A stretch of 64,000 nt of DNA, taken from Conexibacter arvalis (lineage in GTDB: Bacteria > Actinomycetota > Thermoleophilia > Solirubrobacterales > Solirubrobacteraceae). The position numbers and the translations under genes are program-made. The notes below the pieces were generated by a model. It was given only the letters and a program-made list of their open reading frames with translations, searched no databases and was not told the DNA's origin. The DNA is taken from contig NZ_JACHNU010000001.1 in assembly GCF_014199525.1 (NCBI RefSeq), positions 620,001 through 684,000 of the forward strand, written 5' to 3'. This document shows positions 1 through 64,000 of this stretch, one piece after another. How positions within the stretch are numbered: the stretch's first letter is position 1; each line of letters opens with the position of its first letter.

Positions 1-1046
1 ACGAGCGCGCCCGCGTCCTCGAGCCGGCGCACGATCGCGACGATCCGGCCCTGGGCCTCCTCGACGACGCGCTTGCGCTGCGGCGGCTGGTACTCCATCT
101 CCTCGCGCAGCAGCGTCGCGCCGCGCTCGGACATGTTGCCAAGGATCCGCTCTCTGACCTCGTCGTCGACGCCGCGGAGCGCCAGCGCCAGGTCTCTCTG
201 GTCGGCCTCGCGCAGCACGAGCTGGATCGAGCGGTCGTCGAGCTTGGCGATGTCCTCGAAGACGAACAGCAGCCGCCGCACCTCCTCGCCGAGCTCGGCG
301 TCGCGCTCGGTGAGCGTGTCGAGCACGTTGCGCTCGGTCGGGCGGTCGGTGTAGTTGAGGATCTCGGCGAGCGACTTGACGCCGCCGGAGGAGCTGTACT
401 CCTGCTGGACGACCGAGGCGAGCTTCTGCCGCATCACGCCCTCGATCTCCTTGACGACGTCCGGCGGCGTCTCGCTCATGCGCGCGATCCGCAGCGCGAT
501 GTCGGCCTGCTCCTCCTCGGGCAGGTGGGCGAGCACCTGCGCGGCGAGCGTCGTGTGGAGGTTGGCGATCACGAGCGCGATCGTCTGCGGCGCCTCGGCG
601 CGCAGGAAGGTGACGATGTGCTCGGGCGGCGTGCGGCGCAGGAACTCGAACGGCCGCATCTCGATCACGGTCGAGAGCCGGCCGATGATCTCGGCGGCGC
701 GCTCGGGCCCGAGCGCCCGCTCCAGCACCTCGCGCGCGTAGTCGACGCCGCCGGCGGCGAGCGAGTCGTAGGCCTGGACGGTCGCGACCAGCTCCTCGAA
801 GACGAAGCCGACCGCCTCGTGGTCGATCTGCGTGAGCTTCGCCATCTCCAGCGAGAGGGTCTCGATCTCCTCGTCGCGCAGGTGCTTGAAGATCTCGGCG
901 GCCTTCTCGGGCCCGAGCGCGACCAGCAGCACGGCCGCCTTGTGCCGGCCTCTCAGCCGCACCGGCGTTCTCTGCGGCAGGCGACGCGGCGCCGGCATCA
1001 CGCCGGTCGGATCCTCGGCGCCTGCGGCTGGGAGTTGGATCGCCAT
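1..1046 (-). CDS. fliG: Flagellar motor switch protein FliG (3' end beyond window)
   Basis: FliG is the rotor protein that sits on the FliF ring, contacts the stator and switches rotation direction. The reading frame opens with ATG at 1046 and stays open to base 1, giving 348 residues. FliG hallmarks are visible in order: KAAVLLVALGPEKAAEIFKH near residues 39-58, the EHI..FL.AE.PQTIALVIA stretch in the middle, and the C-terminal torque helix segment FEDIAKLDDRSIQLVLREAD. The last visible residues (RIVAIVRRLEDAGALV) are close to the usual family end, so only about a dozen residues should be missing. An AGGAGG at the end of fliF supplies the ribosome binding site; only 6 bp separate the two genes. 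The first 30 or so residues, rich in Pro and Arg, are longer than usual. Last gene seen of the minus-strand flgB-flgC-fliE-fliF-fliG operon. Confidence 0.96.
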   Translation of the reverse strand, partial: MAIQLPAAGAEDPTGVMPAPRRLPQRTPVRLRGRHKAAVLLVALGPEKAAEIFKHLRDEEIETLSLEMAKLTQIDHEAVGFVFEELVATVQAYDSLAAGGVDYAREVLERALGPERAAEIIGRLSTVIEMRPFEFLRRTPPEHIVTFLRAEAPQTIALVIANLHTTLAAQVLAHLPEEEQADIALRIARMSETPPDVVKEIEGVMRQKLASVVQQEYSSSGGVKSLAEILNYTDRPTERNVLDTLTERDAELGEEVRRLLFVFEDIAKLDDRSIQLVLREADQRDLALALRGVDDEVRERILGNMSERGATLLREEMEYQPPQRKRVVEEAQGRIVAIVRRLEDAGAL

Positions 1047-1052
1047 GCTGCG

Positions 1053-2573
1053 CTAGTCCTCCTGCATCCACGCGCGGACGTGCTGCGCGACGCGCTCGGG
1101 GTCGCGCTCGACCAGTTCCTCGACCTGCATCCGCGCCGGGTTCTCGGGCGATCTGAGCGGCAGCACTCTCGTCGGCGCGACCGGCTCCTCGAACCGCTCC
1201 AGCTCGGCGAGCGTGCGCGGCGACTCGATCTCGCGCAGCCACGTCGGCTCGCCGGCGAGCGCCTCCTGCTCGCGCTTGCGCAGCTGGCGCGTGACGAGCG
1301 CGAGGAAGGCGAGCGCGGCGAGGCCGATCAGGGCGTATCTGGCGTACTCCCAGATGTCGTCGACCGGCGAGGCGGCCGGCGCTCTCGGCGGCTGGACGAA
1401 GGCGAGCTGGGAGACGGTCAGGACGTCGCCGCGCTCCTCGTCGATGCCGGCGGCGCTCATCACCGCGTCTCTGATGCCGGGGATCATCGTGGCCGGGATC
1501 GAGTCGTCGATCAGCACCGCGACCTGCTGTCTTCTGATCGAGCCGGGCGCGATTCTCGTGCGCGTGACGGTCTTGTTGACGGCGAGCGCCTCGTCCTCGG
1601 TCTCGCGTCTGTAGTCGGAGTCGCCGCCGCCCTGCTGGGCGTACGTCGGCGGGTTGTTGCCGGCCGTCCCGGCCGGGCCGCCGGCGCCGCCGGCTCTGCC
1701 GACGAGCGTCTCTCTCTCCGTTCTCGTCGCGGTCGGCGTCCCCGCTCTGCCGTAGACCAGTCTGTCCTGGGTCGCCTCGTTGGCGTCGAGGTCGGCGTTG
1801 ACCTGGACCTGGACGTTCTCGGCGCCGATCGTGCGCGCCAGCATCGCGGTGATCGCGGAGGCCGCCTGCTGGTTGTAGCGCGCCTCGGCCGCCTGCTTGG
1901 CGAGCAGGCCGGAGGAGCCGCCCCCGCCGCTGGTCGCGGTCGGCCACAGCATCGTGCCGCTGCTGTCGGTGATCGTGACCTTGTCCGATCTCAGCCCGGA
2001 GACGCTGTTGGCGACCAGCTGCGCGATGCCGCGCACCTGCCCCTCGTCGAGCGCCGTTCCGCTCAGCAGCACCGCCGCCGTCGCGGGGTTGACGTTCTCG
2101 GCGAACAGCTGCGCCTCTCTGTCGGGCAGCACGAGCTGGACCTGGGCGCTGGAGACGCCGTCGATCTGCTCGATCGTCCGGGCGATCTCGCCTTCCTTGG
2201 CGCGCTGGTAGTTGACCTGCTGCTGGAAGTTGGAGGTGCCGAGCTTCTGTCTGTCGAGGATCTCGTAGCCCTCCTGCGTGCTGGCGGGCACGCCCGACTC
2301 GGCGAGCGCGATCCGCGCCTGCGCGGTCTCGCCTCTCTGGACCGCGACGGCGGTGCCGTTGTTCTGCAGCTCGAAGGGGATGCCTCTCGCCGACAGCGCC
2401 TCGGTGACCTTGCCGGTCTGCTTCGGGTCCAGGCCGGTGAGCAACGTCGTGTAGCTCGGCGCCGTGGCGATCCGGAAGAGCGCGAAGAAGACGACGACGA
2501 CGGCGAGCGCCCCGACGGCGAGGACGATCTTGCCGCGGGTCGAGAGGTTTGCGAGCAGAGCGCGAGCGGGCAT
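1053..2573 (-). CDS. fliF: Flagellar MS-ring protein FliF
   Basis: Forms the membrane MS ring on which the flagellum is built and to which FliG binds. At 506 residues it is a little short for the family (usually 520-570). Transmembrane helix 1 is near residues 16-35 and helix 2 near 408-427. Between them are the ring-building motifs, including the segment around YTTLLTGLD (about 41-49) and the conserved KEGEIARTI region. The last 26 residues, containing EELVERDPERVAQHVRAWM, match the helix that docks FliG. It follows fliE by 9 bp. Many Arg residues in the periplasmic-side loop region are written AGA, unusual in such GC-rich DNA. Confidence 0.97.
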   Translation of the reverse strand: MPARALLANLSTRGKIVLAVGALAVVVVFFALFRIATAPSYTTLLTGLDPKQTGKVTEALSARGIPFELQNNGTAVAVQRGETAQARIALAESGVPASTQEGYEILDRQKLGTSNFQQQVNYQRAKEGEIARTIEQIDGVSSAQVQLVLPDREAQLFAENVNPATAAVLLSGTALDEGQVRGIAQLVANSVSGLRSDKVTITDSSGTMLWPTATSGGGGSSGLLAKQAAEARYNQQAASAITAMLARTIGAENVQVQVNADLDANEATQDRLVYGRAGTPTATRTERETLVGRAGGAGGPAGTAGNNPPTYAQQGGGDSDYRRETEDEALAVNKTVTRTRIAPGSIRRQQVAVLIDDSIPATMIPGIRDAVMSAAGIDEERGDVLTVSQLAFVQPPRAPAASPVDDIWEYARYALIGLAALAFLALVTRQLRKREQEALAGEPTWLREIESPRTLAELERFEEPVAPTRVLPLRSPENPARMQVEELVERDPERVAQHVRAWMQED

Positions 2574-2582
2574 CGATCAGGG

Positions 2583-2924
2583 TCAGATCTGGGTGCGGAA
2601 GATCTCGGCGAGGGCCTCGGAGCCTCTCGTCCGGATCTGCCCCGCGAACTGCATCGCGAGCTGCGCCTTCTCGACGGCCACGACGGCGGAGACCAGATCG
2701 GTCGCCGTGCCGTTCGCGAGCGCCTGCCCTGCTTCGGCGGCATTCGTCTGCAGCTCGGAGAGCTTGCCGACCTCATTCGCAAGCATCTCGCCGAATCCTT
2801 CGCCGCTCGCCGGAACGGCGTCGACGGCGGGCGTGCCGGTCTCGACGGGCGGCAGCTGCGGGATGCCCTCGACCTGCCACTCGGCGGCGCCGGGGACCAT
2901 CGAGGGATCGATCGCCTCGATCAT
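2583..2924 (-). CDS. fliE: Flagellar hook-basal body complex protein FliE
   Basis: FliE joins the MS ring to the proximal rod. The protein has 113 residues, near the usual 100-115. The C-terminal half (GEMLANEVGKLSELQ, then LANGTATDLVSAVVAVEKAQLAMQFAGQIR) matches the family core, which ends in a short helix as expected. The ATG overlaps the flgC stop by four bases (ATGA), the usual sign of translational coupling in this operon. No signal peptide, as expected for a type III export substrate. Confidence 0.95.
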   Translation of the reverse strand: MIEAIDPSMVPGAAEWQVEGIPQLPPVETGTPAVDAVPASGEGFGEMLANEVGKLSELQTNAAEAGQALANGTATDLVSAVVAVEKAQLAMQFAGQIRTRGSEALAEIFRTQI

Positions 2925-3367
2925 CTGAGCAGCTCGAGCGTCTTGGTGAACATCTGCTTGGACGACTGCATCGCGGTCACGTTCGCCTCGTAGGAGCGGG
3001 AGGAGCTGATCAGGTCGACCATCTCGGTCACCGGGTTGACGTTCGGCATCTCGACGTAGCCCTGCGGGTTGGCGTCGGGATGGCCGGGGTCGTAGACGAG
3101 CTTCGTCGTCGGGTCCTGGACGATCGCGCCGACCTGCACGCCTCTGGCGCCCTCGACCGGGCGCACGCCGCCGATCGCGCCGGTGAGCATCGTCGAGAAG
3201 CTGGAGCCGCCGGCCTGCTGGAGGACGACCTCCTTGCGCTGGTAGGCGCCGCCGCCGGCCGCCCGCGTCGTCTGCGCGTTGGCGAGGTTCTCGGCGGTGA
3301 CGTCCATCCGCAGGCGCTCGGCCGTGAGGCCGGAGCCGGCGATGTCGATCGCGTTGAAGAGGCCCAT
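2921..3367 (-). CDS. flgC: Flagellar proximal rod protein FlgC
   Basis: Proximal rod subunit exported by the flagellar type III system. At 148 residues it has the family length. The N-terminal rod/hook signature is present (AIDIAGSGLTAERLRMDVTAENLANAQTT), as is the C-terminal VNPVTEMVDLISSSRSYEAN motif typical of FlgC. The start codon shares one base with the flgB stop (TGATG). Second gene of the flgB operon. Confidence 0.97.
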   Translation of the reverse strand: MGLFNAIDIAGSGLTAERLRMDVTAENLANAQTTRAAGGGAYQRKEVVLQQAGGSSFSTMLTGAIGGVRPVEGARGVQVGAIVQDPTTKLVYDPGHPDANPQGYVEMPNVNPVTEMVDLISSSRSYEANVTAMQSSKQMFTKTLELLR

Positions 3368-3720
3368 CAGCGGACGCCGATCGCGGTCTGCATGATGTGG
3401 ACGCGCGCGGTCATCACCTGCACGAGCGACTGGTACTCGAGCGCGTTCTTCGCCAGCGAGGCGGCCTCCTGGTCGGCGTCGAGGCCGGAGCCGTCGGCGC
3501 GGACCGTGCGGGCCGGATCGGTCGTCGGGCGGAACGAGACGGTCGTCGGATCGGCGCCCGACGCCTGCGCCGCCCGCAGCGCGCTGTGGAAGTCGAGATC
3601 CTGCCGCTGGTAGCCCGGCGTGTTGATGTTCGCGAGGTTGTTCGTCAGCAGCTCCTGGCGCATCGAGGCGCCGCGGAGGGCGGTCTCGAGCGCAAGCTGC
3701 GTGCTGTCGAAGAGGCTCAT
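3367..3720 (-). CDS. flgB: Flagellar basal-body rod protein FlgB
   Basis: First rod subunit, exported type III. It has 117 residues. The N-terminal half carries ALRGASMRQELLTNNLANINTPGYQRQD, the rod-protein signature, and the C-terminal LEYQSLVQVMTARVHIMQTAIG helix completes the coiled-coil domain. It is the first gene of the minus-strand operon ending in fliG. A sigma-28-type promoter lies about 90 bp upstream at 3809-3835, leaving an untranslated leader of roughly 80 nt. Confidence 0.96.
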   Translation of the reverse strand: MSLFDSTQLALETALRGASMRQELLTNNLANINTPGYQRQDLDFHSALRAAQASGADPTTVSFRPTTDPARTVRADGSGLDADQEAASLAKNALEYQSLVQVMTARVHIMQTAIGVR

Positions 3721-3808
3721 GCGGGTCGCGGGTCCTTTCGGCCGTCCATGGAATCTCGGCGAGGTTGGGCGGGCCTGCTCATGGAGGTCCCTGCTTCTTC
3801 ATGCCAGA

Positions 3809-3835
3809 ACATCGGCCGCGCGAGAAGGTTCTTGA
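3809..3835 (-). promoter_or_regulatory. Sigma-28 (FliA) promoter for flgB-fliG operon
   Basis: On the minus strand TCAA (3832-3835) is followed after exactly 15 bp by GCCGATGT (3809-3816). The sigma-28 consensus is TAAA-N15-GCCGATAA. The -10 matches 6 of 8 positions and the spacer is exact. It lies in the gap upstream of flgB, in the right orientation. Confidence 0.75.
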
Positions 3836-3880
3836 GCGGTGACATCCGGCCTGTCTGCTTGGCGACGGATCGGGCCGCTC

Positions 3881-4213
3881 TCAGCCGGCCCAGTCGAGGC
3901 CGCCCGAGGCGACGCCGGTCGTGCCGTAGCCGCGCGCGACGCGGCGGCCGAGCTCGACGTCGCCGATCGAGCGGCGCACCTCGGCGGCGCGCCGCCCCAG
4001 CTCGGCGGTCGTCTGCTCCTGCAGCGCCATCGCGCGCGCGAGCGCCGGCCGCGCGCCGGCCGGCGGCTCGGCCGGCAGCGCCTCCACGAGCGCGTCGCGC
4101 TCTCTCAGCAGCGCGTCGAGCTCCTCCAGCGTCGGCAGCTGCTCGCCGCGCACGAGGACCAGCTCGCGCTCGGCGAGCGCGGCGAGCGCCTCGTAGGGCT
4201 CGAGCTCGCTCAT
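3881..4213 (-). CDS. Small FliT-like flagellar chaperone (tentative)
   Basis: A 110-residue, largely helical, charged protein whose start overlaps the end of fliS by four bases, so the two are translationally coupled. It is rich in Glu, Ala and Arg with no membrane segment. In most bacteria fliS is followed by fliT, whose product binds the filament cap FliD, and this gene has the size, helicity and position of fliT. I see no residue-level signature that proves it, so the name is not assigned. It ends about 160 bp before flgB. The last 20 residues (Gly/Thr/Val-rich) look disordered. Confidence 0.75.
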   Translation of the reverse strand: MSELEPYEALAALAERELVLVRGEQLPTLEELDALLRERDALVEALPAEPPAGARPALARAMALQEQTTAELGRRAAEVRRSIGDVELGRRVARGYGTTGVASGGLDWAG

Positions 4214-4599
4214 GCCGGAGCGGCGGCCGCGCCGCCGAGCTGGTCCCAGGCCTCGCGCAGCTCTCTCAGCAGGCCTCTGACCTGCTCGAGCTTCTCGGGG
4301 TCCTGTCTGATGCGGCCCTCGGCGATCAGGCGCTGGCAGAAGATGTAGATCGACTCCAGCCGCTGCGCGATCTCGCCCTGGCTCATGTCGAGCGTCGCGA
4401 GCAGGTGGTCGATGATCGCCTCCGCGCGACGAAGGCGGTCGTGCGAGGTCTGGATGTCGCCGCCGGCCATCGTGACCGCGGCCTGGTGGAGGAAGCGGCA
4501 GGCGCCGTCGTAGAGCATGACGACGAGCCGCTCCGGCGGCGCGGTCAGGACCGCGCTCTCACGATAGGCCTGCGGCGACGCCGCGAGATTGATGCTCAT
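4210..4599 (-). CDS. fliS: Flagellin export chaperone FliS
   Basis: FliS binds the C-terminus of flagellin in the cytosol and keeps it from polymerising before export. The protein has 129 residues. Family features are AYRESAVLTAPPERLVVMLYDGACRFLHQA at residues 11-40, where the Tyr and the LV.MLYDG box are diagnostic, and an Ile/Tyr-rich helix around residues 80-90. No flagellin gene is present in the window, so its client must be encoded elsewhere. A sigma-28-type promoter is just upstream at 4644-4670. Confidence 0.95.
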   Translation of the reverse strand: MSINLAASPQAYRESAVLTAPPERLVVMLYDGACRFLHQAAVTMAGGDIQTSHDRLRRAEAIIDHLLATLDMSQGEIAQRLESIYIFCQRLIAEGRIRQDPEKLEQVRGLLRELREAWDQLGGAAAAPA

Positions 4600-4643
4600 T
4601 GGCCTTCCGGGGATCGAGGGATGAAACCAACCGTCGTCCAGAG

Positions 4644-4670
4644 TGATCGGATCGGCGGCCGGGAGTTTGA
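4644..4670 (-). promoter_or_regulatory. Sigma-28 (FliA) promoter for fliS
   Basis: Minus strand: TCAA (4667-4670), exactly 15 bp, then TCCGATCA (4644-4651), which keeps CCGAT and the final A of the GCCGATAA consensus. It sits 45 bp upstream of fliS in the fliD-fliS gap and overlaps a hairpin. Confidence 0.65.
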
Positions 4671-4680
4671 GCCGGCCGCC
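4654..4680. terminator. Hairpin between fliD and fliS
   Basis: A perfect 9-bp inverted repeat, GGCGGCCGG and CCGGCCGCC, with a 9-nt loop, lies directly after the fliD stop. There is no T-run, so termination may be Rho-assisted. It overlaps the predicted fliS promoter, so it could also modulate that promoter. Confidence 0.5.
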
Positions 4681-4695
4681 GTCCTCTGACCGCGA

Positions 4696-6102
4696 TCAGG
4701 CGCCGAGCGACGCCAGCTGGCCCGACAGCCACTGGCTCTGCTGCTGGCTCTTGGCCAGCGCGACCTCGAGCGCCGTGAACATCGCCTGCAGGCTTCTCTC
4801 GCGCACCGACAGGCGCGCGTCCATCTGCGTCATCTGCGCCTTGAGGTGCTTCAGCTCCTCGTCGGCGCCGTCGATGCGCGTGTGGAGCACGCCGTCGGCC
4901 CGGACGGCGGTGTCGATCGCCGCCTCGAAGCCGCGCGCCCAGCCGCCGACGTTGTCGACGCCGGCGAGCAGGTCGCGGACGCCGTTGGGATCGTTGGTCA
5001 GCGCCGTCGTCAGCTTCTCGACGTCGAGCGTCAGTCTGCCGGCGAGCGCGTCTCTGGAGGTCGAGGAGGAGGCGGCGCCGGTCGAGATGCCGAGGTCGGC
5101 GAGGCTGTTCATCTCCTCGGGCAGCCCGCTGAGCGGCGTGTAGATCAGCTGGCGCATCTCGGTCAGCAGGCTCGACAGCTGGCGGTCGCCGAAGAGCACG
5201 CCGGCCTTGAGCTGCGCCGCGGTCCGTCTGTCGGGGACGCCGTTCTTGATGTCCTGCTGGGTCCGCTCGTCGGGCACCGACTTCTCGTCGAGCTTCGAGC
5301 GGATCGCGTCGAGCGCGCCGTTGTAGGCGTCGACGAACGCCTGCAGCTTTCTCTGGATCGCCTCGGTGTTGGCGCCGGGGGCGCCGACCGAGACGGTGAC
5401 CGGGCCCGACGCCGAGGTGATCCCTCTGAGCGTCAGCGTGACGCCGGCGATCGCGTCTCTGACGACGTTCTCGCTCGATCTGCGGAGCTCGCCGTCGACG
5501 GTGAAGATCGCGTCTCTGCCGGCGCGCGCCTTCGTCTCGTCCTCGACCAGCGAGCCGTTCGGGCCGACGTCGATGAAGCTGTCGACCGCGCCGGTTCTGC
5601 GGCTGGAGAAGACGATCGTCCCGTCGTCGATCGCGGCCGCGTAGACGGTCGCGTCTCTGTCGGTGTTGAAGGCGGTCGCGAACTCCTGCGCCGTCATCCC
5701 GGCGGTCACTCTCGTCGCGTGGCCGTCGATGACGATCTCGCCGTCCGCGGTCGGGCTCGTGAAGGCGAAGGTGCGCTGCGCGGCGTTCGCCAGCTGCGAG
5801 ACCTCGATCTGGTAGCCGCCGACGCCGGCGCCCGAGGTGCTCGTCGCCGCGACCTTCGTCGGGTCGCTCGACTCGACCGCCTGCGTCTGTGCCCACAGCG
5901 CGACCGAGCGCAGGTCGGCCGCGGCCGTCTGGACCGCTCTCAGCTTCGTCTGGAAGTCTCTGAGCAGCTGCTGGCGGGCCTCGATCAGCGTCTGCTTGGT
6001 GTCGAGCAGCATCCGCGGACGCTTCTCGATCGCCATCATCTGGGCGAGGATGTCCGCGGTGGGGAGACCGGACGCGAGGCCCGAGACGCTCCAGGTCGAC
6101 AT
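4696..6102 (-). CDS. fliD: Flagellar filament cap / hook-associated protein 2 FliD
   Basis: FliD caps the filament and folds incoming flagellin. The protein has 468 residues. The N-terminus (SVSGLASGLPTADILAQMM) is the classic FliD start. The middle holds TVYAAAIDDGTIVFSSRRTG and the domain around TLTLRGITSASGPVTVSV. The C-terminal coiled coil includes FVDAYNGALDAIRSKL and ends in LAKSQQQSQWLSGQLASLG. It shares one base (TGATG) with the upstream flaG stop. AGA arginine codons are frequent. Confidence 0.96.
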   Translation of the reverse strand: MSTWSVSGLASGLPTADILAQMMAIEKRPRMLLDTKQTLIEARQQLLRDFQTKLRAVQTAAADLRSVALWAQTQAVESSDPTKVAATSTSGAGVGGYQIEVSQLANAAQRTFAFTSPTADGEIVIDGHATRVTAGMTAQEFATAFNTDRDATVYAAAIDDGTIVFSSRRTGAVDSFIDVGPNGSLVEDETKARAGRDAIFTVDGELRRSSENVVRDAIAGVTLTLRGITSASGPVTVSVGAPGANTEAIQRKLQAFVDAYNGALDAIRSKLDEKSVPDERTQQDIKNGVPDRRTAAQLKAGVLFGDRQLSSLLTEMRQLIYTPLSGLPEEMNSLADLGISTGAASSSTSRDALAGRLTLDVEKLTTALTNDPNGVRDLLAGVDNVGGWARGFEAAIDTAVRADGVLHTRIDGADEELKHLKAQMTQMDARLSVRERSLQAMFTALEVALAKSQQQSQWLSGQLASLGA

Positions 6103-6440
6103 CAGTCGAGTCCTCCTGTCGTGGCGACGTCGAGCAGCTTGCTCGGCGGGATTCTGCGAAGCAGGTTTCCGTCGAGGTCGCGGACCTCGATCGTGAGCCG
6201 TCCGGAGTCGGCGTCCTGCGAGAAGCGCAGCTCGCGCCCCTGGGCGCGCAGCTGCTGGTAGGCGCGGGAGGCGGCGTCCATCGCGTCGAGGACCTCGCGC
6301 GGCGGGCTGTCGGGGATCGTGTCGCCCGAGATGTCGGCGCGCACGACCGGCACGGGCTGCAGCGGGCGCGGCGCCGGCGAGGGCGTCCGATGCGCGGGGC
6401 TGTAGCTGGTCGGTCCGACTGGCGCGACGTCCAGGTTCAT
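6102..6440 (-). CDS. flaG: FlaG family protein
   Basis: Small protein encoded beside fliD in many bacteria that influences filament length; exact role is not settled. The start was chosen at 6440 because GGAGG lies eight bases upstream, giving 112 residues; an upstream in-frame extension lacks such a site. The C-terminal half carries the FlaG core: LRFSQDADSGRLTIEVRDLD followed by GNLLRRIPPSKLLDV (in FlaG families usually V.V.D..TGEVIRQIPPEE). The N-terminal half is Pro-rich and disordered. First gene of the flaG-fliD unit, under a sigma-28-type promoter at 6503-6529. Confidence 0.85.
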   Translation of the reverse strand: MNLDVAPVGPTSYSPAHRTPSPAPRPLQPVPVVRADISGDTIPDSPPREVLDAMDAASRAYQQLRAQGRELRFSQDADSGRLTIEVRDLDGNLLRRIPPSKLLDVATTGGLD

Positions 6441-6502
6441 GGGCGGGTCCTCCGGGCGTCCACCCCCCGGTGGGACGCCGTCTCCGTTGCGGTCTCCCAT
6501 CG

Positions 6503-6529
6503 TGGTCGGCGGGCCGCAGGCGAACTTGA
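6503..6529 (-). promoter_or_regulatory. Sigma-28 (FliA) promoter for flaG-fliD
   Basis: Minus strand: TCAAGTTC begins at 6529, and after TCAA plus exactly 15 bp comes GCCGACCA (6503-6510). TCAAGTTC matches TAAAGTTT at 6 of 8 positions; GCCGA and the last A of the -10 match. It lies 62 bp upstream of flaG, close to the end of the glycosyltransferase gene. Confidence 0.75.
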
Positions 6530-6561
6530 GGCCCGCTCGACGGACGATCGAGCGCCGTCGC

Positions 6562-9000
6562 TCAGGCCGCCAGCGGCTCGAGTCGCTGCAGCAGCCGCGC
6601 CGCACGCGCATCCTCCGGATCGAGCGCATGCGCCTCGCGCGCGAAGTCGAGCGCCTCTTCGGTCATCCCCTGCGCGGCCGCGGCCTGCGCGATCCCCACG
6701 AGCGCGCGCACGTCGCGCGGGTCTTCGCTGCAGACGGCCATCCACTCCTCCGCGGCCGAGGCGAGGAAGCCGCGGCGGAGGTACATGTCGGCGAGCAGCT
6801 CGCGGCGCTCGCGCGGCGGCAGCGGCGTGCGCTCGACGAGCGCGACGAGCTGCCCGAAGGCGTCGACCTCCTCGACGCGCAGCAGCGCCTCGAGCGTGAC
6901 CGCCAGCAGCGGCAGCGCCGCCGCCGGCAGCTGCGCCACCGGCGGCTCGCCGCCGTCGGCGAGCGCCAGCCACGACTGGAACAGCTCGCGGTCGCCGGGC
7001 GCGAGCGAGGCGGTCGCCGCCAGCACCTCGGCGGCCCGCTCGAGCTCGCCGCCGACGATCCGCGCGAACAGCTCGCTGCGGCGCGCGGCGCCGGCGTGGG
7101 GCTCGGCGTCGTCGAGCGCGGCGGCGGTCTCGGCCGCCTCCGCGTAGCGCCGCTGCGTCAGCAGCGCCTCCGCGAGCGCGACCCGCGCCGCGCCGTTGGC
7201 CGGCTGGCGCTCCAGCAGGACGCGGTACTGCGCCTCGGCCGCCGCGGCCTCGCCCTGCTCGTACAGCGCGGTCGCGAGCATGTAGCGGACGGTCGGGCCG
7301 AGGTCGCCGACGTGGTGCTCGACGCGCGCGACGACGGCCGCCGGGTCGAGGCCGTCGGCGAGCATCGCGCTCGCGAACGGCAGCACGATCCCGAAGAACT
7401 CGGGATGGGCCGACAGGCAGGGGTCGAGCAGCGCGACGGCGGCGGCGTGGTCGCCCTGCCGGCGGCGGATCTCGGCGAGCGCGATCGTCGGCAGGTAGGT
7501 GCCCATGCCGACCGTCGCGGTGTAGCGGCCGGGCGCGTCGCCCATCTCGATGCAGCGCTCGAACCGCGCGACGGCGGCGTCGAGGCGCCCGAGCTCCTGC
7601 TCGCAGCAGGCCTGCTCGTAGACGAGGTCGGTGAAGCCGGGGAAGAGCTCCAGCCCCTCGGCGGCGCGCGCGATCGCGTCCTCGTGGCGGCGGCAGACGC
7701 GCAGCGCGCGCACGAGGCGGCTGACGAGCGCCGGCATGTAGCCCTGCGTCGTCTCGCCGCCTTCGGCGCGCGCCATCCGCCACGCCGCCTCGAACTCGGC
7801 CAGCGCGCGCTCGGCCTCGCCGGCGGCGGCGTACTCGGAGCCGAGGTTGAAGAGCAGGAAGGTCGAGTCGCCCTGCTCCTCGCGCTGGCGCAGCAGCAGC
7901 TCGACGTTGCGGCGCGACTTCTCCTTCGCGTCGCGGACGGCGCCGAGGTAGCCGTAGTGCTCGACGCGGATGTCGGTCGAGCGGATCCGCTCCGGCAGGT
8001 GACGCGGGAGCGTGTCGAGGATCTGCTCGTGCAGGCGCCCGGTGAAGCGGTACTGCGGCCGCGCGCGGAAGACGCGCAGCGCGTTGTGGACGGTGGCGCT
8101 GCCCTCGCCCAGCTCGCCGGTGTAGTTGGTCTCCGACAGGAAGAACGCCTCGCGCCAGGTCTGGCCGAGCAGCGACCGCAGCTGCGGGCCGTCCTCGACG
8201 ACGAGCACCTCGTCGGCGTCGAGGTACATCAGCCAGTCGCCGGTCGCGGCGTCGAACGAGACGTTGCGCGCGTCGGCGAAGGAGCCGGTCCACTCGTGGT
8301 GCAGCACGCGCGCGCCGAACGACTCGGCGATCTCGACGGTGCGGTCGGTCGAGCCGGTGTCGACGATCACGAGCTCGTCGGCGAACTCGGCGACGGCCGC
8401 CAGGCAGCGCGGCAGCATCTCCTCCTCGTCTCTGACGATCATGCAGAGCGAGAGCGTCAGCCCCTCGGCCGGCCGCGCCCGCTCGGCGACCCGCTCGGCG
8501 CGGCGGCCGAGGCCGGCGACGGCGACCGCGAGCGCCTTCGGCACCGCGTTGGCGGGCGGCGCGCCGGCGCGGCGGCGGCGGGCGAGCTCGGCGAGGTTGC
8601 GCCCGACCTCGGGCAGCTCGGGATCGAGCCGCCGCGCGGCGGTGAACAGCGCGTGGGCGGCCGGCAGGCCCCACAGCTCGTAGAAGAGGACGCCCGCGTA
8701 GTTGAGCAGCACCGGCTCGCGCGGCTCCTCCTCGAGCACCGCGACCAGCTCGTGCGCGACGGCGGCGTAGAGCGCGGCGACGCGCGAGCGCTGCTCGAGC
8801 TGGGCGTGGCGCAGGCCCGCCTCGACGAGCGCCTTGCGACGGGCGTAGCGCTCGTGCACGTCGTCGAGCGCGGCCGCCTCGGCGAACAGCGCGCGGAAGC
8901 CGTCGAGGTCGCCGCGCGCGAGCAGCGCCGCGGCGGCGGCCGCCGGGTCGATCGGCGTCGATGCGGAAGACGGTGTGGAGCCGGTGAGGCGGAGCGCCAT
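6562..9000 (-). CDS. GT2-type glycosyltransferase with TPR arrays (candidate flagellin glycosyltransferase)
   Basis: Predicted 812-residue protein. The start at 9000 is preferred because GGAGG precedes it at good spacing; an extension to 9138 is possible. Residues 1-170 are helical TPR-like repeats. A family 2 glycosyltransferase domain follows: LSLCMIVRDEEEMLPRCLAA, then ELVIVDTGSTDRTVEIAESF, then the metal-binding DXD as YLDADE. The remaining 450 residues are TPR-like helical repeats rich in Ala, Arg and Glu. This SunS/TPR-glycosyltransferase layout is known from enzymes that modify proteins or peptides. Its place between flaG-fliD and fliA suggests flagellin as the acceptor; that is inference. 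It uses few AGA codons, unlike the flagellar genes around it. Confidence 0.85.
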   Translation of the reverse strand: MALRLTGSTPSSASTPIDPAAAAAALLARGDLDGFRALFAEAAALDDVHERYARRKALVEAGLRHAQLEQRSRVAALYAAVAHELVAVLEEEPREPVLLNYAGVLFYELWGLPAAHALFTAARRLDPELPEVGRNLAELARRRRAGAPPANAVPKALAVAVAGLGRRAERVAERARPAEGLTLSLCMIVRDEEEMLPRCLAAVAEFADELVIVDTGSTDRTVEIAESFGARVLHHEWTGSFADARNVSFDAATGDWLMYLDADEVLVVEDGPQLRSLLGQTWREAFFLSETNYTGELGEGSATVHNALRVFRARPQYRFTGRLHEQILDTLPRHLPERIRSTDIRVEHYGYLGAVRDAKEKSRRNVELLLRQREEQGDSTFLLFNLGSEYAAAGEAERALAEFEAAWRMARAEGGETTQGYMPALVSRLVRALRVCRRHEDAIARAAEGLELFPGFTDLVYEQACCEQELGRLDAAVARFERCIEMGDAPGRYTATVGMGTYLPTIALAEIRRRQGDHAAAVALLDPCLSAHPEFFGIVLPFASAMLADGLDPAAVVARVEHHVGDLGPTVRYMLATALYEQGEAAAAEAQYRVLLERQPANGAARVALAEALLTQRRYAEAAETAAALDDAEPHAGAARRSELFARIVGGELERAAEVLAATASLAPGDRELFQSWLALADGGEPPVAQLPAAALPLLAVTLEALLRVEEVDAFGQLVALVERTPLPPRERRELLADMYLRRGFLASAAEEWMAVCSEDPRDVRALVGIAQAAAAQGMTEEALDFAREAHALDPEDARAARLLQRLEPLAA

Positions 9001-9035
9001 GGGGAGGGACCTCCAACGGGAGCGGACAACCGCAG

Positions 9036-9062
9036 TCATCGGCCGCAGGCGCCGACTCCTGA
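9036..9062 (-). promoter_or_regulatory. Possible sigma-28 promoter for the glycosyltransferase
   Basis: Minus strand: TCAG (9059-9062), 15 bp, then GCCGATGA (9036-9043; 7 of 8 against GCCGATAA). The -35 is poor, so this is the weakest of the six sites. The rest of the 9001-9292 gap between the two divergent genes shows nothing else I can name. Confidence 0.4.
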
Positions 9063-9292
9063 GCGAGCTGGTCGGATCGACCCTCGGAAAGGCCCGTAAA
9101 CCCTGGGTTTTCACGCTTCCGGGACGAGCCCTTCCCAAACGGGGTTATGTCCCCGACTCCCCCTCCCTGGACGGATGTTGGGTGCCGGGTACCCCAATCG
9201 GGCTATCCAGGCCGCGCCGTCGCAGTCCGATACCTGCCGCGCACCCCCAACCCCACAGGTAGTCCCTCGAACCCCCAGGAAGGCACCGGAGC

Positions 9293-10105
9293 ATGAAGCT
9301 CGACACGAGGCGTCACACCCGCATCTCCGCAGAAGATGCGCTGACGCTGTGGCGGCAGTACAAGGAGAGCGGGGATCGCGCCGTGCGCGACCGCCTCGTC
9401 CTCACATTCGCCCCGATGGTGAAGTACATCGTCTACAAGAAGGTGCGCGAGATCCCGGCCCGCTGCGAGGTCGAGGACTTCATCTCATGCGGCCTCGAGG
9501 CGCTGATCCACTCGATCGAGCGCTACGACCCCGCCAAGGGTGCGACGCTGGAGCAGTTCGCCTGGACCCGGATCCACGGCGCCGTGCTCGACGAGCTGCG
9601 CCGCCAGGACTGGGCCCCGCGCTCGCTGCGCCGTTGGGAGCGCGACATCAACCAGGCCCGGGAGCACTTCATCGGCGTCCACGGTCGGCGGCCCTCGCGC
9701 GAGGAGCTGGCCGGGGCGATCGGCACGACGCCCGCCGAGCTGCGTGCCCGCGAGGACGAGATCGTCGCCTCCGACGTGACGTCGCTGAACACGCTCGTGC
9801 TGAGCGACGACGAGACCGCGATCGAGCGGATCGACACGCTCGTGAGCGAGGACCGCTTCGCCGACCCCGAGCACCACACCGCCCGCGACCAGGCGAAGAT
9901 GCGCTTCCGCGAAGCGTTCGAGCGGCTCCCCCGCCGCGAGCGCGAGGTCGCCGTCCTGCTGTACGTCAAGAACCTGACCCTGCGCGAGATCGGCGCGATC
10001 CTCGGCGTCTCCGAGAGCCGCGTCTGCCAGATCCACGGGCAGCTCAAGCGGATGCTCAAGGAGGAGCTGTCCGCCGACTCCGTCCTCTTCAGCGAGGTCG
10101 CCTGA
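9293..10105 (+). CDS. fliA: RNA polymerase sigma-28 factor, FliA/WhiG family
   Basis: Directs RNA polymerase to late flagellar promoters. The protein has 270 residues. Region 2 is clear: LWRQYKESGDRAVRDRLVLTFAPMVKYI, then VEDFISCGLEALIHSIERYDPAKGATLEQFAWTRIHGAVLDELR, with the FliA-type WTRIHGA(V/I).DELR signature. Region 3 includes REELAGAIGTTPAEL. Region 4 has LPRREREVAVLLYVKNLTLREIGAILGVSESRVCQIH as helix-turn-helix. A GGAAGG/GGAG-like site precedes the ATG. No FlgM-like anti-sigma gene is visible in the window. The neighbouring flagellar units carry the cognate promoter. Confidence 0.95.
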   Translation: MKLDTRRHTRISAEDALTLWRQYKESGDRAVRDRLVLTFAPMVKYIVYKKVREIPARCEVEDFISCGLEALIHSIERYDPAKGATLEQFAWTRIHGAVLDELRRQDWAPRSLRRWERDINQAREHFIGVHGRRPSREELAGAIGTTPAELRAREDEIVASDVTSLNTLVLSDDETAIERIDTLVSEDRFADPEHHTARDQAKMRFREAFERLPRREREVAVLLYVKNLTLREIGAILGVSESRVCQIHGQLKRMLKEELSADSVLFSEVA

Positions 10106-10107
10106 CC

Positions 10108-10137
10108 GTCGCGGCGGCGGAGGACCGCCGCCGCGAC
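10108..10137. terminator. Bidirectional hairpin between convergent fliA and GH97 genes
   Basis: A perfect 13-bp stem (GTCGCGGCGGCGG with CCGCCGCCGCGAC) and a 4-nt loop fill the 34-bp gap between the two convergent stop codons. No T-run on either side. Confidence 0.7.
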
Positions 10138-10139
10138 CG

Positions 10140-11957
10140 TCAACGCGGGACGATCCGGACCGTCGCGCCGCCGTCGGCCGCCACCGGCAGCGCGAGCGTG
10201 TCCGAGCGGGTGACGAGCTCGCGCCGGAGGAGCAAGCCGTCGCCGGGGCCGTCGCCGACGATCGTCGCGTCGTACCGCCGCCCGGCGGCGAGGAACCGCA
10301 GCGGCACCGAGACCGTCGCGGCCGCGCCGGCGCGGATCGTGCCGACCCACCAGTCGCCGCCGTCGCGGCGGGCGAGCGTCGCGTCGCGGCCGGGGTAGCC
10401 GCCGACCAGCCGCGTCTCGTCCCACGCCGCCGGCACGGCCCGCAGCAGCTCGAGCGCCTCGGGACGGGCCGCGTACGCCTCCGGGCTGTCGGCGAAGTGC
10501 TGCAGCCCCGACTCGAACACGACCGACAGCGCCAGCTCGTGGCCGGCGGTCGACGCGCGGCCGGACGCCGAGAAGGTGACCGGCGTGTAGTCCATCGAGC
10601 CGACCGCGTTGCGCGTGAACGGCAGCGTCGCGTTGTGGGCGGGCGTGACCGCGCTGCCGCCGCTCATGTTGAACTCGGCGCCCATCACCGCCTCCATCGT
10701 CATCACGTTCGGCCAGCGGCGCTGGATGCCGCGCGGCAGCGTGCAGCCGTGGAAGTTGACGAGCAGCCGGTGGGCGGCCGCGGCGCGGGCGGTGCGGTCG
10801 AACCACGCCATCCGCGGCTGCGCGTCGGACTGCGGGAAGTCGAGCTTCACGCCGGCGACGCCCCAGCCGGCCCAGCGGGCGAACAGCTCGGCCCGCTCGG
10901 CGTCGGTGTCAACGTCGCTCCAGCGCGCCCACAGCAGCACGCCGACTCCGCGCCGGCGCGCGTGCTCGACCAGCTCCGGCACCCAGCCGTCGCTCCAACC
11001 CTCGTCGACGAGCACGTACTCCCAGCCGGCGTCGGCGGCGAAGTCGACGAACTGGCGCTGGCGCTCGAACGACCACGGGCTGCCGGGATCCGACCACCAC
11101 GACCAGGCGACGCGGCCCGGCTCGATCCAGCTCGCGTCGGCGATCTGGGAGCGGCCGCCGAGCGCGGTGACGAGGTCGGACTCGACGATCGTCGCGAGGT
11201 CGCCGACGACCGCGACGCGCCACGGCGTCGCGAGCGGCCGCCTCGCGTCGATCCGGCCCTGCGGCACGACACGCAGACGGTCGCGCCGCGCCGCCGAGAC
11301 GACGAGGTGGGAGGCGGCGTAGCTGCCGGTGACGTCGCTCTCGCTCAGCAGCGCCCACGTTCCGCCGGCGAGGGAGAAGAGCGCCGGGAAGGCGTAGCGG
11401 CCCGGCGCGACGGCGCGCATCCGCGCCGGCTCGTAGGGCTGCTCGTAGTTGGAGACCCAACGCTGCAGCCACGAGCGGGCGCCGCCGGGGACGGTGAAAC
11501 TCGACCGCTCGCCGGTGACGCGGACGCGGCCGCCGCCGCGCAGCAGGTAGCGGTAGGCGACGCCGTCGGCGGTCGCGACGAGCTCCAGGTCGACCCGCGC
11601 CTTCCCGCGGCGGAAGCGCAGCGTCTGGCCGCGGCCGCGGAGGCGGTGGAGCCGGCGCTTGCCGGTCGGCGTCGACCAGCGCTGGTCGACCGTGCGCGTG
11701 GCGCGGCCGGCGAAGCGCAGCCCGCGCGCGAGCGACCCGGCGGAGGTCGCGATGCCGAGCTCGCCGCGGAGCACCTGCGCGCCGGCGCGCCGGACGGTCA
11801 GCCGCAGCGGCGCGCCCGGCTGCCGTTGGCTCACCTCGGCGCCGATCCGGCCGTCGAGCGAGCGGATCGTCCAGCGCTGCGGCTGGGCCGCGCCGGCCGC
11901 GACCGCCGGCATGAGGAGCGCCGCCGAGAGGACGGCGGCGACGATCGCCTTGAGCAT
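10140..11957 (-). CDS. Secreted glycoside hydrolase, GH97-like (alpha-glucosidase/alpha-galactosidase family)
   Basis: Predicted 605-residue exported enzyme. The start at 11957 is chosen because it gives a signal peptide (hydrophobic core IVAAVLSAALLMPAVAAG, cut near AGA-A). It has an N-terminal beta-sandwich (residues about 30-270), a TIM barrel starting around WSWWSDPG, with VDEGWSDGW, VKLDFPQSD and EAVMGAEFN as barrel-strand motifs, and a C-terminal beta domain. GH97 contains both inverting enzymes (Glu base) and retaining ones (Asp nucleophile). The Asp in KLDF suggests the retaining type, but that is tentative. It sits alone, antisense, inside the flagellar island, convergent with fliA and divergent from flgF. 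Few AGA codons. Confidence 0.82.
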   Translation of the reverse strand: MLKAIVAAVLSAALLMPAVAAGAAQPQRWTIRSLDGRIGAEVSQRQPGAPLRLTVRRAGAQVLRGELGIATSAGSLARGLRFAGRATRTVDQRWSTPTGKRRLHRLRGRGQTLRFRRGKARVDLELVATADGVAYRYLLRGGGRVRVTGERSSFTVPGGARSWLQRWVSNYEQPYEPARMRAVAPGRYAFPALFSLAGGTWALLSESDVTGSYAASHLVVSAARRDRLRVVPQGRIDARRPLATPWRVAVVGDLATIVESDLVTALGGRSQIADASWIEPGRVAWSWWSDPGSPWSFERQRQFVDFAADAGWEYVLVDEGWSDGWVPELVEHARRRGVGVLLWARWSDVDTDAERAELFARWAGWGVAGVKLDFPQSDAQPRMAWFDRTARAAAAHRLLVNFHGCTLPRGIQRRWPNVMTMEAVMGAEFNMSGGSAVTPAHNATLPFTRNAVGSMDYTPVTFSASGRASTAGHELALSVVFESGLQHFADSPEAYAARPEALELLRAVPAAWDETRLVGGYPGRDATLARRDGGDWWVGTIRAGAAATVSVPLRFLAAGRRYDATIVGDGPGDGLLLRRELVTRSDTLALPVAADGGATVRIVPR

Positions 11958-12034
11958 CCGGCCGGAGGGTACCGGGAGCGCCCGCCGCGACCGCGCCGCA
12001 CGGCGCCCCCGGCCCGCGAGACGGCGCCGGTCGC

Positions 12035-12061
12035 TAAAGCTCCGCGCCGGGCGGCCGACCA
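12035..12061 (+). promoter_or_regulatory. Sigma-28 (FliA) promoter for flgF
   Basis: TAAA (12035-12038), exactly 15 bp, GCCGACCA (12054-12061): perfect -35, exact spacing, 6 of 8 in the -10. Only 11 bases separate it from the flgF ATG, so the transcript would be almost leaderless. Confidence 0.82.
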
Positions 12062-12072
12062 CCAGGGGCACT

Positions 12073-12771
12073 ATGGAGCGTGGTCTCTACATCGCCGCAT
12101 CCGGCATGCTCGCCGAGCAGATGCGGCAGGACGCGATCGCGAACGACCTCGCGAACGCCTCGACGCCCGGCTACAAGGCCGACCGCGTCACGCAGACGAG
12201 CTTCGGCGACCTGCTGCTGAGCAACAGCGCGACCGGCCAGGTCGTCGGCCCGCTCGGCATGGGCGCCTTCGCCGACGAGATGGTCACCAACCTCGCGCCG
12301 CAGGCGCTGCGGGTGACCGACGAGCCGCTCGACCTCGCGATCGCGGGCGAGGGCTGGTTCGCCGTCCAGACCGAGCAGGGCGTGCGCTACACCCGCAACG
12401 GCCAGTTCAGCTCCTCGCCCGACGGGATCCTGATCGACCAGCTCGGCAACCCCGTGCTCGGGCCCGGCGGCCAGCCGGTGCGGCTCGACGCGAGAGGGCA
12501 GGTCGTGCCCGGCAGCGTCGGGGTCTTCGCCGTCGCCAACGCGGCGAAGGTCGGCGACAACTACTTCACCGGCGCCGCCGGCGGCCAGGCCGCGGGCGAG
12601 GTCAAGGTCGGCGCGCTGGAGGGCTCGGGGATCGACCCGGCCCGCACGATGGTCGACATGATCGCCTCCTTCCGCGCCTACGAGGCCGGCCAGAAGGTGA
12701 TCAGCACGATCGACGACACGCTGCGCCGCACGTCGACCCAGGTCGGCAACTCGACCGGCGGGGCGTTCTAG
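12073..12771 (+). CDS. flgF: Flagellar rod protein, FlgF/FlhO type
   Basis: Rod protein of the hook/basal-body family, 232 residues. It starts with GLYIAASGMLAEQMRQDAIA and the NDLANASTPGYK box, carries LDLAIAGEGWFAVQTEQG.RYTRNG in the middle, and ends with VDMIASFRAYEAGQKVISTID. The ATG is fixed by this conserved N-terminus. Together with the next gene it forms the FlhO/FlhP (FlgF/FlgG) pair typical of Gram-positive flagella. Preceded by the best sigma-28 promoter in the window. Confidence 0.93.
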   Translation: MERGLYIAASGMLAEQMRQDAIANDLANASTPGYKADRVTQTSFGDLLLSNSATGQVVGPLGMGAFADEMVTNLAPQALRVTDEPLDLAIAGEGWFAVQTEQGVRYTRNGQFSSSPDGILIDQLGNPVLGPGGQPVRLDARGQVVPGSVGVFAVANAAKVGDNYFTGAAGGQAAGEVKVGALEGSGIDPARTMVDMIASFRAYEAGQKVISTIDDTLRRTSTQVGNSTGGAF

Positions 12772-12786
12772 CCGAGACGGCGGCGC

Positions 12787-12813
12787 TCAAGTCCCGCGCG
12801 CCGCGACCGATCA
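12787..12813 (+). promoter_or_regulatory. Sigma-28 (FliA) promoter for flgG
   Basis: TCAA (12787-12790; TCAAGTCC), exactly 15 bp, ACCGATCA (12806-12813). It lies 94 bp upstream of flgG in the flgF-flgG gap, so flgG starts a separate transcript from flgF. Confidence 0.72.
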
Positions 12814-12907
12814 CCAGGGACGAACGAACCGGGAGCCGACGCGCTGGACCGCACTGCGGAGGCCGCGCTCCCACACCCGATACGACCTCCAACGCTCGAG
12901 GACAGGG

Positions 12908-13648
12908 ATGCTCCAAGGCCTCTATTCGGCGGCCGCCGGCATGACAGCGCAGCAGCAGCGGATCGACGGCGTCGCGAACGACCTCGCGAACGTCTCGACG
13001 ACCGGCTACAAAAGCGTGCGCGTCGGGTTCCGCGACCTGCTCTACAACCCGCGCGGCGACCAGGCCGGCGAGACCGTCGCCGCCGGCGCCGGCACCGCGG
13101 CGACCCTCTTCGGCCGCTCGCAGGCGCAGGGCGCGCTGTTGACGACCGACCAGCCGCTCGACGTCGCGATCCAGGGCAGCGGCTTCTTCCAGGTCCGCAC
13201 CGCCGACGGCCAGCTCGCGCTGACGCGCGACGGCACCTTCCGGCTCGACAGCCTTGGGCGCCTCGGCACCGCCGACGGCGCGCTGCTCGTGCCGCCGATC
13301 CAGGTCCCGCGCGACACGCCGATCGACAGGATCTCGATCGCGACCGACGGCACGGTGCGCGTCAACGAGGGCCAGGTCGTCGGCCGCATCCAGCTCGTCA
13401 CCGTGACCGCCCCGGACGGCCTGCGCCCACTCGGCGACAACCGCTTCGCCGTGACGCCCGAGAGCGGCGCCGCGCGGGCCGCCGGCGCCGACGCGCAGCT
13501 GCTGCAGGGCCGGCTCGAGGGGTCGAACGTGAACATGTCCGACGCGATGGTCGACATGATGAACGCCCAGCGCGCCTTCCAGCTCGCCTCCAGAGCGATC
13601 CACATGCAGGACCAGATGCTCGAGGTCGCCAACCAGGTGAAGCGATGA
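12908..13648 (+). CDS. flgG: Flagellar distal rod protein, FlgG/FlhP type
   Basis: Distal rod subunit, 246 residues. It has MLQGLYSAAAGMTAQQQRID at the start, NDLANVSTTGYK, LDVAIQGSGFFQVRTADG.LALTRDG, and the C-terminal LEGSNVNMSDAMVDMMNAQR and MLEVANQVKR motifs that mark FlgG. An AGGACAGGG-type ribosome site precedes the ATG. The stop codon is followed at once by an unusual block of hairpins and a 51-bp tandem repeat. Confidence 0.95.
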   Translation: MLQGLYSAAAGMTAQQQRIDGVANDLANVSTTGYKSVRVGFRDLLYNPRGDQAGETVAAGAGTAATLFGRSQAQGALLTTDQPLDVAIQGSGFFQVRTADGQLALTRDGTFRLDSLGRLGTADGALLVPPIQVPRDTPIDRISIATDGTVRVNEGQVVGRIQLVTVTAPDGLRPLGDNRFAVTPESGAARAAGADAQLLQGRLEGSNVNMSDAMVDMMNAQRAFQLASRAIHMQDQMLEVANQVKR

Positions 13649-13650
13649 CG

Positions 13651-13711
13651 GGAAACTGCGGCCTGCGGCCTTGTTTCCTTGGCGAGAACTCGCCTGCGGC
13701 TCCTTCTCGCC
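13651..13711. repeat. Paired hairpins of the dispersed intergenic family (copy 1)
   Basis: Two adjacent hairpins follow flgG. Hairpin 1 (13651-13678) has arms GGAAAC/GTTTCC around a core of two GCGGCC motifs. Hairpin 2 (13681-13711) has 8-bp arms GGCGAGAA/TTCTCGCC around CTCGCCTGCGGCTCC. The cores, read on the other strand, resemble the cores at 24242-24309 and 36249-36312, while the arms are unrelated. Confidence 0.7.
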
Positions 13712-13812
13712 GGGCGCAGCCTCGCCTCCGCGGCGGGGCCTCGCCTGCGGCTCCTTCTCGCCGGGCGCAGCCTCGCCTCCGCGGCGGGGCCTCGCCTGCG
13801 GCTCCTTCTCGC
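13691..13812. repeat. 51-bp tandem repeat, 2.4 copies
   Basis: Identical 51-bp units at 13691-13741 and 13742-13792 are followed by a 20-bp partial unit at 13793-13812. Each unit starts with CGCCTGCGGCTCCTTCTCGC. It expands the core of hairpin 2 next to it and fills the flgG-flgJ gap. Confidence 0.9.
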
Positions 13813-13826
13813 AGCGGGGTGTCGCG

Positions 13827-14111
13827 ATGAGCGGCGGGCTCGCTCCGATCGACGCGGCGCTGCTGCCGGCCGACATCCGCCAGGGCTCGCAGACGCGCCG
13901 CGACGCCTACGTCGCGTCGCTCGGCTTCGAGCAGATGCTCGTCCAGCAGCTGACCGAGTCGCTCACCTCCTCCGCCAGATCGGCGGTCGGCGGCGACTCG
14001 CCGTACGCGAGCATGATGCCGACGGCGATGGCCGACGGGATCATGGAGGCCGGCGGGCTCGGGCTCGCGCGCCAGCTGACCGACTCGATCGTGCCGGAGG
14101 AGCGGAGATGA
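13827..14111 (+). CDS. flgJ: Rod-binding protein, FlgJ N-terminal domain type
   Basis: A 94-residue protein equal to the N-terminal rod-binding (capping) domain of FlgJ, without the muramidase domain of Proteobacterial FlgJ. Family features are the helix SLGFEQMLVQQLTESLTSS, then YASMMPTAMADGIMEAGGLGLARQLTDSI, close to the F..M....A..ia..GGiGLA..l pattern. The start at 13827 is chosen because the upstream frame would encode the 51-bp tandem repeat. The end overlaps flgN by ATGA. Confidence 0.85.
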   Translation: MSGGLAPIDAALLPADIRQGSQTRRDAYVASLGFEQMLVQQLTESLTSSARSAVGGDSPYASMMPTAMADGIMEAGGLGLARQLTDSIVPEERR

Positions 14112-14647
14112 ACCCGACCGCCCAGCGCCAGGCGCTCGTCGACCCGCTGCTGACGGGCGACGTGATCGGGCACCTCGACGCGCAGATCGCCTCGGCCGCC
14201 CGGCTGCTGGAGATCGTGATGGCCCAGCACGCCGCGATCGGCGAGCGCGACATCGACGGCGTCCTGCACCAGGTCAGCGCGCTCCAGGCCGAGTTCCAGC
14301 GCCGCGCGCGGATCGAGGAGGAGCGCGCCCGCCTGCTGGCGCGCGCCGGCGCCTCGCTTGGGCTGTCGCCGGCCGAGGTGACCGTCACCCGCATCACGAT
14401 GCTGATGGACCCGGCCAACGCGCAGATCGCGCAGGCGCGCAGCGGCGAGCTGCAGCGGCTGCTGGCCGAGCTGACGAGGCAGCACGCGCTCAACCAGGCG
14501 CTGATGCGCCAGGAGCTGTCGTTCCTCGACCACCTGCTCAACGTCGTCGAGCCGGTCGGCGCGCTCGGCTACGAGTCGCGCGGAACCGCCAACGCGATGC
14601 CGGCGGCGACGCCGCCGGGCCACCACTCCCTCGACCTCCACGCCTGA
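14108..14647 (+). CDS. flgN: FlgN-family flagellar export chaperone
   Basis: Cytosolic chaperone for the hook-filament junction proteins FlgK and FlgL, whose genes follow directly. The 179-residue protein is mostly long amphipathic helices with Leu/Ala/Gln-rich heptads, including AARLLEIVMAQHAAIGERDIDGV and ELSFLDHLLNVV, as in FlgN. The C-terminal 30 residues are Gly/Pro/His-rich and disordered. It overlaps flgJ by four bases and precedes flgK by 12 bp. Confidence 0.85.
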   Translation: MNPTAQRQALVDPLLTGDVIGHLDAQIASAARLLEIVMAQHAAIGERDIDGVLHQVSALQAEFQRRARIEEERARLLARAGASLGLSPAEVTVTRITMLMDPANAQIAQARSGELQRLLAELTRQHALNQALMRQELSFLDHLLNVVEPVGALGYESRGTANAMPAATPPGHHSLDLHA

Positions 14648-14659
14648 AGGGCCCAGCAC

Positions 14660-15988
14660 ATGCCGATCTCATCCTTCATGGGCCTGCAGACGTCGCTGCG
14701 AGGCCTGATCGCCCACCAGCAGGCGATCAACGTCACCGGTCACAACATCTCCAACGCGAACACGCTCGGCTACTCCCGCCAGGAGGCGGTGCTGACGGCG
14801 ATGAACGCGCTCGTGGTCCCGGCGAACTCCGTCATCACCGGCGCCGGCGCGCAGCTCGGCACGGGCGTCGACGTGACGCAGATCCGCCGCATCCGCGACA
14901 CCTTCCTCGACATCCAGTACCGCACGGCCAACATGCAGCTCGGCGGCGCCGCGGCGCGCTCGAACTCGCTGGAGCAGATCGAGCTGTCGTTCGGCGAGCC
15001 GTCGGAGAACGGCGTCAACGAGCTGCTGAAGAACTTCTGGGACGCCTGGAGCAACGTCGCCAACGCGCCCGAGCCGGCGCCGGCCCGCACCGCCGTCGTC
15101 GAGGCCGGCAACTCGCTCGCCTCCGCGCTGCAGACGGTCTACCAGCAGCTGACGACCGTCGCCAGACAGGCGCAGGCCGAGTACGACAGAATCACCGGCG
15201 CCAACGGGAACGTCGAGCTGTGGGCGCGCGAGCTCGCGCAGCTCAACGAGACGATCGCCCACGCGGTGATCGTCGGCCAGGCTCCCAACGACCTGCTCGA
15301 CCGCCGCGACCTGCTGATCGACAGACTCTCCGAGCTGGCGCAGGTCTCCGTCGCCGAGACCGACAGCGGCGCGGTCAGAGTCGAGTTCGGCGGCGTCACG
15401 CTGGTCGACCCGGCCGCTGCCGGCGGCTTCACCTGGCCGCAGACGCTGACGAGACCGGGCGGCAAGCTCGGCGCGCTGCAGGACCTCGCCGCGCCGACCG
15501 GCCCGGCGCTCAGCTTCCGCGACAGACTCGACGCGGTCGTCGCGGACCTCGTCAGAAGAGTCAACGCGATCCACTCCGGCCCCGGCGGGGTCGACTTCTT
15601 CGACCCGGCCGGCCTGACCGCCGACAGCATCTCGGTCGTCGCGACCGAGGCGACCGTCGTCAGAGGCAGCACGCCAGACGCCGGCAGCAACGACGTCGCG
15701 CTGGCGCTGGCGCAGCTGCGCGGCGGCTCGCAGGACAGAGCGTACGCGGCGCTCGTCGCCGAGGTCGGCGGCGTCGTGCGGGCCAACATCAACGAAGAGG
15801 CCAACCAGCAGGCGCTCGTCGACGCGATCGAGAACCGCCGCCAGAGCGTCCAGGGCGTCTCCCCCGACGAGGAGATGGTCAACCTGATCCGCTTCCAGCG
15901 CGGGTACCAGGCGTCGTCGCGCACGATGTCGACGCTCGACGAGATGCTGGACACGCTGATCAACCGGACCGGAAAGGTTGGGCTGTAG
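14660..15988 (+). CDS. flgK: Flagellar hook-associated protein 1 FlgK
   Basis: Forms the first ring of the hook-filament junction. The 442-residue protein is at the short end for FlgK, consistent with a small middle domain. The N-terminal rod/hook signature is clear (LQTSLRGLIAHQQAINVTGHNISNANTLGYSRQE), and the C-terminus has the matching SPDEEMVNLIRFQRGYQASSR and LDEMLDTLINRTG. At least ten Arg codons are AGA, often two in a row, while others in the same gene are CGC; this contrast is striking. Confidence 0.96.
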   Translation: MPISSFMGLQTSLRGLIAHQQAINVTGHNISNANTLGYSRQEAVLTAMNALVVPANSVITGAGAQLGTGVDVTQIRRIRDTFLDIQYRTANMQLGGAAARSNSLEQIELSFGEPSENGVNELLKNFWDAWSNVANAPEPAPARTAVVEAGNSLASALQTVYQQLTTVARQAQAEYDRITGANGNVELWARELAQLNETIAHAVIVGQAPNDLLDRRDLLIDRLSELAQVSVAETDSGAVRVEFGGVTLVDPAAAGGFTWPQTLTRPGGKLGALQDLAAPTGPALSFRDRLDAVVADLVRRVNAIHSGPGGVDFFDPAGLTADSISVVATEATVVRGSTPDAGSNDVALALAQLRGGSQDRAYAALVAEVGGVVRANINEEANQQALVDAIENRRQSVQGVSPDEEMVNLIRFQRGYQASSRTMSTLDEMLDTLINRTGKVGL

Positions 15989-15991
15989 CCG

Positions 15992-16897
15992 ATGTCGATG
16001 CGGATCACCGCCCAGATGACCGCCCGGAGCACGCTCCGCGACCTCCAGGGCAACCTCAACTCGCTCTCCGACCTGCAGCGCAAGATGTCGTCGGGCAAGG
16101 AGATCACGCGCCCCTCCGACGATCCCTACGGCGCCAGCCGCGCGCTCGAGCTGCGCGGCGAGCTCGGCGGGCTGCAGCAGTATCAGCGCAACGTCGACGA
16201 CGGGACCTCGTGGCTCGACGCCAGCGACACCGCGCTCGGCAAGATCGGCGACGCCGTCCAGCGCATCCGCGAGCTGCTGATCCGCACCAGCACCGACTCG
16301 GCCGGCCCGAGAGCGCGCGAGGCCGCCGCCGAGGAGATCGACCAGCTGATCGAGACGATCAAGCAGGAGGCGAACGTCCAGTACGCCGGCCGCTACATCT
16401 TCTCGGGCACCGCGACCGACAGAGAGCCCTACACGCTCGGCGGCGCGGACACCTTCAACGGCAACACCGACGGGGTCCGGCGCGAGATCGGCCCGAGAGT
16501 CGAGCTGACGGTCACGACCGACATCTCGGGGCTGCTCGGCAACGGCACCGCGGCCGCCGACGACGGCCTGCTGCACACGCTGCGCGACATCGCCGCCGAC
16601 CTGCGCGCCGGCGAGGGCGACAGACTGCGCGGCACCGACATCCAGCGCCTCGACGCCAACTTCGACCGGCTGAACGCGATCCGCGCCGACATCGGCGCCC
16701 GCACCAACCGGATGGTGATCGCGGACGCGCGCCTCGCCTCGCTGGAGGAGAACTCGATCAGACTGCTGTCGAGCGTCGAGGACGCCGACGTGCCGAAGAC
16801 GCTGATCGAGTACACGACCCAGCAGGCCGCGTACAACATGGCGCTGAAGGCGGGCGCCAACGTCGTCCAGAACTCCCTGATGGACTTCCTGCGCTAG
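15992..16897 (+). CDS. flgL: Flagellar hook-associated protein 3 FlgL
   Basis: Second junction ring, flagellin-like. The 301-residue protein starts MRITAQMTARSTLRDLQGN, with LSDLQRKMSSGKEITRPSDDPYGASRAL as in flagellins and FlgL, and ends in ALKAGANVVQNSLMDFLR. It follows flgK by 3 bp. It is FlgL rather than flagellin because of its place after flgK and its short variable centre. AGA arginine codons recur. Confidence 0.95.
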   Translation: MSMRITAQMTARSTLRDLQGNLNSLSDLQRKMSSGKEITRPSDDPYGASRALELRGELGGLQQYQRNVDDGTSWLDASDTALGKIGDAVQRIRELLIRTSTDSAGPRAREAAAEEIDQLIETIKQEANVQYAGRYIFSGTATDREPYTLGGADTFNGNTDGVRREIGPRVELTVTTDISGLLGNGTAAADDGLLHTLRDIAADLRAGEGDRLRGTDIQRLDANFDRLNAIRADIGARTNRMVIADARLASLEENSIRLLSSVEDADVPKTLIEYTTQQAAYNMALKAGANVVQNSLMDFLR

Positions 16898-16917
16898 CGA
16901 CTCCCGGAGGAGCTGCC

Positions 16918-17379
16918 TTGCCTCTCACGATCGACAGCACGCGCTTCGGGACGATCGAGATCGACCCCGACAGCGTCGTCGAGTTCCCGCACGGCCTGAT
17001 CGGCTTCGAGTCGCGCCGCTTCGCGCTCGTCGCGCGCGAGGCCGACGCCGAGTTCCTCTGGCTGCACTCGGTCGAGGACCCCGCGCTCGCGATCCCGGTG
17101 ACCGATCCGCGCCGCTTCTTCAGCTCCTTCACGCTGGAGCTCGACGACGAGGAGCTGGAGCGACTCGGGCTGCCGCGGCTCCCCGCGACCGACATCTATG
17201 TCACCGTTCGAGCAAGCGACCAGCTCGAGGGCTTCACCGCGAACCTCCGCGCGCCGATCGTGATCGCCGGGGGTCGCGGCCACCAGGTGATCAACCAGGC
17301 GGCCGGAGCGCCGTTGCGCGCCCCCCTCTTCGGGGAGCTCGCGGCGGAGGCGGCGAACGCGGCGGAACGCGCCGCCTGA
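16918..17379 (+). CDS. fliW: Flagellar assembly factor FliW
   Basis: FliW binds CsrA and flagellin and couples flagellin level to its own translation. The protein has 153 residues with TTG as start codon, supported by GGAGGAG seven bases upstream and 20 bp after flgL. Family motifs are FPHGLIGFESRRFALV (the GL.GF box near residues 24-39), FLWLHSVEDPALAIPVTDP, and near the end a TANLRAPIVI...G.Q.I box. The neighbour csrA lies 49 bp downstream, as in Bacillus. Confidence 0.95.
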   Translation: MPLTIDSTRFGTIEIDPDSVVEFPHGLIGFESRRFALVAREADAEFLWLHSVEDPALAIPVTDPRRFFSSFTLELDDEELERLGLPRLPATDIYVTVRASDQLEGFTANLRAPIVIAGGRGHQVINQAAGAPLRAPLFGELAAEAANAAERAA

Positions 17380-17428
17380 CGCTCCCCGGGCCGGGTCGGC
17401 CATCCACCCGAGTCCAAGGAGGAACGTC

Positions 17429-17662
17429 GTGCTGATCATCACCCGGAGGCCGGGCGAGAAGATCGTCCTCGGCGACGACATCACGGTCACGGTGATGGAG
17501 GTCAGCGGCCAGACGGTCCGCCTCGGGATCGACGCGCCGAAGTCGCTGCCGATCTACCGCGAGGAGATCTGGGCGGCGGTCAAGCAGGAGAACGAGGCGG
17601 CCGCCGGCGCCGGCGAGATGCCGCCGCTGCCCGGTCGCCGCACGCCCCCCGCGAGAGACTGA
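17429..17662 (+). CDS. csrA: Carbon storage regulator CsrA
   Basis: RNA-binding translational repressor, in flagellated Gram-positives acting on flagellin mRNA and held in check by FliW. GTG start with AAGGAGG upstream. The first 57 residues (LIITRRPGEKIVLGDDITV, then VRLGIDAPKSLPIYREEI) match CsrA closely. The last 20, Pro/Gly-rich, form the variable tail. 77 residues in total. Last gene of the flagellar island. Confidence 0.96.
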   Translation: MLIITRRPGEKIVLGDDITVTVMEVSGQTVRLGIDAPKSLPIYREEIWAAVKQENEAAAGAGEMPPLPGRRTPPARD

Positions 17663-17832
17663 CGAGCACCGGTCCGGAACGGGTCCGATGCGCGCCGGCG
17701 CGCCCAGCTCCAGCGCCGGCCGGCAGAGCGCCCGCGCTGGCCGCGACCGGGACCGTCCTCCGCTTCGCGGCGCCGTAAGGTGGTCTTCATCGCCCACCAC
17801 CAAGGACACGCGGGATCGGTGTAGTAGGACGC

Positions 17833-19377
17833 ATGGATGACGGGCACGCGTCGCACAATCTCGGTCACCCCATGAGCACGATGCTGGGAACGCTGCTGAA
17901 CGGTCGCTATCGCCTCGAGGCCCGCATCGGGACGGGCGGCATGTCGACGGTCTACCGCGCGCTCGACGAGACGCTCGAGCGCCAGGTCGCGATCAAGCTG
18001 ATGAACCGCGAGATCGCGTCGGACTCCGACCAGCTGGAGCGCTTCCGCCGCGAGGCGCGCGCCGTCGCCCAGCTCTCCCATCCGCACATCGTCGGCGTGA
18101 TCGACGCCGGCGAGGACGCCGGCCGCCCGTACATCGTCTTCGAGTACGTCGAGGGCGAGACGCTGAAGGAGCGGATCCGCCGCCTCGGCCAGCTGCCGAT
18201 CGGCGAGGCGGTCGCGTACGCGATCGAGATCGCGCGGGCGCTCGGCGCCGCGCACGCGCGCCACATCGTCCACCGCGACGTCAAGCCCCAGAACGTCCTG
18301 ATCGACGAGGAGGGCAGCGCGAAGGTCACCGACTTCGGGATCGCCCGCACGCTCGACGAGGAGGGGCTGACGCAGGACGGCCGCGTTCTCGGCACGACCG
18401 ACTACGTCTCGCCCGAGCAGGCGCTCGGCCACGACGTCACCGGGCAGTCGGACCTCTACTCGCTCGGCGTCGTGCTGTTCGAGATGCTGACCGGGATCGT
18501 CCCGTTCAGAGGCGAGAACCAGGTCGCCGTCGCGATGAAGCACGTGCGCGAGGAGCTGCCCGACGTGCGCGAGCTGCGGCCGGAGGTGTCGGCGTCGCTG
18601 GCCGCCGTCGTCGACCGCGCGACGGCGAAGGACCTGCGCGAGCGCTACCGCAGCGACGAGGAGCTGATCGACGACCTCGCCGAGGTGCTCGCGCTCGAGA
18701 CGGCGCGCGCCGGCAGCGCGACCGGCGAGGTGACGAGCGTCATCAGGACGCTCCCGAGAAGCGCGCAGCGGCGGGTGCCGCTGCGGGTGCGGCGGCCGGC
18801 GTGGGTCGCGCTCGCGGCGCTGCTCGTCGTCGCCGCGCTGGTCGTCGCGATCGTCGTCCTGCCCGAGCGCACCCAGCGCGGCACGGGGACCGACAGCCGC
18901 ACGCCGCAGAGATCGTCCGGCGGCGCCCAGCTGTCGCAGATCAGCCTGAGGTCCGACAGCGCGACCGACTACGACCCCGAGGGCGACGGCGTCGAGCACG
19001 CGAACGAGACCCAGTTCGCCGTCGACAACAACCAGTCGACCTTCTGGAGCACGGAGACGTACGAGAACGCCGTGCTGCCGAAGGCCGGCGTCGGGCTCGC
19101 GGTCGACCTCTCGCCGGGCGCGGTGCTGAAGCGGATGGTCGTCTCGACCTCGACGCCCGGCTTCTCGGCCGACGTCTACGTGACCGACTCCGCCGAGCTG
19201 CCGGAGCAGATCTCCGACCCGGCGTGGACGAAGGTCGGGAGCGCCGCCGACGTGCGCGGGAGACAGCCGATCGACCTCGACACGGCCGGGCGCAGAAGCC
19301 GCCACGCGCTGCTGTGGATCACGAGACTGCCGTCGGGCGGTCAGGTCGAGATCAGAGAGATCGCGCTGCTGCGCTGA
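17833..19377 (+). CDS. Transmembrane Ser/Thr protein kinase with MurJ/discoidin-like extracellular domain
   Basis: The 514-residue receptor-type kinase has all Hanks motifs: GTGGMSTVYRA loop, VAIK lysine, HRDVKPQN catalytic loop and DFGIAR, with GTTDYVSPEQ in the activation segment. A Met about 13 residues further in (17872) is an alternative start. A single transmembrane helix lies near residues 333-351. The outer domain (about 385-514) contains FAVDNNQSTFWSTETYEN, GVGLAVDLS and HALLWITRLP, which resemble the C-terminal extracellular domain I associate with actinobacterial MviN/MurJ proteins. It lacks PASTA repeats and so probably senses something other than muropeptides. It is convergent with pknB, and a GC-rich gap of 68 bp lies between them. 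Confidence 0.9.
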   Translation: MDDGHASHNLGHPMSTMLGTLLNGRYRLEARIGTGGMSTVYRALDETLERQVAIKLMNREIASDSDQLERFRREARAVAQLSHPHIVGVIDAGEDAGRPYIVFEYVEGETLKERIRRLGQLPIGEAVAYAIEIARALGAAHARHIVHRDVKPQNVLIDEEGSAKVTDFGIARTLDEEGLTQDGRVLGTTDYVSPEQALGHDVTGQSDLYSLGVVLFEMLTGIVPFRGENQVAVAMKHVREELPDVRELRPEVSASLAAVVDRATAKDLRERYRSDEELIDDLAEVLALETARAGSATGEVTSVIRTLPRSAQRRVPLRVRRPAWVALAALLVVAALVVAIVVLPERTQRGTGTDSRTPQRSSGGAQLSQISLRSDSATDYDPEGDGVEHANETQFAVDNNQSTFWSTETYENAVLPKAGVGLAVDLSPGAVLKRMVVSTSTPGFSADVYVTDSAELPEQISDPAWTKVGSAADVRGRQPIDLDTAGRRSRHALLWITRLPSGGQVEIREIALLR

Positions 19378-19445
19378 GCGGCCGCGCGGTCGCGCCGGCG
19401 TGCGCCCCGCCCGGCGTGCGCCGACGCGACGGCCGGACTGCCGGC

Positions 19446-21446
<2,001 letters not shown>

Positions 21447-21447
21447 C

Positions 21448-22896
21448 TCATCCGTCCAGCAGGCTCGCGAGCACGTCCCGCGCGATCGGCGCGGCGACGG
21501 TGCCGCCGAAGCCGTTCTGCGTGTTCTCGACCGTCACCGCGATCGCGATCTGCGGGTCGGTCGCCGGCGCGAAGGCGATGAACCACGGCTGCGTGATGTC
21601 CTGCGCCGGGTTGGTCTCGGCCGTGCCCGTCTTGCCGGCGACGTCGATGCCCGGCAGCTGGACGGCGGTGCCGGTGCCCTCGTCGACCACTCTGCCCATC
21701 ATCTGCGTCAGCTGCTCGGCGGTCTGCTCGGAGATCGGCTTGCTGTGCTCCTGCGGCTCGATCGTCTTGATCGTGCGCCCGTCGGGGTCGACGACCTTGT
21801 CGGTCAGCCGCGGCTTCATCAGCGTCCCGCCGTTGGCGACGGCGGCGGCGACCATCGCCATCTGCAGCGGCGTGACCGCCAGCTTGTCCTGGCCGATCGC
21901 CATCCGTCCGACGTCGACCAGCGGGCTGGTGACCGGGATCAGCCGCCCTCTCGGGCCCCGCTCGCCGCTCGCGACCATCTGGTCGCTGGGATAGTCGAGC
22001 GGCGGCAGCGAGTAGAAGCCGAATCTCCGCATGTAGTCGTCCATCGTCTGCTTGCCGAGCTGCTCGCCGAGCTGCGCGAAGGCGGTGTTGACGGAGTAGG
22101 TCAGCGCCTCGGTCAGGTCGATCTGCCCGCGCGAGACGCCGTCGTCGTTTCTCAGCGGGACGCCGGAGACGATCCGCGGGGTGTTGCCGTCGAGGACCGG
22201 CGCGTCGGGGGTGACCTTGCCGCTGTCGAGCGCCGCCGCGGCCGTCACGACCTTGAAGGTCGAGCCGGGCGGGTAGGCGCCCTGCGTGACGCGGTCGAAC
22301 AGCGGCGCGTTGGCGTCGTCGGTGTTGAGCGCCCGCAGCTGCTCGGGGTCTCTGACGACGTTGGGGTCGTAGCCGGGCGAGCTGGCCAGCACCTTGACGG
22401 CGCCGTTGCGCGGGTCGAGCGCGACGATCGCGCCCTTCTGCCCGCTGAGCCGGTCGGTCGCGACGCGCTGCGCGTCGGGGTCGAGCGTCGTCACGACCGT
22501 GTTGCCGGCCCGGCGCTTCCCCTGAAGCTGATCGATGATCGAGTTCAACTCGCTCGTCGTCCCCGACAGCTCGTCGTTGCGCGAACGCTCCAGGCCCGAC
22601 AGCTGGCCCTGGATGAGGTTTGCGTACCCGACCGGGTGGCCGAACAGGCTTCCGGTCGGGTAGTCGCGCGCCCATATATCCCCTCTTCTCGCTCTGACGC
22701 TGCGCGCCAGGACCGTGCCGTCGGCGGCGCGGATCGCGCCGCGCTTCACTCTCAGCGCGGTGAACAGCGGCCGCTTGTCGAGCGAGTTGTCGCGCAGCGC
22801 CTGCGCCTCGAAGACCGACCAGCGCGAGGTCCACGCGACCAGGATCACGAACAGCACGACGATCGCCGCGAACAGGCGCATGATCGCGACGTTCAT
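21448..22896 (-). CDS. pbpA: Class B penicillin-binding protein (PbpA type)
   Basis: Membrane-anchored transpeptidase that crosslinks peptidoglycan together with RodA. The 482-residue protein has one N-terminal transmembrane helix (about residues 5-23). Catalytic motifs are STFK (Ser nucleophile, in PPGSTFKVV), SVN, and KTGTAE. The start at 22896 overlaps the rodA end by ATGA. Size matches mycobacterial PbpA rather than the larger FtsI. Regulation by the neighbouring kinase/phosphatase is likely from context. Confidence 0.95.
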   Translation of the reverse strand: MNVAIMRLFAAIVVLFVILVAWTSRWSVFEAQALRDNSLDKRPLFTALRVKRGAIRAADGTVLARSVRARRGDIWARDYPTGSLFGHPVGYANLIQGQLSGLERSRNDELSGTTSELNSIIDQLQGKRRAGNTVVTTLDPDAQRVATDRLSGQKGAIVALDPRNGAVKVLASSPGYDPNVVRDPEQLRALNTDDANAPLFDRVTQGAYPPGSTFKVVTAAAALDSGKVTPDAPVLDGNTPRIVSGVPLRNDDGVSRGQIDLTEALTYSVNTAFAQLGEQLGKQTMDDYMRRFGFYSLPPLDYPSDQMVASGERGPRGRLIPVTSPLVDVGRMAIGQDKLAVTPLQMAMVAAAVANGGTLMKPRLTDKVVDPDGRTIKTIEPQEHSKPISEQTAEQLTQMMGRVVDEGTGTAVQLPGIDVAGKTGTAETNPAQDITQPWFIAFAPATDPQIAIAVTVENTQNGFGGTVAAPIARDVLASLLDG

Positions 22897-24224
22897 CGCA
22901 GCGCCCCCCGCGCGCGCTCCTCCGGTCGCCGCGCCTTGTCGGAGACGAGCAGCAGCAGCGCCAGCAGGACGAAGTTGGCGAGGATCGACGAGCCGCCGTA
23001 GGAGATGAACGGCAGCGTCACGCCGGTCAGCGGGATCACGTTCGTGACGCCGCCGACGATCACGAACACCTGCAGCGCGAAGACGGCCGAGAGGCCGGCG
23101 GCCAGCAGCGTCGAGAAGGAGTCTCTCGCCAGCAGCGCGATCTTGAAGCCCCGCTGGACGAACAGCAGGTAGGTCGCCAGCACCGCAACGGCGCCGACCA
23201 GTCCGACCTCGTTGACGATCAGCGCGTAGATCAGGTCGGTCTCCGCCGCCGGCAGCAGCGGGCTGTCGAACGGCGTTCGCAACAGCGCGCCGCCGAAGCC
23301 GCGCCCGAACAGGCCGCCGTCGGCCTGCGCGAAGAGCGAGTTGGCGATCTGGAAGCCCTCGACCTGGTAGCGCTGCGGGTTGAGCGGGTCCATCCACACG
23401 TCGACGCGGTCGATCACGTGCGGGACGGTCGTGCTCAGGTACCAGCCGCCGATGCCGAACAGCACGAGGCCGATCAGCACGAACGAGAGCCGGTTGGTCG
23501 CGACGTAGAGGAGCGCGAGGAAGGCGCCGAAGAACATCAGCGACGAGCCGAGGTCGCGGATCACGACCAGCAGCAGCATCGCCATCCCCCAGATCACCAG
23601 CAGCGGGCCGAAGTGCTTCAGCGGCGGCAGCGTCACGCCGAGCACGCGGCGGGCGCCGACGACCAGCACCTGGCGCGTGTCGCGCAGGTAGCTGGCGAGG
23701 AAGACGACGATCCCCAGCTTCGCGAACTCGGTCGGCTGGAAGACCATCACGCCCGGGATGCGGATGCCAAGGTAGGCGCCGTTGACCTGCGCGCCGATCA
23801 GCGGCAGCCGCGGCATGCACAGCAGCACGAGGCTGCCGGCGGCGATCAGGTAGCGGTACTGCTCCAGCTTGCGGTAGTCGCGCAGGAAGACGATCGTCGC
23901 CGCGAACAGGATCAGCCCGACGACGAACCACTGCGCCTGCTGGCGGGCGAGCGTGTCGTCGATCCGGTAGATCATCACCAGCCCGAAGCAGGCCAGCACC
24001 GCGACGAGCGGGAACAGGTACGGATCGGCGTGCGGCAGCGCGATCCGCAGGAAGACGTGGGCGGCGACGCAGAGGCCGAGGAAGATCGCGCCGTAGGTCA
24101 GCGACGCCTCCGACAGCTGGTCCTGGGAGAGCGACCCGCGCTCGATGAAGACGGCGGCGAAGCCGGCGGTCACGAGCAGCGACGCCGGGATCAGCCCCAG
24201 CAGCTCGCGATTGCGGGCACTCAC
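22893..24224 (-). CDS. rodA: RodA/FtsW family peptidoglycan glycosyltransferase
   Basis: SEDS-family polymerase that elongates glycan strands. The 443-residue protein with GTG start has about ten or more membrane spans. The signature GVTLPFISYGGSS near the C-terminus and QPTEFAKL in the middle are present. RodA and FtsW cannot be told apart with certainty from the sequence alone; its position next to pbpA favours RodA. The 85-bp gap before pstP holds paired hairpins. Confidence 0.94.
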   Translation of the reverse strand: MSARNRELLGLIPASLLVTAGFAAVFIERGSLSQDQLSEASLTYGAIFLGLCVAAHVFLRIALPHADPYLFPLVAVLACFGLVMIYRIDDTLARQQAQWFVVGLILFAATIVFLRDYRKLEQYRYLIAAGSLVLLCMPRLPLIGAQVNGAYLGIRIPGVMVFQPTEFAKLGIVVFLASYLRDTRQVLVVGARRVLGVTLPPLKHFGPLLVIWGMAMLLLVVIRDLGSSLMFFGAFLALLYVATNRLSFVLIGLVLFGIGGWYLSTTVPHVIDRVDVWMDPLNPQRYQVEGFQIANSLFAQADGGLFGRGFGGALLRTPFDSPLLPAAETDLIYALIVNEVGLVGAVAVLATYLLFVQRGFKIALLARDSFSTLLAAGLSAVFALQVFVIVGGVTNVIPLTGVTLPFISYGGSSILANFVLLALLLLVSDKARRPEERARGALR

Positions 24225-24241
24225 GTCCAGCCCCCCATACG

Positions 24242-24309
24242 CCGGAAGAGCGAGCCCTCAGGCGAGCTCTTCCGGTGGAAGGCAAGCCCTCTGGGCGCAG
24301 CTTTCCACC
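24242..24309. repeat. Paired hairpins of the dispersed intergenic family (copy 2)
   Basis: Between pstP and rodA. Hairpin A (24242-24275) has perfect 10-bp arms CCGGAAGAGC/GCTCTTCCGG around GAGCCCTCAGGCGA. Hairpin B (24274-24309) has arms GGTGGAA/TTCCACC around a GCAAGCCC...GGGCGC core. B ends one base before the pstP stop codon (in plus-strand numbering). Core A is nearly the same as core A at 36249-36278. Confidence 0.8.
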
Positions 24310-25551
24310 TCATGGGGACAGTCTTCCGAGCTCCAATTGGGCGACGAGGTCGCGCGCGTCGCTGCGCGAGCGCAGCTGGTGGTCGAGCAGGTCGTCGCGG
24401 CGCGCCGGCGGCACCGCGGCCGCCGGGACGCCGGAGACGGAGTACTCCGAGTACAGCTTGATCCCGGCCGGCAGCTCGAACGGGAGGCCCTTGTAGATCG
24501 TGACCATGCCGCGGTCGTCGGTGCCGATGAAGAAGACCGCTCTCGTCGCGAACATCGCCGCGATGCCGAAGATCGCCAGCACGATCAGCGTCGCGGTCGT
24601 CGCGGCGAAGATCTTCACCTTGCGCGGCAGCGGCTTGCCCTCGCGCTCCTCGCGGCGGCGGCGCGCGGCGGCGAGCGCCGGCGACTCGTGCGGGGGGACC
24701 TGCTGCCGGGCGGTCGCCGGCTCGGCGGCGGCGACGGCGGTCCTCGCCGCCGGAGCGGCCGCGGCCGCCGGCTGCGCCAGCGTCGGCTGCTCGAGCGCCT
24801 CGGTCGCGACCGCGCCGGCGGCCGGCGCGCCGGCCGCGACCTCCTCGACGCGGACGAGGACGACGGTGATGTTGTCGCGCCCGCCGGCGGCGTTGGCGGC
24901 GTCGATCAGCTCGCGGCCGGCCTGCTCGATGCCCTCGGCGCCTCTGAGGATCCCGGCGATCAGCTGCTCGGAGATCATCGACGTGAGCCCGTCGCTGCAC
25001 AGCAGCAGCACGTCGCCGCCCTGGCCGCGGTAGGTGCGCGTGTCGACCTCGACGTCGGGCTCGGGCCCGAGCGCGCGCGTGATGATCGAGCGCTGCGGGT
25101 GCTCGGCCGCCTCCTCCTCGGTCAGCTTGCCGCGCCGCACCAGCTCGTCGACGAGCGAGTGGTCGCGCGTCAGCCGCGTCAGCTCGCCGTCGCGCCACAG
25201 GTAGGCGCGGCTGTCGCCGACGTGCGCGACGACGATCTCCTCGCCGTCGAGGCAGGCGGCGGTGAGGGTCGTGCCCATCCCGGCGCGCTCGCGGTCCTCG
25301 CGCGACAGCGTGTGGATGCGGGCGTTGGCCTCCAGCACCCGCGTCGCCAGCCGCTCCTCGGTCGTCCCGCCCTCCGGCAGGCCGTGCGAGAAGGCGTCGG
25401 CCGCGACTCTGGAGGCGACCTCGCCGGCCTGCGCGCCGCCCATCCCGTCGGCGACGACGAACAGCGGCGCGCGCGCGAAGAAGTTGTCCTCGTTGGCGCG
25501 GCGGGCGCGGCCGGTGTCGGACTTCTCGAAGTGCTCGGCGACGCGCAGCAT
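24310..25551 (-). CDS. pstP: PP2C-family Ser/Thr phosphatase PstP
   Basis: Reverses the action of the neighbouring kinases. The predicted 413-residue protein has PP2C metal-binding motifs in order: RRANEDNFF, VVADGMGG, GTTLTAA, VGDSRAYLW, LLCSDGLT and GGRDNITVV. After an Ala/Pro-rich linker (about residues 245-305) comes a transmembrane helix (KIFAATTATLIVLAIFGIAA region) and a short outer domain. The start at 25551 fits the family N-terminus (LRVAEHFEKSDTGR) but has no clear Shine-Dalgarno, so translation may be coupled to fhaB, 29 bp upstream. Confidence 0.93.
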   Translation of the reverse strand: MLRVAEHFEKSDTGRARRANEDNFFARAPLFVVADGMGGAQAGEVASRVAADAFSHGLPEGGTTEERLATRVLEANARIHTLSREDRERAGMGTTLTAACLDGEEIVVAHVGDSRAYLWRDGELTRLTRDHSLVDELVRRGKLTEEEAAEHPQRSIITRALGPEPDVEVDTRTYRGQGGDVLLLCSDGLTSMISEQLIAGILRGAEGIEQAGRELIDAANAAGGRDNITVVLVRVEEVAAGAPAAGAVATEALEQPTLAQPAAAAAPAARTAVAAAEPATARQQVPPHESPALAAARRRREEREGKPLPRKVKIFAATTATLIVLAIFGIAAMFATRAVFFIGTDDRGMVTIYKGLPFELPAGIKLYSEYSVSGVPAAAVPPARRDDLLDHQLRSRSDARDLVAQLELGRLSP

Positions 25552-25580
25552 CAGCTGGTGGCGGGGGTCATGGGGTTCGA

Positions 25581-26108
25581 TCAGTCCTGAAGGTACGAGA
25601 ACTCGCTGTCGCCGATCCGGATGCGGTCGCCGTGGTGGAGCGGCTGGATGCCGCGCAGCGGCTCCTCGTTGAGGAACGTTCCGTTCGTCGAGCCGAGGTC
25701 CTCCACGACCAGCATGCTGCCCTGGCGCTCGATGCGGGCGTGGCGACCGGAGGCGAACGGGTCCTCGAGCCGGATCTCGACGTCGCCGCGACCGAGCGTG
25801 ACGCCGTCTGAGAGATCGTAGGCGATCCCGGCCGGATGCCCGGCCGCGTGCTCGACGACGAGCCGCGGCTCGCCGCCGCCGATCGGGTCTGCGAGCACGT
25901 CGTCGGCCGCGCTGTGCATCGCGGTCGCGTCGGCCTGCGGAGCGGCGAGATGGCCCGGCTCGTCGGCGATCAGCGCGCCGGCGCCGCCGTCGCGCGCCCG
26001 CCGCAGGTCCTTCCACGCGCTGCGCACGATCCACATCAGGAACAGGTAGAGGACGGCGAGGAAGCCGAACTTGAGCGCGACGGAGATCGGTTCGAGGCTC
26101 TCGCTCAT
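25581..26108 (-). CDS. fhaB: Membrane-anchored FHA-domain protein (FhaB type)
   Basis: 175 residues with one N-terminal transmembrane helix (about 12-29) and a C-terminal FHA domain (about 95-172) that reads phosphothreonine. Key FHA residues are visible: VTLGRG, the SGRHARI Ser-x-x-His, and LGSTNGTFLN. In actinobacteria this protein links the kinases to cell-division and wall proteins. 4 bp after fhaA. Confidence 0.93.
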   Translation of the reverse strand: MSESLEPISVALKFGFLAVLYLFLMWIVRSAWKDLRRARDGGAGALIADEPGHLAAPQADATAMHSAADDVLADPIGGGEPRLVVEHAAGHPAGIAYDLSDGVTLGRGDVEIRLEDPFASGRHARIERQGSMLVVEDLGSTNGTFLNEEPLRGIQPLHHGDRIRIGDSEFSYLQD

Positions 26109-26112
26109 CGCC

Positions 26113-26871
26113 TCACTCCAGCTCGAACGTCAGCGTCGTGGTCCCGACCTCGAGCCGGTCGCCCGGCCGCAGCACCTGCGCCTGCTCGATCCTGACGCCG
26201 TTGACCGTCACGCCGTTGGTCGAGCCGAGGTCGGCGACGATCCAGCCGTCGCCGCGGGGGCGGATCTCGGCGTGCCGGCGCGAGACGTTCGCGTCGTCGA
26301 GCACGATGTCGCAGTCGCGGCTGCGCCCGAGCGTCGCGCCCGAGGCGGCGACGACCATCCGCTTGCCGTCGCCGACCAGCAGCGCCGTCGCGGCGCGCTG
26401 GCGGGCGCGCTCCTCCAGCGGCTCCTGCAGCCGCTCGGCGGCGCTGTAGACCATCGTGTGGCCGCTGTCGCCCTGCGACGGCGGCGCGGTCGGCTCGGCG
26501 GCGGCCTTGACGAGCCGCGCCTGGATGCCGAACTCGCCCAGCCGCAGGCGGTCGTCGGTGCGGAATTCGATCACCGGGCGCGACATCAGCGCGAATCTCT
26601 CCCGCCGCGCGTGCTCCAGCAGGTAGCCGGCGAAGTCGTCGACCAGCTGCCCCTCCAGCTCGGCGAAGCGCCTGCGATCGGCCGGCGAGAGGTAGACGAC
26701 GTACTCGTTCGGGACGTAGACGCGCGAGATCGACAGCGACGTGTGCTCCTCCATCTCCCGCGCGAGCTTGCGCGCGATCTCGACAGGGCGGACCTCCGAG
26801 CGGAACGCCCGGCTGAAGGTGCCCTCGACGAGGCCTGCGATCTTGCTTTCGAGACTGCGGAAGACGCTCAT
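26113..26871 (-). CDS. fhaA: FhaA: DUF3662 plus FHA-domain protein
   Basis: 252 residues. The N-terminal DUF3662 domain (about 1-125; SVFRSLESKIAGLVEGTFSR, RPVEIARKLAREMEEH) is followed by a linker and a C-terminal FHA domain with TLGRSRDCDIVL, VSRRHAEI and LGSTNGVTVNG. In mycobacteria FhaA binds phosphorylated MviN/MurJ. Here the nearby kinase at 17833-19377 carries a MurJ-like outer domain, so a link is plausible. First gene of the envelope operon; a TAGCAT -10-like box is at 26895-26900. Confidence 0.94.
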   Translation of the reverse strand: MSVFRSLESKIAGLVEGTFSRAFRSEVRPVEIARKLAREMEEHTSLSISRVYVPNEYVVYLSPADRRRFAELEGQLVDDFAGYLLEHARRERFALMSRPVIEFRTDDRLRLGEFGIQARLVKAAAEPTAPPSQGDSGHTMVYSAAERLQEPLEERARQRAATALLVGDGKRMVVAASGATLGRSRDCDIVLDDANVSRRHAEIRPRGDGWIVADLGSTNGVTVNGVRIEQAQVLRPGDRLEVGTTTLTFELE

Positions 26872-26894
26872 AGCGTGCGCGACGGCGCGGTTCC

Positions 26895-26900
26895 ATGCTA
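26895..26900 (-). promoter_or_regulatory. Possible -10 box upstream of fhaA
   Basis: TAGCAT on the minus strand, 23 bp before the fhaA ATG, in the 45-bp gap after the kinase gene at 26917-28920. No good -35 is seen. Confidence 0.35.
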
Positions 26901-26916
26901 CGGCAGTGCCGGATCC

Positions 26917-28920
26917 CTACGACCTGCCCGGGGCGGACGGGAAGCTCACGACGGCCTGCGGATCGGCCGCGTGGAGGCGCTCGGAGCGCCGCCGCGCCCG
27001 CGCCGTCCGCACCGCCTGCGCGCCGACGGCGAGCAGCACCGCGCCGGCCGCGCCGAGCGCGGCGCCGCGCGGGTCGGGGCTGGGGACGGCGCCGTCGAGC
27101 GAGCTGCCGATCGCGCTCGCTCCCGCCGCCAGCGCGGCCGCCCAGACGGTCGCCGCGACGAGGTCGAGCGCCGCGTGGCGGCCGCGCACCAGCCACGGCA
27201 GGACCGCCGCGCCGGCCGCCCACAGCGCCGCGCACAGCAGCGCGCCCGACTGCACCAGCGGCAGCAGCGCCTGGTCGACGGCGTCGGGCAGCGACTCCTT
27301 CCAGGCGCGCGGCGGGCGCGTCCCGTCGGCGCGGCCGTAGAAGAGCGTCTCGCGCACGACCGGCTCGGCGAGCGCGAGCAGCCAGAAGCCGAGCGCGCCG
27401 AGCGCGGCCCGCCGCCACAGCGTCCGCGCCTGTCCGGCGAGCGCCGGGTAGGCGCCGGCGAGCATCGCCGCGCCGAGCAGCGGCGCCGCGAACGGCAGCG
27501 ACCAGCAGCGCTTGCCGAACGGCAGCGCGAGCGGGATCGCCGCCAGGCCGCAGGCGGCGATCAGCGCGACGCCGGGCACGCCGCCCGGGCCGGCCATCCA
27601 GCTCAGCAGCACGGCCATCGCCGCGATCCAGCCGATCCGCGGCAGCAGCCCGATCGCGGCCGCGGCGGCGGCGCCGGCCAGCAGCGGGCTCGGCACCGCG
27701 ACGCTCGCCGCGACCGGCGCGCTCGCGAGCGCCAGCGCGACCGCGCCGCCGCCGGCGAGCCCGGGCAGCAGGTGGCCGGCGACGAACGGCGCCGGTCGGC
27801 GCAGCGGGCCCGGGCGCGGCGGCTCGAGCGGCTCGGGACCGGCTCCCGGCTCGTCGCGGTGAGCGCCGGCGCGCCGATCTTCGACGTTCCATGCCGGCGA
27901 CGCGCCCAGCTCGGCCGCGACGGCGGCCAGCTCCTGCTCGCGCGAGCGGCGCCGCCACCCCTGGCGGCCGCGCTCGGCGACCTGCGTCAGCGCCGTCGCG
28001 ACCCGCTCGACCGGCGGCGCCTCGATCGTCCCCGGCTCGTCGCCGAGCTGCGGCAGCGCCGCTCTCAGCGCGCGGTGGAGGTGGGCGACGGTGCCGCGGT
28101 CGCGCGGGCGCGGCAGCAGCGCCCGGTCGATCGCCTCGCACAGCTCGGGCGGGAGATCGCGCCGCTGGCGGGCCAGCGGCGGCAGCGTCGCGCCGAGCTT
28201 GCGCGCGGTCGCGACGGCGGTGCCGCCGCGGATCGGGTTGACGCCGCTGAGCGCCTCGTAGAGGACGAGCGCCGCGGCGTAGAGGTCGGCCGGCGCCCCG
28301 GCCTCTCTCCCCTCCGCCTGCTCGGGCGCCATGTACGCGAGCGTGCCGACGACGTCGCCGGTGCGCGTCAGCGCCTCCCCGCCGGCCCCCTCGACGATCC
28401 GCGCGACGCCGAAGTCGGTCAGCTTGCACCACGACCCGCCGGCCTCGGCGCCGCCGGCGTGGGGCGTCTCGGGCACGAGCACGTTGGAGGGCTTGACGTC
28501 GCGGTGGACGACGCCCTGGGCGTGCGCGTGCGCCAGCCCCTGGCAGAGCGAGATCCCGATCTCGGCGACGTCGCGGTCCGACAGCGCCCCGTCGGCGAGC
28601 AGCTCGGCGAGCGTCCCGCCGCGCACGAGCTCGGTCACGAGGTAGGTCGTGCCGCCCTCGACGCCGGCCTCGTAGAGCGTGACGATCGCCGGGTGCGCGA
28701 GCCGCGCGGCGGCGCGCGCCTCCTGCTCGGCGCGGCCGGAGGCGTGGTCGAGCGCGATCGCCTTGACGGCGACCTCGCGCGACAGCCGCTCGTCGTAGGC
28801 GCGCCAGACGACCCCGAAGGCGCCGGCGCCGAGCTGCGACAGCAGTCGATAGCGCTCGAGCACGAGCTCCTGTTCGCCGCGGCGGGGCAGCCGGGCGGTC
28901 GGTGCGTCGGTCCGGCTCAC
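26917..28920 (-). CDS. Ser/Thr protein kinase with polytopic membrane C-terminus
   Basis: Predicted 667-residue protein, GTG start at 28920 just before the conserved kinase N-terminus (LERYRLLSQLGAGAFGVVW). Kinase motifs are VAVKAIA, HRDVKPSN, DFGVAR and GTLAYMAPEQ. After a Pro/Arg-rich linker (about 310-400) the C-terminal third is strongly hydrophobic with some six to eight membrane spans (for example PSPLLAGAAAAAAIGLLP, IAAMAVLLSWMAG). The multi-span tail is unlike PknB and gives no clue to the ligand. Few AGA codons. It precedes fhaA by 45 bp and may share its regulation. Confidence 0.9.
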   Translation of the reverse strand: MSRTDAPTARLPRRGEQELVLERYRLLSQLGAGAFGVVWRAYDERLSREVAVKAIALDHASGRAEQEARAAARLAHPAIVTLYEAGVEGGTTYLVTELVRGGTLAELLADGALSDRDVAEIGISLCQGLAHAHAQGVVHRDVKPSNVLVPETPHAGGAEAGGSWCKLTDFGVARIVEGAGGEALTRTGDVVGTLAYMAPEQAEGREAGAPADLYAAALVLYEALSGVNPIRGGTAVATARKLGATLPPLARQRRDLPPELCEAIDRALLPRPRDRGTVAHLHRALRAALPQLGDEPGTIEAPPVERVATALTQVAERGRQGWRRRSREQELAAVAAELGASPAWNVEDRRAGAHRDEPGAGPEPLEPPRPGPLRRPAPFVAGHLLPGLAGGGAVALALASAPVAASVAVPSPLLAGAAAAAAIGLLPRIGWIAAMAVLLSWMAGPGGVPGVALIAACGLAAIPLALPFGKRCWSLPFAAPLLGAAMLAGAYPALAGQARTLWRRAALGALGFWLLALAEPVVRETLFYGRADGTRPPRAWKESLPDAVDQALLPLVQSGALLCAALWAAGAAVLPWLVRGRHAALDLVAATVWAAALAAGASAIGSSLDGAVPSPDPRGAALGAAGAVLLAVGAQAVRTARARRRSERLHAADPQAVVSFPSAPGRS

Positions 28921-28927
28921 GTTGCGA

Positions 28928-28943
28928 TGTTCCACGTTTTGCA
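28928..28943. promoter_or_regulatory. parS-like half-site motif TGTTCCACGTTTTGCA
   Basis: The first ten bases equal the left part of the ParB site TGTTCCACGTGGAACA; the right half is degenerate. A near-identical 16-mer (TGTTTCACGTTTTTCA) occurs at 45587-45602. It lies in the divergent gap between the kinase gene and the gene at 29051. Confidence 0.35.
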
Positions 28944-29050
28944 GGCACTCCCTGCTGCACGTCGAACCACGTGCGGAAGTCCGGCGACCGGATGTCCGGC
29001 CGTCGACATGGTCATACTGAATCTTCTGCATTCCGCAAGGAGCCCGATCA

Positions 29051-30193
29051 TTGTCGTTCTTCGACGAGGCTGACGAGCCGCGCACGACACGACCGCGCCG
29101 CCCTCCGTCCGGCGGAGGGGGAGGCGCCCGCCGCCGCCCGCCGACCGACGAGCAGACGCTGCTGGTGCGCCGTCTCGTCGCCGCGGGCGCGGTCGTCGTC
29201 GTGATCGTGCTGCTGGTCGTGCTCGTGCGCGGATGCGTCGGCAGCCGTCGGGAGCAGGCGCTCAAGGATTACAACCGCGAGGTCCGCACCCTCGTCGAGC
29301 GCTCGAGAGAGTCGGTCGCGACCCCGCTGTTCCAGGCGCTGAACGGCGCCGCGAACAGAAGAGGCGAGGACGTCACGACGACGATCAACCAGCTGCGCGT
29401 CGTCGCCGAGGACCAGCTCGAGCAGGCCGAGGGCTTCGACGTCCCCGACCAGATGAAGGACGCCCAGCACAACCTCGAGCTGGTGCTGTCGCTGCGCCAC
29501 GACGGCGTCCAGCAGATCGCCGACCGCGTCCAGGCGGCGATCAGCAGATCGGCGCAGGCCGGCCAGGCGGTCGACGACATCGCCGCGCAGATGCAGGCCT
29601 TCAACGCCACCGACGTCGTCTACTCCCAGCGCGTCGCGCCGCTGATCCTGCGGGCGCTGCAGGACGACGGGATCGCCGCCAGCTACGACGGCGACGACGG
29701 CGAGCAGGTCGAGCCCTACGCGCCGTTCCTGTACGGCGACAACTTCACGCTGATGGCGCCGGAGAACGTCGCCTCGCTGCTGGGCGCGAGCGCCACCGGC
29801 ACGAGCACCGACGACGGCGAGGTCGCCCCGGGCCTCCACGGCCACCAGCTCGACTCCGTCAGCGTCGGCGGCACGACGCTCGACCCGAGCACGACCGTGA
29901 CGCTGCCGTCGAGCCCGGCGCCGACCTTCGACGTCGCCTTCACCAACGGCGGCGAGCACGACGAGCAGAACGTCAGAGTCGAGGTGACGATCTCGGGCTC
30001 GGGCGGCTCGCCGATCAGAGCCTCCGCGACCGTGCCGACGACGAGCGCCGGCCAGGCGGCGACCGCCCAGGTCGCCTTCAGACAGTCGCCGCCGACCGGC
30101 GGCGTCGCCGAGATCAGAGTGACGATCGCGGGCGTCGGGGGCGAGAGATCCCTCGACAACAACACCGCGACGTACAACGCGCTGTTCGAGTAG
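29051..30193 (+). CDS. Single-pass membrane protein with extracellular beta-rich domain, unknown function
   Basis: 380 residues, TTG start supported by AAGGAG eight bases upstream. A cytosolic Pro/Gly/Arg-rich stretch (1-38), one transmembrane helix (about 42-62, VAAGAVVVVIVLLVVLVRG), a helical outer region (65-200), then a beta-rich domain (about 265-380; FDVAFTNGGEHDEQNVRVEVTI pattern) like CARDB-type adhesion modules. I do not recognise a named family. A CATACT -10-like box lies about 35 bp upstream. Many AGA codons. It is followed 10 bp later by a DUF4446 gene. Confidence 0.85.
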   Translation: MSFFDEADEPRTTRPRRPPSGGGGGARRRPPTDEQTLLVRRLVAAGAVVVVIVLLVVLVRGCVGSRREQALKDYNREVRTLVERSRESVATPLFQALNGAANRRGEDVTTTINQLRVVAEDQLEQAEGFDVPDQMKDAQHNLELVLSLRHDGVQQIADRVQAAISRSAQAGQAVDDIAAQMQAFNATDVVYSQRVAPLILRALQDDGIAASYDGDDGEQVEPYAPFLYGDNFTLMAPENVASLLGASATGTSTDDGEVAPGLHGHQLDSVSVGGTTLDPSTTVTLPSSPAPTFDVAFTNGGEHDEQNVRVEVTISGSGGSPIRASATVPTTSAGQAATAQVAFRQSPPTGGVAEIRVTIAGVGGERSLDNNTATYNALFE

Positions 30194-30203
30194 GCCGCGC
30201 CGC

Positions 30204-30728
30204 GTGGACGAGCTGACGAGCACGACCGGCATCGTGGCGATCGCCGGCTGCGCCGTCGCGCTCGCCGCGCTCGGCGTCGCGGTCGCCGCGGTCGTCTCGC
30301 TGCGGCGGATCCGCCGCGACCAGCGCGCCGTGCTCGGCGACTACGGCGAGCACGACCTCGTCACCCACGCCGCCGGCCTCGAGCGCGAGTTCCGCTCGCT
30401 GCACGCCTTCATGGAGGACGCGGCCCAGCGGCTGCACGAACGGATGGGGTCGGCGGAGGAGCGGCTCGACGGCGCGATCTCCCACAGCGCGCTCGTGCGC
30501 TACGACGCCTACGGCGAGATGACCGGCCACCAGTCGACCTCGATCGCGCTGCTCGACGCGCAGCGCAACGGCGTCGTGCTGTCGTCGATCATGCACCGCG
30601 ACGCCGGCCGCCTCTACGCCAAGCAGGTGCGCGCCGGCGAGGGCCACGTCGTCGCGCTGTCGCCCGAGGAGGCCGAGGCCGTCCGCCTCGCGCTCGAGGG
30701 CGACGACGAGCCGGCGCCCGACGGCTGA
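30204..30728 (+). CDS. DUF4446 family membrane protein
   Basis: 174 residues, GTG start. One N-terminal transmembrane helix (about 9-31), a coiled-coil segment, then the DUF4446 core: ALVRYDAYGEMTGHQSTSIA, LLDAQRNGVVLSSIMHRD, RLYAKQVRAGEG and a SPEEAEAV end. The function of the family is unknown; its genes often sit near the origin region in Gram-positives. Probably co-transcribed with the gene before it. Confidence 0.88.
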   Translation: MDELTSTTGIVAIAGCAVALAALGVAVAAVVSLRRIRRDQRAVLGDYGEHDLVTHAAGLEREFRSLHAFMEDAAQRLHERMGSAEERLDGAISHSALVRYDAYGEMTGHQSTSIALLDAQRNGVVLSSIMHRDAGRLYAKQVRAGEGHVVALSPEEAEAVRLALEGDDEPAPDG

Positions 30729-30817
30729 CGCGCGCGGCGACTCCCGCTCGACGGCGCTCGTCGCGACCGCGCTCCGGACGAACCGCAGACGCGGCGCGCC
30801 GATGTGATTGCCGGCGT

Positions 30818-31480
30818 TCAGCCGGTCGCCCGCACGGTGACGAGGCGATGCGTCTCGTCGACGATCTCCCACCCGTCGACGGCGCCGTCGCCGCGGAAGA
30901 GCGAGTCGACGACCGCCGTCGGTCCGGGCGCGCCGTCGCCGCCGGGCTGCGAGAGGCGGGCGTCGTGGAAGGCGACGACGCCGCCGGCGGTGACGTGCGG
31001 GTGGAACAGCTCCCAGTCGAGGCGGCACCCCTCCTCGCTGTGATCGCCGTCGATGAAGACGAGGTCGATCGGCGTCCGCCACGCCCGTCCGACCTCGCCG
31101 CTGGGCGCGACGTGCCAGTGGATCTTCGGGCTGCCGTCGCGGCGCGCGCGCTCGACGACGCGACGGCTCGCCGCCTCGGTCGCGCCCCAGCCGGGCGGCA
31201 GCGCGTGGCCGGTCGCGTCGACGAACGGGTCGATCAGGTGCAGCTCCGCACCGCGCGGCAGCGCACCGCAGAGGACCGCGGCGGAGGCGCCCTCGTAGAC
31301 GCCGATCTCGACCGCCGTCGAGGCGTCGCGCGCGAGGCGGGCGATCACCTCGGCCTCGGCCGGCGAGTGCAGCACCCGCGGCGGGATCACGCCCGCGCCG
31401 ACGGCGAGCGCCCGCAGGCGGCGGTCGTCGCGCAGGCGATCGGGGGTCAGCCGCCGTACGGCCTTGGGAAGCGAGAGCAT
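30818..31480 (-). CDS. Class I SAM-dependent methyltransferase (Methyltransf_24-like)
   Basis: 220 residues. The nucleotide-binding motif I is AVEIGVYEGASAAVL, followed by LHLIDPF (motif II acid) and DLVFIDGDHSEEGCRLDWEL, which with GGVVAFHD is typical of small methyltransferases that act on sugars or macrolides. The substrate is not predictable. It is divergent from pheA. A GAATCT box 7 bp from the ATG could be its -10. Confidence 0.8.
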   Translation of the reverse strand: MLSLPKAVRRLTPDRLRDDRRLRALAVGAGVIPPRVLHSPAEAEVIARLARDASTAVEIGVYEGASAAVLCGALPRGAELHLIDPFVDATGHALPPGWGATEAASRRVVERARRDGSPKIHWHVAPSGEVGRAWRTPIDLVFIDGDHSEEGCRLDWELFHPHVTAGGVVAFHDARLSQPGGDGAPGPTAVVDSLFRGDGAVDGWEIVDETHRLVTVRATG

Positions 31481-31521
31481 GCGCGACAGATTCGCAGACG
31501 CCTCGGCTCCGGGCGATCATC

Positions 31522-31527
31522 TAGGCT
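31522..31527 (+). promoter_or_regulatory. -10 box TAGGCT placed for leaderless pheA mRNA
   Basis: TAGGCT ends six bases before the pheA GTG, so transcription would begin at or next to the start codon; there is no Shine-Dalgarno. Confidence 0.5.
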
Positions 31528-31533
31528 CCCGCC

Positions 31534-32382
31534 GTGCGCGTCGGCTATCTCGGACCCGAGGGGACCAACTCCCACGAGGCGCTGCTCGGCGCCCTGCCCG
31601 CCGTCGGCGGGGAGGCGTGGGAGCAGGTGCCGCTGGCGACGATCTACGACTGCGTCGTCGCCGTCCAGGAGGGCGAGGTCGACCGGGCCCTCGTGCCGAT
31701 CGAGAACGCGATCGAGGGCGCGGTCAACGCGACGCTCGACGCGCTCGTGCTCGACGCCGAGCAGGTCGTCGTCGTCGGCGAGGCGATCCATCCGATCCAC
31801 ACCTGCCTGATCGCGCGCGAGCCGCTGGAGCTGAGCGCGATCGAGACGCTCGTCTCGCATCCGCAGCCGGTCGGCCAGTGCGCCCACTTCCTGCGCACGC
31901 GGCTGCCGCAGGCGGCGGTGCGGACCGCCAGCTCGACGGCCGAGGCGGTGCGGCTGGTCGCCGAGGGCGCCGCCGGCGCGAACGCCGCCGCGCTCGGCAG
32001 CAGACTGGCCGCGGAGCAGTACGGCTGCGAGGTGCTGCGCGCCGGGGTCGACGACGTCGCCGGCAACGAGACGCGCTTCGTCTGGCTCGCGCCCGAGGGG
32101 ACGCCCGCCGGGGAGCACGGCCCGTGGAAGACGGCGCTCGTCTTCTGGGGCGTCGGCGCCGAGGCGCCGGGCTGGCTCGTGCGCTGCCTGTCGGAGTTCG
32201 CCTTCCGCGGCGTCAACCTGACGCGGATCGAGTCGCGGCCGCGCAAGCAGGGCCTCGGCCGCTACATGTTCTTCCTCGACCTCGAGGGCCGCGCCGAGGA
32301 GGGCCCGGTCGCCGAGGCGCTCGCGGGGCTGCGCGGCCATGTCGAGCACCTGCGCGTGCTCGGCTCCTTCCCCGCCGCCTGA
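31534..32382 (+). CDS. pheA: Prephenate dehydratase
   Basis: Makes phenylpyruvate from prephenate in phenylalanine synthesis. 282 residues, GTG start. The catalytic domain begins RVGYLGPEGTNSHEA; VPIENAIEGAVNATLD and NETRFVWLA are present (Thr-Arg-Phe is the usual catalytic trio). A C-terminal ACT domain with FAFRGVNLTRIESRP (ESRP motif) binds Phe for feedback control. Stand-alone dehydratase without chorismate mutase. Confidence 0.96.
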   Translation: MRVGYLGPEGTNSHEALLGALPAVGGEAWEQVPLATIYDCVVAVQEGEVDRALVPIENAIEGAVNATLDALVLDAEQVVVVGEAIHPIHTCLIAREPLELSAIETLVSHPQPVGQCAHFLRTRLPQAAVRTASSTAEAVRLVAEGAAGANAAALGSRLAAEQYGCEVLRAGVDDVAGNETRFVWLAPEGTPAGEHGPWKTALVFWGVGAEAPGWLVRCLSEFAFRGVNLTRIESRPRKQGLGRYMFFLDLEGRAEEGPVAEALAGLRGHVEHLRVLGSFPAA

Positions 32383-32388
32383 GCGCCG

Positions 32389-32520
32389 CGCCTTCCGCGC
32401 ACGCCTGACGCGCATCCACCTGCGCGTGCCTCCTCGCACGCGCCGGCACGCCTCCCGCGCACGCCTCCCCGCACACATCTGCGCTCGCGTCCGACCGCAC
32501 GCGCGCCTTCCCTCACGTGC
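32389..32520. repeat. Degenerate short repeats in the pheA-HNH gap
   Basis: The gap is built from imperfect copies of a short word of the type CGCACGCCTCC / GCGCGTGCCTCC, seen at least five times. It shows no open reading frame worth calling. The 205-bp gap ends in the HNH gene promoter. Confidence 0.6.
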
Positions 32521-32568
32521 CTCCGCCGCGCGTGTCGCGATGGTCACAAGGCGCCCGCCACGGGTCGC

Positions 32569-32574
32569 TACACT
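32569..32574 (+). promoter_or_regulatory. Possible -10 box TACACT for the HNH gene
   Basis: TACACT lies 13 bp upstream of the ATG at 32588; leader would be only about six bases. No clear -35. Confidence 0.4.
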
Positions 32575-32587
32575 GCCTCAAGCGGTT

Positions 32588-33157
32588 ATGGCCACCTCCG
32601 TACCACCAGCGCAAGCCGAGTCCGCGTCGCCCCTGGAGCACCAGCGACGCGGGCGTGACGGTGGCCGGGTGCTCGTGCTGAACGCGACCTTCGAACCGAT
32701 CAACGTCTGCACGGTCCGTCGCGCCGTGATCCTCCTGCTGAAGGAGAAGGCCGAGATGCTGGAGGTCGGCGACTACGTCCTCCACTCCGGCAGCTCGACC
32801 GTCGCCAGGCCGGTCGTGATCCGCCTCAAGAGCTACGTGCGCGTCCCGCGCGACACGCATCGCCGCAAGATCACCCGCCGCGCCGTCTTCGCCCGCGACG
32901 ACTGGACCTGCCAGTACTGCGGCTCGCGCGGCAACCTGACCGTCGACCACGTCATCCCCCGCTCGAAGGGCGGCGGCTCGACGTGGGACAACATCGTCGC
33001 CTCCTGCGCGCCCTGCAACCGTCGCAAGGGCGACTCGCTGCCCAACCAGGCCGGCATGATCCCGAAGTCGACGCCGCGCACCCCGGGGCCGAACGTCTTC
33101 ATCCAGGTCGCGAGCCCGACGATCCCCCGCGCCTGGCGCCAGTACCTGACGATCTGA
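32588..33157 (+). CDS. HNH endonuclease family protein
   Basis: 189 residues. The HNH nuclease core is complete: DDWTCQYCGSRGNLTVDHVIPRSKGG, then NIVASCAPCNRRKGD, with two CxxC zinc pairs and the His of DH. The N-terminal part (VLNATFEPINVCTVRRAVILLL) matches a widespread actinobacterial and cyanobacterial chromosomal HNH family, probably with a housekeeping DNA role, not a phage enzyme. Start chosen at 32588 after TACACT; upstream codons belong to the repeat-rich gap. Confidence 0.9.
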   Translation: MATSVPPAQAESASPLEHQRRGRDGGRVLVLNATFEPINVCTVRRAVILLLKEKAEMLEVGDYVLHSGSSTVARPVVIRLKSYVRVPRDTHRRKITRRAVFARDDWTCQYCGSRGNLTVDHVIPRSKGGGSTWDNIVASCAPCNRRKGDSLPNQAGMIPKSTPRTPGPNVFIQVASPTIPRAWRQYLTI

Positions 33158-33311
33158 GCCGACCCGGCCATCCTGCCTACTCAGGCGCCGGCATCGTCGT
33201 GCCTGGCGCGGACGCAGGGAGCGACCACGGACTTCGTCCGCGGTGCCCGGGCCCCCGCCCACGAGCGCCCGAGGACAAAGCCAGGCGCGACGAGGCCAAG
33301 CCTGAGAAAGA

Positions 33312-33342
33312 CGAAGGGCGCTGTCGACTGCAGCGCCCTTCG
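33312..33342 (-). terminator. Strong intrinsic terminator
   Basis: Perfect 12-bp stem CGAAGGGCGCTG/CAGCGCCCTTCG, 7-nt loop, followed on the minus strand by TCTTTCTC. The T-rich tail is only on the minus-strand side. Confidence 0.85.
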
Positions 33343-33466
33343 CTCAATGCTCTGGCTGGACATGAACCTCGACCAGCTTCCGTGTCAGGGCCAGAGGGAC
33401 CAGTCCTGGCACCGATCGAGGCGGTGTCTCGGTGTGGACTCCGCTAAGCGGGGTCAGCCATCCGAC

Positions 33467-33511
33467 CTAGCGGCCGGACACCTCCAGGGTCCCGCGAAAA
33501 CTGTCAGACAA
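33467..33511 (-). CDS. Candidate 14-residue micro-ORF with near-perfect Shine-Dalgarno
   Basis: A TTG codon ten bases after GGAGG opens a 14-codon frame (MSDSFRGTLEVSGR) ending in TAG. The Shine-Dalgarno region (33516-33531) is the strongest in the window. No gene lies between it and the terminator at 33312, so it would be a free-standing leader-like or regulatory peptide. Its coding nature is unproven. Confidence 0.3.
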   Translation of the reverse strand: MSDSFRGTLEVSGR

Positions 33512-33566
33512 CTGCGGACCACCTCCTTTCTCTGGTCGACCCAGAGTAGCGGGTCCGTCAGACGGC

Positions 33567-33590
33567 GACGAAGCCGTGTCAGACTTCGTC
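33567..33590 (-). terminator. gyrA downstream hairpin
   Basis: 7-bp stem GACGAAG/CTTCGTC with 10-nt loop, starting 23 bp after the gyrA stop. No T-run. The loop region holds one of three GTCAGAC words in this gap. Confidence 0.5.
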
Positions 33591-33612
33591 CCCGTCTTTG
33601 CGGACTCGCCGA

Positions 33613-36228
<2,616 letters not shown>

Positions 36229-36248
36229 CGCTGATCCTTCCTAGTCCC

Positions 36249-38882
<2,634 letters not shown>

Positions 38883-38907
38883 CGAGGGGCGTGAATCGAC
38901 CCGGTTC

Positions 38908-39222
38908 TCACCGCCCTCCCCGCCCGCCGCGCGTTCCGGTGACACATCTGAGCTTTCTGACGGCCGGACGGCCGATCGCTCCGTTGAGCTGCTCGATCAT
39001 CGCCGGAGCCATCAGCGCGAGCTCGTTGGCCCACGTCGCCGAGCTGCACGCGACCGTCACCGTGCCGCCCCGCTCGAAGACCGGCTCGGCCTCCCTCGCG
39101 ATCAGGGGGCCGACCGCGCCGGGCCACGCGCGCTGGACCTCGGCCAGCAGCGTCGCCGGCGCCAGCGACCGCTGCAGCGCCTCGACCGCCTCGCCGATCG
39201 GACGCGGCGCGCGCCGTCTCAC
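38908..39222 (-). CDS. dciA: DciA-like DUF721 protein (replicative helicase loader/operator)
   Basis: 104 residues, GTG start overlapping the recF stop (GTGA). DUF721 features are IGEAVEALQRSLAPATLLAEVQRAWPGAVGPLIA and VTVACSSATWANELALMAPAMIEQLN, where W..VVG..ia and the WA.EL box are diagnostic. In bacteria without DnaC this family loads the helicase at the origin. Its place after dnaA-dnaN-recF supports that. Typical actinobacterial copies are longer; this is the short core. Confidence 0.85.
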   Translation of the reverse strand: MRRRAPRPIGEAVEALQRSLAPATLLAEVQRAWPGAVGPLIAREAEPVFERGGTVTVACSSATWANELALMAPAMIEQLNGAIGRPAVRKLRCVTGTRGGRGGR

Positions 39223-40328
39223 GGTTGCTCCCGCAGGTCGTCGGCGCGCACCTCGCCGTCCTCGACGCGCAGGCGCCGCACGTCGGCGCCATCGCCGCCG
39301 GGCACGTGCTCGAGGTCGGTCGTCGTGACGACGCTCTGGCCCACGCCGCGCAGCAGCTCGACCAGCCGCCCGCGCCGCTCCCTGTCGAGCTCGCTCATCA
39401 CGTCGTCGAGCAGCATGACGGGCACGGCGTCGCGGGTCGCGGCGATCGCCTCGCGCTCGGCCAGCAGCAGCGCGAGCAGCGCCAGCCGCTGCTGCCCCTG
39501 CGAGCCGTAGGCCCGCAGCTCGCGGCCGTCGCGCGTCAACGCGAGGTCGTCGCGGTGCGGCCCGTGGCCGCTGAAGCCGCGCTCGAGGTCGCTCGTGCGG
39601 CGCTCCTCCAACTCGGCGACGAGGCCGTCGGCGTCGGTCGCCTTCGAGCGCGGCCGGTAGGCGACGCGCGGGTCGCCGTCGAGGCCGAGGTCGGCCGCGA
39701 TCGCGCCGAAGCGCTCGGCGACCGCGTCGATCGCGGCGGCGCGATCGGCCATCAGCGCGATCCCGTGGCGCGCCAGCTCGCGGTCCCAGGCGGCGAGCGA
39801 CGTCGGCGAGACGGCCCCGTCGCGCACCCGTGTCAACAACGCGTTGCGCTGTGCGAGCGCCTGTGCATAACCGCGGCGCGTCGTCGTGCGCGCCGGCCAC
39901 AGCGCCGCGACGACCTGGTCGACGTGGGCGCGGCGCAGCGACGGCGTCCCCTTCACCAGCTCGAGGCGATCGGGCAGGAAGACGCTCACGAGCGGACGGC
40001 CCGGAACGTCGAGCAGCCGCTCGACCCGCACGCCGTCGGCGGTGAGCCGCTTCGGCTGGCCGGCCTCGAAGCCGACGCTGAGCCGGTGCGGCCCGTCGTC
40101 GGCCTCGGTCTCGACCTCGACGCGTGTCACCTTCTGACCGAAGCGGACCAGCTCGCGATCGTTGGTCGTCCGCGCCGAGCGGCCGGTGCAGCCGAAGTAG
40201 AGCGCGTCGAGCAGGTTCGTCTTGCCGGCGCCGTTGCGGCCGGTGACGACGGTCAGCCCGGCGCCCAGCTCGACGTCGGCGCTCTCGTAGCTGCGGAAGT
40301 TGCGCAGCGACAGGCGCACCACCCGCAT
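39219..40328 (-). CDS. recF: DNA replication/repair protein RecF
   Basis: SMC-like ATPase for gap repair and replication restart. 369 residues. The N-terminus is VRLSLRNFRSYESADVEL; Walker A GRNGAGKTNLLDALYF; signature YGSQGQQRLALLALLLA; Walker B VMLLDDVMSELD. A perfect TTATGCACA (DnaA-box form TTATNCACA) lies inside the gene at 39862-39870. Ends 4 bp into dciA; 9 bp after dnaN. Confidence 0.97.
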   Translation of the reverse strand: MRVVRLSLRNFRSYESADVELGAGLTVVTGRNGAGKTNLLDALYFGCTGRSARTTNDRELVRFGQKVTRVEVETEADDGPHRLSVGFEAGQPKRLTADGVRVERLLDVPGRPLVSVFLPDRLELVKGTPSLRRAHVDQVVAALWPARTTTRRGYAQALAQRNALLTRVRDGAVSPTSLAAWDRELARHGIALMADRAAAIDAVAERFGAIAADLGLDGDPRVAYRPRSKATDADGLVAELEERRTSDLERGFSGHGPHRDDLALTRDGRELRAYGSQGQQRLALLALLLAEREAIAATRDAVPVMLLDDVMSELDRERRGRLVELLRGVGQSVVTTTDLEHVPGGDGADVRRLRVEDGEVRADDLREQP

Positions 40329-40337
40329 CGGCGCGCG

Positions 40338-41441
40338 CTACACGTTCAGGCGGATCGGCATGATGAGGTAGAGGAAGCCGCCGTCCTCGGCCGACTGGAT
40401 CAGCCCCGGCCGCAGCGGCGAGATCAGCTTCAGCAGCACGTCGCCGGAGCCGACCGCCTCGAGGCCGTCGCGCAGGAAGTCGGGGTTGAAGCCGATCTCG
40501 AACGGCTCGCCCTGGAAGGCGACCGGCAGCGACTCTCTCGCCTCGCCGATGTCGGGCGTCTGGGACGACACCGTCAATTCGCCGGGCGCGAACGACAGCC
40601 GCAGCGGCGCGTTCTTCTGCGCCAGCAGGCTGATGCGGCGGACGACGTCGGTGACCTCGCCGCCGGCGATCGTCAGCTCGTGCTCGTAGCTCTCCGGCAG
40701 CAGCTGGCGGTAGTTGGGGAACTGGCCCTCGATCAGGCGCGAGGAGAGGATCACGTCGCCGATCTGGAAGACGACCTGGTTCTGTCTGACGCCGACCGTC
40801 AGCGTCTCGCCGTCGACCTGCTGGACCAGGCGCGCCAGCTCCTGCAGCGCGCGCGCCGGCACGTTCGCCTCGAAGCCGCCGGCGAGCGGGTGCTCGAGCT
40901 GCGTCTCCTTGACGCTGAGGCGGTACGAGTCGGTCGCGACCATCCGCAGCTCGCGCTCGGAGGCCGAGACCATGATCCCGGTCAGGACCGGGCGCGTCTC
41001 GTCGCGCGAGGCGGAGTTGGCGACGCGCAGGACGGTGTCGACGAACGCCCGCGCCGGGACGGTGACGTTGCCCTCCTGCTCGGGCTCGGGGAAGGGCGGG
41101 AAGTCCTCGGAGCGCAGCGTCCGGATGTGGAACTGGGCGTTGCCGGCGACCAGCTCGACGTCCTGCTCGGCGGGGCGCTGCTCGAGCGAGACCGACGGCG
41201 CCGACAGCGAGCGGACGACGTCGACGAGCAGGCGGGCCGGCAGCAGGATCGTGCCCTCCCGCTCGACCTCCGCGGTCAGCGGGACGCGGAGCGCGATCTC
41301 CTGGTCGGTCGCGCGCAGCTCGACGCGGCCGCCGGCGGCGATCAGCTGGACGCCGGAGAGCGCCTGGGCGCGCGTCGAGGCGACGCGGCTGACGGTCTGA
41401 AGCTGGGCGAGCAGTTCTTCGCGCGCGGCCGAGATCTTCAC
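40338..41441 (-). CDS. dnaN: DNA polymerase III beta clamp
   Basis: Sliding clamp. 367 residues with GTG start at 41441, chosen because GAGG precedes it and the family begins just there (KISAAREELLAQLQTVSRVASTR). The three clamp domains are complete, with VSVFEQ..-like SLEQRPAEQDVELVAGN in domain 1 and the C-terminal YLIMPIRLNV, the hydrophobic end that forms the binding pocket. 126 bp after dnaA. Confidence 0.97.
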   Translation of the reverse strand: MKISAAREELLAQLQTVSRVASTRAQALSGVQLIAAGGRVELRATDQEIALRVPLTAEVEREGTILLPARLLVDVVRSLSAPSVSLEQRPAEQDVELVAGNAQFHIRTLRSEDFPPFPEPEQEGNVTVPARAFVDTVLRVANSASRDETRPVLTGIMVSASERELRMVATDSYRLSVKETQLEHPLAGGFEANVPARALQELARLVQQVDGETLTVGVRQNQVVFQIGDVILSSRLIEGQFPNYRQLLPESYEHELTIAGGEVTDVVRRISLLAQKNAPLRLSFAPGELTVSSQTPDIGEARESLPVAFQGEPFEIGFNPDFLRDGLEAVGSGDVLLKLISPLRPGLIQSAEDGGFLYLIMPIRLNV

Positions 41442-41567
41442 GATGGATACCTCGAGATAAGGATGTTCTTCGTAGTAGGGAGCAAGGAGATGTGCACAAC
41501 TCGTCGAAATGCCCGCACATAGCGGGCAGGCTGCGCACATCGGCGCGCCCGCGGGCTCAACAGTCTG
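41442..41567. other. dnaA-dnaN intergenic region with DnaA-box-like site
   Basis: Contains TGTGCACAA at 41491-41499 (TTGTGCACA on the other strand, fitting TTGTNCACA) and a GCCCGC...GCGGGC inverted repeat (CCCGCACATAGCGGG). A secondary origin element is possible; too short to be a complete origin on its own. Confidence 0.45.
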
Positions 41568-42953
41568 TCAGGAACCCCGGTCGGCATCGGGCTCCTGGAG
41601 GCGGGCGGTCAGCCCCTGCACGAGCTCGAACGCCTCGGCGTCGGCCGCCATCCGCTCGCTGGCGCGCCGGCAGGCGTGCAGCACCGTCGTGTGGTTGCGG
41701 CCGCCGAAGGCCCGTCCGATCGACGGCAGCGTCTCGTCGGTCAGCTCGCGCGAGAGGTACATCGCGACCTGGCGCGCCCAGGCGACCCTCGCGCTGCGGT
41801 CGGGGGAGCGCAGCGCCTCGGGCGAGACGCCGAGCCGCTCGCAGGTCGCCTCCTGGATCTCGGTCAGGGTCCGTCTGCGCGGCTGCGACGAGCCGGGGTA
41901 GAGGCCGTCGAGCACGTGGGTGACGAGCGCCTTGTCGATCGGTCTGCCCGTCAGCGAGTGGAAGGCGACGACGCGGATCAGCGCGCCCTGGAGGGCGCGG
42001 ATGTTGCTCGTGATGCGGTCGGCGATCGGCTCGATCGCGTCGGGCTCGGCGAGGCTGACGCCGTCGTGTTGCACGCGCTTGCGCAGGATCGTCATGCGCG
42101 TGGCGAGGTCGGGCGGCCTGATGTCGGTCACGAGGCCCGACTCGAACCGCTCGCGCAGCCGGTCGGCGAGCGCGTTCATGTCGCGCGGCATGCGGTCGCA
42201 GGTGACGACCAGCTGGCTGCCGGTCTCGTACAGCGCGTTGAAGGTGTGGAAGAACTCCTCCTCGGTCTTCGCCTTGCTCTCGAGGAACTGGACGTCGTCG
42301 ATCAGGAGGATGTCGGTGTCGCGGTAGCGGCGCTTGAACTCCTCGACGTTGGAGGAGTGGAGGGCGTGGATGAAGCGGTTCGTGAACGCCTCGATCGTCG
42401 TGTAGCGGACGGTGAGGCCGTCGCCGTACTCGCGCACGTAGTTGGCGATCGCGTGCAGCAGGTGCGTCTTGCCGAGGCCGGGGGGGCCGTAGATGAAGAG
42501 CGGGTTGTACGCCTGCCCGGGCAGCTCGGCGACGGCGAGCGCGGCGGCGTGCGCGAGGCGGTTGCCGTCGCCGATCACGAACTGGTCGAAGGTGTACTTC
42601 GGGTTGAAGCTCTCGTCGGCGTTGGCCGCGGTCGGGCGGCGGGGCGGCGCGCTCGCCGCCTGCGCGGCCTCGGCGGCCGCCGGCTCGGCGCCGTCGGGCA
42701 GCGGATCGTCGAGCGAGACGACCTCGACCGTCGTCGCGGGTCCAAGGATCGCGGCGGCCGAGCTCTGCAGCACGCGCGAGAAGCGGTCGGCGACCCAGGT
42801 GCGGATCTCGTCGGGGGCGCCGATCAGGAGGGCCTGGCCGTGGAGCGCGCGGGCGCGCAGCGGTGCCAGCCAGAGGTGGTAGGTCGAGTCGGTGACGGAG
42901 CGCCGGAGCTCGGCTTGGATCTGGGACCAGGTGTGCTCGAGCTGCGTGTGCAC
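41568..42953 (-). CDS. dnaA: Chromosomal replication initiator DnaA
   Basis: Opens the origin. The GTG start at 42953 gives 461 residues starting HTQLEHTWSQIQAELRRSV (domain I, binds helicase and DciA). Domain III: GPPGLGKTHLLHAI (Walker A), ILLIDDVQFL (Walker B). Domain IV DNA-binding signature: LSRELTDETLPSIGRAFGGRNHTTVLHAC. The start codon itself lies in a CTGTGCACA word (42947-42955), a possible autoregulatory DnaA site. The Shine-Dalgarno (AGGAG) is about 14 bases away, farther than normal. Confidence 0.96.
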   Translation of the reverse strand: MHTQLEHTWSQIQAELRRSVTDSTYHLWLAPLRARALHGQALLIGAPDEIRTWVADRFSRVLQSSAAAILGPATTVEVVSLDDPLPDGAEPAAAEAAQAASAPPRRPTAANADESFNPKYTFDQFVIGDGNRLAHAAALAVAELPGQAYNPLFIYGPPGLGKTHLLHAIANYVREYGDGLTVRYTTIEAFTNRFIHALHSSNVEEFKRRYRDTDILLIDDVQFLESKAKTEEEFFHTFNALYETGSQLVVTCDRMPRDMNALADRLRERFESGLVTDIRPPDLATRMTILRKRVQHDGVSLAEPDAIEPIADRITSNIRALQGALIRVVAFHSLTGRPIDKALVTHVLDGLYPGSSQPRRRTLTEIQEATCERLGVSPEALRSPDRSARVAWARQVAMYLSRELTDETLPSIGRAFGGRNHTTVLHACRRASERMAADAEAFELVQGLTARLQEPDADRGS

Positions 42954-43028
42954 AGGCGTCGTCGACCGACTCCTCGTCGGAAGGTGAGAGGGGGATGGAG
43001 GGGTCCGGGAGACCCCGGCAGGGCGGCG

Positions 43029-43034
43029 AATATA
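43029..43034 (-). promoter_or_regulatory. Probable dnaA -10 box TATATT
   Basis: TATATT on the minus strand, 75 bp upstream of the dnaA GTG; the -35 is not clear. Confidence 0.45.
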
Positions 43035-43088
43035 GCAGTGGCCGGACGGCATGCTCGGCCTGCGCGCCGGCACCCGCGAGGGGAGTGC

Positions 43089-43103
43089 GCAAATCGCGGG
43101 AAA
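43089..43103. promoter_or_regulatory. Motif GCAAATCGCGGGAAA shared with the gyrB upstream region
   Basis: 14 of 15 bases equal the copy at 38868-38882. It is in the AT-richer part of the presumed origin, upstream of the dnaA -10 box. Confidence 0.5.
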
Positions 43104-43276
43104 AAGGTTGAGGAGCCGCCGATCGGCGGGTTGTCGACAGCTGTCGAGCGGCTGTTCGCAACCATGTGCACAGTGCGCTCGCGTCACGCTCCCGGCCGCG
43201 GGCCGCGACGGCGGCGTCGTCCGGGGCGCGGTGTATGGCGGCCCGCCCCGGCAGGGCTTTCGGCCGCAAGCCTGCG

Positions 43277-43282
43277 TATACT
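43277..43282 (+). promoter_or_regulatory. rpmH -10 box TATACT
   Basis: TATACT, 30 bp upstream of rpmH; near-consensus -10 with no good -35. It would drive rpmH-rnpA-yidD-yidC-jag. Confidence 0.6.
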
Positions 43283-43312
43283 TGCGTGCCCCCTCGAACG
43301 GGAACGTGAGCC

Positions 43313-43447
43313 ATGAAACGCACCTACCAGCCCAAGAAGCGCAAGCGCGCCCGCACCCACGGCTTCCGTGAGCGGATGCAGACGCGCGCCGGTCGAGCCA
43401 CGCTCAAGCGTCGCCGCGACAAGGGCCGCAAGCGCCTCACCGTCTGA
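43313..43447 (+). CDS. rpmH: 50S ribosomal protein bL34
   Basis: 44 residues, [20 protein letters not shown] in its first part, then [20 protein letters not shown] and a short end: the complete, highly conserved bL34 sequence. The stop shares one base with the rnpA start (TGATG). Confidence 0.98.
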
Positions 43448-43842
43448 TGAGCGCGCGGCCGGGCGTCGCAGCCCGGCGGAGCAAGCGGGGACGGCTGTCC
43501 CGCAGCGCCGAATTCGACCGGGTGTTTCGTCAGGGACGCTCGATTGCGAACCGCGTCCTTGTTCTGTACGCCTTCCCTCGCGCAGAGGAGGGCGAGCCGC
43601 GCCTTGGCCTGTCCGTCTCCAAGAGAGTCGGCGGAGCCGTCGAGCGAAACCACGTGAAGCGCCTCCTGCGGGAGGCGTTCGCGCATGAGTCCTCCGGGCT
43701 CCCCGACGGCGTCGACATCGTCGTCGTCGCCCGTCCCGAGGCGCGGGTCGTCGCCGAGAGCGACGGGCTCGACGGGATCAGAGCGGCGCTCGCCGAGCTG
43801 ATCGGAAGAGCGCGCGAGCGCGCCGCCGGGGAGCGGAGATGA
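43447..43842 (+). CDS. rnpA: Ribonuclease P protein component
   Basis: Binds RNase P RNA to process tRNA 5' ends. 131 residues. Motifs are RLSRSAEFDRVFRQGRS and the diagnostic RNR-like box GGAVERNHVKRLLREAF, followed by DIVVVARPEA. It overlaps yidD by four bases. Confidence 0.97.
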   Translation: MSARPGVAARRSKRGRLSRSAEFDRVFRQGRSIANRVLVLYAFPRAEEGEPRLGLSVSKRVGGAVERNHVKRLLREAFAHESSGLPDGVDIVVVARPEARVVAESDGLDGIRAALAELIGRARERAAGERR

Positions 43843-44102
43843 CGTGGGCCAGGCGGGCGGCGATCGCGCCGATCCGCTTCTACCAGCGGTTCATCTCGCC
43901 CGCTCTCCCGCGGCGCTGCAAGTACGAGCCGACCTGCTCGGCCTACGCCGCGCAGGCGATCAAGGAGTACGGCATACTGCGCGGGCTGGTGCTCGCGGGC
44001 TGGCGGCTGATGCGCTGCAATCCGTGGAGTCATGGGGGCTATGACCCCGTCCACGACCAGCGCCTCTTCCCCCAACGCCGACCGACCGCTCCGAGCGCCT
44101 GA
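43839..44102 (+). CDS. yidD: Membrane protein insertion efficiency factor YidD
   Basis: 87 residues. The YidD core is complete: IRFYQRFISPALPRRCKYEPTCSAYA (Cys pair), AIKEYGILRGLVLAGWRLMRCNPW and GGYDPV. It helps YidC insertion. The short tail is variable. Confidence 0.97.
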   Translation: MTWARRAAIAPIRFYQRFISPALPRRCKYEPTCSAYAAQAIKEYGILRGLVLAGWRLMRCNPWSHGGYDPVHDQRLFPQRRPTAPSA

Positions 44103-44114
44103 CCGACCCTTTCG

Positions 44115-45053
44115 ATGCCCGTCGTCTTCGCGAACATACTCCAGCCCCTGATCGACCCGCTGCACGAGGTCCTGCTCTTCTTCCACGGCCTCGTGGACAG
44201 CTGGGGGCTGGCGATCATCCTGCTGACCATCAGCGTCCGGCTCGTCCTGCTTCCGCTGACGCTGAAGCAGGTCAAGTCGATGCAGCGCCTGCAGCTGCTT
44301 GCGCCTGAGCTGAGAAGAATCCAGGCGAAGTACAGAAACGACAAGCAGCGCCAGCAGCAGGAGATGATGCGGTTCTACCAGGAGAACAGAGTCAATCCGC
44401 TCGCCTCCTGCTTCCCGCTCCTCTTCCAGCTGCCGTTCTTCATCGCGCTGTACTACATGCTCCAGTCCGACCTGCGACTGGACATCTGCGGCCAGGACGC
44501 GGTCGCCTGCGCCAGCGCCAGCGCCGCCGACTTCGCGAAGGCCGGCTCGACCCCGGGCGCGGAGAGCTTCCTCTTCATACCCGACCTGACGGGCAGAGCG
44601 ACCGGTGCGGTCCTGATCGTCCTGATCCTGCTCTACGTCGGCTCGCAGATCGCCTCGGGCCTCCTGAGCACGGCGTCGATGGACAGAAACCAGCGCATGA
44701 TCATGCTGGCGCTGCCGATCGTCTTCGTCGCGTTCATCATCAACTTCCCGGCCGGCCTGATGGTCTACTGGATCACGACCAACTTCTGGACGATCGTGCA
44801 GCAGCTGATCGTGCGCAAGACGGTCGGCCTGCCGAACAGAAATGCCGCGCTCGCGACCGCGGGCGCACCAGGCGGAGCCGCGGCGCTCGCCAGAGGCAGC
44901 GGGTCCGGCGGTGGCCGCGCGAAGGCCGGCAAGGTCTCGGGTGGCAAGGGCAACGGCAGTGCCGCGCCGAGAACTGAGACTCCGGTCCGCTCGACCGGAG
45001 GGCCTCCGCCGTCGGCGCGGAGAAGAAAGAAGCGATCGGGGAGGCGTCGGTGA
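44115..45053 (+). CDS. yidC: Membrane protein insertase YidC/Oxa1
   Basis: Inserts and folds membrane proteins. 312 residues, short Gram-positive form without the large periplasmic domain. Membrane spans are near 25-45 (DSWGLAIILLTISVRLVLLPL, whose Arg in the first helix is the conserved hydrophilic groove residue), about 105-120, 155-180 and 195-235. The coiled-coil C1 loop is QKVKSMQRLQLLAPELRRIQ-like. The C-terminus is a basic, Gly/Ser/Arg-rich tail that can bind ribosomes. Most Arg in loops are AGA. The end overlaps jag by GTGA. Confidence 0.95.
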   Translation: MPVVFANILQPLIDPLHEVLLFFHGLVDSWGLAIILLTISVRLVLLPLTLKQVKSMQRLQLLAPELRRIQAKYRNDKQRQQQEMMRFYQENRVNPLASCFPLLFQLPFFIALYYMLQSDLRLDICGQDAVACASASAADFAKAGSTPGAESFLFIPDLTGRATGAVLIVLILLYVGSQIASGLLSTASMDRNQRMIMLALPIVFVAFIINFPAGLMVYWITTNFWTIVQQLIVRKTVGLPNRNAALATAGAPGGAAALARGSGSGGGRAKAGKVSGGKGNGSAAPRTETPVRSTGGPPPSARRRKKRSGRRR

Positions 45054-45517
45054 CACCTGCGCGTAGTGAGGCCGCCGAGCGGGTCGAGGAGCTGCTGACG
45101 CGGATCCTCGACGCGGTCGGCGTCGATGCGGAGGTCGAGATCTCCGAGGATGCCGAGGCGGTGACGGCTGTGATCGAGGGCGAGGACCTTGGGCTGCTGA
45201 TCGGCCGTCACGGACAGACGATCGATGCGATACAGCACCTCGCCTACCGTGCGGCCTTCCGGGGTGCCGACGGGCGCAAGCGCGTCACCGTCGATGCCGC
45301 CGGCTATCGCGAGCGGCGCGCCGCGCTGCTCCAGCACGACGCCGACGAGGCCGTCGAGGAGGCGCTGCGCATCGGCGCTCCGGTGGCGCTCGACGCGATG
45401 AACGCCGTCGAGCGGCGGGTCGTGCACGAGTACCTGCGCGATCGTGACGGCATCGAGACGTACAGCGAGGGCGTCGAGCCCGACCGGCACCTCGTGGTGG
45501 CGCCGGCGAAGCAGTAG
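45050..45517 (+). CDS. jag: KH-R3H RNA-binding protein Jag/KhpB (EloR)
   Basis: 155 residues, GTG start overlapping yidC. The KH domain has LGLLIGRHGQTIDAIQHLAYRA (GxxG as GRHG). The R3H domain holds AVERRVVHEYLRD and the end TYSEGVEPDRHLVV. The N-terminal Jag domain of Firmicutes is absent, as is usual in actinobacteria. Followed by a strong hairpin. Confidence 0.95.
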   Translation: MTPARSEAAERVEELLTRILDAVGVDAEVEISEDAEAVTAVIEGEDLGLLIGRHGQTIDAIQHLAYRAAFRGADGRKRVTVDAAGYRERRAALLQHDADEAVEEALRIGAPVALDAMNAVERRVVHEYLRDRDGIETYSEGVEPDRHLVVAPAKQ

Positions 45518-45523
45518 GCGCAT

Positions 45524-45576
45524 GCTGGTCGCTCCGCGCCGGCGTCGCCACGGCGGCGCGATGAGGAGCGGCCAGC
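45524..45576 (+). terminator. Long hairpin after jag
   Basis: Nested stem: GCTGG/CCAGC outside, CGCTCC/GGAGCG next, GCGCCG/CGGCGC inside, spanning 53 nt, starting 7 bp after the jag stop. No T-run directly, but GTTTTT follows 20 bp later. Confidence 0.7.
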
Positions 45577-45586
45577 GCGATCCCGG

Positions 45587-45615
45587 TGTTTCACGTTTTT
45601 CATGACGGTGAAACA
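45587..45615. promoter_or_regulatory. Split parS-like site (TGTTTCAC - 13 bp - GTGAAACA)
   Basis: TGTTTCAC at 45587-45594 and GTGAAACA at 45608-45615 are exactly the two halves of the ParB site TGTTTCACGTGAAACA, pulled apart by 13 bp (GTTTTTCATGACG). The site ends 11 bp before the start of the LAGLIDADG gene and lies 2 kb from parAB. It may be a disrupted parS, or an operator for the small gene. Confidence 0.5.
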
Positions 45616-45626
45616 GATTCCTCGCG

Positions 45627-45989
45627 ATGGCTGAGTTGACCGCGTTCGAGCAGGGGCTGTTCGTCGGCATCCTCGTCGGTGAGGGGTCGTTCGGCGGCGA
45701 CGGCAGACAGCCTCAGATCACCGTCCGTATGCACACGCGGCATGAGGCGCTCTTCCAGTGGATCGCCGCTCGCTTCCCGAGAACCAAGCTGTACGGGCCC
45801 TATCACCATGGCGAGCGGTCGTACTACCAGTGGATGGCGCGCGGCCCTGCCCTGGTCGAGGACGTGCTGCCGGTCCTGGAGCGGTCGTTGACGCCCGAGA
45901 TTGATGGTCATGCGTTCGCCCGTTTCGAGGCGATGAAGCAGAAGTACGCCGACTACATCGCGCGCATCCGGGCGCGCGCGGAGCTGTGA
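45627..45989 (+). CDS. Small single-motif LAGLIDADG-type protein
   Basis: 120 residues. The N-terminus (EQGLFVGILVGEGSFGGDG) carries one LAGLIDADG-type helix with the acidic Gly-Glu-Gly-Ser-Phe end, followed by the alternating strand pattern QITVRMHTRHEALFQWIA, KLYGPYHHGERSYYQW and a final helix, as in one half of a homing endonuclease. Such single-motif proteins work as dimers or are domesticated DNA-binding proteins. It is not inside an intron or intein and sits between jag and rsmG, with its end overlapping rsmG by four bases. It is codon-adapted like its neighbours, so not a recent arrival. Function unknown. Confidence 0.85.
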   Translation: MAELTAFEQGLFVGILVGEGSFGGDGRQPQITVRMHTRHEALFQWIAARFPRTKLYGPYHHGERSYYQWMARGPALVEDVLPVLERSLTPEIDGHAFARFEAMKQKYADYIARIRARAEL

Positions 45990-46723
45990 GCGGCGCGGTC
46001 GACGCACGGATCGCGGAGCTCGTCGCCCGCTACGGACTTCCCGACGAGTCGACGCGCCCCCTCGCGCAGCTCCTCGAAGCGCTCGACGACGAGCATGCGC
46101 CGACCACCGTGCGCGCGCCGGAGGAGGCGATCGACGTCCACCTCGCCGACTCGCTCGCCGGACTCGAGCTGCCCGCGATCCGCGACGCCCGTTCGATCGC
46201 CGACCTCGGCGCCGGCGCCGGCTTTCCCGGATTGCCCCTCGCCGTCGCGCTGCCCAAGGCGCGGATCACGCTGGTCGAGAGCATCGCGCGCAAATGCGCC
46301 TTCATCTCCGCCGCCGCGCGCGCGGCGGCGATCGAGAACGCGGAGGTCGTCGCCGCGCGTGCTGAGGAGTGGGCGGACGGCATCGGGCGCAACGACGTCG
46401 TGACGGCTCGCGCGCTCGCGCCGCTCGGGGTGCTCGCCGAGTACGCCGCGCCGCTGCTGCGCGAGGGCGGGCTGCTCGTCGCGTGGAAGGGCCGGCGTGA
46501 CGACGACGAGGAGCGGGTCGCGGCCGCCGCGGCCGCCGAGCTGGGGCTCGAGATCGAGGAGATCCGGCCCGTCGCGCCGTATGCCGGCGCCGATCATCGC
46601 CATCTCCATCTCCTGCGTAAGGTCGCCCCGACACCTGCGAGATTCCCCCGCCGGCCGGGCATGGCGCGGAAACGACCGCTCGGAGCGAGGGTCGGCGGTT
46701 CGTCCGACCGCCCTCAGCGCTAA
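45986..46723 (+). CDS. rsmG: 16S rRNA (guanine-N7) methyltransferase RsmG
   Basis: Methylates G527 of 16S rRNA. 245 residues, GTG start overlapping the LAGLIDADG gene (GTGA). Key motifs are IDVHLADSLAGLEL (HxxDS), SIADLGAGAGFPGLPLAVALP (SAM-binding), VTARALAPLGVL and VAWKGRRDDDE. The last 35 residues are Arg/Pro/Ser-rich and not conserved. Confidence 0.96.
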   Translation: MSGAVDARIAELVARYGLPDESTRPLAQLLEALDDEHAPTTVRAPEEAIDVHLADSLAGLELPAIRDARSIADLGAGAGFPGLPLAVALPKARITLVESIARKCAFISAAARAAAIENAEVVAARAEEWADGIGRNDVVTARALAPLGVLAEYAAPLLREGGLLVAWKGRRDDDEERVAAAAAAELGLEIEEIRPVAPYAGADHRHLHLLRKVAPTPARFPRRPGMARKRPLGARVGGSSDRPQR

Positions 46724-46846
46724 GGTCCACGACCGTAGAGTCGCGCTGGGGGCGCCGCCCGCGCCTCCACCGCAGGAGGACCGAACTTCGCTGCCTGACC
46801 GGCAAACGGCGCCGGCGCGTCAGCTCGAGCCACGAAGGAACGATTG

Positions 46847-47605
46847 ATGGCAACCGTCTACGCGATCGCGAATCAGAAGGGCGGCGTCGGCAAGACCACG
46901 ACCGCGGTCAACCTCGCAGCGTGCATCGCCGAGGCCGGCTACGAAGCGCTGCTGATCGACATGGACGCCCAGGCGAACGCGACCGTCGGCCTCGGCATCG
47001 CGAAGGACAGCGAGCCGAGCGTCTACGACGTGCTCGCCGGTGATGCGACGATGGAGGAGGCGATCCGGCCGACCGGCATCGAGCACCTCTCGCTCGTCCC
47101 GGCGAGCCCCGATCTCGCGGGCGCCTCGGTCGAGCTGCCGCGGATCGAGAACTCCGAGGTGCGGCTGCGCGAGGCGATCGCCCCGATCCGCGACCGCTAC
47201 ACCTTCACGATCCTCGACTGCCCGCCGTCGCTGGGCCCGTTGACGGTCAACGCCCTCGTCGCCGCCGATCGCGTGATCGTGCCGGTGCAGGCCGAGTACT
47301 TCGCGCTGGAGGGCCTCGCGGGCCTGCTCGACACCCTCGGCCTGATCCAGCGTGAGCTCAACCCCCGCCTCACGATCGCCGGGATGCTCCTGACGATGCA
47401 CGACGGCCGCACCCGGCTGGCGCAGGACGTCGAGCGCGAGGTCAGGGAGCACTTCCCGACGCTCGTCTTCGACACCGTGATCCCGCGCAACATCCGCGTC
47501 GGCGAGGCGCCCAGCTTCGGGCGCCCGGTGATCCACCACGATCCCCATTGCGCCGGGTCGGACGCCTACTTCGAGCTTGCGAAGGAGGTGGCGGCACGTG
47601 GCTGA
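46847..47605 (+). CDS. parA: Chromosome partitioning ATPase ParA/Soj
   Basis: 252 residues, ATG start with AAGGA seven bases before. Deviant Walker A IANQKGGVGKTTTAVNLAA, DMDAQANAT, FTILDCPPSLGPLTVNALVAA and VPVQAEYFALEG are all present. It works with ParB to segregate the origin. A TAGAGT box at 46736-46741 may be its -10. The gene overlaps parB by 8 bases. Confidence 0.97.
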   Translation: MATVYAIANQKGGVGKTTTAVNLAACIAEAGYEALLIDMDAQANATVGLGIAKDSEPSVYDVLAGDATMEEAIRPTGIEHLSLVPASPDLAGASVELPRIENSEVRLREAIAPIRDRYTFTILDCPPSLGPLTVNALVAADRVIVPVQAEYFALEGLAGLLDTLGLIQRELNPRLTIAGMLLTMHDGRTRLAQDVEREVREHFPTLVFDTVIPRNIRVGEAPSFGRPVIHHDPHCAGSDAYFELAKEVAARG

Positions 47606-48488
47606 GAAGTCGCGCGGGATGGGCCGCGGGCTGTCGGCGATCCTGTCGGCGGCGCCGAGAGAGGACGGCGAGGAGCTGCGCACGCTCCCGGTCGACCTGA
47701 TCGCGCCCAACCCCAACCAGCCGCGGCGCAGCTTCGACGAGGAGGCGCTCGTCGCGCTCGCCGAGTCGCTGAAGGCGCGCGGCGTGCTCCAGCCGGTGCT
47801 CGTGCGTCCCGTCGCCGGCGGCGGCTTCGAGCTGATCGCCGGCGAGCGGCGGTGGCGCGCGGCGCGGATCGCCGGCCTCGCCGAGATCCCCGCGATCGTC
47901 CGCCAGCACGACGACGCGGCCTCGCTCGAGCTGGCCGTCATCGAGAACATGGCGCGCGAGGACCTCAACCCCGTCGACGAGGCGCGCGCCTGCGCCGCGC
48001 TCGTCGAGGAGCTGAACCTGACGCGCGAGGACGTCGGCCGGCGCGTCGGCCGCAGCCGCGTCGCGGTCTCCAACCTGATCCGGCTGCTCGACCTGCCCGA
48101 CGAGGCGCTGACGCTGCTGGAGCGCGGCGAGCTGACCGAGGGCCACGGCCGGGCGCTGCTGCTGGCGACCGAGCACGACGACCGGCGGCGCCTCGCCCGC
48201 GACACCGTCGTCAACGGCTGGTCGGTCCGCGAGCTGGAGCGGCGCGCCCGGCATGCCGCCGAGGTCGCCGCGGACGCACCGCGCGTCCCGCGCCGAGCGG
48301 CCGCTCCAAGGATCCATCCCGACCAGCAGCACGCGATCGAGCGCCTGTCGGACACCTTCTCGCAGGCGGTCGGCTCCGACGTGAGAGTCGCGGCGCAGGG
48401 CAGCGGATACCGCGTCCAGCTGACGTTCGAGTCGATCGAGGAGGCGCTCGAGATCGCCCGCCGACTGGGCGTCGAAGCGGTTCTGTGA
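47598..48488 (+). CDS. parB: Chromosome partitioning protein ParB/Spo0J
   Basis: 296 residues. The GTG start at 47598 is preceded by AAGGAGGTG. MGRGLSAIL (ParA-stimulating N-terminus), LIAPNPNQPRR, GFELIAGERRWRAARIAGL (CTP-binding GERRxR), IENMAREDLNPVDEARAC and the helix-turn-helix DVGRRVGRSRVAVSNLIRLL are seen, with a C-terminal dimer domain. No intact parS is found in the window; the split site at 45587 is the nearest candidate. Confidence 0.97.
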   Translation: MAEKSRGMGRGLSAILSAAPREDGEELRTLPVDLIAPNPNQPRRSFDEEALVALAESLKARGVLQPVLVRPVAGGGFELIAGERRWRAARIAGLAEIPAIVRQHDDAASLELAVIENMAREDLNPVDEARACAALVEELNLTREDVGRRVGRSRVAVSNLIRLLDLPDEALTLLERGELTEGHGRALLLATEHDDRRRLARDTVVNGWSVRELERRARHAAEVAADAPRVPRRAAAPRIHPDQQHAIERLSDTFSQAVGSDVRVAAQGSGYRVQLTFESIEEALEIARRLGVEAVL

Positions 48489-48519
48489 GGTCACCACGCA
48501 CGAGATGGCCTCGGCCCGC

Positions 48520-48525
48520 TAGAAT
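48520..48525 (+). promoter_or_regulatory. -10 box TAGAAT for tRNA-Ile
   Basis: TAGAAT, 11 bp upstream of the mature tRNA 5' end; -35 not clear. Confidence 0.55.
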
Positions 48526-48536
48526 CGCGCTTCGCG

Positions 48537-48610
<74 letters not shown>

Positions 48611-48614
48611 CTCC

Positions 48615-48639
48615 ACGAGGCCCGCGTCGCGGGCCTCGT
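48615..48639 (+). terminator. Hairpin after tRNA-Ile
   Basis: Perfect 11-bp stem ACGAGGCCCGC/GCGGGCCTCGT with a 3-nt loop, 4 bp after the tRNA, followed by CTCGTCCTT (weak T content). Confidence 0.75.
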
Positions 48640-48665
48640 CTCGTCCTTGGGGTCGCCGCAGCGCG

Positions 48666-48694
48666 TTCGAGCTTCCCGGATCGCTGCCTATACT
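48666..48694 (+). promoter_or_regulatory. Promoter of the BFN-domain gene
   Basis: TTCGAG (48666-48671), 17 bp, TATACT (48689-48694): good -10, partial -35, ideal spacing. Confidence 0.6.
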
Positions 48695-48719
48695 TGGATC
48701 TCACCCCAGGCTTAGGAGC

Positions 48720-49217
48720 ATGGAAGTGCAGGAAATGGTCATCTACGGCGTCAGCTTCGACATGGTCGGCAAGCAGCCGATCGTGCTGCTGAAGACCGTC
48801 GACAGCAACAAGTTCCTGCCGATCTGGATCGGTCACCCCGAGGCCGCCGCGATCCTGATGAAGCTTCAGGGCGCGACGACGCCCCGGCCGATGACGCACG
48901 ACCTCCTCTCCGAGATGCTGTCGGAGCTCGACGTCAACTGCTCGCGCGTCTCGGTCACCGAGCTGCGCGAGAACACCTTCTACGCCTCGATCACGCTCAG
49001 CGTCAACGGCCGCGAGCTGGAGATCGACTCCCGCCCGAGCGACGCGCTCGCGCTCGCGGTCCGCTCCGGCGCGCCGATCTTCGCGGCCGAAGAGGTGATC
49101 GCGGAGTCGGCGATCGAGTTCGAGCACGAGGTCGAGGACACCGAAGAGGTCGTCGAGAAGTTCAAGGACTTCCTCGACCAGGTCACGCCGGAGGACTTCG
49201 CCGGCGGCGAGAGCTGA
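48720..49217 (+). CDS. Bifunctional nuclease (BFN, DUF151) domain protein
   Basis: 165 residues. The BFN fold is seen in VSFDMVGKQPIVLLKTVDSNKFLPIWIG and SRPSDALALAVRSGAPIFAAEEV, the two signature blocks. Family members act as non-specific nucleases or, more often, have unknown roles. Start: the ATG at 48720 lies only one or two bases from AGGAG, so the in-frame GTG at 48726, seven bases from it, may be the true start. An acidic C-terminal tail follows the domain. Confidence 0.9.
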   Translation: MEVQEMVIYGVSFDMVGKQPIVLLKTVDSNKFLPIWIGHPEAAAILMKLQGATTPRPMTHDLLSEMLSELDVNCSRVSVTELRENTFYASITLSVNGRELEIDSRPSDALALAVRSGAPIFAAEEVIAESAIEFEHEVEDTEEVVEKFKDFLDQVTPEDFAGGES

Positions 49218-49280
49218 CGGCGCGCGCGCACCGCTCCACGCCGGCGACCGGTCGCCGGTCGGCCACGGCGCGCCGACTCC

Positions 49281-50666
49281 TCAGCGGTCCTGCTCGGCGC
49301 GCTGCTGCGACGCCTGGCGGCGGGGCAGCTCGACGACCCGCGCCAGCTCCTCCGCGCCGGGCTCCTGCCCGTTGGCGGCCGCGAGCGGGGGCGCCGGCTC
49401 CATGCCGGTGAGCGTGCCGTAGAGCGCGACCTGCTCGGCGACGACCGCGCCGATCCGCCGGATGCCCTCGCGGATCTCGTCCTCGCTGACGCCGGAGAAG
49501 TTCAGCCGCATCGAGGAGCCGCCGCGGCCGTCGAGGTAGGCCTGGCGACCGGGCACGAAGGCGACGTTGTCGCGCAGCGCGCGGGCGAGCAGATCGGTCG
49601 TGTCGATGTAGTCCGGCAGCGTCGCCCAGATGAACATGCCGCCCTTGGGTCGCGTCCACTGCGCCTCGCGCGGGAAGTGCTCGGCGAGCGCGTCGAACAT
49701 CACGTCGCGGCGGCGGCGGTAGACGTCGCGCAGCGAGTGGACGTAGCGCTGCCAGTCGCCCGCCGAGAAGTAGGTGCTGACGAACAGCTGCGTCAGCGAC
49801 GACGAGCAGAGGTCGGCCGCCTGCTTGCCGATGTTCATCTTCTGCAGCACCGGCCGCGGCGCCGCGGCCCAGCCGAGGCGGATGCCGGGCGAGAGGATCT
49901 TCGAGAAGGTGCCGAGGTAGATGACGAACTCGCCGCCGTCGAGCGCGTAGAGCGGCGGCAGCGGCTCGCCCTCGTAGCGCAGCATCCCGTACGGGTTGTC
50001 CTCCAGCACGAGCAGCTCGCGCTCGTGGGCGATCCGCACCAGGCGCTGACGGCGCGGCAGCGACATCGTCACGCCGCCCGGGTTCTGGAACGTCGGGATC
50101 GTGTAGATGAACTTCGGCCGGCGCCCCTCGCGCTCGAGCCGGTCGAGCGTCTCCTCCAGCTCGTCGATCCGCATCCCGTCGGCATCCATCGAGATCTGCA
50201 CGACGTCGGCCTGGTAGGAGCAGAAGGTCGGGACGGCGCCGGGATAGGTCGGCGCCTCGGCGACGATCACGTCGCCGGGATCGATCAGCGTCTTGCAGAC
50301 GAGGTCGATCACCTGCTGGCCGCCGGTCGTGACGAGCAGCTCGTCGGCCGTCACCTGCATCCCCTCGGCCGCCATCACGGCCTGGATGCACGCGTCGATG
50401 TCGTCGATCCCCTCGGTCGGGCCGTACTGCAGCGAGCGGGCGAGCGCCTCGCTCGCGATCGTCTGCATCACGCCGGCGTAGGTGTCGCGCGGGAACGACG
50501 AGGTGTCGGGGAGGCCGCCGGCGAGCGAGATCACCTCGGGACGCTGCGTGAGCGCCATCAGGTCCCGCATCGCGGAGGATTTCATCACCTGGGTGCGCGA
50601 GGAGAACAGCGCCGCGTAGCGCTCGATGTCACGGGCGTTCGATCGGGTCGGTTCTCTTCGCGTCAT
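49281..50666 (-). CDS. PLP-dependent aminotransferase, class I/II (LysN/ARO8-like)
   Basis: 461 residues. Fold-type I features: SLAGGLPDTSSFP near the start, ELLVTTGGQQVIDLV, YTIPTFQNPGGVTM, EDNPYGMLRYEG, and the PLP lysine in LGTFSKILSPGIRLGW. This pattern is that of 2-aminoadipate or aromatic/branched aminotransferases (LysN/MocR-like domain without the GntR part). The exact substrate cannot be told. The last 45 residues are variable. Divergent from the gene at 50769. Confidence 0.9.
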   Translation of the reverse strand: MTRREPTRSNARDIERYAALFSSRTQVMKSSAMRDLMALTQRPEVISLAGGLPDTSSFPRDTYAGVMQTIASEALARSLQYGPTEGIDDIDACIQAVMAAEGMQVTADELLVTTGGQQVIDLVCKTLIDPGDVIVAEAPTYPGAVPTFCSYQADVVQISMDADGMRIDELEETLDRLEREGRRPKFIYTIPTFQNPGGVTMSLPRRQRLVRIAHERELLVLEDNPYGMLRYEGEPLPPLYALDGGEFVIYLGTFSKILSPGIRLGWAAAPRPVLQKMNIGKQAADLCSSSLTQLFVSTYFSAGDWQRYVHSLRDVYRRRRDVMFDALAEHFPREAQWTRPKGGMFIWATLPDYIDTTDLLARALRDNVAFVPGRQAYLDGRGGSSMRLNFSGVSEDEIREGIRRIGAVVAEQVALYGTLTGMEPAPPLAAANGQEPGAEELARVVELPRRQASQQRAEQDR

Positions 50667-50768
50667 GGCGGGCCTCGCCGGTCCTCTCGCTCTGGACTTC
50701 GCCGCAACGGACCGAACACCTCGCCCCGTCGACTATCGTCATGCTTCTTTTTCAAGCTACCGGACCCG

Positions 50769-51359
50769 ATGACACTCTTCCTCGCCATCTGCCTCGGAAT
50801 CGGTCTCGCGCTCGGCGTGGGGCTGCGCCCGTTCCTGCCCGCCCTCCTGATCGGCGCGCTCGCGCGCGGCGACATCGGCATCGACTTCAGCGGGACCGAT
50901 CTCTCCTTCCTCGAGTCGCCGGCCTTCCTGCTCGCGCTGCTGCTCGGCGTGATCGCGCTGGTGATCGCGGAGCGCCGGCTCGGGCCCGACAGAGTCGAGG
51001 CGGGCCCGGCCGGAGCGGTCGTAGCGGGCGTCGCGCTCGGGCTCGGCGCGCTCTACTTCGCCGGCGCGCTGGCCGACGACGACTACGCCTGGTGGCCGGG
51101 GATCGTCGGCGGCCTGCTGTGCGCGGCGCTGGCGGTCGCGACGGCGCGGGTCTTCTTCCGCCGCACGCGGGCGCGGCTCGACGCCGAGGCGCAGCGGGCG
51201 CTCCCCGTCTACGCCGAGGGGGCGGGCCTCGTGATCGCAGGCCTCTCGATCCTGTTCGCCCCGCTGGCGCTGATCGCGCTCGCCTTCGTCGCCTGGCTGC
51301 TGCTCGGCCAGCGCAGACGCGAGGGCCAGAAGTACGCCGGCCTGCGCGTCCTGCGGTGA
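50769..51359 (+). CDS. DUF4126-type membrane protein
   Basis: 196 residues, about five hydrophobic segments (LAICLGIGLALGVGLRPFLPALLIG at the N-terminus; LLALLLGVIALVIAE; GAVVAGVALGLGALYFAGAL; IVGGLLCAALAVATA; GLVIAGLSILFAPLALIALA). The GLRPFLP...ALARGD pattern suggests the DUF4126 family. No enzymatic motif. No clear Shine-Dalgarno. It ends 16 bp before the phosphodiesterase gene and is likely co-transcribed. Confidence 0.8.
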   Translation: MTLFLAICLGIGLALGVGLRPFLPALLIGALARGDIGIDFSGTDLSFLESPAFLLALLLGVIALVIAERRLGPDRVEAGPAGAVVAGVALGLGALYFAGALADDDYAWWPGIVGGLLCAALAVATARVFFRRTRARLDAEAQRALPVYAEGAGLVIAGLSILFAPLALIALAFVAWLLLGQRRREGQKYAGLRVLR

Positions 51360-51375
51360 GCGGCGGGGCCGGCTG

Positions 51376-52857
51376 ATGCCGCGCAAGCTCGTCCTCACCG
51401 TCATCGACGGCATGAAGCCGGCGATGCTGGAGCGGGCGATCGCGACCGGGCGGGCGCCGACGCTGAAGGCGATCCGCGACCGCGGCGCCTACGTCGACGA
51501 CTGCGTCGCCGCCTTCCCGTCGGTGACGCCGGTCTGCGCCGCCAGCATCGCGACCGGCGCGACGCCCGACGCGCACGAGATCCCGAGCATGAACTGGTTC
51601 TCGCGCGAGGAGGGCCGCTACGTCGAGTACGGCTCGTCGTTCTCGGCCTCGCGCAAGTTCGGCGTCCTGCGCTCGCTGACCGACACCGTCTACAACATGA
51701 ACGCGCGCCATCTCTCGCGCGCGACGCCGACCGTCTTCGAGCTGCTCGACGACGCCGGGGTGCGGACCGCCGGCACGACGTACCTGATGTACCGCGGTCG
51801 CCACGAGCACCACGTGACGACCGACACGCCGCTCGCCCGGATCGCCAACGCGACCGTCTTCAGGGAGCCGGTGATGGGACCGCGCGAGCTGTTCTACGCC
51901 GATCTCTTCGCGAGCCGGCGGACCGGCTGCCGGGGCCAGTTCGGGATGCCGGGCGCCCGCGACGCCCACACCGGCTGCGTCGGCGCCTACCTGGAGGAGC
52001 ACGACCTCTACGACTTCATGCTCTTCTCGCTGCCCGACAACGACACCTGGTCGCACCGCAACGGACCGCACGCGCAGGCGACGTCGATAGCGGCCGCAGA
52101 CCGCCAGCTGGAGCGGCTCGTCCACGCCGGCGGCGGGCTCGACCGCTTCCTCGACGAGCACGCGATGATCGTGATGGCCGACCACTCGCACACCCAGGTC
52201 GAGCGGCGGATCCGGCTCGAGCCCGCCTTCGCCGACTGGTCGCTGGCGCGCCCGAACGGCGGCGGCTCGACCGACGGGGAGATCGCGATCAGCCCGGCGC
52301 AGCGCTCGGCGATGATCTACGTGCTCGCCGAGGAGCGGCGGTCGCAGCGTGCGGCCGAGGCGGCGAAGGTCGCGCTCGGCGTCCCCGGCGTCGACCTCGC
52401 GATGCGCCGCGCCGCCCCGCGCGAGGGCGTGATCGAAAGCGAGCGCGGCGAGCTGCACTTCGCGCCCGGCGGCGACCTGGTCGACCTGCGCGGCCGCCGC
52501 TGGAGCGTCGACGGCGAGCTGGCGGCGATCGGCGGGAGGATCGAGGACGGCCGCCTGCTGTCGTCCGACTACCCCGACGCGCTCGGGCGCGTCTGGTCGG
52601 CGCTCACCTGCCCGACCGCCGGCGACGTGCTGCTGTCGGCCGGTCCCGGCTGGGAGTTCGTCGACTGGGGCGGCGCCGCGCACGTCGGCGGCGGCAGCCA
52701 TGGCTCGCTCCATCGCAGCGACTCGCTCGGCGCACTGCTGTGGTGCGGCGTCGGCCCGGCCCGGCGCGACGCGCGCGAGCAGTGGACGGTCCGCGACGCC
52801 TTCCCGATGGTCGCCGAGCACTTCGGCGTCGCGGCGCCGGCCGGCACCGCGCGCTGA
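51376..52857 (+). CDS. Alkaline phosphatase-superfamily phosphodiesterase (type I nucleotide pyrophosphatase-like)
   Basis: 493 residues. Metal-binding and catalytic features: LVLTVIDGMKPAML (Asp), FPSVTPVCAASIATG (Thr/Ser nucleophile region), LPDNDTWSHRNGP, IVMADHSHTQ and GGSHGSLHRSD. No signal peptide is seen, so a cytosolic location is likely. The substrate is unknown. It uses almost no AGA codons. Ends 82 bp before gtrA. Confidence 0.85.
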   Translation: MPRKLVLTVIDGMKPAMLERAIATGRAPTLKAIRDRGAYVDDCVAAFPSVTPVCAASIATGATPDAHEIPSMNWFSREEGRYVEYGSSFSASRKFGVLRSLTDTVYNMNARHLSRATPTVFELLDDAGVRTAGTTYLMYRGRHEHHVTTDTPLARIANATVFREPVMGPRELFYADLFASRRTGCRGQFGMPGARDAHTGCVGAYLEEHDLYDFMLFSLPDNDTWSHRNGPHAQATSIAAADRQLERLVHAGGGLDRFLDEHAMIVMADHSHTQVERRIRLEPAFADWSLARPNGGGSTDGEIAISPAQRSAMIYVLAEERRSQRAAEAAKVALGVPGVDLAMRRAAPREGVIESERGELHFAPGGDLVDLRGRRWSVDGELAAIGGRIEDGRLLSSDYPDALGRVWSALTCPTAGDVLLSAGPGWEFVDWGGAAHVGGGSHGSLHRSDSLGALLWCGVGPARRDAREQWTVRDAFPMVAEHFGVAAPAGTAR

Positions 52858-52926
52858 CGCGCCCGACGGCGCCCCGCTGGGGGTCGCCGGCGCGCGTTCT
52901 CATCTGAGCTTCGGCCGACAGCGGGG

Positions 52927-52932
52927 TACGCT
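52927..52932 (+). promoter_or_regulatory. -10 box TACGCT placed for leaderless gtrA mRNA
   Basis: TACGCT ends seven bases before the gtrA ATG; no Shine-Dalgarno is present. Confidence 0.5.
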
Positions 52933-52939
52933 GTTCCGG

Positions 52940-53386
52940 ATGTCAGAGGAAGCGACCGTCGCCGTCCTGCCGCTCCACCGCCGCCTGCGGCACGGTCTGA
53001 GGCACCCCCGCAACTGGCTGCAGCTGGTCCGCTTCGGCCTCGTCGGCGCGAGCGGCTACGTCGTCAACCTCGCCGTCTTCACGCTCGCGGTCCACCCGCT
53101 CGGCGTCGGCTACCGCGTCGCGGCCGTGCTGGCCTTCGTCGTCTCGGTGCTGAACAACTTCTGGTGGAACCGCCACTGGACCTTCGCCGCCCGCGACGGG
53201 CATGCCGGCTTCCAGGCGGCCCGCTTCTTCCTCGTCAGCGTGATGGCGTTCGGCTTCAGCTACGGCGTGCTCGTCGCGCTGGTCGAGGGCGCCGGCCTGC
53301 CGAAGGTGCTCGCGCAGGCGCTCGCGATCGTCGCCGCGACGCCGTTGAACTTCCTCGGCCAGAAGCTCTGGAGCTTCCGGCGATGA
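52940..53386 (+). CDS. GtrA family membrane protein
   Basis: 148 residues with four membrane helices (about 31-52, 58-77, 99-118, 123-142). Family motifs are VRFGLVGASGYVVNLAVF, NNFWWNRHWTF and TPLNFLGQKLWSF. GtrA proteins take part in moving lipid-linked sugars across the membrane. The next gene overlaps by ATGA and has the look of a lipid-sugar-dependent glycosyltransferase, which fits. Confidence 0.93.
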   Translation: MSEEATVAVLPLHRRLRHGLRHPRNWLQLVRFGLVGASGYVVNLAVFTLAVHPLGVGYRVAAVLAFVVSVLNNFWWNRHWTFAARDGHAGFQAARFFLVSVMAFGFSYGVLVALVEGAGLPKVLAQALAIVAATPLNFLGQKLWSFRR

Positions 53387-55272
53387 GGCGGGCCGCGGCG
53401 CTGATCGCCGCGGTCGCGCTGGTGGCGGTGCTGATCTGCGCGCCGCCGTTCGCGGCGCCGGCGGCGGCGCAGAGCGTGCCCGGCGCGACGACCGCCGCGA
53501 CGGAGGCGATGCCGCCGCCGCTCGTCAAGCCGGCGCAGCTCGGAGCGACGGTGCAGGGGGCGACGGCCGCGACCGCGCCGCCGTCGGGCGCGACGAGCAC
53601 CCCGACGGAGACCGACCCGAACGCGCTCGCGACGCCGCCGAGCCCGGCGATCCCGCCGCCCGGGCGCCGCCTCAGCGCCAGACAGGCGATCGCGATCGCC
53701 GACGCGATCCCGAAGATCAGAGCGGAGGTCGCCGACCACCCCGGCTCCTATCCGACGGCGTACACGAAGGGCGCGGTGCAGTGGCAGGTCAGCTACTTCT
53801 CCAGAGATCGCCGCGAGATCGGGCAGGTGCTGATCGACGACCTGACCGGCGAGGTGCGCGAGGCGTGGACCGGCTACCAGGTGCCGTGGACGATGGCCCG
53901 CGGCTACGAGGGCGCCTTCGGCCGGCGCGTCAACGCCTGGTACGTGTGGGGCCCGATGTGCCTCCTGTTCGTCGCGCCGTTCGTGCCGTGGCGCCGACGG
54001 CCGTCGTGGCTGCACCTCGACCTGCTCGTCCTGCTCTCCTTCTCGGTCTCGCTCGCCTTCTTCAACGACGCGCGGATCGGGCTGTCGACGCCGCTGATCT
54101 ACCCGCCGCTGCTCTACTTCCTGCTGCGGATGCTGGCGGTCGCGCGGCGCGGCGGCCTGCGCCGCCCAGAGCCGCTGCGCCTGCTCGTGCCGGTCTCGTG
54201 GCTCGCGGTCGCGCTTGTCTTCCTGATCGGCTTCCGCGTCGGCCTCAACGTCACCAACTCGAACGTGATCGACGTCGGCTACTCCGGCGTGATCGGCGCC
54301 AACAAGCTGGTCGAGGGCGAGCCGCTCTATGGCGGCTGGCCGAGAGACAACGCCCACGGCGACACCTACGGCCCGGTCAACTACCTCGCCTACGTCCCCT
54401 TCGAGCGAATCTTCGGCTGGAGCGGGAGATGGGACGACCTGCCGGCCGCCCACGCCGCCGCCGTCGTCTTCGACCTGCTGACGATCGGCGCGCTGTTCCT
54501 GCTGGGGCGGCGGATCCGCGGCCCGTCGCTCGGCCTCGTGCTCGCCTACGCATGGGCCGCCTTCCCGTTCACGCTCTACGTCTCGACGACCAACGGCAAC
54601 GACGCGCTCGTCGCGCTGCTCGTCGTCTGCGCGCTGCTGGTCGCGCAGCGGCCGGCGGCGCGCGGGGCGGTCGCGGCGCTCGCCGGGCTGACGAAGTTCG
54701 CCCCGCTCGCGCTCGCGCCGCTGCTCGCGCGCACGCCGGTCGACGCGATCCCGCGCGGAGCGGCGAGCGCCCGCCGCGGCGTGCGGGCCTTCCTCGCGTA
54801 TGCGGCGGCGTTCGTCGTCGTCGCCGTCGTCGTGATGCTGCCGGTGATCGTGGAGGGCAACTGGCGGACCTTCTGGGACCACACGCTCGGCTTCCAGCGC
54901 GATCGCGGCTCGCCGTTCTCGATCTGGGGCCTGTGGGGCGGGCTCGACGTCGTCCAGACGGCGGTCCAGCTGGCGGCGGTCCTGTTCGCGGCGACGCTCG
55001 CGTTCGTGCCGCGCCGGCGGACGCTGATCCAGACGGCGGCGTTCGGCGCGGCGGTCCTGATCGCGCTCCAGCTGAGCCTGACCTACTGGTTCTACCTCTA
55101 CATCGTGTGGTTCTTCCCGCTCGTGCTGGTGGCGCTGCTCGGCCGCCACGACGGCGTCACGTGGCGCGGCGCGCCGGCCGCCGCTCCCGCGACCGCCGGC
55201 GCGCCGGGCTCAGCGGAAGCCGGCGGGGGCGGGGACGAGCAGCTGCTCGATCCCGTCGGCGCGCAGCGGTGA
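53383..55272 (+). CDS. Polytopic membrane protein, GT-C glycosyltransferase-like, with PepSY-like N-terminal domain
   Basis: 629 residues. An N-terminal signal-type helix (AALIAAVALVAVLICAPPF), a Pro/Thr/Ala-rich linker (30-95), then a small domain (about 100-175; SARQAIAIADAIPKIRAEV, VQWQVSYFSRDRREIGQVLI) that resembles PepSY modules. After that come about ten membrane helices with a GT-C/DUF2029 look: NVIDVGYSGVIGANKLVEG, YGPVNYLAYVPFE and STTNGNDALVALLVV. It probably uses polyprenyl-phosphate sugar from the GtrA partner; that is inference. Its 3' end overlaps ymdB on the opposite strand by 63 bp. Confidence 0.78.
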   Translation: MRRAAALIAAVALVAVLICAPPFAAPAAAQSVPGATTAATEAMPPPLVKPAQLGATVQGATAATAPPSGATSTPTETDPNALATPPSPAIPPPGRRLSARQAIAIADAIPKIRAEVADHPGSYPTAYTKGAVQWQVSYFSRDRREIGQVLIDDLTGEVREAWTGYQVPWTMARGYEGAFGRRVNAWYVWGPMCLLFVAPFVPWRRRPSWLHLDLLVLLSFSVSLAFFNDARIGLSTPLIYPPLLYFLLRMLAVARRGGLRRPEPLRLLVPVSWLAVALVFLIGFRVGLNVTNSNVIDVGYSGVIGANKLVEGEPLYGGWPRDNAHGDTYGPVNYLAYVPFERIFGWSGRWDDLPAAHAAAVVFDLLTIGALFLLGRRIRGPSLGLVLAYAWAAFPFTLYVSTTNGNDALVALLVVCALLVAQRPAARGAVAALAGLTKFAPLALAPLLARTPVDAIPRGAASARRGVRAFLAYAAAFVVVAVVVMLPVIVEGNWRTFWDHTLGFQRDRGSPFSIWGLWGGLDVVQTAVQLAAVLFAATLAFVPRRRTLIQTAAFGAAVLIALQLSLTYWFYLYIVWFFPLVLVALLGRHDGVTWRGAPAAAPATAGAPGSAEAGGGGDEQLLDPVGAQR

Positions 55273-55998
55273 GCTGCCGGTGATCACGACCGCGTTGAGC
55301 CACGGGTCGACGTCGGAGGGCTCGAAGCGGACCGGCATCTGCGTCACGAGCGCCTCGACCGCCTGCTCGCGCTTGACGCCGATGACGCCGCCGCGCGCGC
55401 CGGTCATGCCGACGTCGGTGACGTAGGCGGTCCCGCCGGGCAGGACGCGGGCGTCGGCGGTCGGCACGTGCGTGTGGGTCCCGACGACGGCCGTGACGCG
55501 CCCGTCGAGGTGCCAGCCCATCGCGACCTTCTCGCTCGTCGCCTCGGCGTGCATGTCGACGAGGACGTGGTCGACCCTGCCGCGCAGCGCGTGAAGCGCC
55601 GCGTCGGCCTCGGCGAACGCCGAGCGGCCGGCTCTCACGTAGAGGTTGCCGGAGAGGTTGACGACGCCGAGCCGCACGCCGGCGCGCTCGACGACGCAGT
55701 GGCCGTGGCCGGGCTGGCTCTTGAGGAAGTTGGCCGGGCGCAGGATCTCCGCCCGTTCGTCCAGATATGCGTAGATCGATCGCTGGCGATAGGTGTGGTT
55801 GCCGAGCGTGATCACGTCGACCCCGTTGGAGAACAGCTCGTCGGCGAGCTTGGGGGTGATGCCGGCGCCGCCGGCGACGTTCTCGCCGTTGACGACGACG
55901 AAGGTCGCGTCGTGCCGCTCGCGCAGCTCCGGCAGCAGGCGCAGCAGCAGGCGGCGGCCGGCGCTGCCGACGACGTCGCCGACGAAGAGGATGTTCAT
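55210..55998 (-). CDS. ymdB: YmdB-family metallophosphoesterase (2',3'-cyclic-nucleotide phosphodiesterase)
   Basis: 262 residues. The YmdB motifs are complete: [48 protein letters not shown] and [12 protein letters not shown], giving the dinuclear metal site. In Bacillus it controls motility and biofilm through cyclic nucleotides, so it could tie to the flagella here; that is inference. The tail overlaps the convergent upstream gene. In many bacteria the gene is near rny (RNase Y), which is not seen here. Confidence 0.93.
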
Positions 55999-56005
55999 GG
56001 CGGCG

Positions 56006-56011
56006 AGTATG
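56006..56011 (-). promoter_or_regulatory. -10 box CATACT for leaderless ymdB mRNA
   Basis: CATACT on the minus strand, seven bases from the ymdB ATG. Confidence 0.4.
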
Positions 56012-56043
56012 GCGACCTGCACCGCGCCGCGCCGCGCCCCGGT

Positions 56044-56049
56044 TAGCCT
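56044..56049 (+). promoter_or_regulatory. -10 box TAGCCT for leaderless ABC transporter mRNA
   Basis: TAGCCT ends six bases before the ATG at 56056; no Shine-Dalgarno. It is back to back with the ymdB promoter. Confidence 0.5.
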
Positions 56050-56055
56050 TGCGCG

Positions 56056-56841
56056 ATGCCGAACGCCGGCAACAACGTCGCCGCCCGCGGCGATCGCGAC
56101 GCAGCCGCGCCGCCGGGGCGCGACGCCGTGCCCGCGCTCGCCGTCGCCGGCCTCGCGAAGCGCTACGGCGAGCGGGTCGCGCTGCGCGACGTCAGCTTCG
56201 AAGCCGGCGCCGGCGAGCTGGTCGCGCTGACCGGGCCCAACGGCGCCGGCAAGACGACGCTGCTGTCGATCCTCGCCGGGATCCAGCCGCCCGACGCCGG
56301 CACCGTCTCGCGGCCGCCGGGCGAGATCGGCTGGGTCCCCCAGCAGCCGGCCGTCTACTCGAAGCTGTCGGTCGCCGAGAACCTGCGCCTGTTCGCGCGC
56401 CTGGAGCGGGTCCGCGACGTCGACGCCGCCGTGCGCGGGATGCTCGAGCAGACCGGCCTCGCCGATCGCGCCGACGACGAGGTCGGCCGGCTGTCGGGCG
56501 GGAACCGGCAGCGCGTCAACATCGCGGTCGGGCTGCTCGCCGCGCCGCCGGTGCTGCTGCTCGACGAGCCCTCCTCCTCGCTCGACCCGCGCCAGCGCGA
56601 GCGGCTGTGGGAGTTCATCGCCGCGCTCGCCGCGCGCGGCACGACCGTCGTCTACTCGACTCACAACGTCCAGGAGGCCGAGCGCCACGCCGACCGCGTG
56701 CTCGTGCTCGCCGACGGCGAGCTGCTGTTCTGCGGCACCCCCGCCGAGCTGGAGGCGGCGGTCGACGGCGAGGCCGCGGCGCGCGGCGCGCGCGACTTCG
56801 AGACGTCGTTCGTCCGCTTCCTCCACGAACGCGGGCACTGA
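56056..56841 (+). CDS. ABC transporter ATP-binding protein
   Basis: 261 residues. Walker [19 protein letters not shown]-loop WVPQQPAVY, signature [17 protein letters not shown], Walker [13 protein letters not shown], and H-loop STHNVQEAE. It belongs to the CcmA/NatA-like drug or polysaccharide export group. The permease gene follows 9 bp later, so the pair forms one exporter. The N-terminal 25 residues are extra. Confidence 0.93.
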
Positions 56842-56850
56842 GGGGACGGC

Positions 56851-58194
56851 GTGCGCTGGCTGCTGCTGAAGGACCTCCAGATCCTGCGCCGCTCGCCGCT
56901 GCTGGTGGCGCTGCTGATCGTCTACCCGATCCTGATCGCGCTCCTGATCGGCTCGGCGCTGTCGCGCGGCCCGGGCAACCCGTCGATCGCGATCTTCAAC
57001 GAGGTGCCCGCGGAGCAGCGGACCTTCGAGGTCGGCGGCTCGTCGGTCAACGCCGACGAGTACCTGCCGCAGCTGTCGAGATCGGTCGACGTCGTCAGCG
57101 CCGAGTCGCGCGAGGAGGCGATCCGGCTCGTCGAGCAGGGCAGGGTGCTGGCGGCGGTGATCCTGCCGCCCGACATCGCCGAGCAGCTCGCGAGCGGGCG
57201 CCGGCAGCCGACGATCGAGGTCGCCTACAACGGCGAGGACCCCGTCAAGCAGCGCTACGTCGAGTCGGTCGTCAAGGCGCGGATGGCCGACGCCAACGCC
57301 GCGCTGACGGAGAAGTACGAGCAGGTCACGCTCAGATACATCGACATGCTGCGCGACGGCGGCGAGCTGACGATCCTTGGGCGCGAGGTGCCGATCCTTG
57401 GCCTGCGCGACTCGAGACGGATCCTCGACTCCGTGATCGCGACGCTTCCCCGCGACGCGCCGGAGCGCACCGCGCTCGACCAGGTCAACCGCTTCGCGAC
57501 GCTCGCGATCCAGAACCTCGGCGTCTCGACCGACGTCCTGCGCTCGGTCGGCGAGCCGATCGCGGTCAGACAGACGGTGATCGGCGGCAGAAGGACGCCG
57601 CTGGACGACTACGCGATCGCCGTCGCCGCGGCCGTGTCGCTGCTGTTCCTGACCGTCCTGCTGGCGGCCGGGCTGCTGGCGCTCGAGCGCGAGGAGCACG
57701 CCTTCTCGCGGCTGGTGCGCGGGCTCGTCTCCAAGCTCGGGCTGCTGGCGGAGAAGGTCGGCCTCGCCGCACTCTGCTCGCTGCTGGTGACGCTGGCGCT
57801 GCTCGTCGGCCTCGGCCTCTTCTTCGTCGAGCTCGACTTCGCGCGGATGCCGCTGTGGCTCGCGGCGCTGGCGCTCGGGTCGACCGCCTTCGCGGCGCTC
57901 GGGGTCGCGCTCGGCGGGCTGGCGCGGGAGGTGCGCGCCGCGTCGCTGCTCGCCTTCCTGCTGTCGCTCCCGATCGCCTTCCTCGCGCTCGTCCCGGCCG
58001 GCTCCGTGTCGGGCTGGGCCGCCGACGCGATCGCGGTCGTCTGCGCCCTGTTCCCGTTCAAGGCGACGCTGCAGGCGCTCGACGTCGCGCTCAACGACGC
58101 GCCCGAGAGCTTCGCCGCGCCGCTCCTGCACCTCGCGGCGCTGACGGGGCTCTACGTCGCGATCGCGCGGCTGGCGCTGCGGCGCTTCGCCTGA
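56851..58194 (+). CDS. ABC transporter permease (ABC-2 type)
   Basis: 447 residues, GTG start. One N-terminal membrane helix ([18 protein letters not shown], about 17-35), a large outer domain (residues about 45-250, with the [12 protein letters not shown] motif found in ABC-2 permeases), then five helices at the C-terminus with [19 protein letters not shown] between the first two. It pairs with the ATPase before it; the substrate is unknown. Many AGA codons, in contrast to the ATPase gene. Confidence 0.88.
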
Positions 58195-58272
58195 GCGCGA
58201 GCGGCCCGGAGCGGGCCGACGGTGTCCGGTCAGCGCCCGCCGGCTCGGCGCGAGCGCGCATCCGCTCGCCGT

Positions 58273-58278
58273 TATCCT
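58273..58278 (+). promoter_or_regulatory. -10 box TATCCT upstream of hemB
   Basis: TATCCT ends eight bases before the hemB ATG. It overlaps a palindrome, CCTGGCCAGG (58276-58285), which also contains the AGGA that could act as ribosome site. Confidence 0.45.
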
Positions 58279-58286
58279 GGCCAGGA

Positions 58287-59270
58287 ATGGCCTTTCCCCT
58301 CACCCGCATGCGCCGCCTCCGCCGCACCGGCGCGCTGCGCGGGCTCGTGCGCGAGACGCAGCTCGACGCGGGCGACTTCATCCTCCCCTTCTTCGTGACC
58401 CACGGCAGCGACCGCCGCGAGCCGATCGCCGCGATGCCCGGCGTCGAGCGGCTGTCGATCGACCACGTCGTCGCCGCGGCCGGCGAGGCGGCGGCGCTCG
58501 GCATCCCGGCCGTGATGCTGTTCGGGATCCCCGACCACAAGGACGACGACGGCTCGGGCGCGTGGGACGACGAGGGGATCGTCCAGCTCGCGACGCGCGC
58601 GATCAAGCGGGCGCACCCCGACCTGCTCGTGATCCCGGACCTCTGCCTCTGCGAGTACACCAGCCACGGCCACTGCGGCGTCCTGCGCGCCGACGGCCAC
58701 GTCGACAACGACGCCTCGCTCGAGCTGCTCGCGCGCACCGCCGTCTCGCAGGCGCGCGCCGGCGCCGACGTGATCGCGCCGAGCGACATGATGGACGGGC
58801 GCGTCGGCGTGCTGCGCGGCGCGCTCGACGAGGCCGGCTTCGCCGACCTGCCGATCCTCGCCTACTCGGCGAAGTTCGCCTCCGCCTTCTACGGCCCCTT
58901 CCGGGAGGCGGCCGTCTCGACGCCGGCCTTCGGCGACCGCCGCAGCTACCAGATGGACCCCGCCAACGGCGACGAGGCGCTGCGCGAGGTCGCGCTCGAC
59001 GTCGAGGAGGGCGCCGACATGGTGATGGTCAAGCCGGCGCTCCCGTACCTCGACGTGATCCGCCGCGTCAAGGAGATGACCCGCCTGCCGGTCGTCGCCT
59101 ACAACGTCAGCGGCGAGTACGCGATGGTGAAGGCCGCCGCGGCGGCCGGCCACCTCGACGAGCGCGCGACGGTGCTCGAGACGCTCACCGCGATCCGCCG
59201 GGCCGGCGCGGACGTGATCATCACCTACCACGCCAGCGACGCCGCCCGATGGCTCCAGGAGGCGACATGA
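58287..59270 (+). CDS. hemB: Porphobilinogen synthase (delta-aminolevulinate dehydratase)
   Basis: Condenses two 5-aminolevulinates to porphobilinogen. 327 residues. The zinc-binding Cys cluster is complete ([14 protein letters not shown]), so this is the Zn-dependent type. The Schiff-base lysines are in [14 protein letters not shown] and [12 protein letters not shown]. It overlaps the next gene by ATGA. First gene of a haem cluster hemB-ahbAB-like-hemL. Confidence 0.97.
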
Positions 59271-60352
59271 CCGACGCCGGACAGGCGACCCCGAAGCTCC
59301 GCAGCCGCAGATACGGCGCCGCGATCCCGCTCGACGAGCTCGACAGACGGCTGCTCAACCTGATGCAGGGGAAGTTCCCGCTGCAGCCGCGCCCGTTCCG
59401 CGCGGTCGCCGAGCTGGCGGAGGTCGACGAGGCGACCGTCCTGCACCGCGTCCAGCACCTGCTCGACCAGCGCATCATCCGCCAGGTCACGCCGATCTTC
59501 GACACGCGCGCGCTCGGCTACGAGTCGATGCTGGTCGCCGCCAAGGTCGACCCCGACAACCCGCACCGCGCCGCGAGAGTGATCAACTCCCACCCCGGCG
59601 TCTCGCACAACTACCTGCGCAACCACGACTTCAACATGTGGTTCACGATCGCGACCGAGCCCGACTCGAAGCTCGGCCTCGAGGGGACGCTCGACGTGCT
59701 CGCGCGCGAGGCGGGCGCCACCTCGGTCCGTCAGCTGCCGACGCTGAAGCTGTTCAAGATCCGCATGGACCTGGAGATGGAGGGCGACACGAGAGCGCTC
59801 GCCGCCCAGGCCGTCGCCGCCGATCCGGTCGAGCTCGAGCCGCAGCCCTACGACGACTTCGACGTCGCCGTGATCCGGGCGCTGCAGGGCGACATGCCGG
59901 TCGTCGAGGAGCCGTACGCGCCGGCGGCCGCGCAGCTCGGCGTCACGCAGGAGCGGCTGCTCGACCACCTCGCGGGGATGCAGGAGCGCGGGCTGCTGCG
60001 GCGCGTCGCCGCGATCCTCTTCCACCGGCGGGCCGGCTTCTCCGCCAACGGCATGGGCGTCTGGAAGGTGCCCGAGGCGCGGATCCTCGAGGTCGGCCGG
60101 CAGATGGCCGCCGTGCGCGGGATCTCCCACTGCTACCAGCGTCCGACCTACGAGGACTGGCCCTACTCGGTCTTCACGATGGCCCACGGCCGCTCGAAGG
60201 AGGAGTGCGACGCGATCCTCGACTCGATCGCCGAGACGCACGGCATCAGCGAGCGCGCGACGCTCTACTCCTCGACCGAGTTCAAGAAGATCCGCCTGCT
60301 CTACTTCACCGACGAGTTCAAGGCGTGGGAGCGCGAGCACGCCGGCGTGTGA
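59267..60352 (+). CDS. Fused AhbA-AhbB-like siroheme decarboxylase (Lrp/AsnC fold)
   Basis: 361 residues made of two tandem Lrp/AsnC-like units. Unit 1 (about 20-180): [19 protein letters not shown] winged helix, then [18 protein letters not shown]. Unit 2 (about 190-350): the second winged helix, then [23 protein letters not shown]. These two blocks are the signature of AhbA/AhbB and NirD/L-type siroheme decarboxylases rather than of amino-acid regulators. In the families known, they make didecarboxysiroheme for haem or haem d1. Here one gene carries both halves between hemB and hemL. A regulator role cannot be excluded. Confidence 0.85.
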
Positions 60353-60365
60353 CACGCTGCCGCGC

Positions 60366-61658
60366 ATGCCAGAACCGACGCTGAACGACGCCCGCTCGGC
60401 CGCGCTCTATGCCGAGGCGCTGCGGGTGCTGCCCGGCGGCGTCAACTCGCCGGTCCGCGCGATGCGCTCGATCGGCCGCGATCCGATCTTCGTCGCCGGC
60501 GGCGAGGGACCGGAGATCGTCGACGTCGACGGCAACCGCTACCTCGACTACGTCTGCTCGTGGGGGCCGCTGATCCACGGCCACGCCCATCCCGTCGTGC
60601 TCGACGCCGTGCGCGAGGCGGCGGCGCGCGGCACCAGCTTCGGCGCGCCGACCGCCGGCGAGGTCGAGCTGGCCGAGGAGGTGGCGGCGCGGATCCCGTC
60701 GGTCGAGATGGTGCGGATGACCTCGTCGGGCACCGAGGCGTCGATGAGCGCGCTGCGGCTTGCCCGCGCCGCGACCGGCCGCGAGACGATCCTCAAGTTC
60801 TCCGGCGCCTACCACGGCCACGTCGACGGGCTGCTGGCGGAGGCCGGCTCCGGCCTCGCGACGCAGGGGATCCCCGCCAGCCCGGGCGTCCCGGCCGCCG
60901 CGACGGCCGCCACCGTGATCGTCGGCTGGAACGACGCCGAGGCGCTGCGCGCGGCGACCGAGCGCCACGAGCTGGCCGCGATCGTCGCCGAGCCCTATCC
61001 GGCGAACATGGGCCTCGTGCCGCCCGCGCCGGGCTTCCTCGAGCTGCTGCGCGAGCGCGCCGACGCCAACGGGGCGCTGCTGATCTTCGACGAGGTGATC
61101 AGCGGCTTCCGCGTCGCCCGCGGCGGCGCCCAGCAGCTGAGCGGCGTCACCCCCGACCTGACCGTGCTCGGCAAGGTGATCGGCGGCGGGCTGCCGGCGG
61201 CCGCGTACGCCGGCCCGCGCGCGCTGATGGAGCGGGTCGCACCCGCCGGCGACGTCTACCAGGCGGGGACGCTGTCGGGCAACCCGCTCGCCGTCGCCGC
61301 CGGCCTCGCGACGCTGCGCCTGCTCGACGACGACGCCTACGCGCGGCTCGCGGCGACGACCGAGCGGCTCGCGAGCGGGCTGCGGGCCGCGGCCGCCGAC
61401 GCCGGCCGCGCCGTCCACGTGACCGCGGCGACCGGCCTGCTGACCGTCTTCTTCGGCGCGGGGCCGGTGCGCGACTACGCCGACGCCGCGGCCTGCGACC
61501 GCGACGCGCACGCCGCCTGGTGCCGCGAGCTGCTCGCGCGCGGGGTCTATCCGCCGCCGTCGCAGTTCGAGGCGTGGTTCCCTTCGCTCGTGCACGACGA
61601 CGACGCCATCGACCGGACGATCGAGGCGGCTGCGGCCGCCTTCGCCGCGATCGCATGA
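60366..61658 (+). CDS. hemL: Glutamate-1-semialdehyde 2,1-aminomutase
   Basis: Makes 5-aminolevulinate from glutamate semialdehyde. 430 residues. LPGGVNSPVRAMRSIG at the start, SSGTEASMSALRLARAATG, KFSGAYHGHVDGLL, FDEVISGFRVARGG, and the PLP lysine in LGKVIGGGLPAAAY. It shows that the cell uses the C5 route. It follows the decarboxylase by 13 bp and overlaps the next gene by ATGA. Confidence 0.97.
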   Translation: MPEPTLNDARSAALYAEALRVLPGGVNSPVRAMRSIGRDPIFVAGGEGPEIVDVDGNRYLDYVCSWGPLIHGHAHPVVLDAVREAAARGTSFGAPTAGEVELAEEVAARIPSVEMVRMTSSGTEASMSALRLARAATGRETILKFSGAYHGHVDGLLAEAGSGLATQGIPASPGVPAAATAATVIVGWNDAEALRAATERHELAAIVAEPYPANMGLVPPAPGFLELLRERADANGALLIFDEVISGFRVARGGAQQLSGVTPDLTVLGKVIGGGLPAAAYAGPRALMERVAPAGDVYQAGTLSGNPLAVAAGLATLRLLDDDAYARLAATTERLASGLRAAAADAGRAVHVTAATGLLTVFFGAGPVRDYADAAACDRDAHAAWCRELLARGVYPPPSQFEAWFPSLVHDDDAIDRTIEAAAAAFAAIA

Positions 61659-62179
61659 CCGCGCTCGACGACCTCGGCGCCGCGCTGCGCGCGGAGGGCG
61701 GACTGCTCGCCGCCGCGCTGGCGCCGCCGGCCGCTCCCGACCCGCATGCCGAGCTGGTCGCCGCCGGCCCGCGCGCGCGGCAGGCGCCGGCCGAGTACGG
61801 CCTCGTCTTCGCCGCCGTCCGCGAGGGCTACCTGCTCCACTACGGCGACGGCCGCGTCGTGCGGCCCGACGATCCCGACCTCGGCCTGCTCGGCGGCGAC
61901 CGGCTCTACGCGCTCGGCCTCGCCCGGCTCGCCGCGCTCGGCGATCTCGAGGCGGTCGCGGAGCTCGCCGACCTGATCTCGCTCTGCGCCCAGGCGCACG
62001 CCGACGGGGACGTCGAGGAGGCGCGACGGCTCGCCGACGCCGCCTGGGCGGCGGCCGCGACCGCGGTCGGACATGGCCCGAGCGACGCGCACGCGCGCGC
62101 CAAGGATGCGGCCCGCTCCGGGGACGCCGACGCGCCCGCCTTGCTGCTGGCAGTTGCCGACGCGCCGGATCGCCCATAG
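61655..62179 (+). CDS. Uncharacterised Ala-rich protein coupled to hemL
   Basis: 174 residues, ATG overlapping the hemL stop. Soluble, helical, Ala-rich. A middle segment (EYGLVFAAVREGYLLHYGDG, then LLGGDRLYALGLARLAALGD) has the look of a compact conserved fold. I do not recognise the family. Translational coupling with hemL suggests a role in the same pathway or only in the same operon. Confidence 0.75.
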   Translation: MTALDDLGAALRAEGGLLAAALAPPAAPDPHAELVAAGPRARQAPAEYGLVFAAVREGYLLHYGDGRVVRPDDPDLGLLGGDRLYALGLARLAALGDLEAVAELADLISLCAQAHADGDVEEARRLADAAWAAAATAVGHGPSDAHARAKDAARSGDADAPALLLAVADAPDRP

Positions 62180-62275
62180 CTGTCGGGTCGGACGCAACCC
62201 GTGCGACGCGTGGTGGTGTTCAATCGCTATGGTTCCCGCCGCGATCCATCCGGGTCGACGAAACGGACTCTGAAC

Positions 62276-62938
62276 GTGACCGACAAGCACAAGAAGACCT
62301 CCCCCTACACCGCCGATCGCGGCATCCCCGGCGCGTTTGAGGGAGAGACCGTCACCCGGCGCCGGTTCATGAACGTGACCGCGCAGGGCCTCGGCGGCGT
62401 GGCGGTGGCCGCCTTCGCGCTCCCGGCTCTCGGCTTCGCCATAGGGCCGGTCTTCGAGCGCACGAAGATGCAGTGGCAGGACCTCGGCCCGCTCGGCGAC
62501 TTCAACGACGAGGAGTACATCCCCCGCGTCTTCACGATCGTCAACGGGATCGGCGAGGCCGGCAAGACGACCGCGTATGTCCGCCTGCGCAACCCTGAGA
62601 TCGACACCGAGCCCGAGGACCAGTACAACCGGGTCATCGCGATTTCGACGCGCTGCAACCACCTTGGCTGCGCCGTCCGCTTCACGCCCGCGGCCGGCAA
62701 GTTCCTCTGCCCCTGCCACGGCGGCGTCTACGACTTCCGCGGCCTGCGCGAGGGCGGTCCGCCGGTCCGCCCGCTCGACCGTTTCTACACGAGAATCGAG
62801 AACGGCACCGTGCTCGTCGGCGCGCGCTACAGCGTCAACAGCGAGCTGCGCCGCTTCTCGCCGCGCGACCCGGGCCAGCCGCTCGACGGCATCGGCCAGT
62901 ACCTGTACCCGGCCCGCTTCTCGACGCCGGAGAAGTAG
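62276..62938 (+). CDS. qcrA: Rieske iron-sulfur subunit of a cytochrome bc/b6f-type complex
   Basis: Electron carrier of menaquinol-cytochrome c reductase. 220 residues with GTG start (62276) fitting the family; an in-frame GTG at 62201 is possible. A twin-arginine-like signal anchor is present (TRRRFMN, then GLGGVAVAAFALPALGFAIG). The [2Fe-2S] ligands are in STRCNHLGC and FLCPCHGG. Only 3 bp before the cytochrome b gene. Confidence 0.94.
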   Translation: MTDKHKKTSPYTADRGIPGAFEGETVTRRRFMNVTAQGLGGVAVAAFALPALGFAIGPVFERTKMQWQDLGPLGDFNDEEYIPRVFTIVNGIGEAGKTTAYVRLRNPEIDTEPEDQYNRVIAISTRCNHLGCAVRFTPAAGKFLCPCHGGVYDFRGLREGGPPVRPLDRFYTRIENGTVLVGARYSVNSELRRFSPRDPGQPLDGIGQYLYPARFSTPEK

Positions 62939-62941
62939 TCC

Positions 62942-63748
62942 ATGCCCAGATTCAGAATCCCCACGCCCACCGTGCCTGCGGCGCTCCAGCCGAAGCCGAA
63001 GCGCCCCGGCTCCGCCCAGGGCCCGGCGACGCCTGCCGAGCAGGCCGCCGAGGGCGGCATCCACGTCGTCGACTGGATCGACGAGCGCACCTCGCTCTCC
63101 GGCGGGCTGCGCTGGATGATGTTCCGGAAGGTGCCGAAGGGGACCAACTGGTTCTACACGCTCGGCTCCGCGACGATGTTCGCCTTCCTGTCGCAGGCCG
63201 TGACCGGGATCTTCCTGGCGATGTACTACGACCCGTCGCCGACGCGCGCGTACGAGTCGGTCCGCTACATCGTCAACGACGCGTTCCTCGGCGAGTTCGT
63301 CCGCGGCATGCACAGATGGGGCTCCACCGTGATGGTGATCCTCGTCTTCCTGCACATGGCGCGAACGTTCTTCTTCGGCGCCTACAAGTACCCGCGCGAG
63401 CTGAACTGGGTCATCGGCGTCGCCCTCCTCATCCTGACGATGGCGATGTCGTTCACCGGCTACCTGCTTCCGTTCGACCAGCGGGCCTACTGGGCGACGA
63501 TCGTCGGCGTGAACATCAACGGCACCGGTCCGCTCGTCGGTCCGTACCTGTCCGACTTCCTGCGCGCCGGCCCGGAGTTCGGGGCGACGACGCTCTCGCG
63601 CTTCTACGCGATTCACATGATGCTCGTACCAGGTCTCATCGCCGCGCTGATCGGCGCGCACCTCTACCTCGTCGCGAAGCTGGGCACGACCGCCCCGCCG
63701 TGGCTGAGAGCGAAGACCGAGACGAAGCTTGACGAGGACGAGGTCTGA
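62942..63748 (+). CDS. qcrB: Cytochrome b (b6-type, N-terminal half)
   Basis: 268 residues, four main membrane helices. Haem-binding His pairs are in RGMHRWGSTVMVILVFLHMA and SRFYAIHMMLVPGLIAAL/GAHLYLV. The size and the absence of the PEWY part show a split, b6-like subunit; the next gene carries PEWY. This is unlike the single long QcrB of mycobacteria and streptomycetes. Confidence 0.94.
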   Translation: MPRFRIPTPTVPAALQPKPKRPGSAQGPATPAEQAAEGGIHVVDWIDERTSLSGGLRWMMFRKVPKGTNWFYTLGSATMFAFLSQAVTGIFLAMYYDPSPTRAYESVRYIVNDAFLGEFVRGMHRWGSTVMVILVFLHMARTFFFGAYKYPRELNWVIGVALLILTMAMSFTGYLLPFDQRAYWATIVGVNINGTGPLVGPYLSDFLRAGPEFGATTLSRFYAIHMMLVPGLIAALIGAHLYLVAKLGTTAPPWLRAKTETKLDEDEV

Positions 63749-63754
63749 TTCGCG

Positions 63755-64000
63755 ATGAACCAGCTCGAGAAGGAGCAATACCTCCGCGAGTACGCGCAGC
63801 TGAAGGCGCAGGGCAAGCCCTTCTTCCCCTACGCGATCGCGAAGGACTCGGCGATGGCGGTGATCACCCTCGCCGTCATCATCATCATGTCGATCGTCCT
63901 CGGCGCCGAGCTCGGCCCGAAGGCCGACCCGACGACGACGACCTACGTCCCGCGCCCAGAGTGGTACTTCTTCTTCCTGTTCGAGGTGCTGCGGATCATC
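63755..64000 (+). CDS. Cytochrome b C-terminal/subunit IV-type protein (QcrC-like), truncated by window end
   Basis: The first 82 residues only. A membrane helix (about 33-52, AMAVITLAVIIIMSIVLGAE) is followed by ADPTTTTYVPRPEWYFFFLFEVLR, which holds the PEWY quinol-site motif of cytochrome b subunit IV. In some Gram-positives this protein is fused to a cytochrome c domain; the end lies outside the window. The frame is open to the last base. Confidence 0.92.
   Translation, partial: MNQLEKEQYLREYAQLKAQGKPFFPYAIAKDSAMAVITLAVIIIMSIVLGAELGPKADPTTTTYVPRPEWYFFFLFEVLRII

What the first reader, a model, noticed from the sequence alone, without database searches (positions are those of the whole stretch)
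33303..33545. Stand-alone RNA or micro-gene with a nearly perfect anti-SD complement
Downstream of gyrA, the minus strand has AGAAAGGAGGTGGTCC (15 of 16 against the complement of the 16S 3' end), a 14-codon ORF starting TTG ten bases later, strong local hairpins and a 12-bp intrinsic terminator with TCTTTCTC. No gene follows. It could be a translated micro-protein, an RNA that binds or titrates 30S subunits, or (read on the plus strand) an anti-SD mimic. The gap also repeats GTCAGAC three times.
Basis: partly seen in the sequence, partly recalled or inferred. Interest (0 to 1): 0.6.

Follow-up and report, generated by a model that had tools for sequence, protein, structure and literature searches.

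The report
Ribosome-binding small RNA with micro-ORF
Behind the gyrase genes lies a small structured RNA, a distant relative of a little-studied actinobacterial RNA called Ms_IGR-5, with a full-length ribosome-binding sequence and a tiny reading frame whose start and stop are kept in nearly all copies found while the peptide drifts, which suggests that the passage of a ribosome, not the peptide, is what matters.

Summary
The minus strand 33536-33304 encodes a stand-alone RNA of about 233 nt (ends inferred) with its own -10 box and terminator. It is found in 55 of 61 genomes searched, its own included. It is a divergent homologue of the Rfam sRNA Ms_IGR-5: the window copy scores 26 bits against a cut-off of 45, but a same-family copy passes, and a model built only from its order finds mycobacterial and other actinomycete loci. 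The SD block can pair over all 16 nt with the 16S 3' end (G.U included), as in 82 of 85 loci; only sites where G.U can replace a pair vary. A stop codon sits at the same place in 189 of 190 distinct loci and 50 of 50 hold-out loci. An in-frame AUG-like codon sits 7-13 nt behind GGAGG in all of them; about a fifth are CUG, AUC, AUU, AUA or ACG. Covarying helices and a pseudoknot overlap the ORF. Best reading, inferred: a trans-acting RNA whose fold is gated by ribosomes initiating on a sequence-free micro-ORF. Its output is unknown.

The parts
33543..33548 (-). -10 promoter box TACTCT
   Evidence: TANNNT starts 15-21 nt before the SD block in 35/55, 24/30 and 104/119 loci; two control offsets give 0-4
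33304..33536 (-). the sRNA: inferred 5' end at A of ACCAG, to the end of the terminator tail (about 233 nt)
   Evidence: -10 spacing and conservation from this A onward; no transcript data for this organism
33532..33535 (-). helix P1, 5' strand CCAG
   Evidence: in 189 loci 175, 178, 176 and 169 paired at the four positions, with CG/AT/GC/TA exchanges at the inner ones
33516..33531 (-). SD block AGAAAGGAGGTGGTCC, pairs 16/16 with 16S 3' end
   Evidence: no other genome site within 1 mismatch except the 16S antisense
33467..33511 (-). micro-ORF, TTG start to TAG stop, 14 codons
   Evidence: in-frame AUG-like codon in 190 and stop in 189 of 190 distinct loci; 50/50 for both in the hold-out
33489..33493 (-). 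GGGAC, pseudoknot strand inside the ORF
   Evidence: pairs with 33396-33400 in 38/38, two pairs with a compensatory case in A1
33484..33487 (-). helix P1, 3' strand CTGG, inside the ORF
33479..33482 (-). helix P3, 5' strand GGTG, inside the ORF (continued by CGG)
33423..33426 (-). helix P3, 3' strand CACC
33441..33446 (-). helix P4, 3' strand TAGCGG; its partner runs into the stop codon
   Evidence: 91.6% of cells paired, two of five pairs with both-side changes
33390..33410 (-). hairpin P7 (GCCAG/CTGGC) with loop GTCCC 33396-33400
   Evidence: 4 of 5 pairs with both-side changes
33354..33359 (-). helix P8, 3' strand CCAGCC; partner 33454-33459 GGCTGA (5 of 6 pairs in the window copy)
   Evidence: 3 of 6 pairs with both-side changes
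33304..33342 (-). 12-bp intrinsic terminator hairpin and tail TCTTTCTC

Best explanation
This is the Solirubrobacterales form of a mostly single-copy actinobacterial sRNA homologous to Ms_IGR-5. Shown by sequence: own -10 box and terminator; a 16-nt SD kept complementary to the 16S tail; an in-frame start-like codon and a stop, mostly 10-15 codons apart, kept while the peptide drifts; and a fold (P1, P3, P4 and a pseudoknot to the P7 loop) with one strand of each inside the ORF. Inferred: 30S subunits bind the exposed SD near the 5' end, initiation on the weak start codon is slow, and the translating ribosome opens the pseudoknot, P1 and P3. Without ribosomes the RNA closes. The share of open molecules would then report initiation capacity, and the freed or closed 3' domain would act in trans. 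The CACC and GUCC strands could also pair with the SD instead of with the ORF, which would let the RNA shut its own SD. The trans target is unknown.
For: Match in 55 of 61 genomes incl. the own; one copy in 93 of the 95 phylum genomes that have it. 16S pairing upkeep: all 8 wobble-permissive sites vary, none of the 8 others, in 85 loci. Stop 186/186, with the four loci dropped there 189/190. Start-like codon 185 of 186 at spacing 8-13, the remaining one at 7 and the four dropped loci also positive; out-of-frame control 51/372. Hold-out 50/50 for both, out-of-frame control 21/100. At least 27 stop changes and 39 start changes on the RNA tree of 183 loci. dN/dS 1.23 and 1.05 outside the paired middle, 0.37 in it (rough, from overlapping sequence pairs). 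Covariation: 12 of 32 pairs with both-side changes, 0/500 shuffles, slid controls 30-47% paired against 96.7%. No own hairpin over the start region above shuffles. Neighbours vary: nearest scored downstream ORF convergent in 117, co-directional in 73, none in 15 of 205 loci. Ribosome-protected reads on Ms_IGR-5 homologues in M. abscessus and M. smegmatis (PMC4974804).
Against: No expression data for this organism. The authors of PMC4974804 say that ribosome fractions also catch RNPs and list other sRNAs with such reads. The unconstrained fold of the window RNA hides the SD (mean unpaired probability 0.13, -111.2 kcal/mol). With P1, P3 and P7 enforced the SD is 0.68 unpaired but the start codon only 0.36, at -95.1 kcal/mol; with GGGAC kept free as well 0.60 and 0.83, at -91.3: the conserved fold costs 16-20 kcal/mol in a model that cannot count the pseudoknot. 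P1 and the GGTG/CACC part of P3 never vary inside A1. In the unguided scan a competing helix (ORF columns 70-73 with the P7 3' strand) ranked above the pseudoknot. L050 lacks the stop at the usual place; its frame closes seven codons later. 11 of 42 non-NUG loci have a NUG further in. 'Slow initiation' is weak: in the hold-out many TTG starts stand at a favourable 7-9 nt. The alternative SD pairings cannot be tested by covariation. 3 of 85 loci and 4 of 50 hold-out loci have one non-pairing base in the block. No trans target was looked for.
Confidence: 0.5

Rival explanations
1. Ribosome parking for stability. As with STAB-SD or hbs leaders, ribosomes at the 5' end shield the sRNA from 5' exonuclease; the ORF only lets ribosomes cycle off, and the function lies wholly in the 3' domain.
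For: SD starts about nt 6 of the RNA. A review describes SD- or initiation-dependent stabilisation, incl. hbs (PMC7509114, passages).
Against: In some reviewed cases a strong SD sufficed without a start codon, whereas here start and stop are kept. It does not explain why helix strands lie in the ORF.
Confidence: 0.2
2. 30S titration. The RNA is a decoy that occupies the anti-SD and lowers initiation on other mRNAs.
For: No other SD this long within 1 mismatch in the genome, non-NUG starts in about a fifth of loci, 16/16 pairing kept in most loci.
Against: A decoy needs no stop codon; abundance unknown; titration needs copy numbers near those of free 30S (inference).
Confidence: 0.15
3. A functional micropeptide of 10-15 residues.
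For: Conserved frame; recurrent T-x-E-V in most loci.
Against: dN/dS about 1.2 and 1.05 outside the paired middle; the AGGT motif read in another frame in 11 of 50 hold-out loci.
Confidence: 0.05
4. A 6S- or Ms1-like RNA that binds RNA polymerase.
For: Similar length class; Ms1 and other RNAP-binding RNAs are common in actinobacteria (PMC9130861 passages; PMC11077062 two sections).
Against: No 6S match in Rfam; Ms1 synteny (HAD hydrolase/oxidoreductase) differs; IGR-5 and Ms1 are listed as different M. smegmatis RNAs.
Confidence: 0.04
5. Chance or DNA-level feature, or a plus-strand anti-SD mimic.
For: The plus strand does read like the 16S 3' end.
Against: Conservation, covariation, -10 box and ORF all on the minus strand.
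Confidence: 0.01

Closest known systems
Ms_IGR-5 (Rfam RF02471), Actinobacteria sRNA
   Same: Collinear over the whole model; loci found with it carry the same SD block, micro-ORF and GGAC/CACC elements.
   Different: Window copy is below the Rfam cut-off (26.1 vs 45 bits); other gene neighbours; P1 is CCAG/CTGG instead of CACG-type; P8 and a separate terminator were seen in the window's order. I found no print description of its SD, ORF or pseudoknot: papers that name it in the held library were seen as passages or one section only, and the original description is not held.
IF3-controlled weak start codons: sigR GTC start in Streptomyces (PMC5472188, abstract and outline); extended SD with AUU/AUA starts, infC included, in S. 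aureus (PMC13009471, passages)
   Same: Poor start codons, in S. aureus combined with an extended SD.
   Different: Those make proteins; here the peptide drifts and no gene follows.
Translated leader ORFs / attenuators (recalled)
   Same: Peptide-poor ORF overlapping RNA helices, so that the ribosome sets the fold.
   Different: Not a leader in the window: terminator, then a convergent gene.
STAB-SD and hbs leader stabilisation in Bacillus (PMC7509114, passages)
   Same: Strong SD close to the 5' end.
   Different: Here start, stop and a structured 3' domain are conserved in a stand-alone RNA.
Ms1 / 6S RNA
   Same: Structured stand-alone RNA in actinobacteria.
   Different: Other locus, no Rfam 6S match.

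Membership tests
Ms_IGR-5 (RF02471) | Covariance score at or above the gathering cut-off (45 bits) | tested here: not met
   Window copy 26.1 bits, E 0.054 in a 15-locus scan, E 1.1e-3 for the whole genome, where it is the only hit. Same-family copy G273 reaches 45.5, L007 43.9, L012 43.5. So: homologue / sister subfamily, not filed as an RF02471 member.
Ms_IGR-5 (RF02471) | Reciprocal similarity over the full model | tested here: met
   R1, built only from the window's order, hits the expected place in all 54 sources given, e.g. L158 (M. houstonense) 37.7 bits, L091 (Amycolatopsis) 40.9; weakest L067 13.0 bits, E 0.19
Ms_IGR-5 (RF02471) | Expressed sRNA | not testable with these tools
   Reported for S. 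lividans, S. avermitilis and mycobacteria in passages read; nothing for this organism
Ms1 / 6S RNA | 6S covariance model match | tested here: not met
   No match in the window at curated cut-offs
Ms1 / 6S RNA | HAD hydrolase / oxidoreductase synteny | tested here: not met
   gyrA upstream, HNH gene downstream
Ms1 / 6S RNA | Binding to RNA polymerase | not testable with these tools
   needs pull-down
Translated leader / attenuator | Co-directional downstream gene controlled in cis | tested here: not met
   Convergent HNH gene behind the terminator in the window; over 205 loci convergent 117, co-directional 73, none 15, by a rough ORF score that in the window itself picked a 60-aa ORF instead of the HNH gene
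Dual-function sRNA with a conserved peptide | Purifying selection on the peptide | tested here: not met
   dN/dS 1.23 (loop codons), 1.05 (last three codons); 0.37 in the base-paired middle, where RNA pairing also constrains
RNA translated by ribosomes | Start and stop preserved through codon exchange | tested here: met
   one exception for the stop (L050)

The most novel reading that the evidence does not exclude
A widespread, mostly single-copy actinobacterial RNA that measures translation-initiation capacity: a maximal SD plus a weak, often non-NUG start feeds ribosomes into a sequence-free micro-ORF, and their passage switches a pseudoknotted 3' domain that acts in trans, i.e. a ribosome-operated riboregulator not attached to any gene.
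Probability: 0.35. Interest if true: 0.9.

Novelty: new variant of a known kind. Interest (0 to 1): 0.74.

Why it matters
In the passages that I could read, Ms_IGR-5 is a name without a mechanism. The conserved start and stop without a conserved peptide, the 16-nt 16S complementarity and the weak start codons give it a testable one. If right, actinobacteria, mycobacteria and streptomycetes included, carry a dedicated RNA that couples ribosome or IF3 status to something in trans, and non-NUG starts are conserved on a scale rarely described in bacteria (recalled judgement).

Tried and rejected
Helix P2 (SD GUCC with ORF GGAC): always possible in A1 but with no both-side change; the pseudoknot to the P7 loop has two. 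The wider pseudoknot count (175 of 189 loci) is weak evidence because control motifs score 73-131. Local hairpin over the start codon: not above shuffles (p 0.52). My early rejection of the ORF on the ground of indels and lost TTG (note) was wrong and was reversed. GTCAGAC repeat: not part of the RNA. Plus-strand mimic: rejected. No Rfam family but a tRNA reaches its cut-off in the window, so no 6S, RNase P, SRP RNA or tmRNA. No literature trace under the Rv0812/Rv0813c neighbours as an sRNA (listing and passages).

Dropped or biased rows: one search used 186 of 190 distinct loci; the four dropped and L093 were checked. In one search the block of loci L056-L085 was placed at the best-pairing offset, as, which favours pairing a little; the pattern used for L001-L055 allowed only A or G at the variable sites, but all 55 loci passed it, so none was lost. 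All loci were found by similarity, which favours conserved sites. The 50 hold-out loci include one locus seen before (L236) and, by eye, four repeats among themselves (L222, L247, L217, L232); they were found with a model that includes the SD and stop columns, so SD and stop counts there are not wholly independent; a start was not required. The 120 stretches were fetched with a pattern that fixes part of the SD and were not used for SD statistics. One search enforced the wrong CACC; one search repeats it with the right one. One search's 22 genomes include G027, whose match is the RNA's own antisense; one search gives 21 genomes with the exact 20-base 16S end and none with a variant that I would read as 16S; 40 of 61, among them the single-contig G003, show none, which I cannot explain beyond missing or withheld sequence.

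Full report
What is there. On the minus strand behind gyrA (Pfam PF00521), 33531-33516 reads AGAAAGGAGGTGGTCC. The 16S tail GGATCACCTCCTTTCT occurs once in the genome, behind conserved 16S words. All 16 positions can pair, one as G.U. The genome holds no other match within one mismatch except the antisense of that tail. Five nucleotides upstream of the block begins the conserved ACCAG, and a TANNNT box lies 15-21 nt before the block in most loci (35/55, 24/30, 104/119; controls 0-4), so the transcript probably starts near 33536. It should end behind the 12-bp hairpin and TCTTTCTC, at about 33304.

Conservation and identity. The DNA query 33300-33610 matches 55 of 61 genomes, the own included. 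Six have no match; four of them (G037, G038, G040, G047) also give none with model R1. Rfam at curated cut-offs shows only a tRNA in the window, but a permissive scan of 15 loci finds RF02471 Ms_IGR-5 over its full model in 8 of them. Over the phylum RF02471 hits 58 of 246 genomes at E <= 0.01, 22 above the cut-off; in the own genome the only hit is this locus; none of 14 control genomes has one. In reverse, model R1, built from 38 copies of the order, hits the expected place in all 54 sources given, among them named mycobacteria (L158, 37.7 bits) and other actinomycetes; the weakest are L067 (E 0.19) and L072 (E 0.04). Within the class R1 hits 44 of 149 genomes. A short 5' model (R2) hits 95 of 246 phylum genomes, with one copy in 93 of them. 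I therefore call it a homologue of Ms_IGR-5 that itself fails the Rfam cut-off.

The SD block. In 85 loci found by DNA or Rfam search, 82 can form all 16 pairs with the 16S tail and 3 form 15. The block varies at eight sites, the six A/R and two C positions where G or U still pairs; the eight other sites are invariant. The three losses (C at site 1 twice, T at site 13 once) lie at the same variable sites. A chance split of 16 sites into these 8 and 8 has odds of 1 in 12,870 (my arithmetic; it ignores base-specific mutation rates). In the hold-out set 46 of 50 keep 16 and 4 keep 15. Where the 16S end could be found in the relatives, 21 of 61 genomes, it is exact; for the others identity is assumed.

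The micro-ORF. I first dismissed the ORF because TTG is often lost and the spacer changes length out of phase. Anchoring the frame at the conserved GAGGTG showed the opposite. A stop codon stands 9 nt behind it in 186 of 186 usable loci (TAG 150, TGA 23, TAA 13) with no stop inside. The four loci left out there give three more stops and one exception, L050, hence 189 of 190. In frame, 8-13 nt behind GGAGG, 185 of 186 have TTG 88, ATG 41, CTG 19, ATC 17, GTG 14, ATT 3, ACG 2 or ATA 1; out-of-frame control 51 of 372. The remaining locus, L093, has GTG at 7 nt, and the four dropped loci have ATC, TTG, GTG and CTG. In this set 41 of 42 non-NUG codons stand at 8 nt and most NUG codons at 10-12 nt, but in the hold-out NUG codons stand at 7-13 nt, so this is no rule. 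On a tree of the rest of the RNA (183 loci) there are at least 27 stop and 39 start changes. In 50 loci found afterwards with R2, a stop and an in-frame start-like codon are present in 50 of 50 (out-of-frame control for the start 21 of 100); in 11 of them (L233, L248-L257, by eye) the AGGT motif is read in another frame. The ratio dN/dS is 1.23 in the free codons, 1.05 in the last three and 0.37 in the middle, where the RNA pairs. Selection thus seems to act on translation, not on the peptide. 11 of 42 non-NUG loci have a NUG a few codons further in, so a later start cannot be excluded there.

Structure. On A1 (38 sequences) an unguided scan ranked P7 and P8 first; third came a helix of ORF columns 70-73 with the P7 3' strand, which competes with P7, and fourth the GGGAC/GUCCC pseudoknot. 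For the structure that I named, 96.7% of cells pair, 12 of 32 pairs show both-side changes, no shuffle reaches that, and slid versions pair 30-47%. P1 is invariant in A1 but covaries over the wider set. The pseudoknot changes in step in two A1 rows (L032 and L039 by their sequences); L050 and L071 also fit by eye. P1, the pseudoknot, P3 and P4 each have one strand inside the ORF, that of P4 running into the stop. The start region forms no hairpin above shuffles. Against this, the unconstrained fold hides the SD (0.13 unpaired, -111.2 kcal/mol); with P1, P3 and P7 enforced SD and start codon are 0.68 and 0.36 unpaired (-95.1), and 0.60 and 0.83 with GGGAC reserved for the pseudoknot (-91.3).

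Context. In the window gyrB-gyrA lies upstream and an HNH gene converges from downstream. Of 205 loci, the nearest scored downstream ORF is convergent in 117, co-directional in 73 and missing in 15 (a rough score, wrong for the window itself). Of seven loci of the order printed there, five have a gyrA-like upstream ORF by eye; mycobacterial neighbours resemble an aminotransferase and an FABP-like protein. So the RNA is not tied to one gene.

Literature. Ms_IGR-5 appears in the held library as a transcript in S. lividans and S. avermitilis (passages), as IGR-5 in M. smegmatis (passages) and with ribosome-protected reads in M. abscessus and M. smegmatis (one section). The original description was not held, so I cannot say what it notes. 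In what I read, none mentions the SD, the ORF or the pseudoknot. Searches used for this.

Mechanism. Shown: conserved elements and their overlap. Inferred: ribosome binding in this organism, switching of the fold, and a trans output. STAB-SD-like protection and 30S titration remain open rivals.

Noticed in passing
L145 6373-6560 and L093 2606-2818: The RNA occurs on contigs labelled Acidobacteria (100.7 and 24.4 bits). Either binning errors or rare presence outside Actinomycetota.
   Followed up: partly
Rfam RF02471: Most copies of the window's order that I scanned fall below the Rfam cut-off, and the Rfam consensus pairs part of the SD block, against the covariation seen here for P1.
   Followed up: partly
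L044 2193-2560 (G043): Insertion with a tandemly repeated GC-rich element (GGAACGTTGTCCCGCCGAGCACCGACCC) inside the RNA; a similar stretch lies upstream of it.
   Followed up: no
L050 (G027): Copy without the stop at the usual place and, by eye, diverged further 3', while its SD is the exact 16S complement; maybe an altered copy.
   Followed up: partly
window 33557-33597: The gyrA-RNA gap holds an inverted repeat (I4) with GTCAGAC at and near its arms, possibly the gyrA terminator.
   Followed up: no
G279, G401, G116: Two matches per genome, against one in nearly all others; the second of G116 is partial and weak.
   Followed up: no
G003 (single contig): No recognisable 16S 3' end within 2 mismatches in this genome although it is 99% complete; perhaps withheld or missing sequence.
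   Followed up: no
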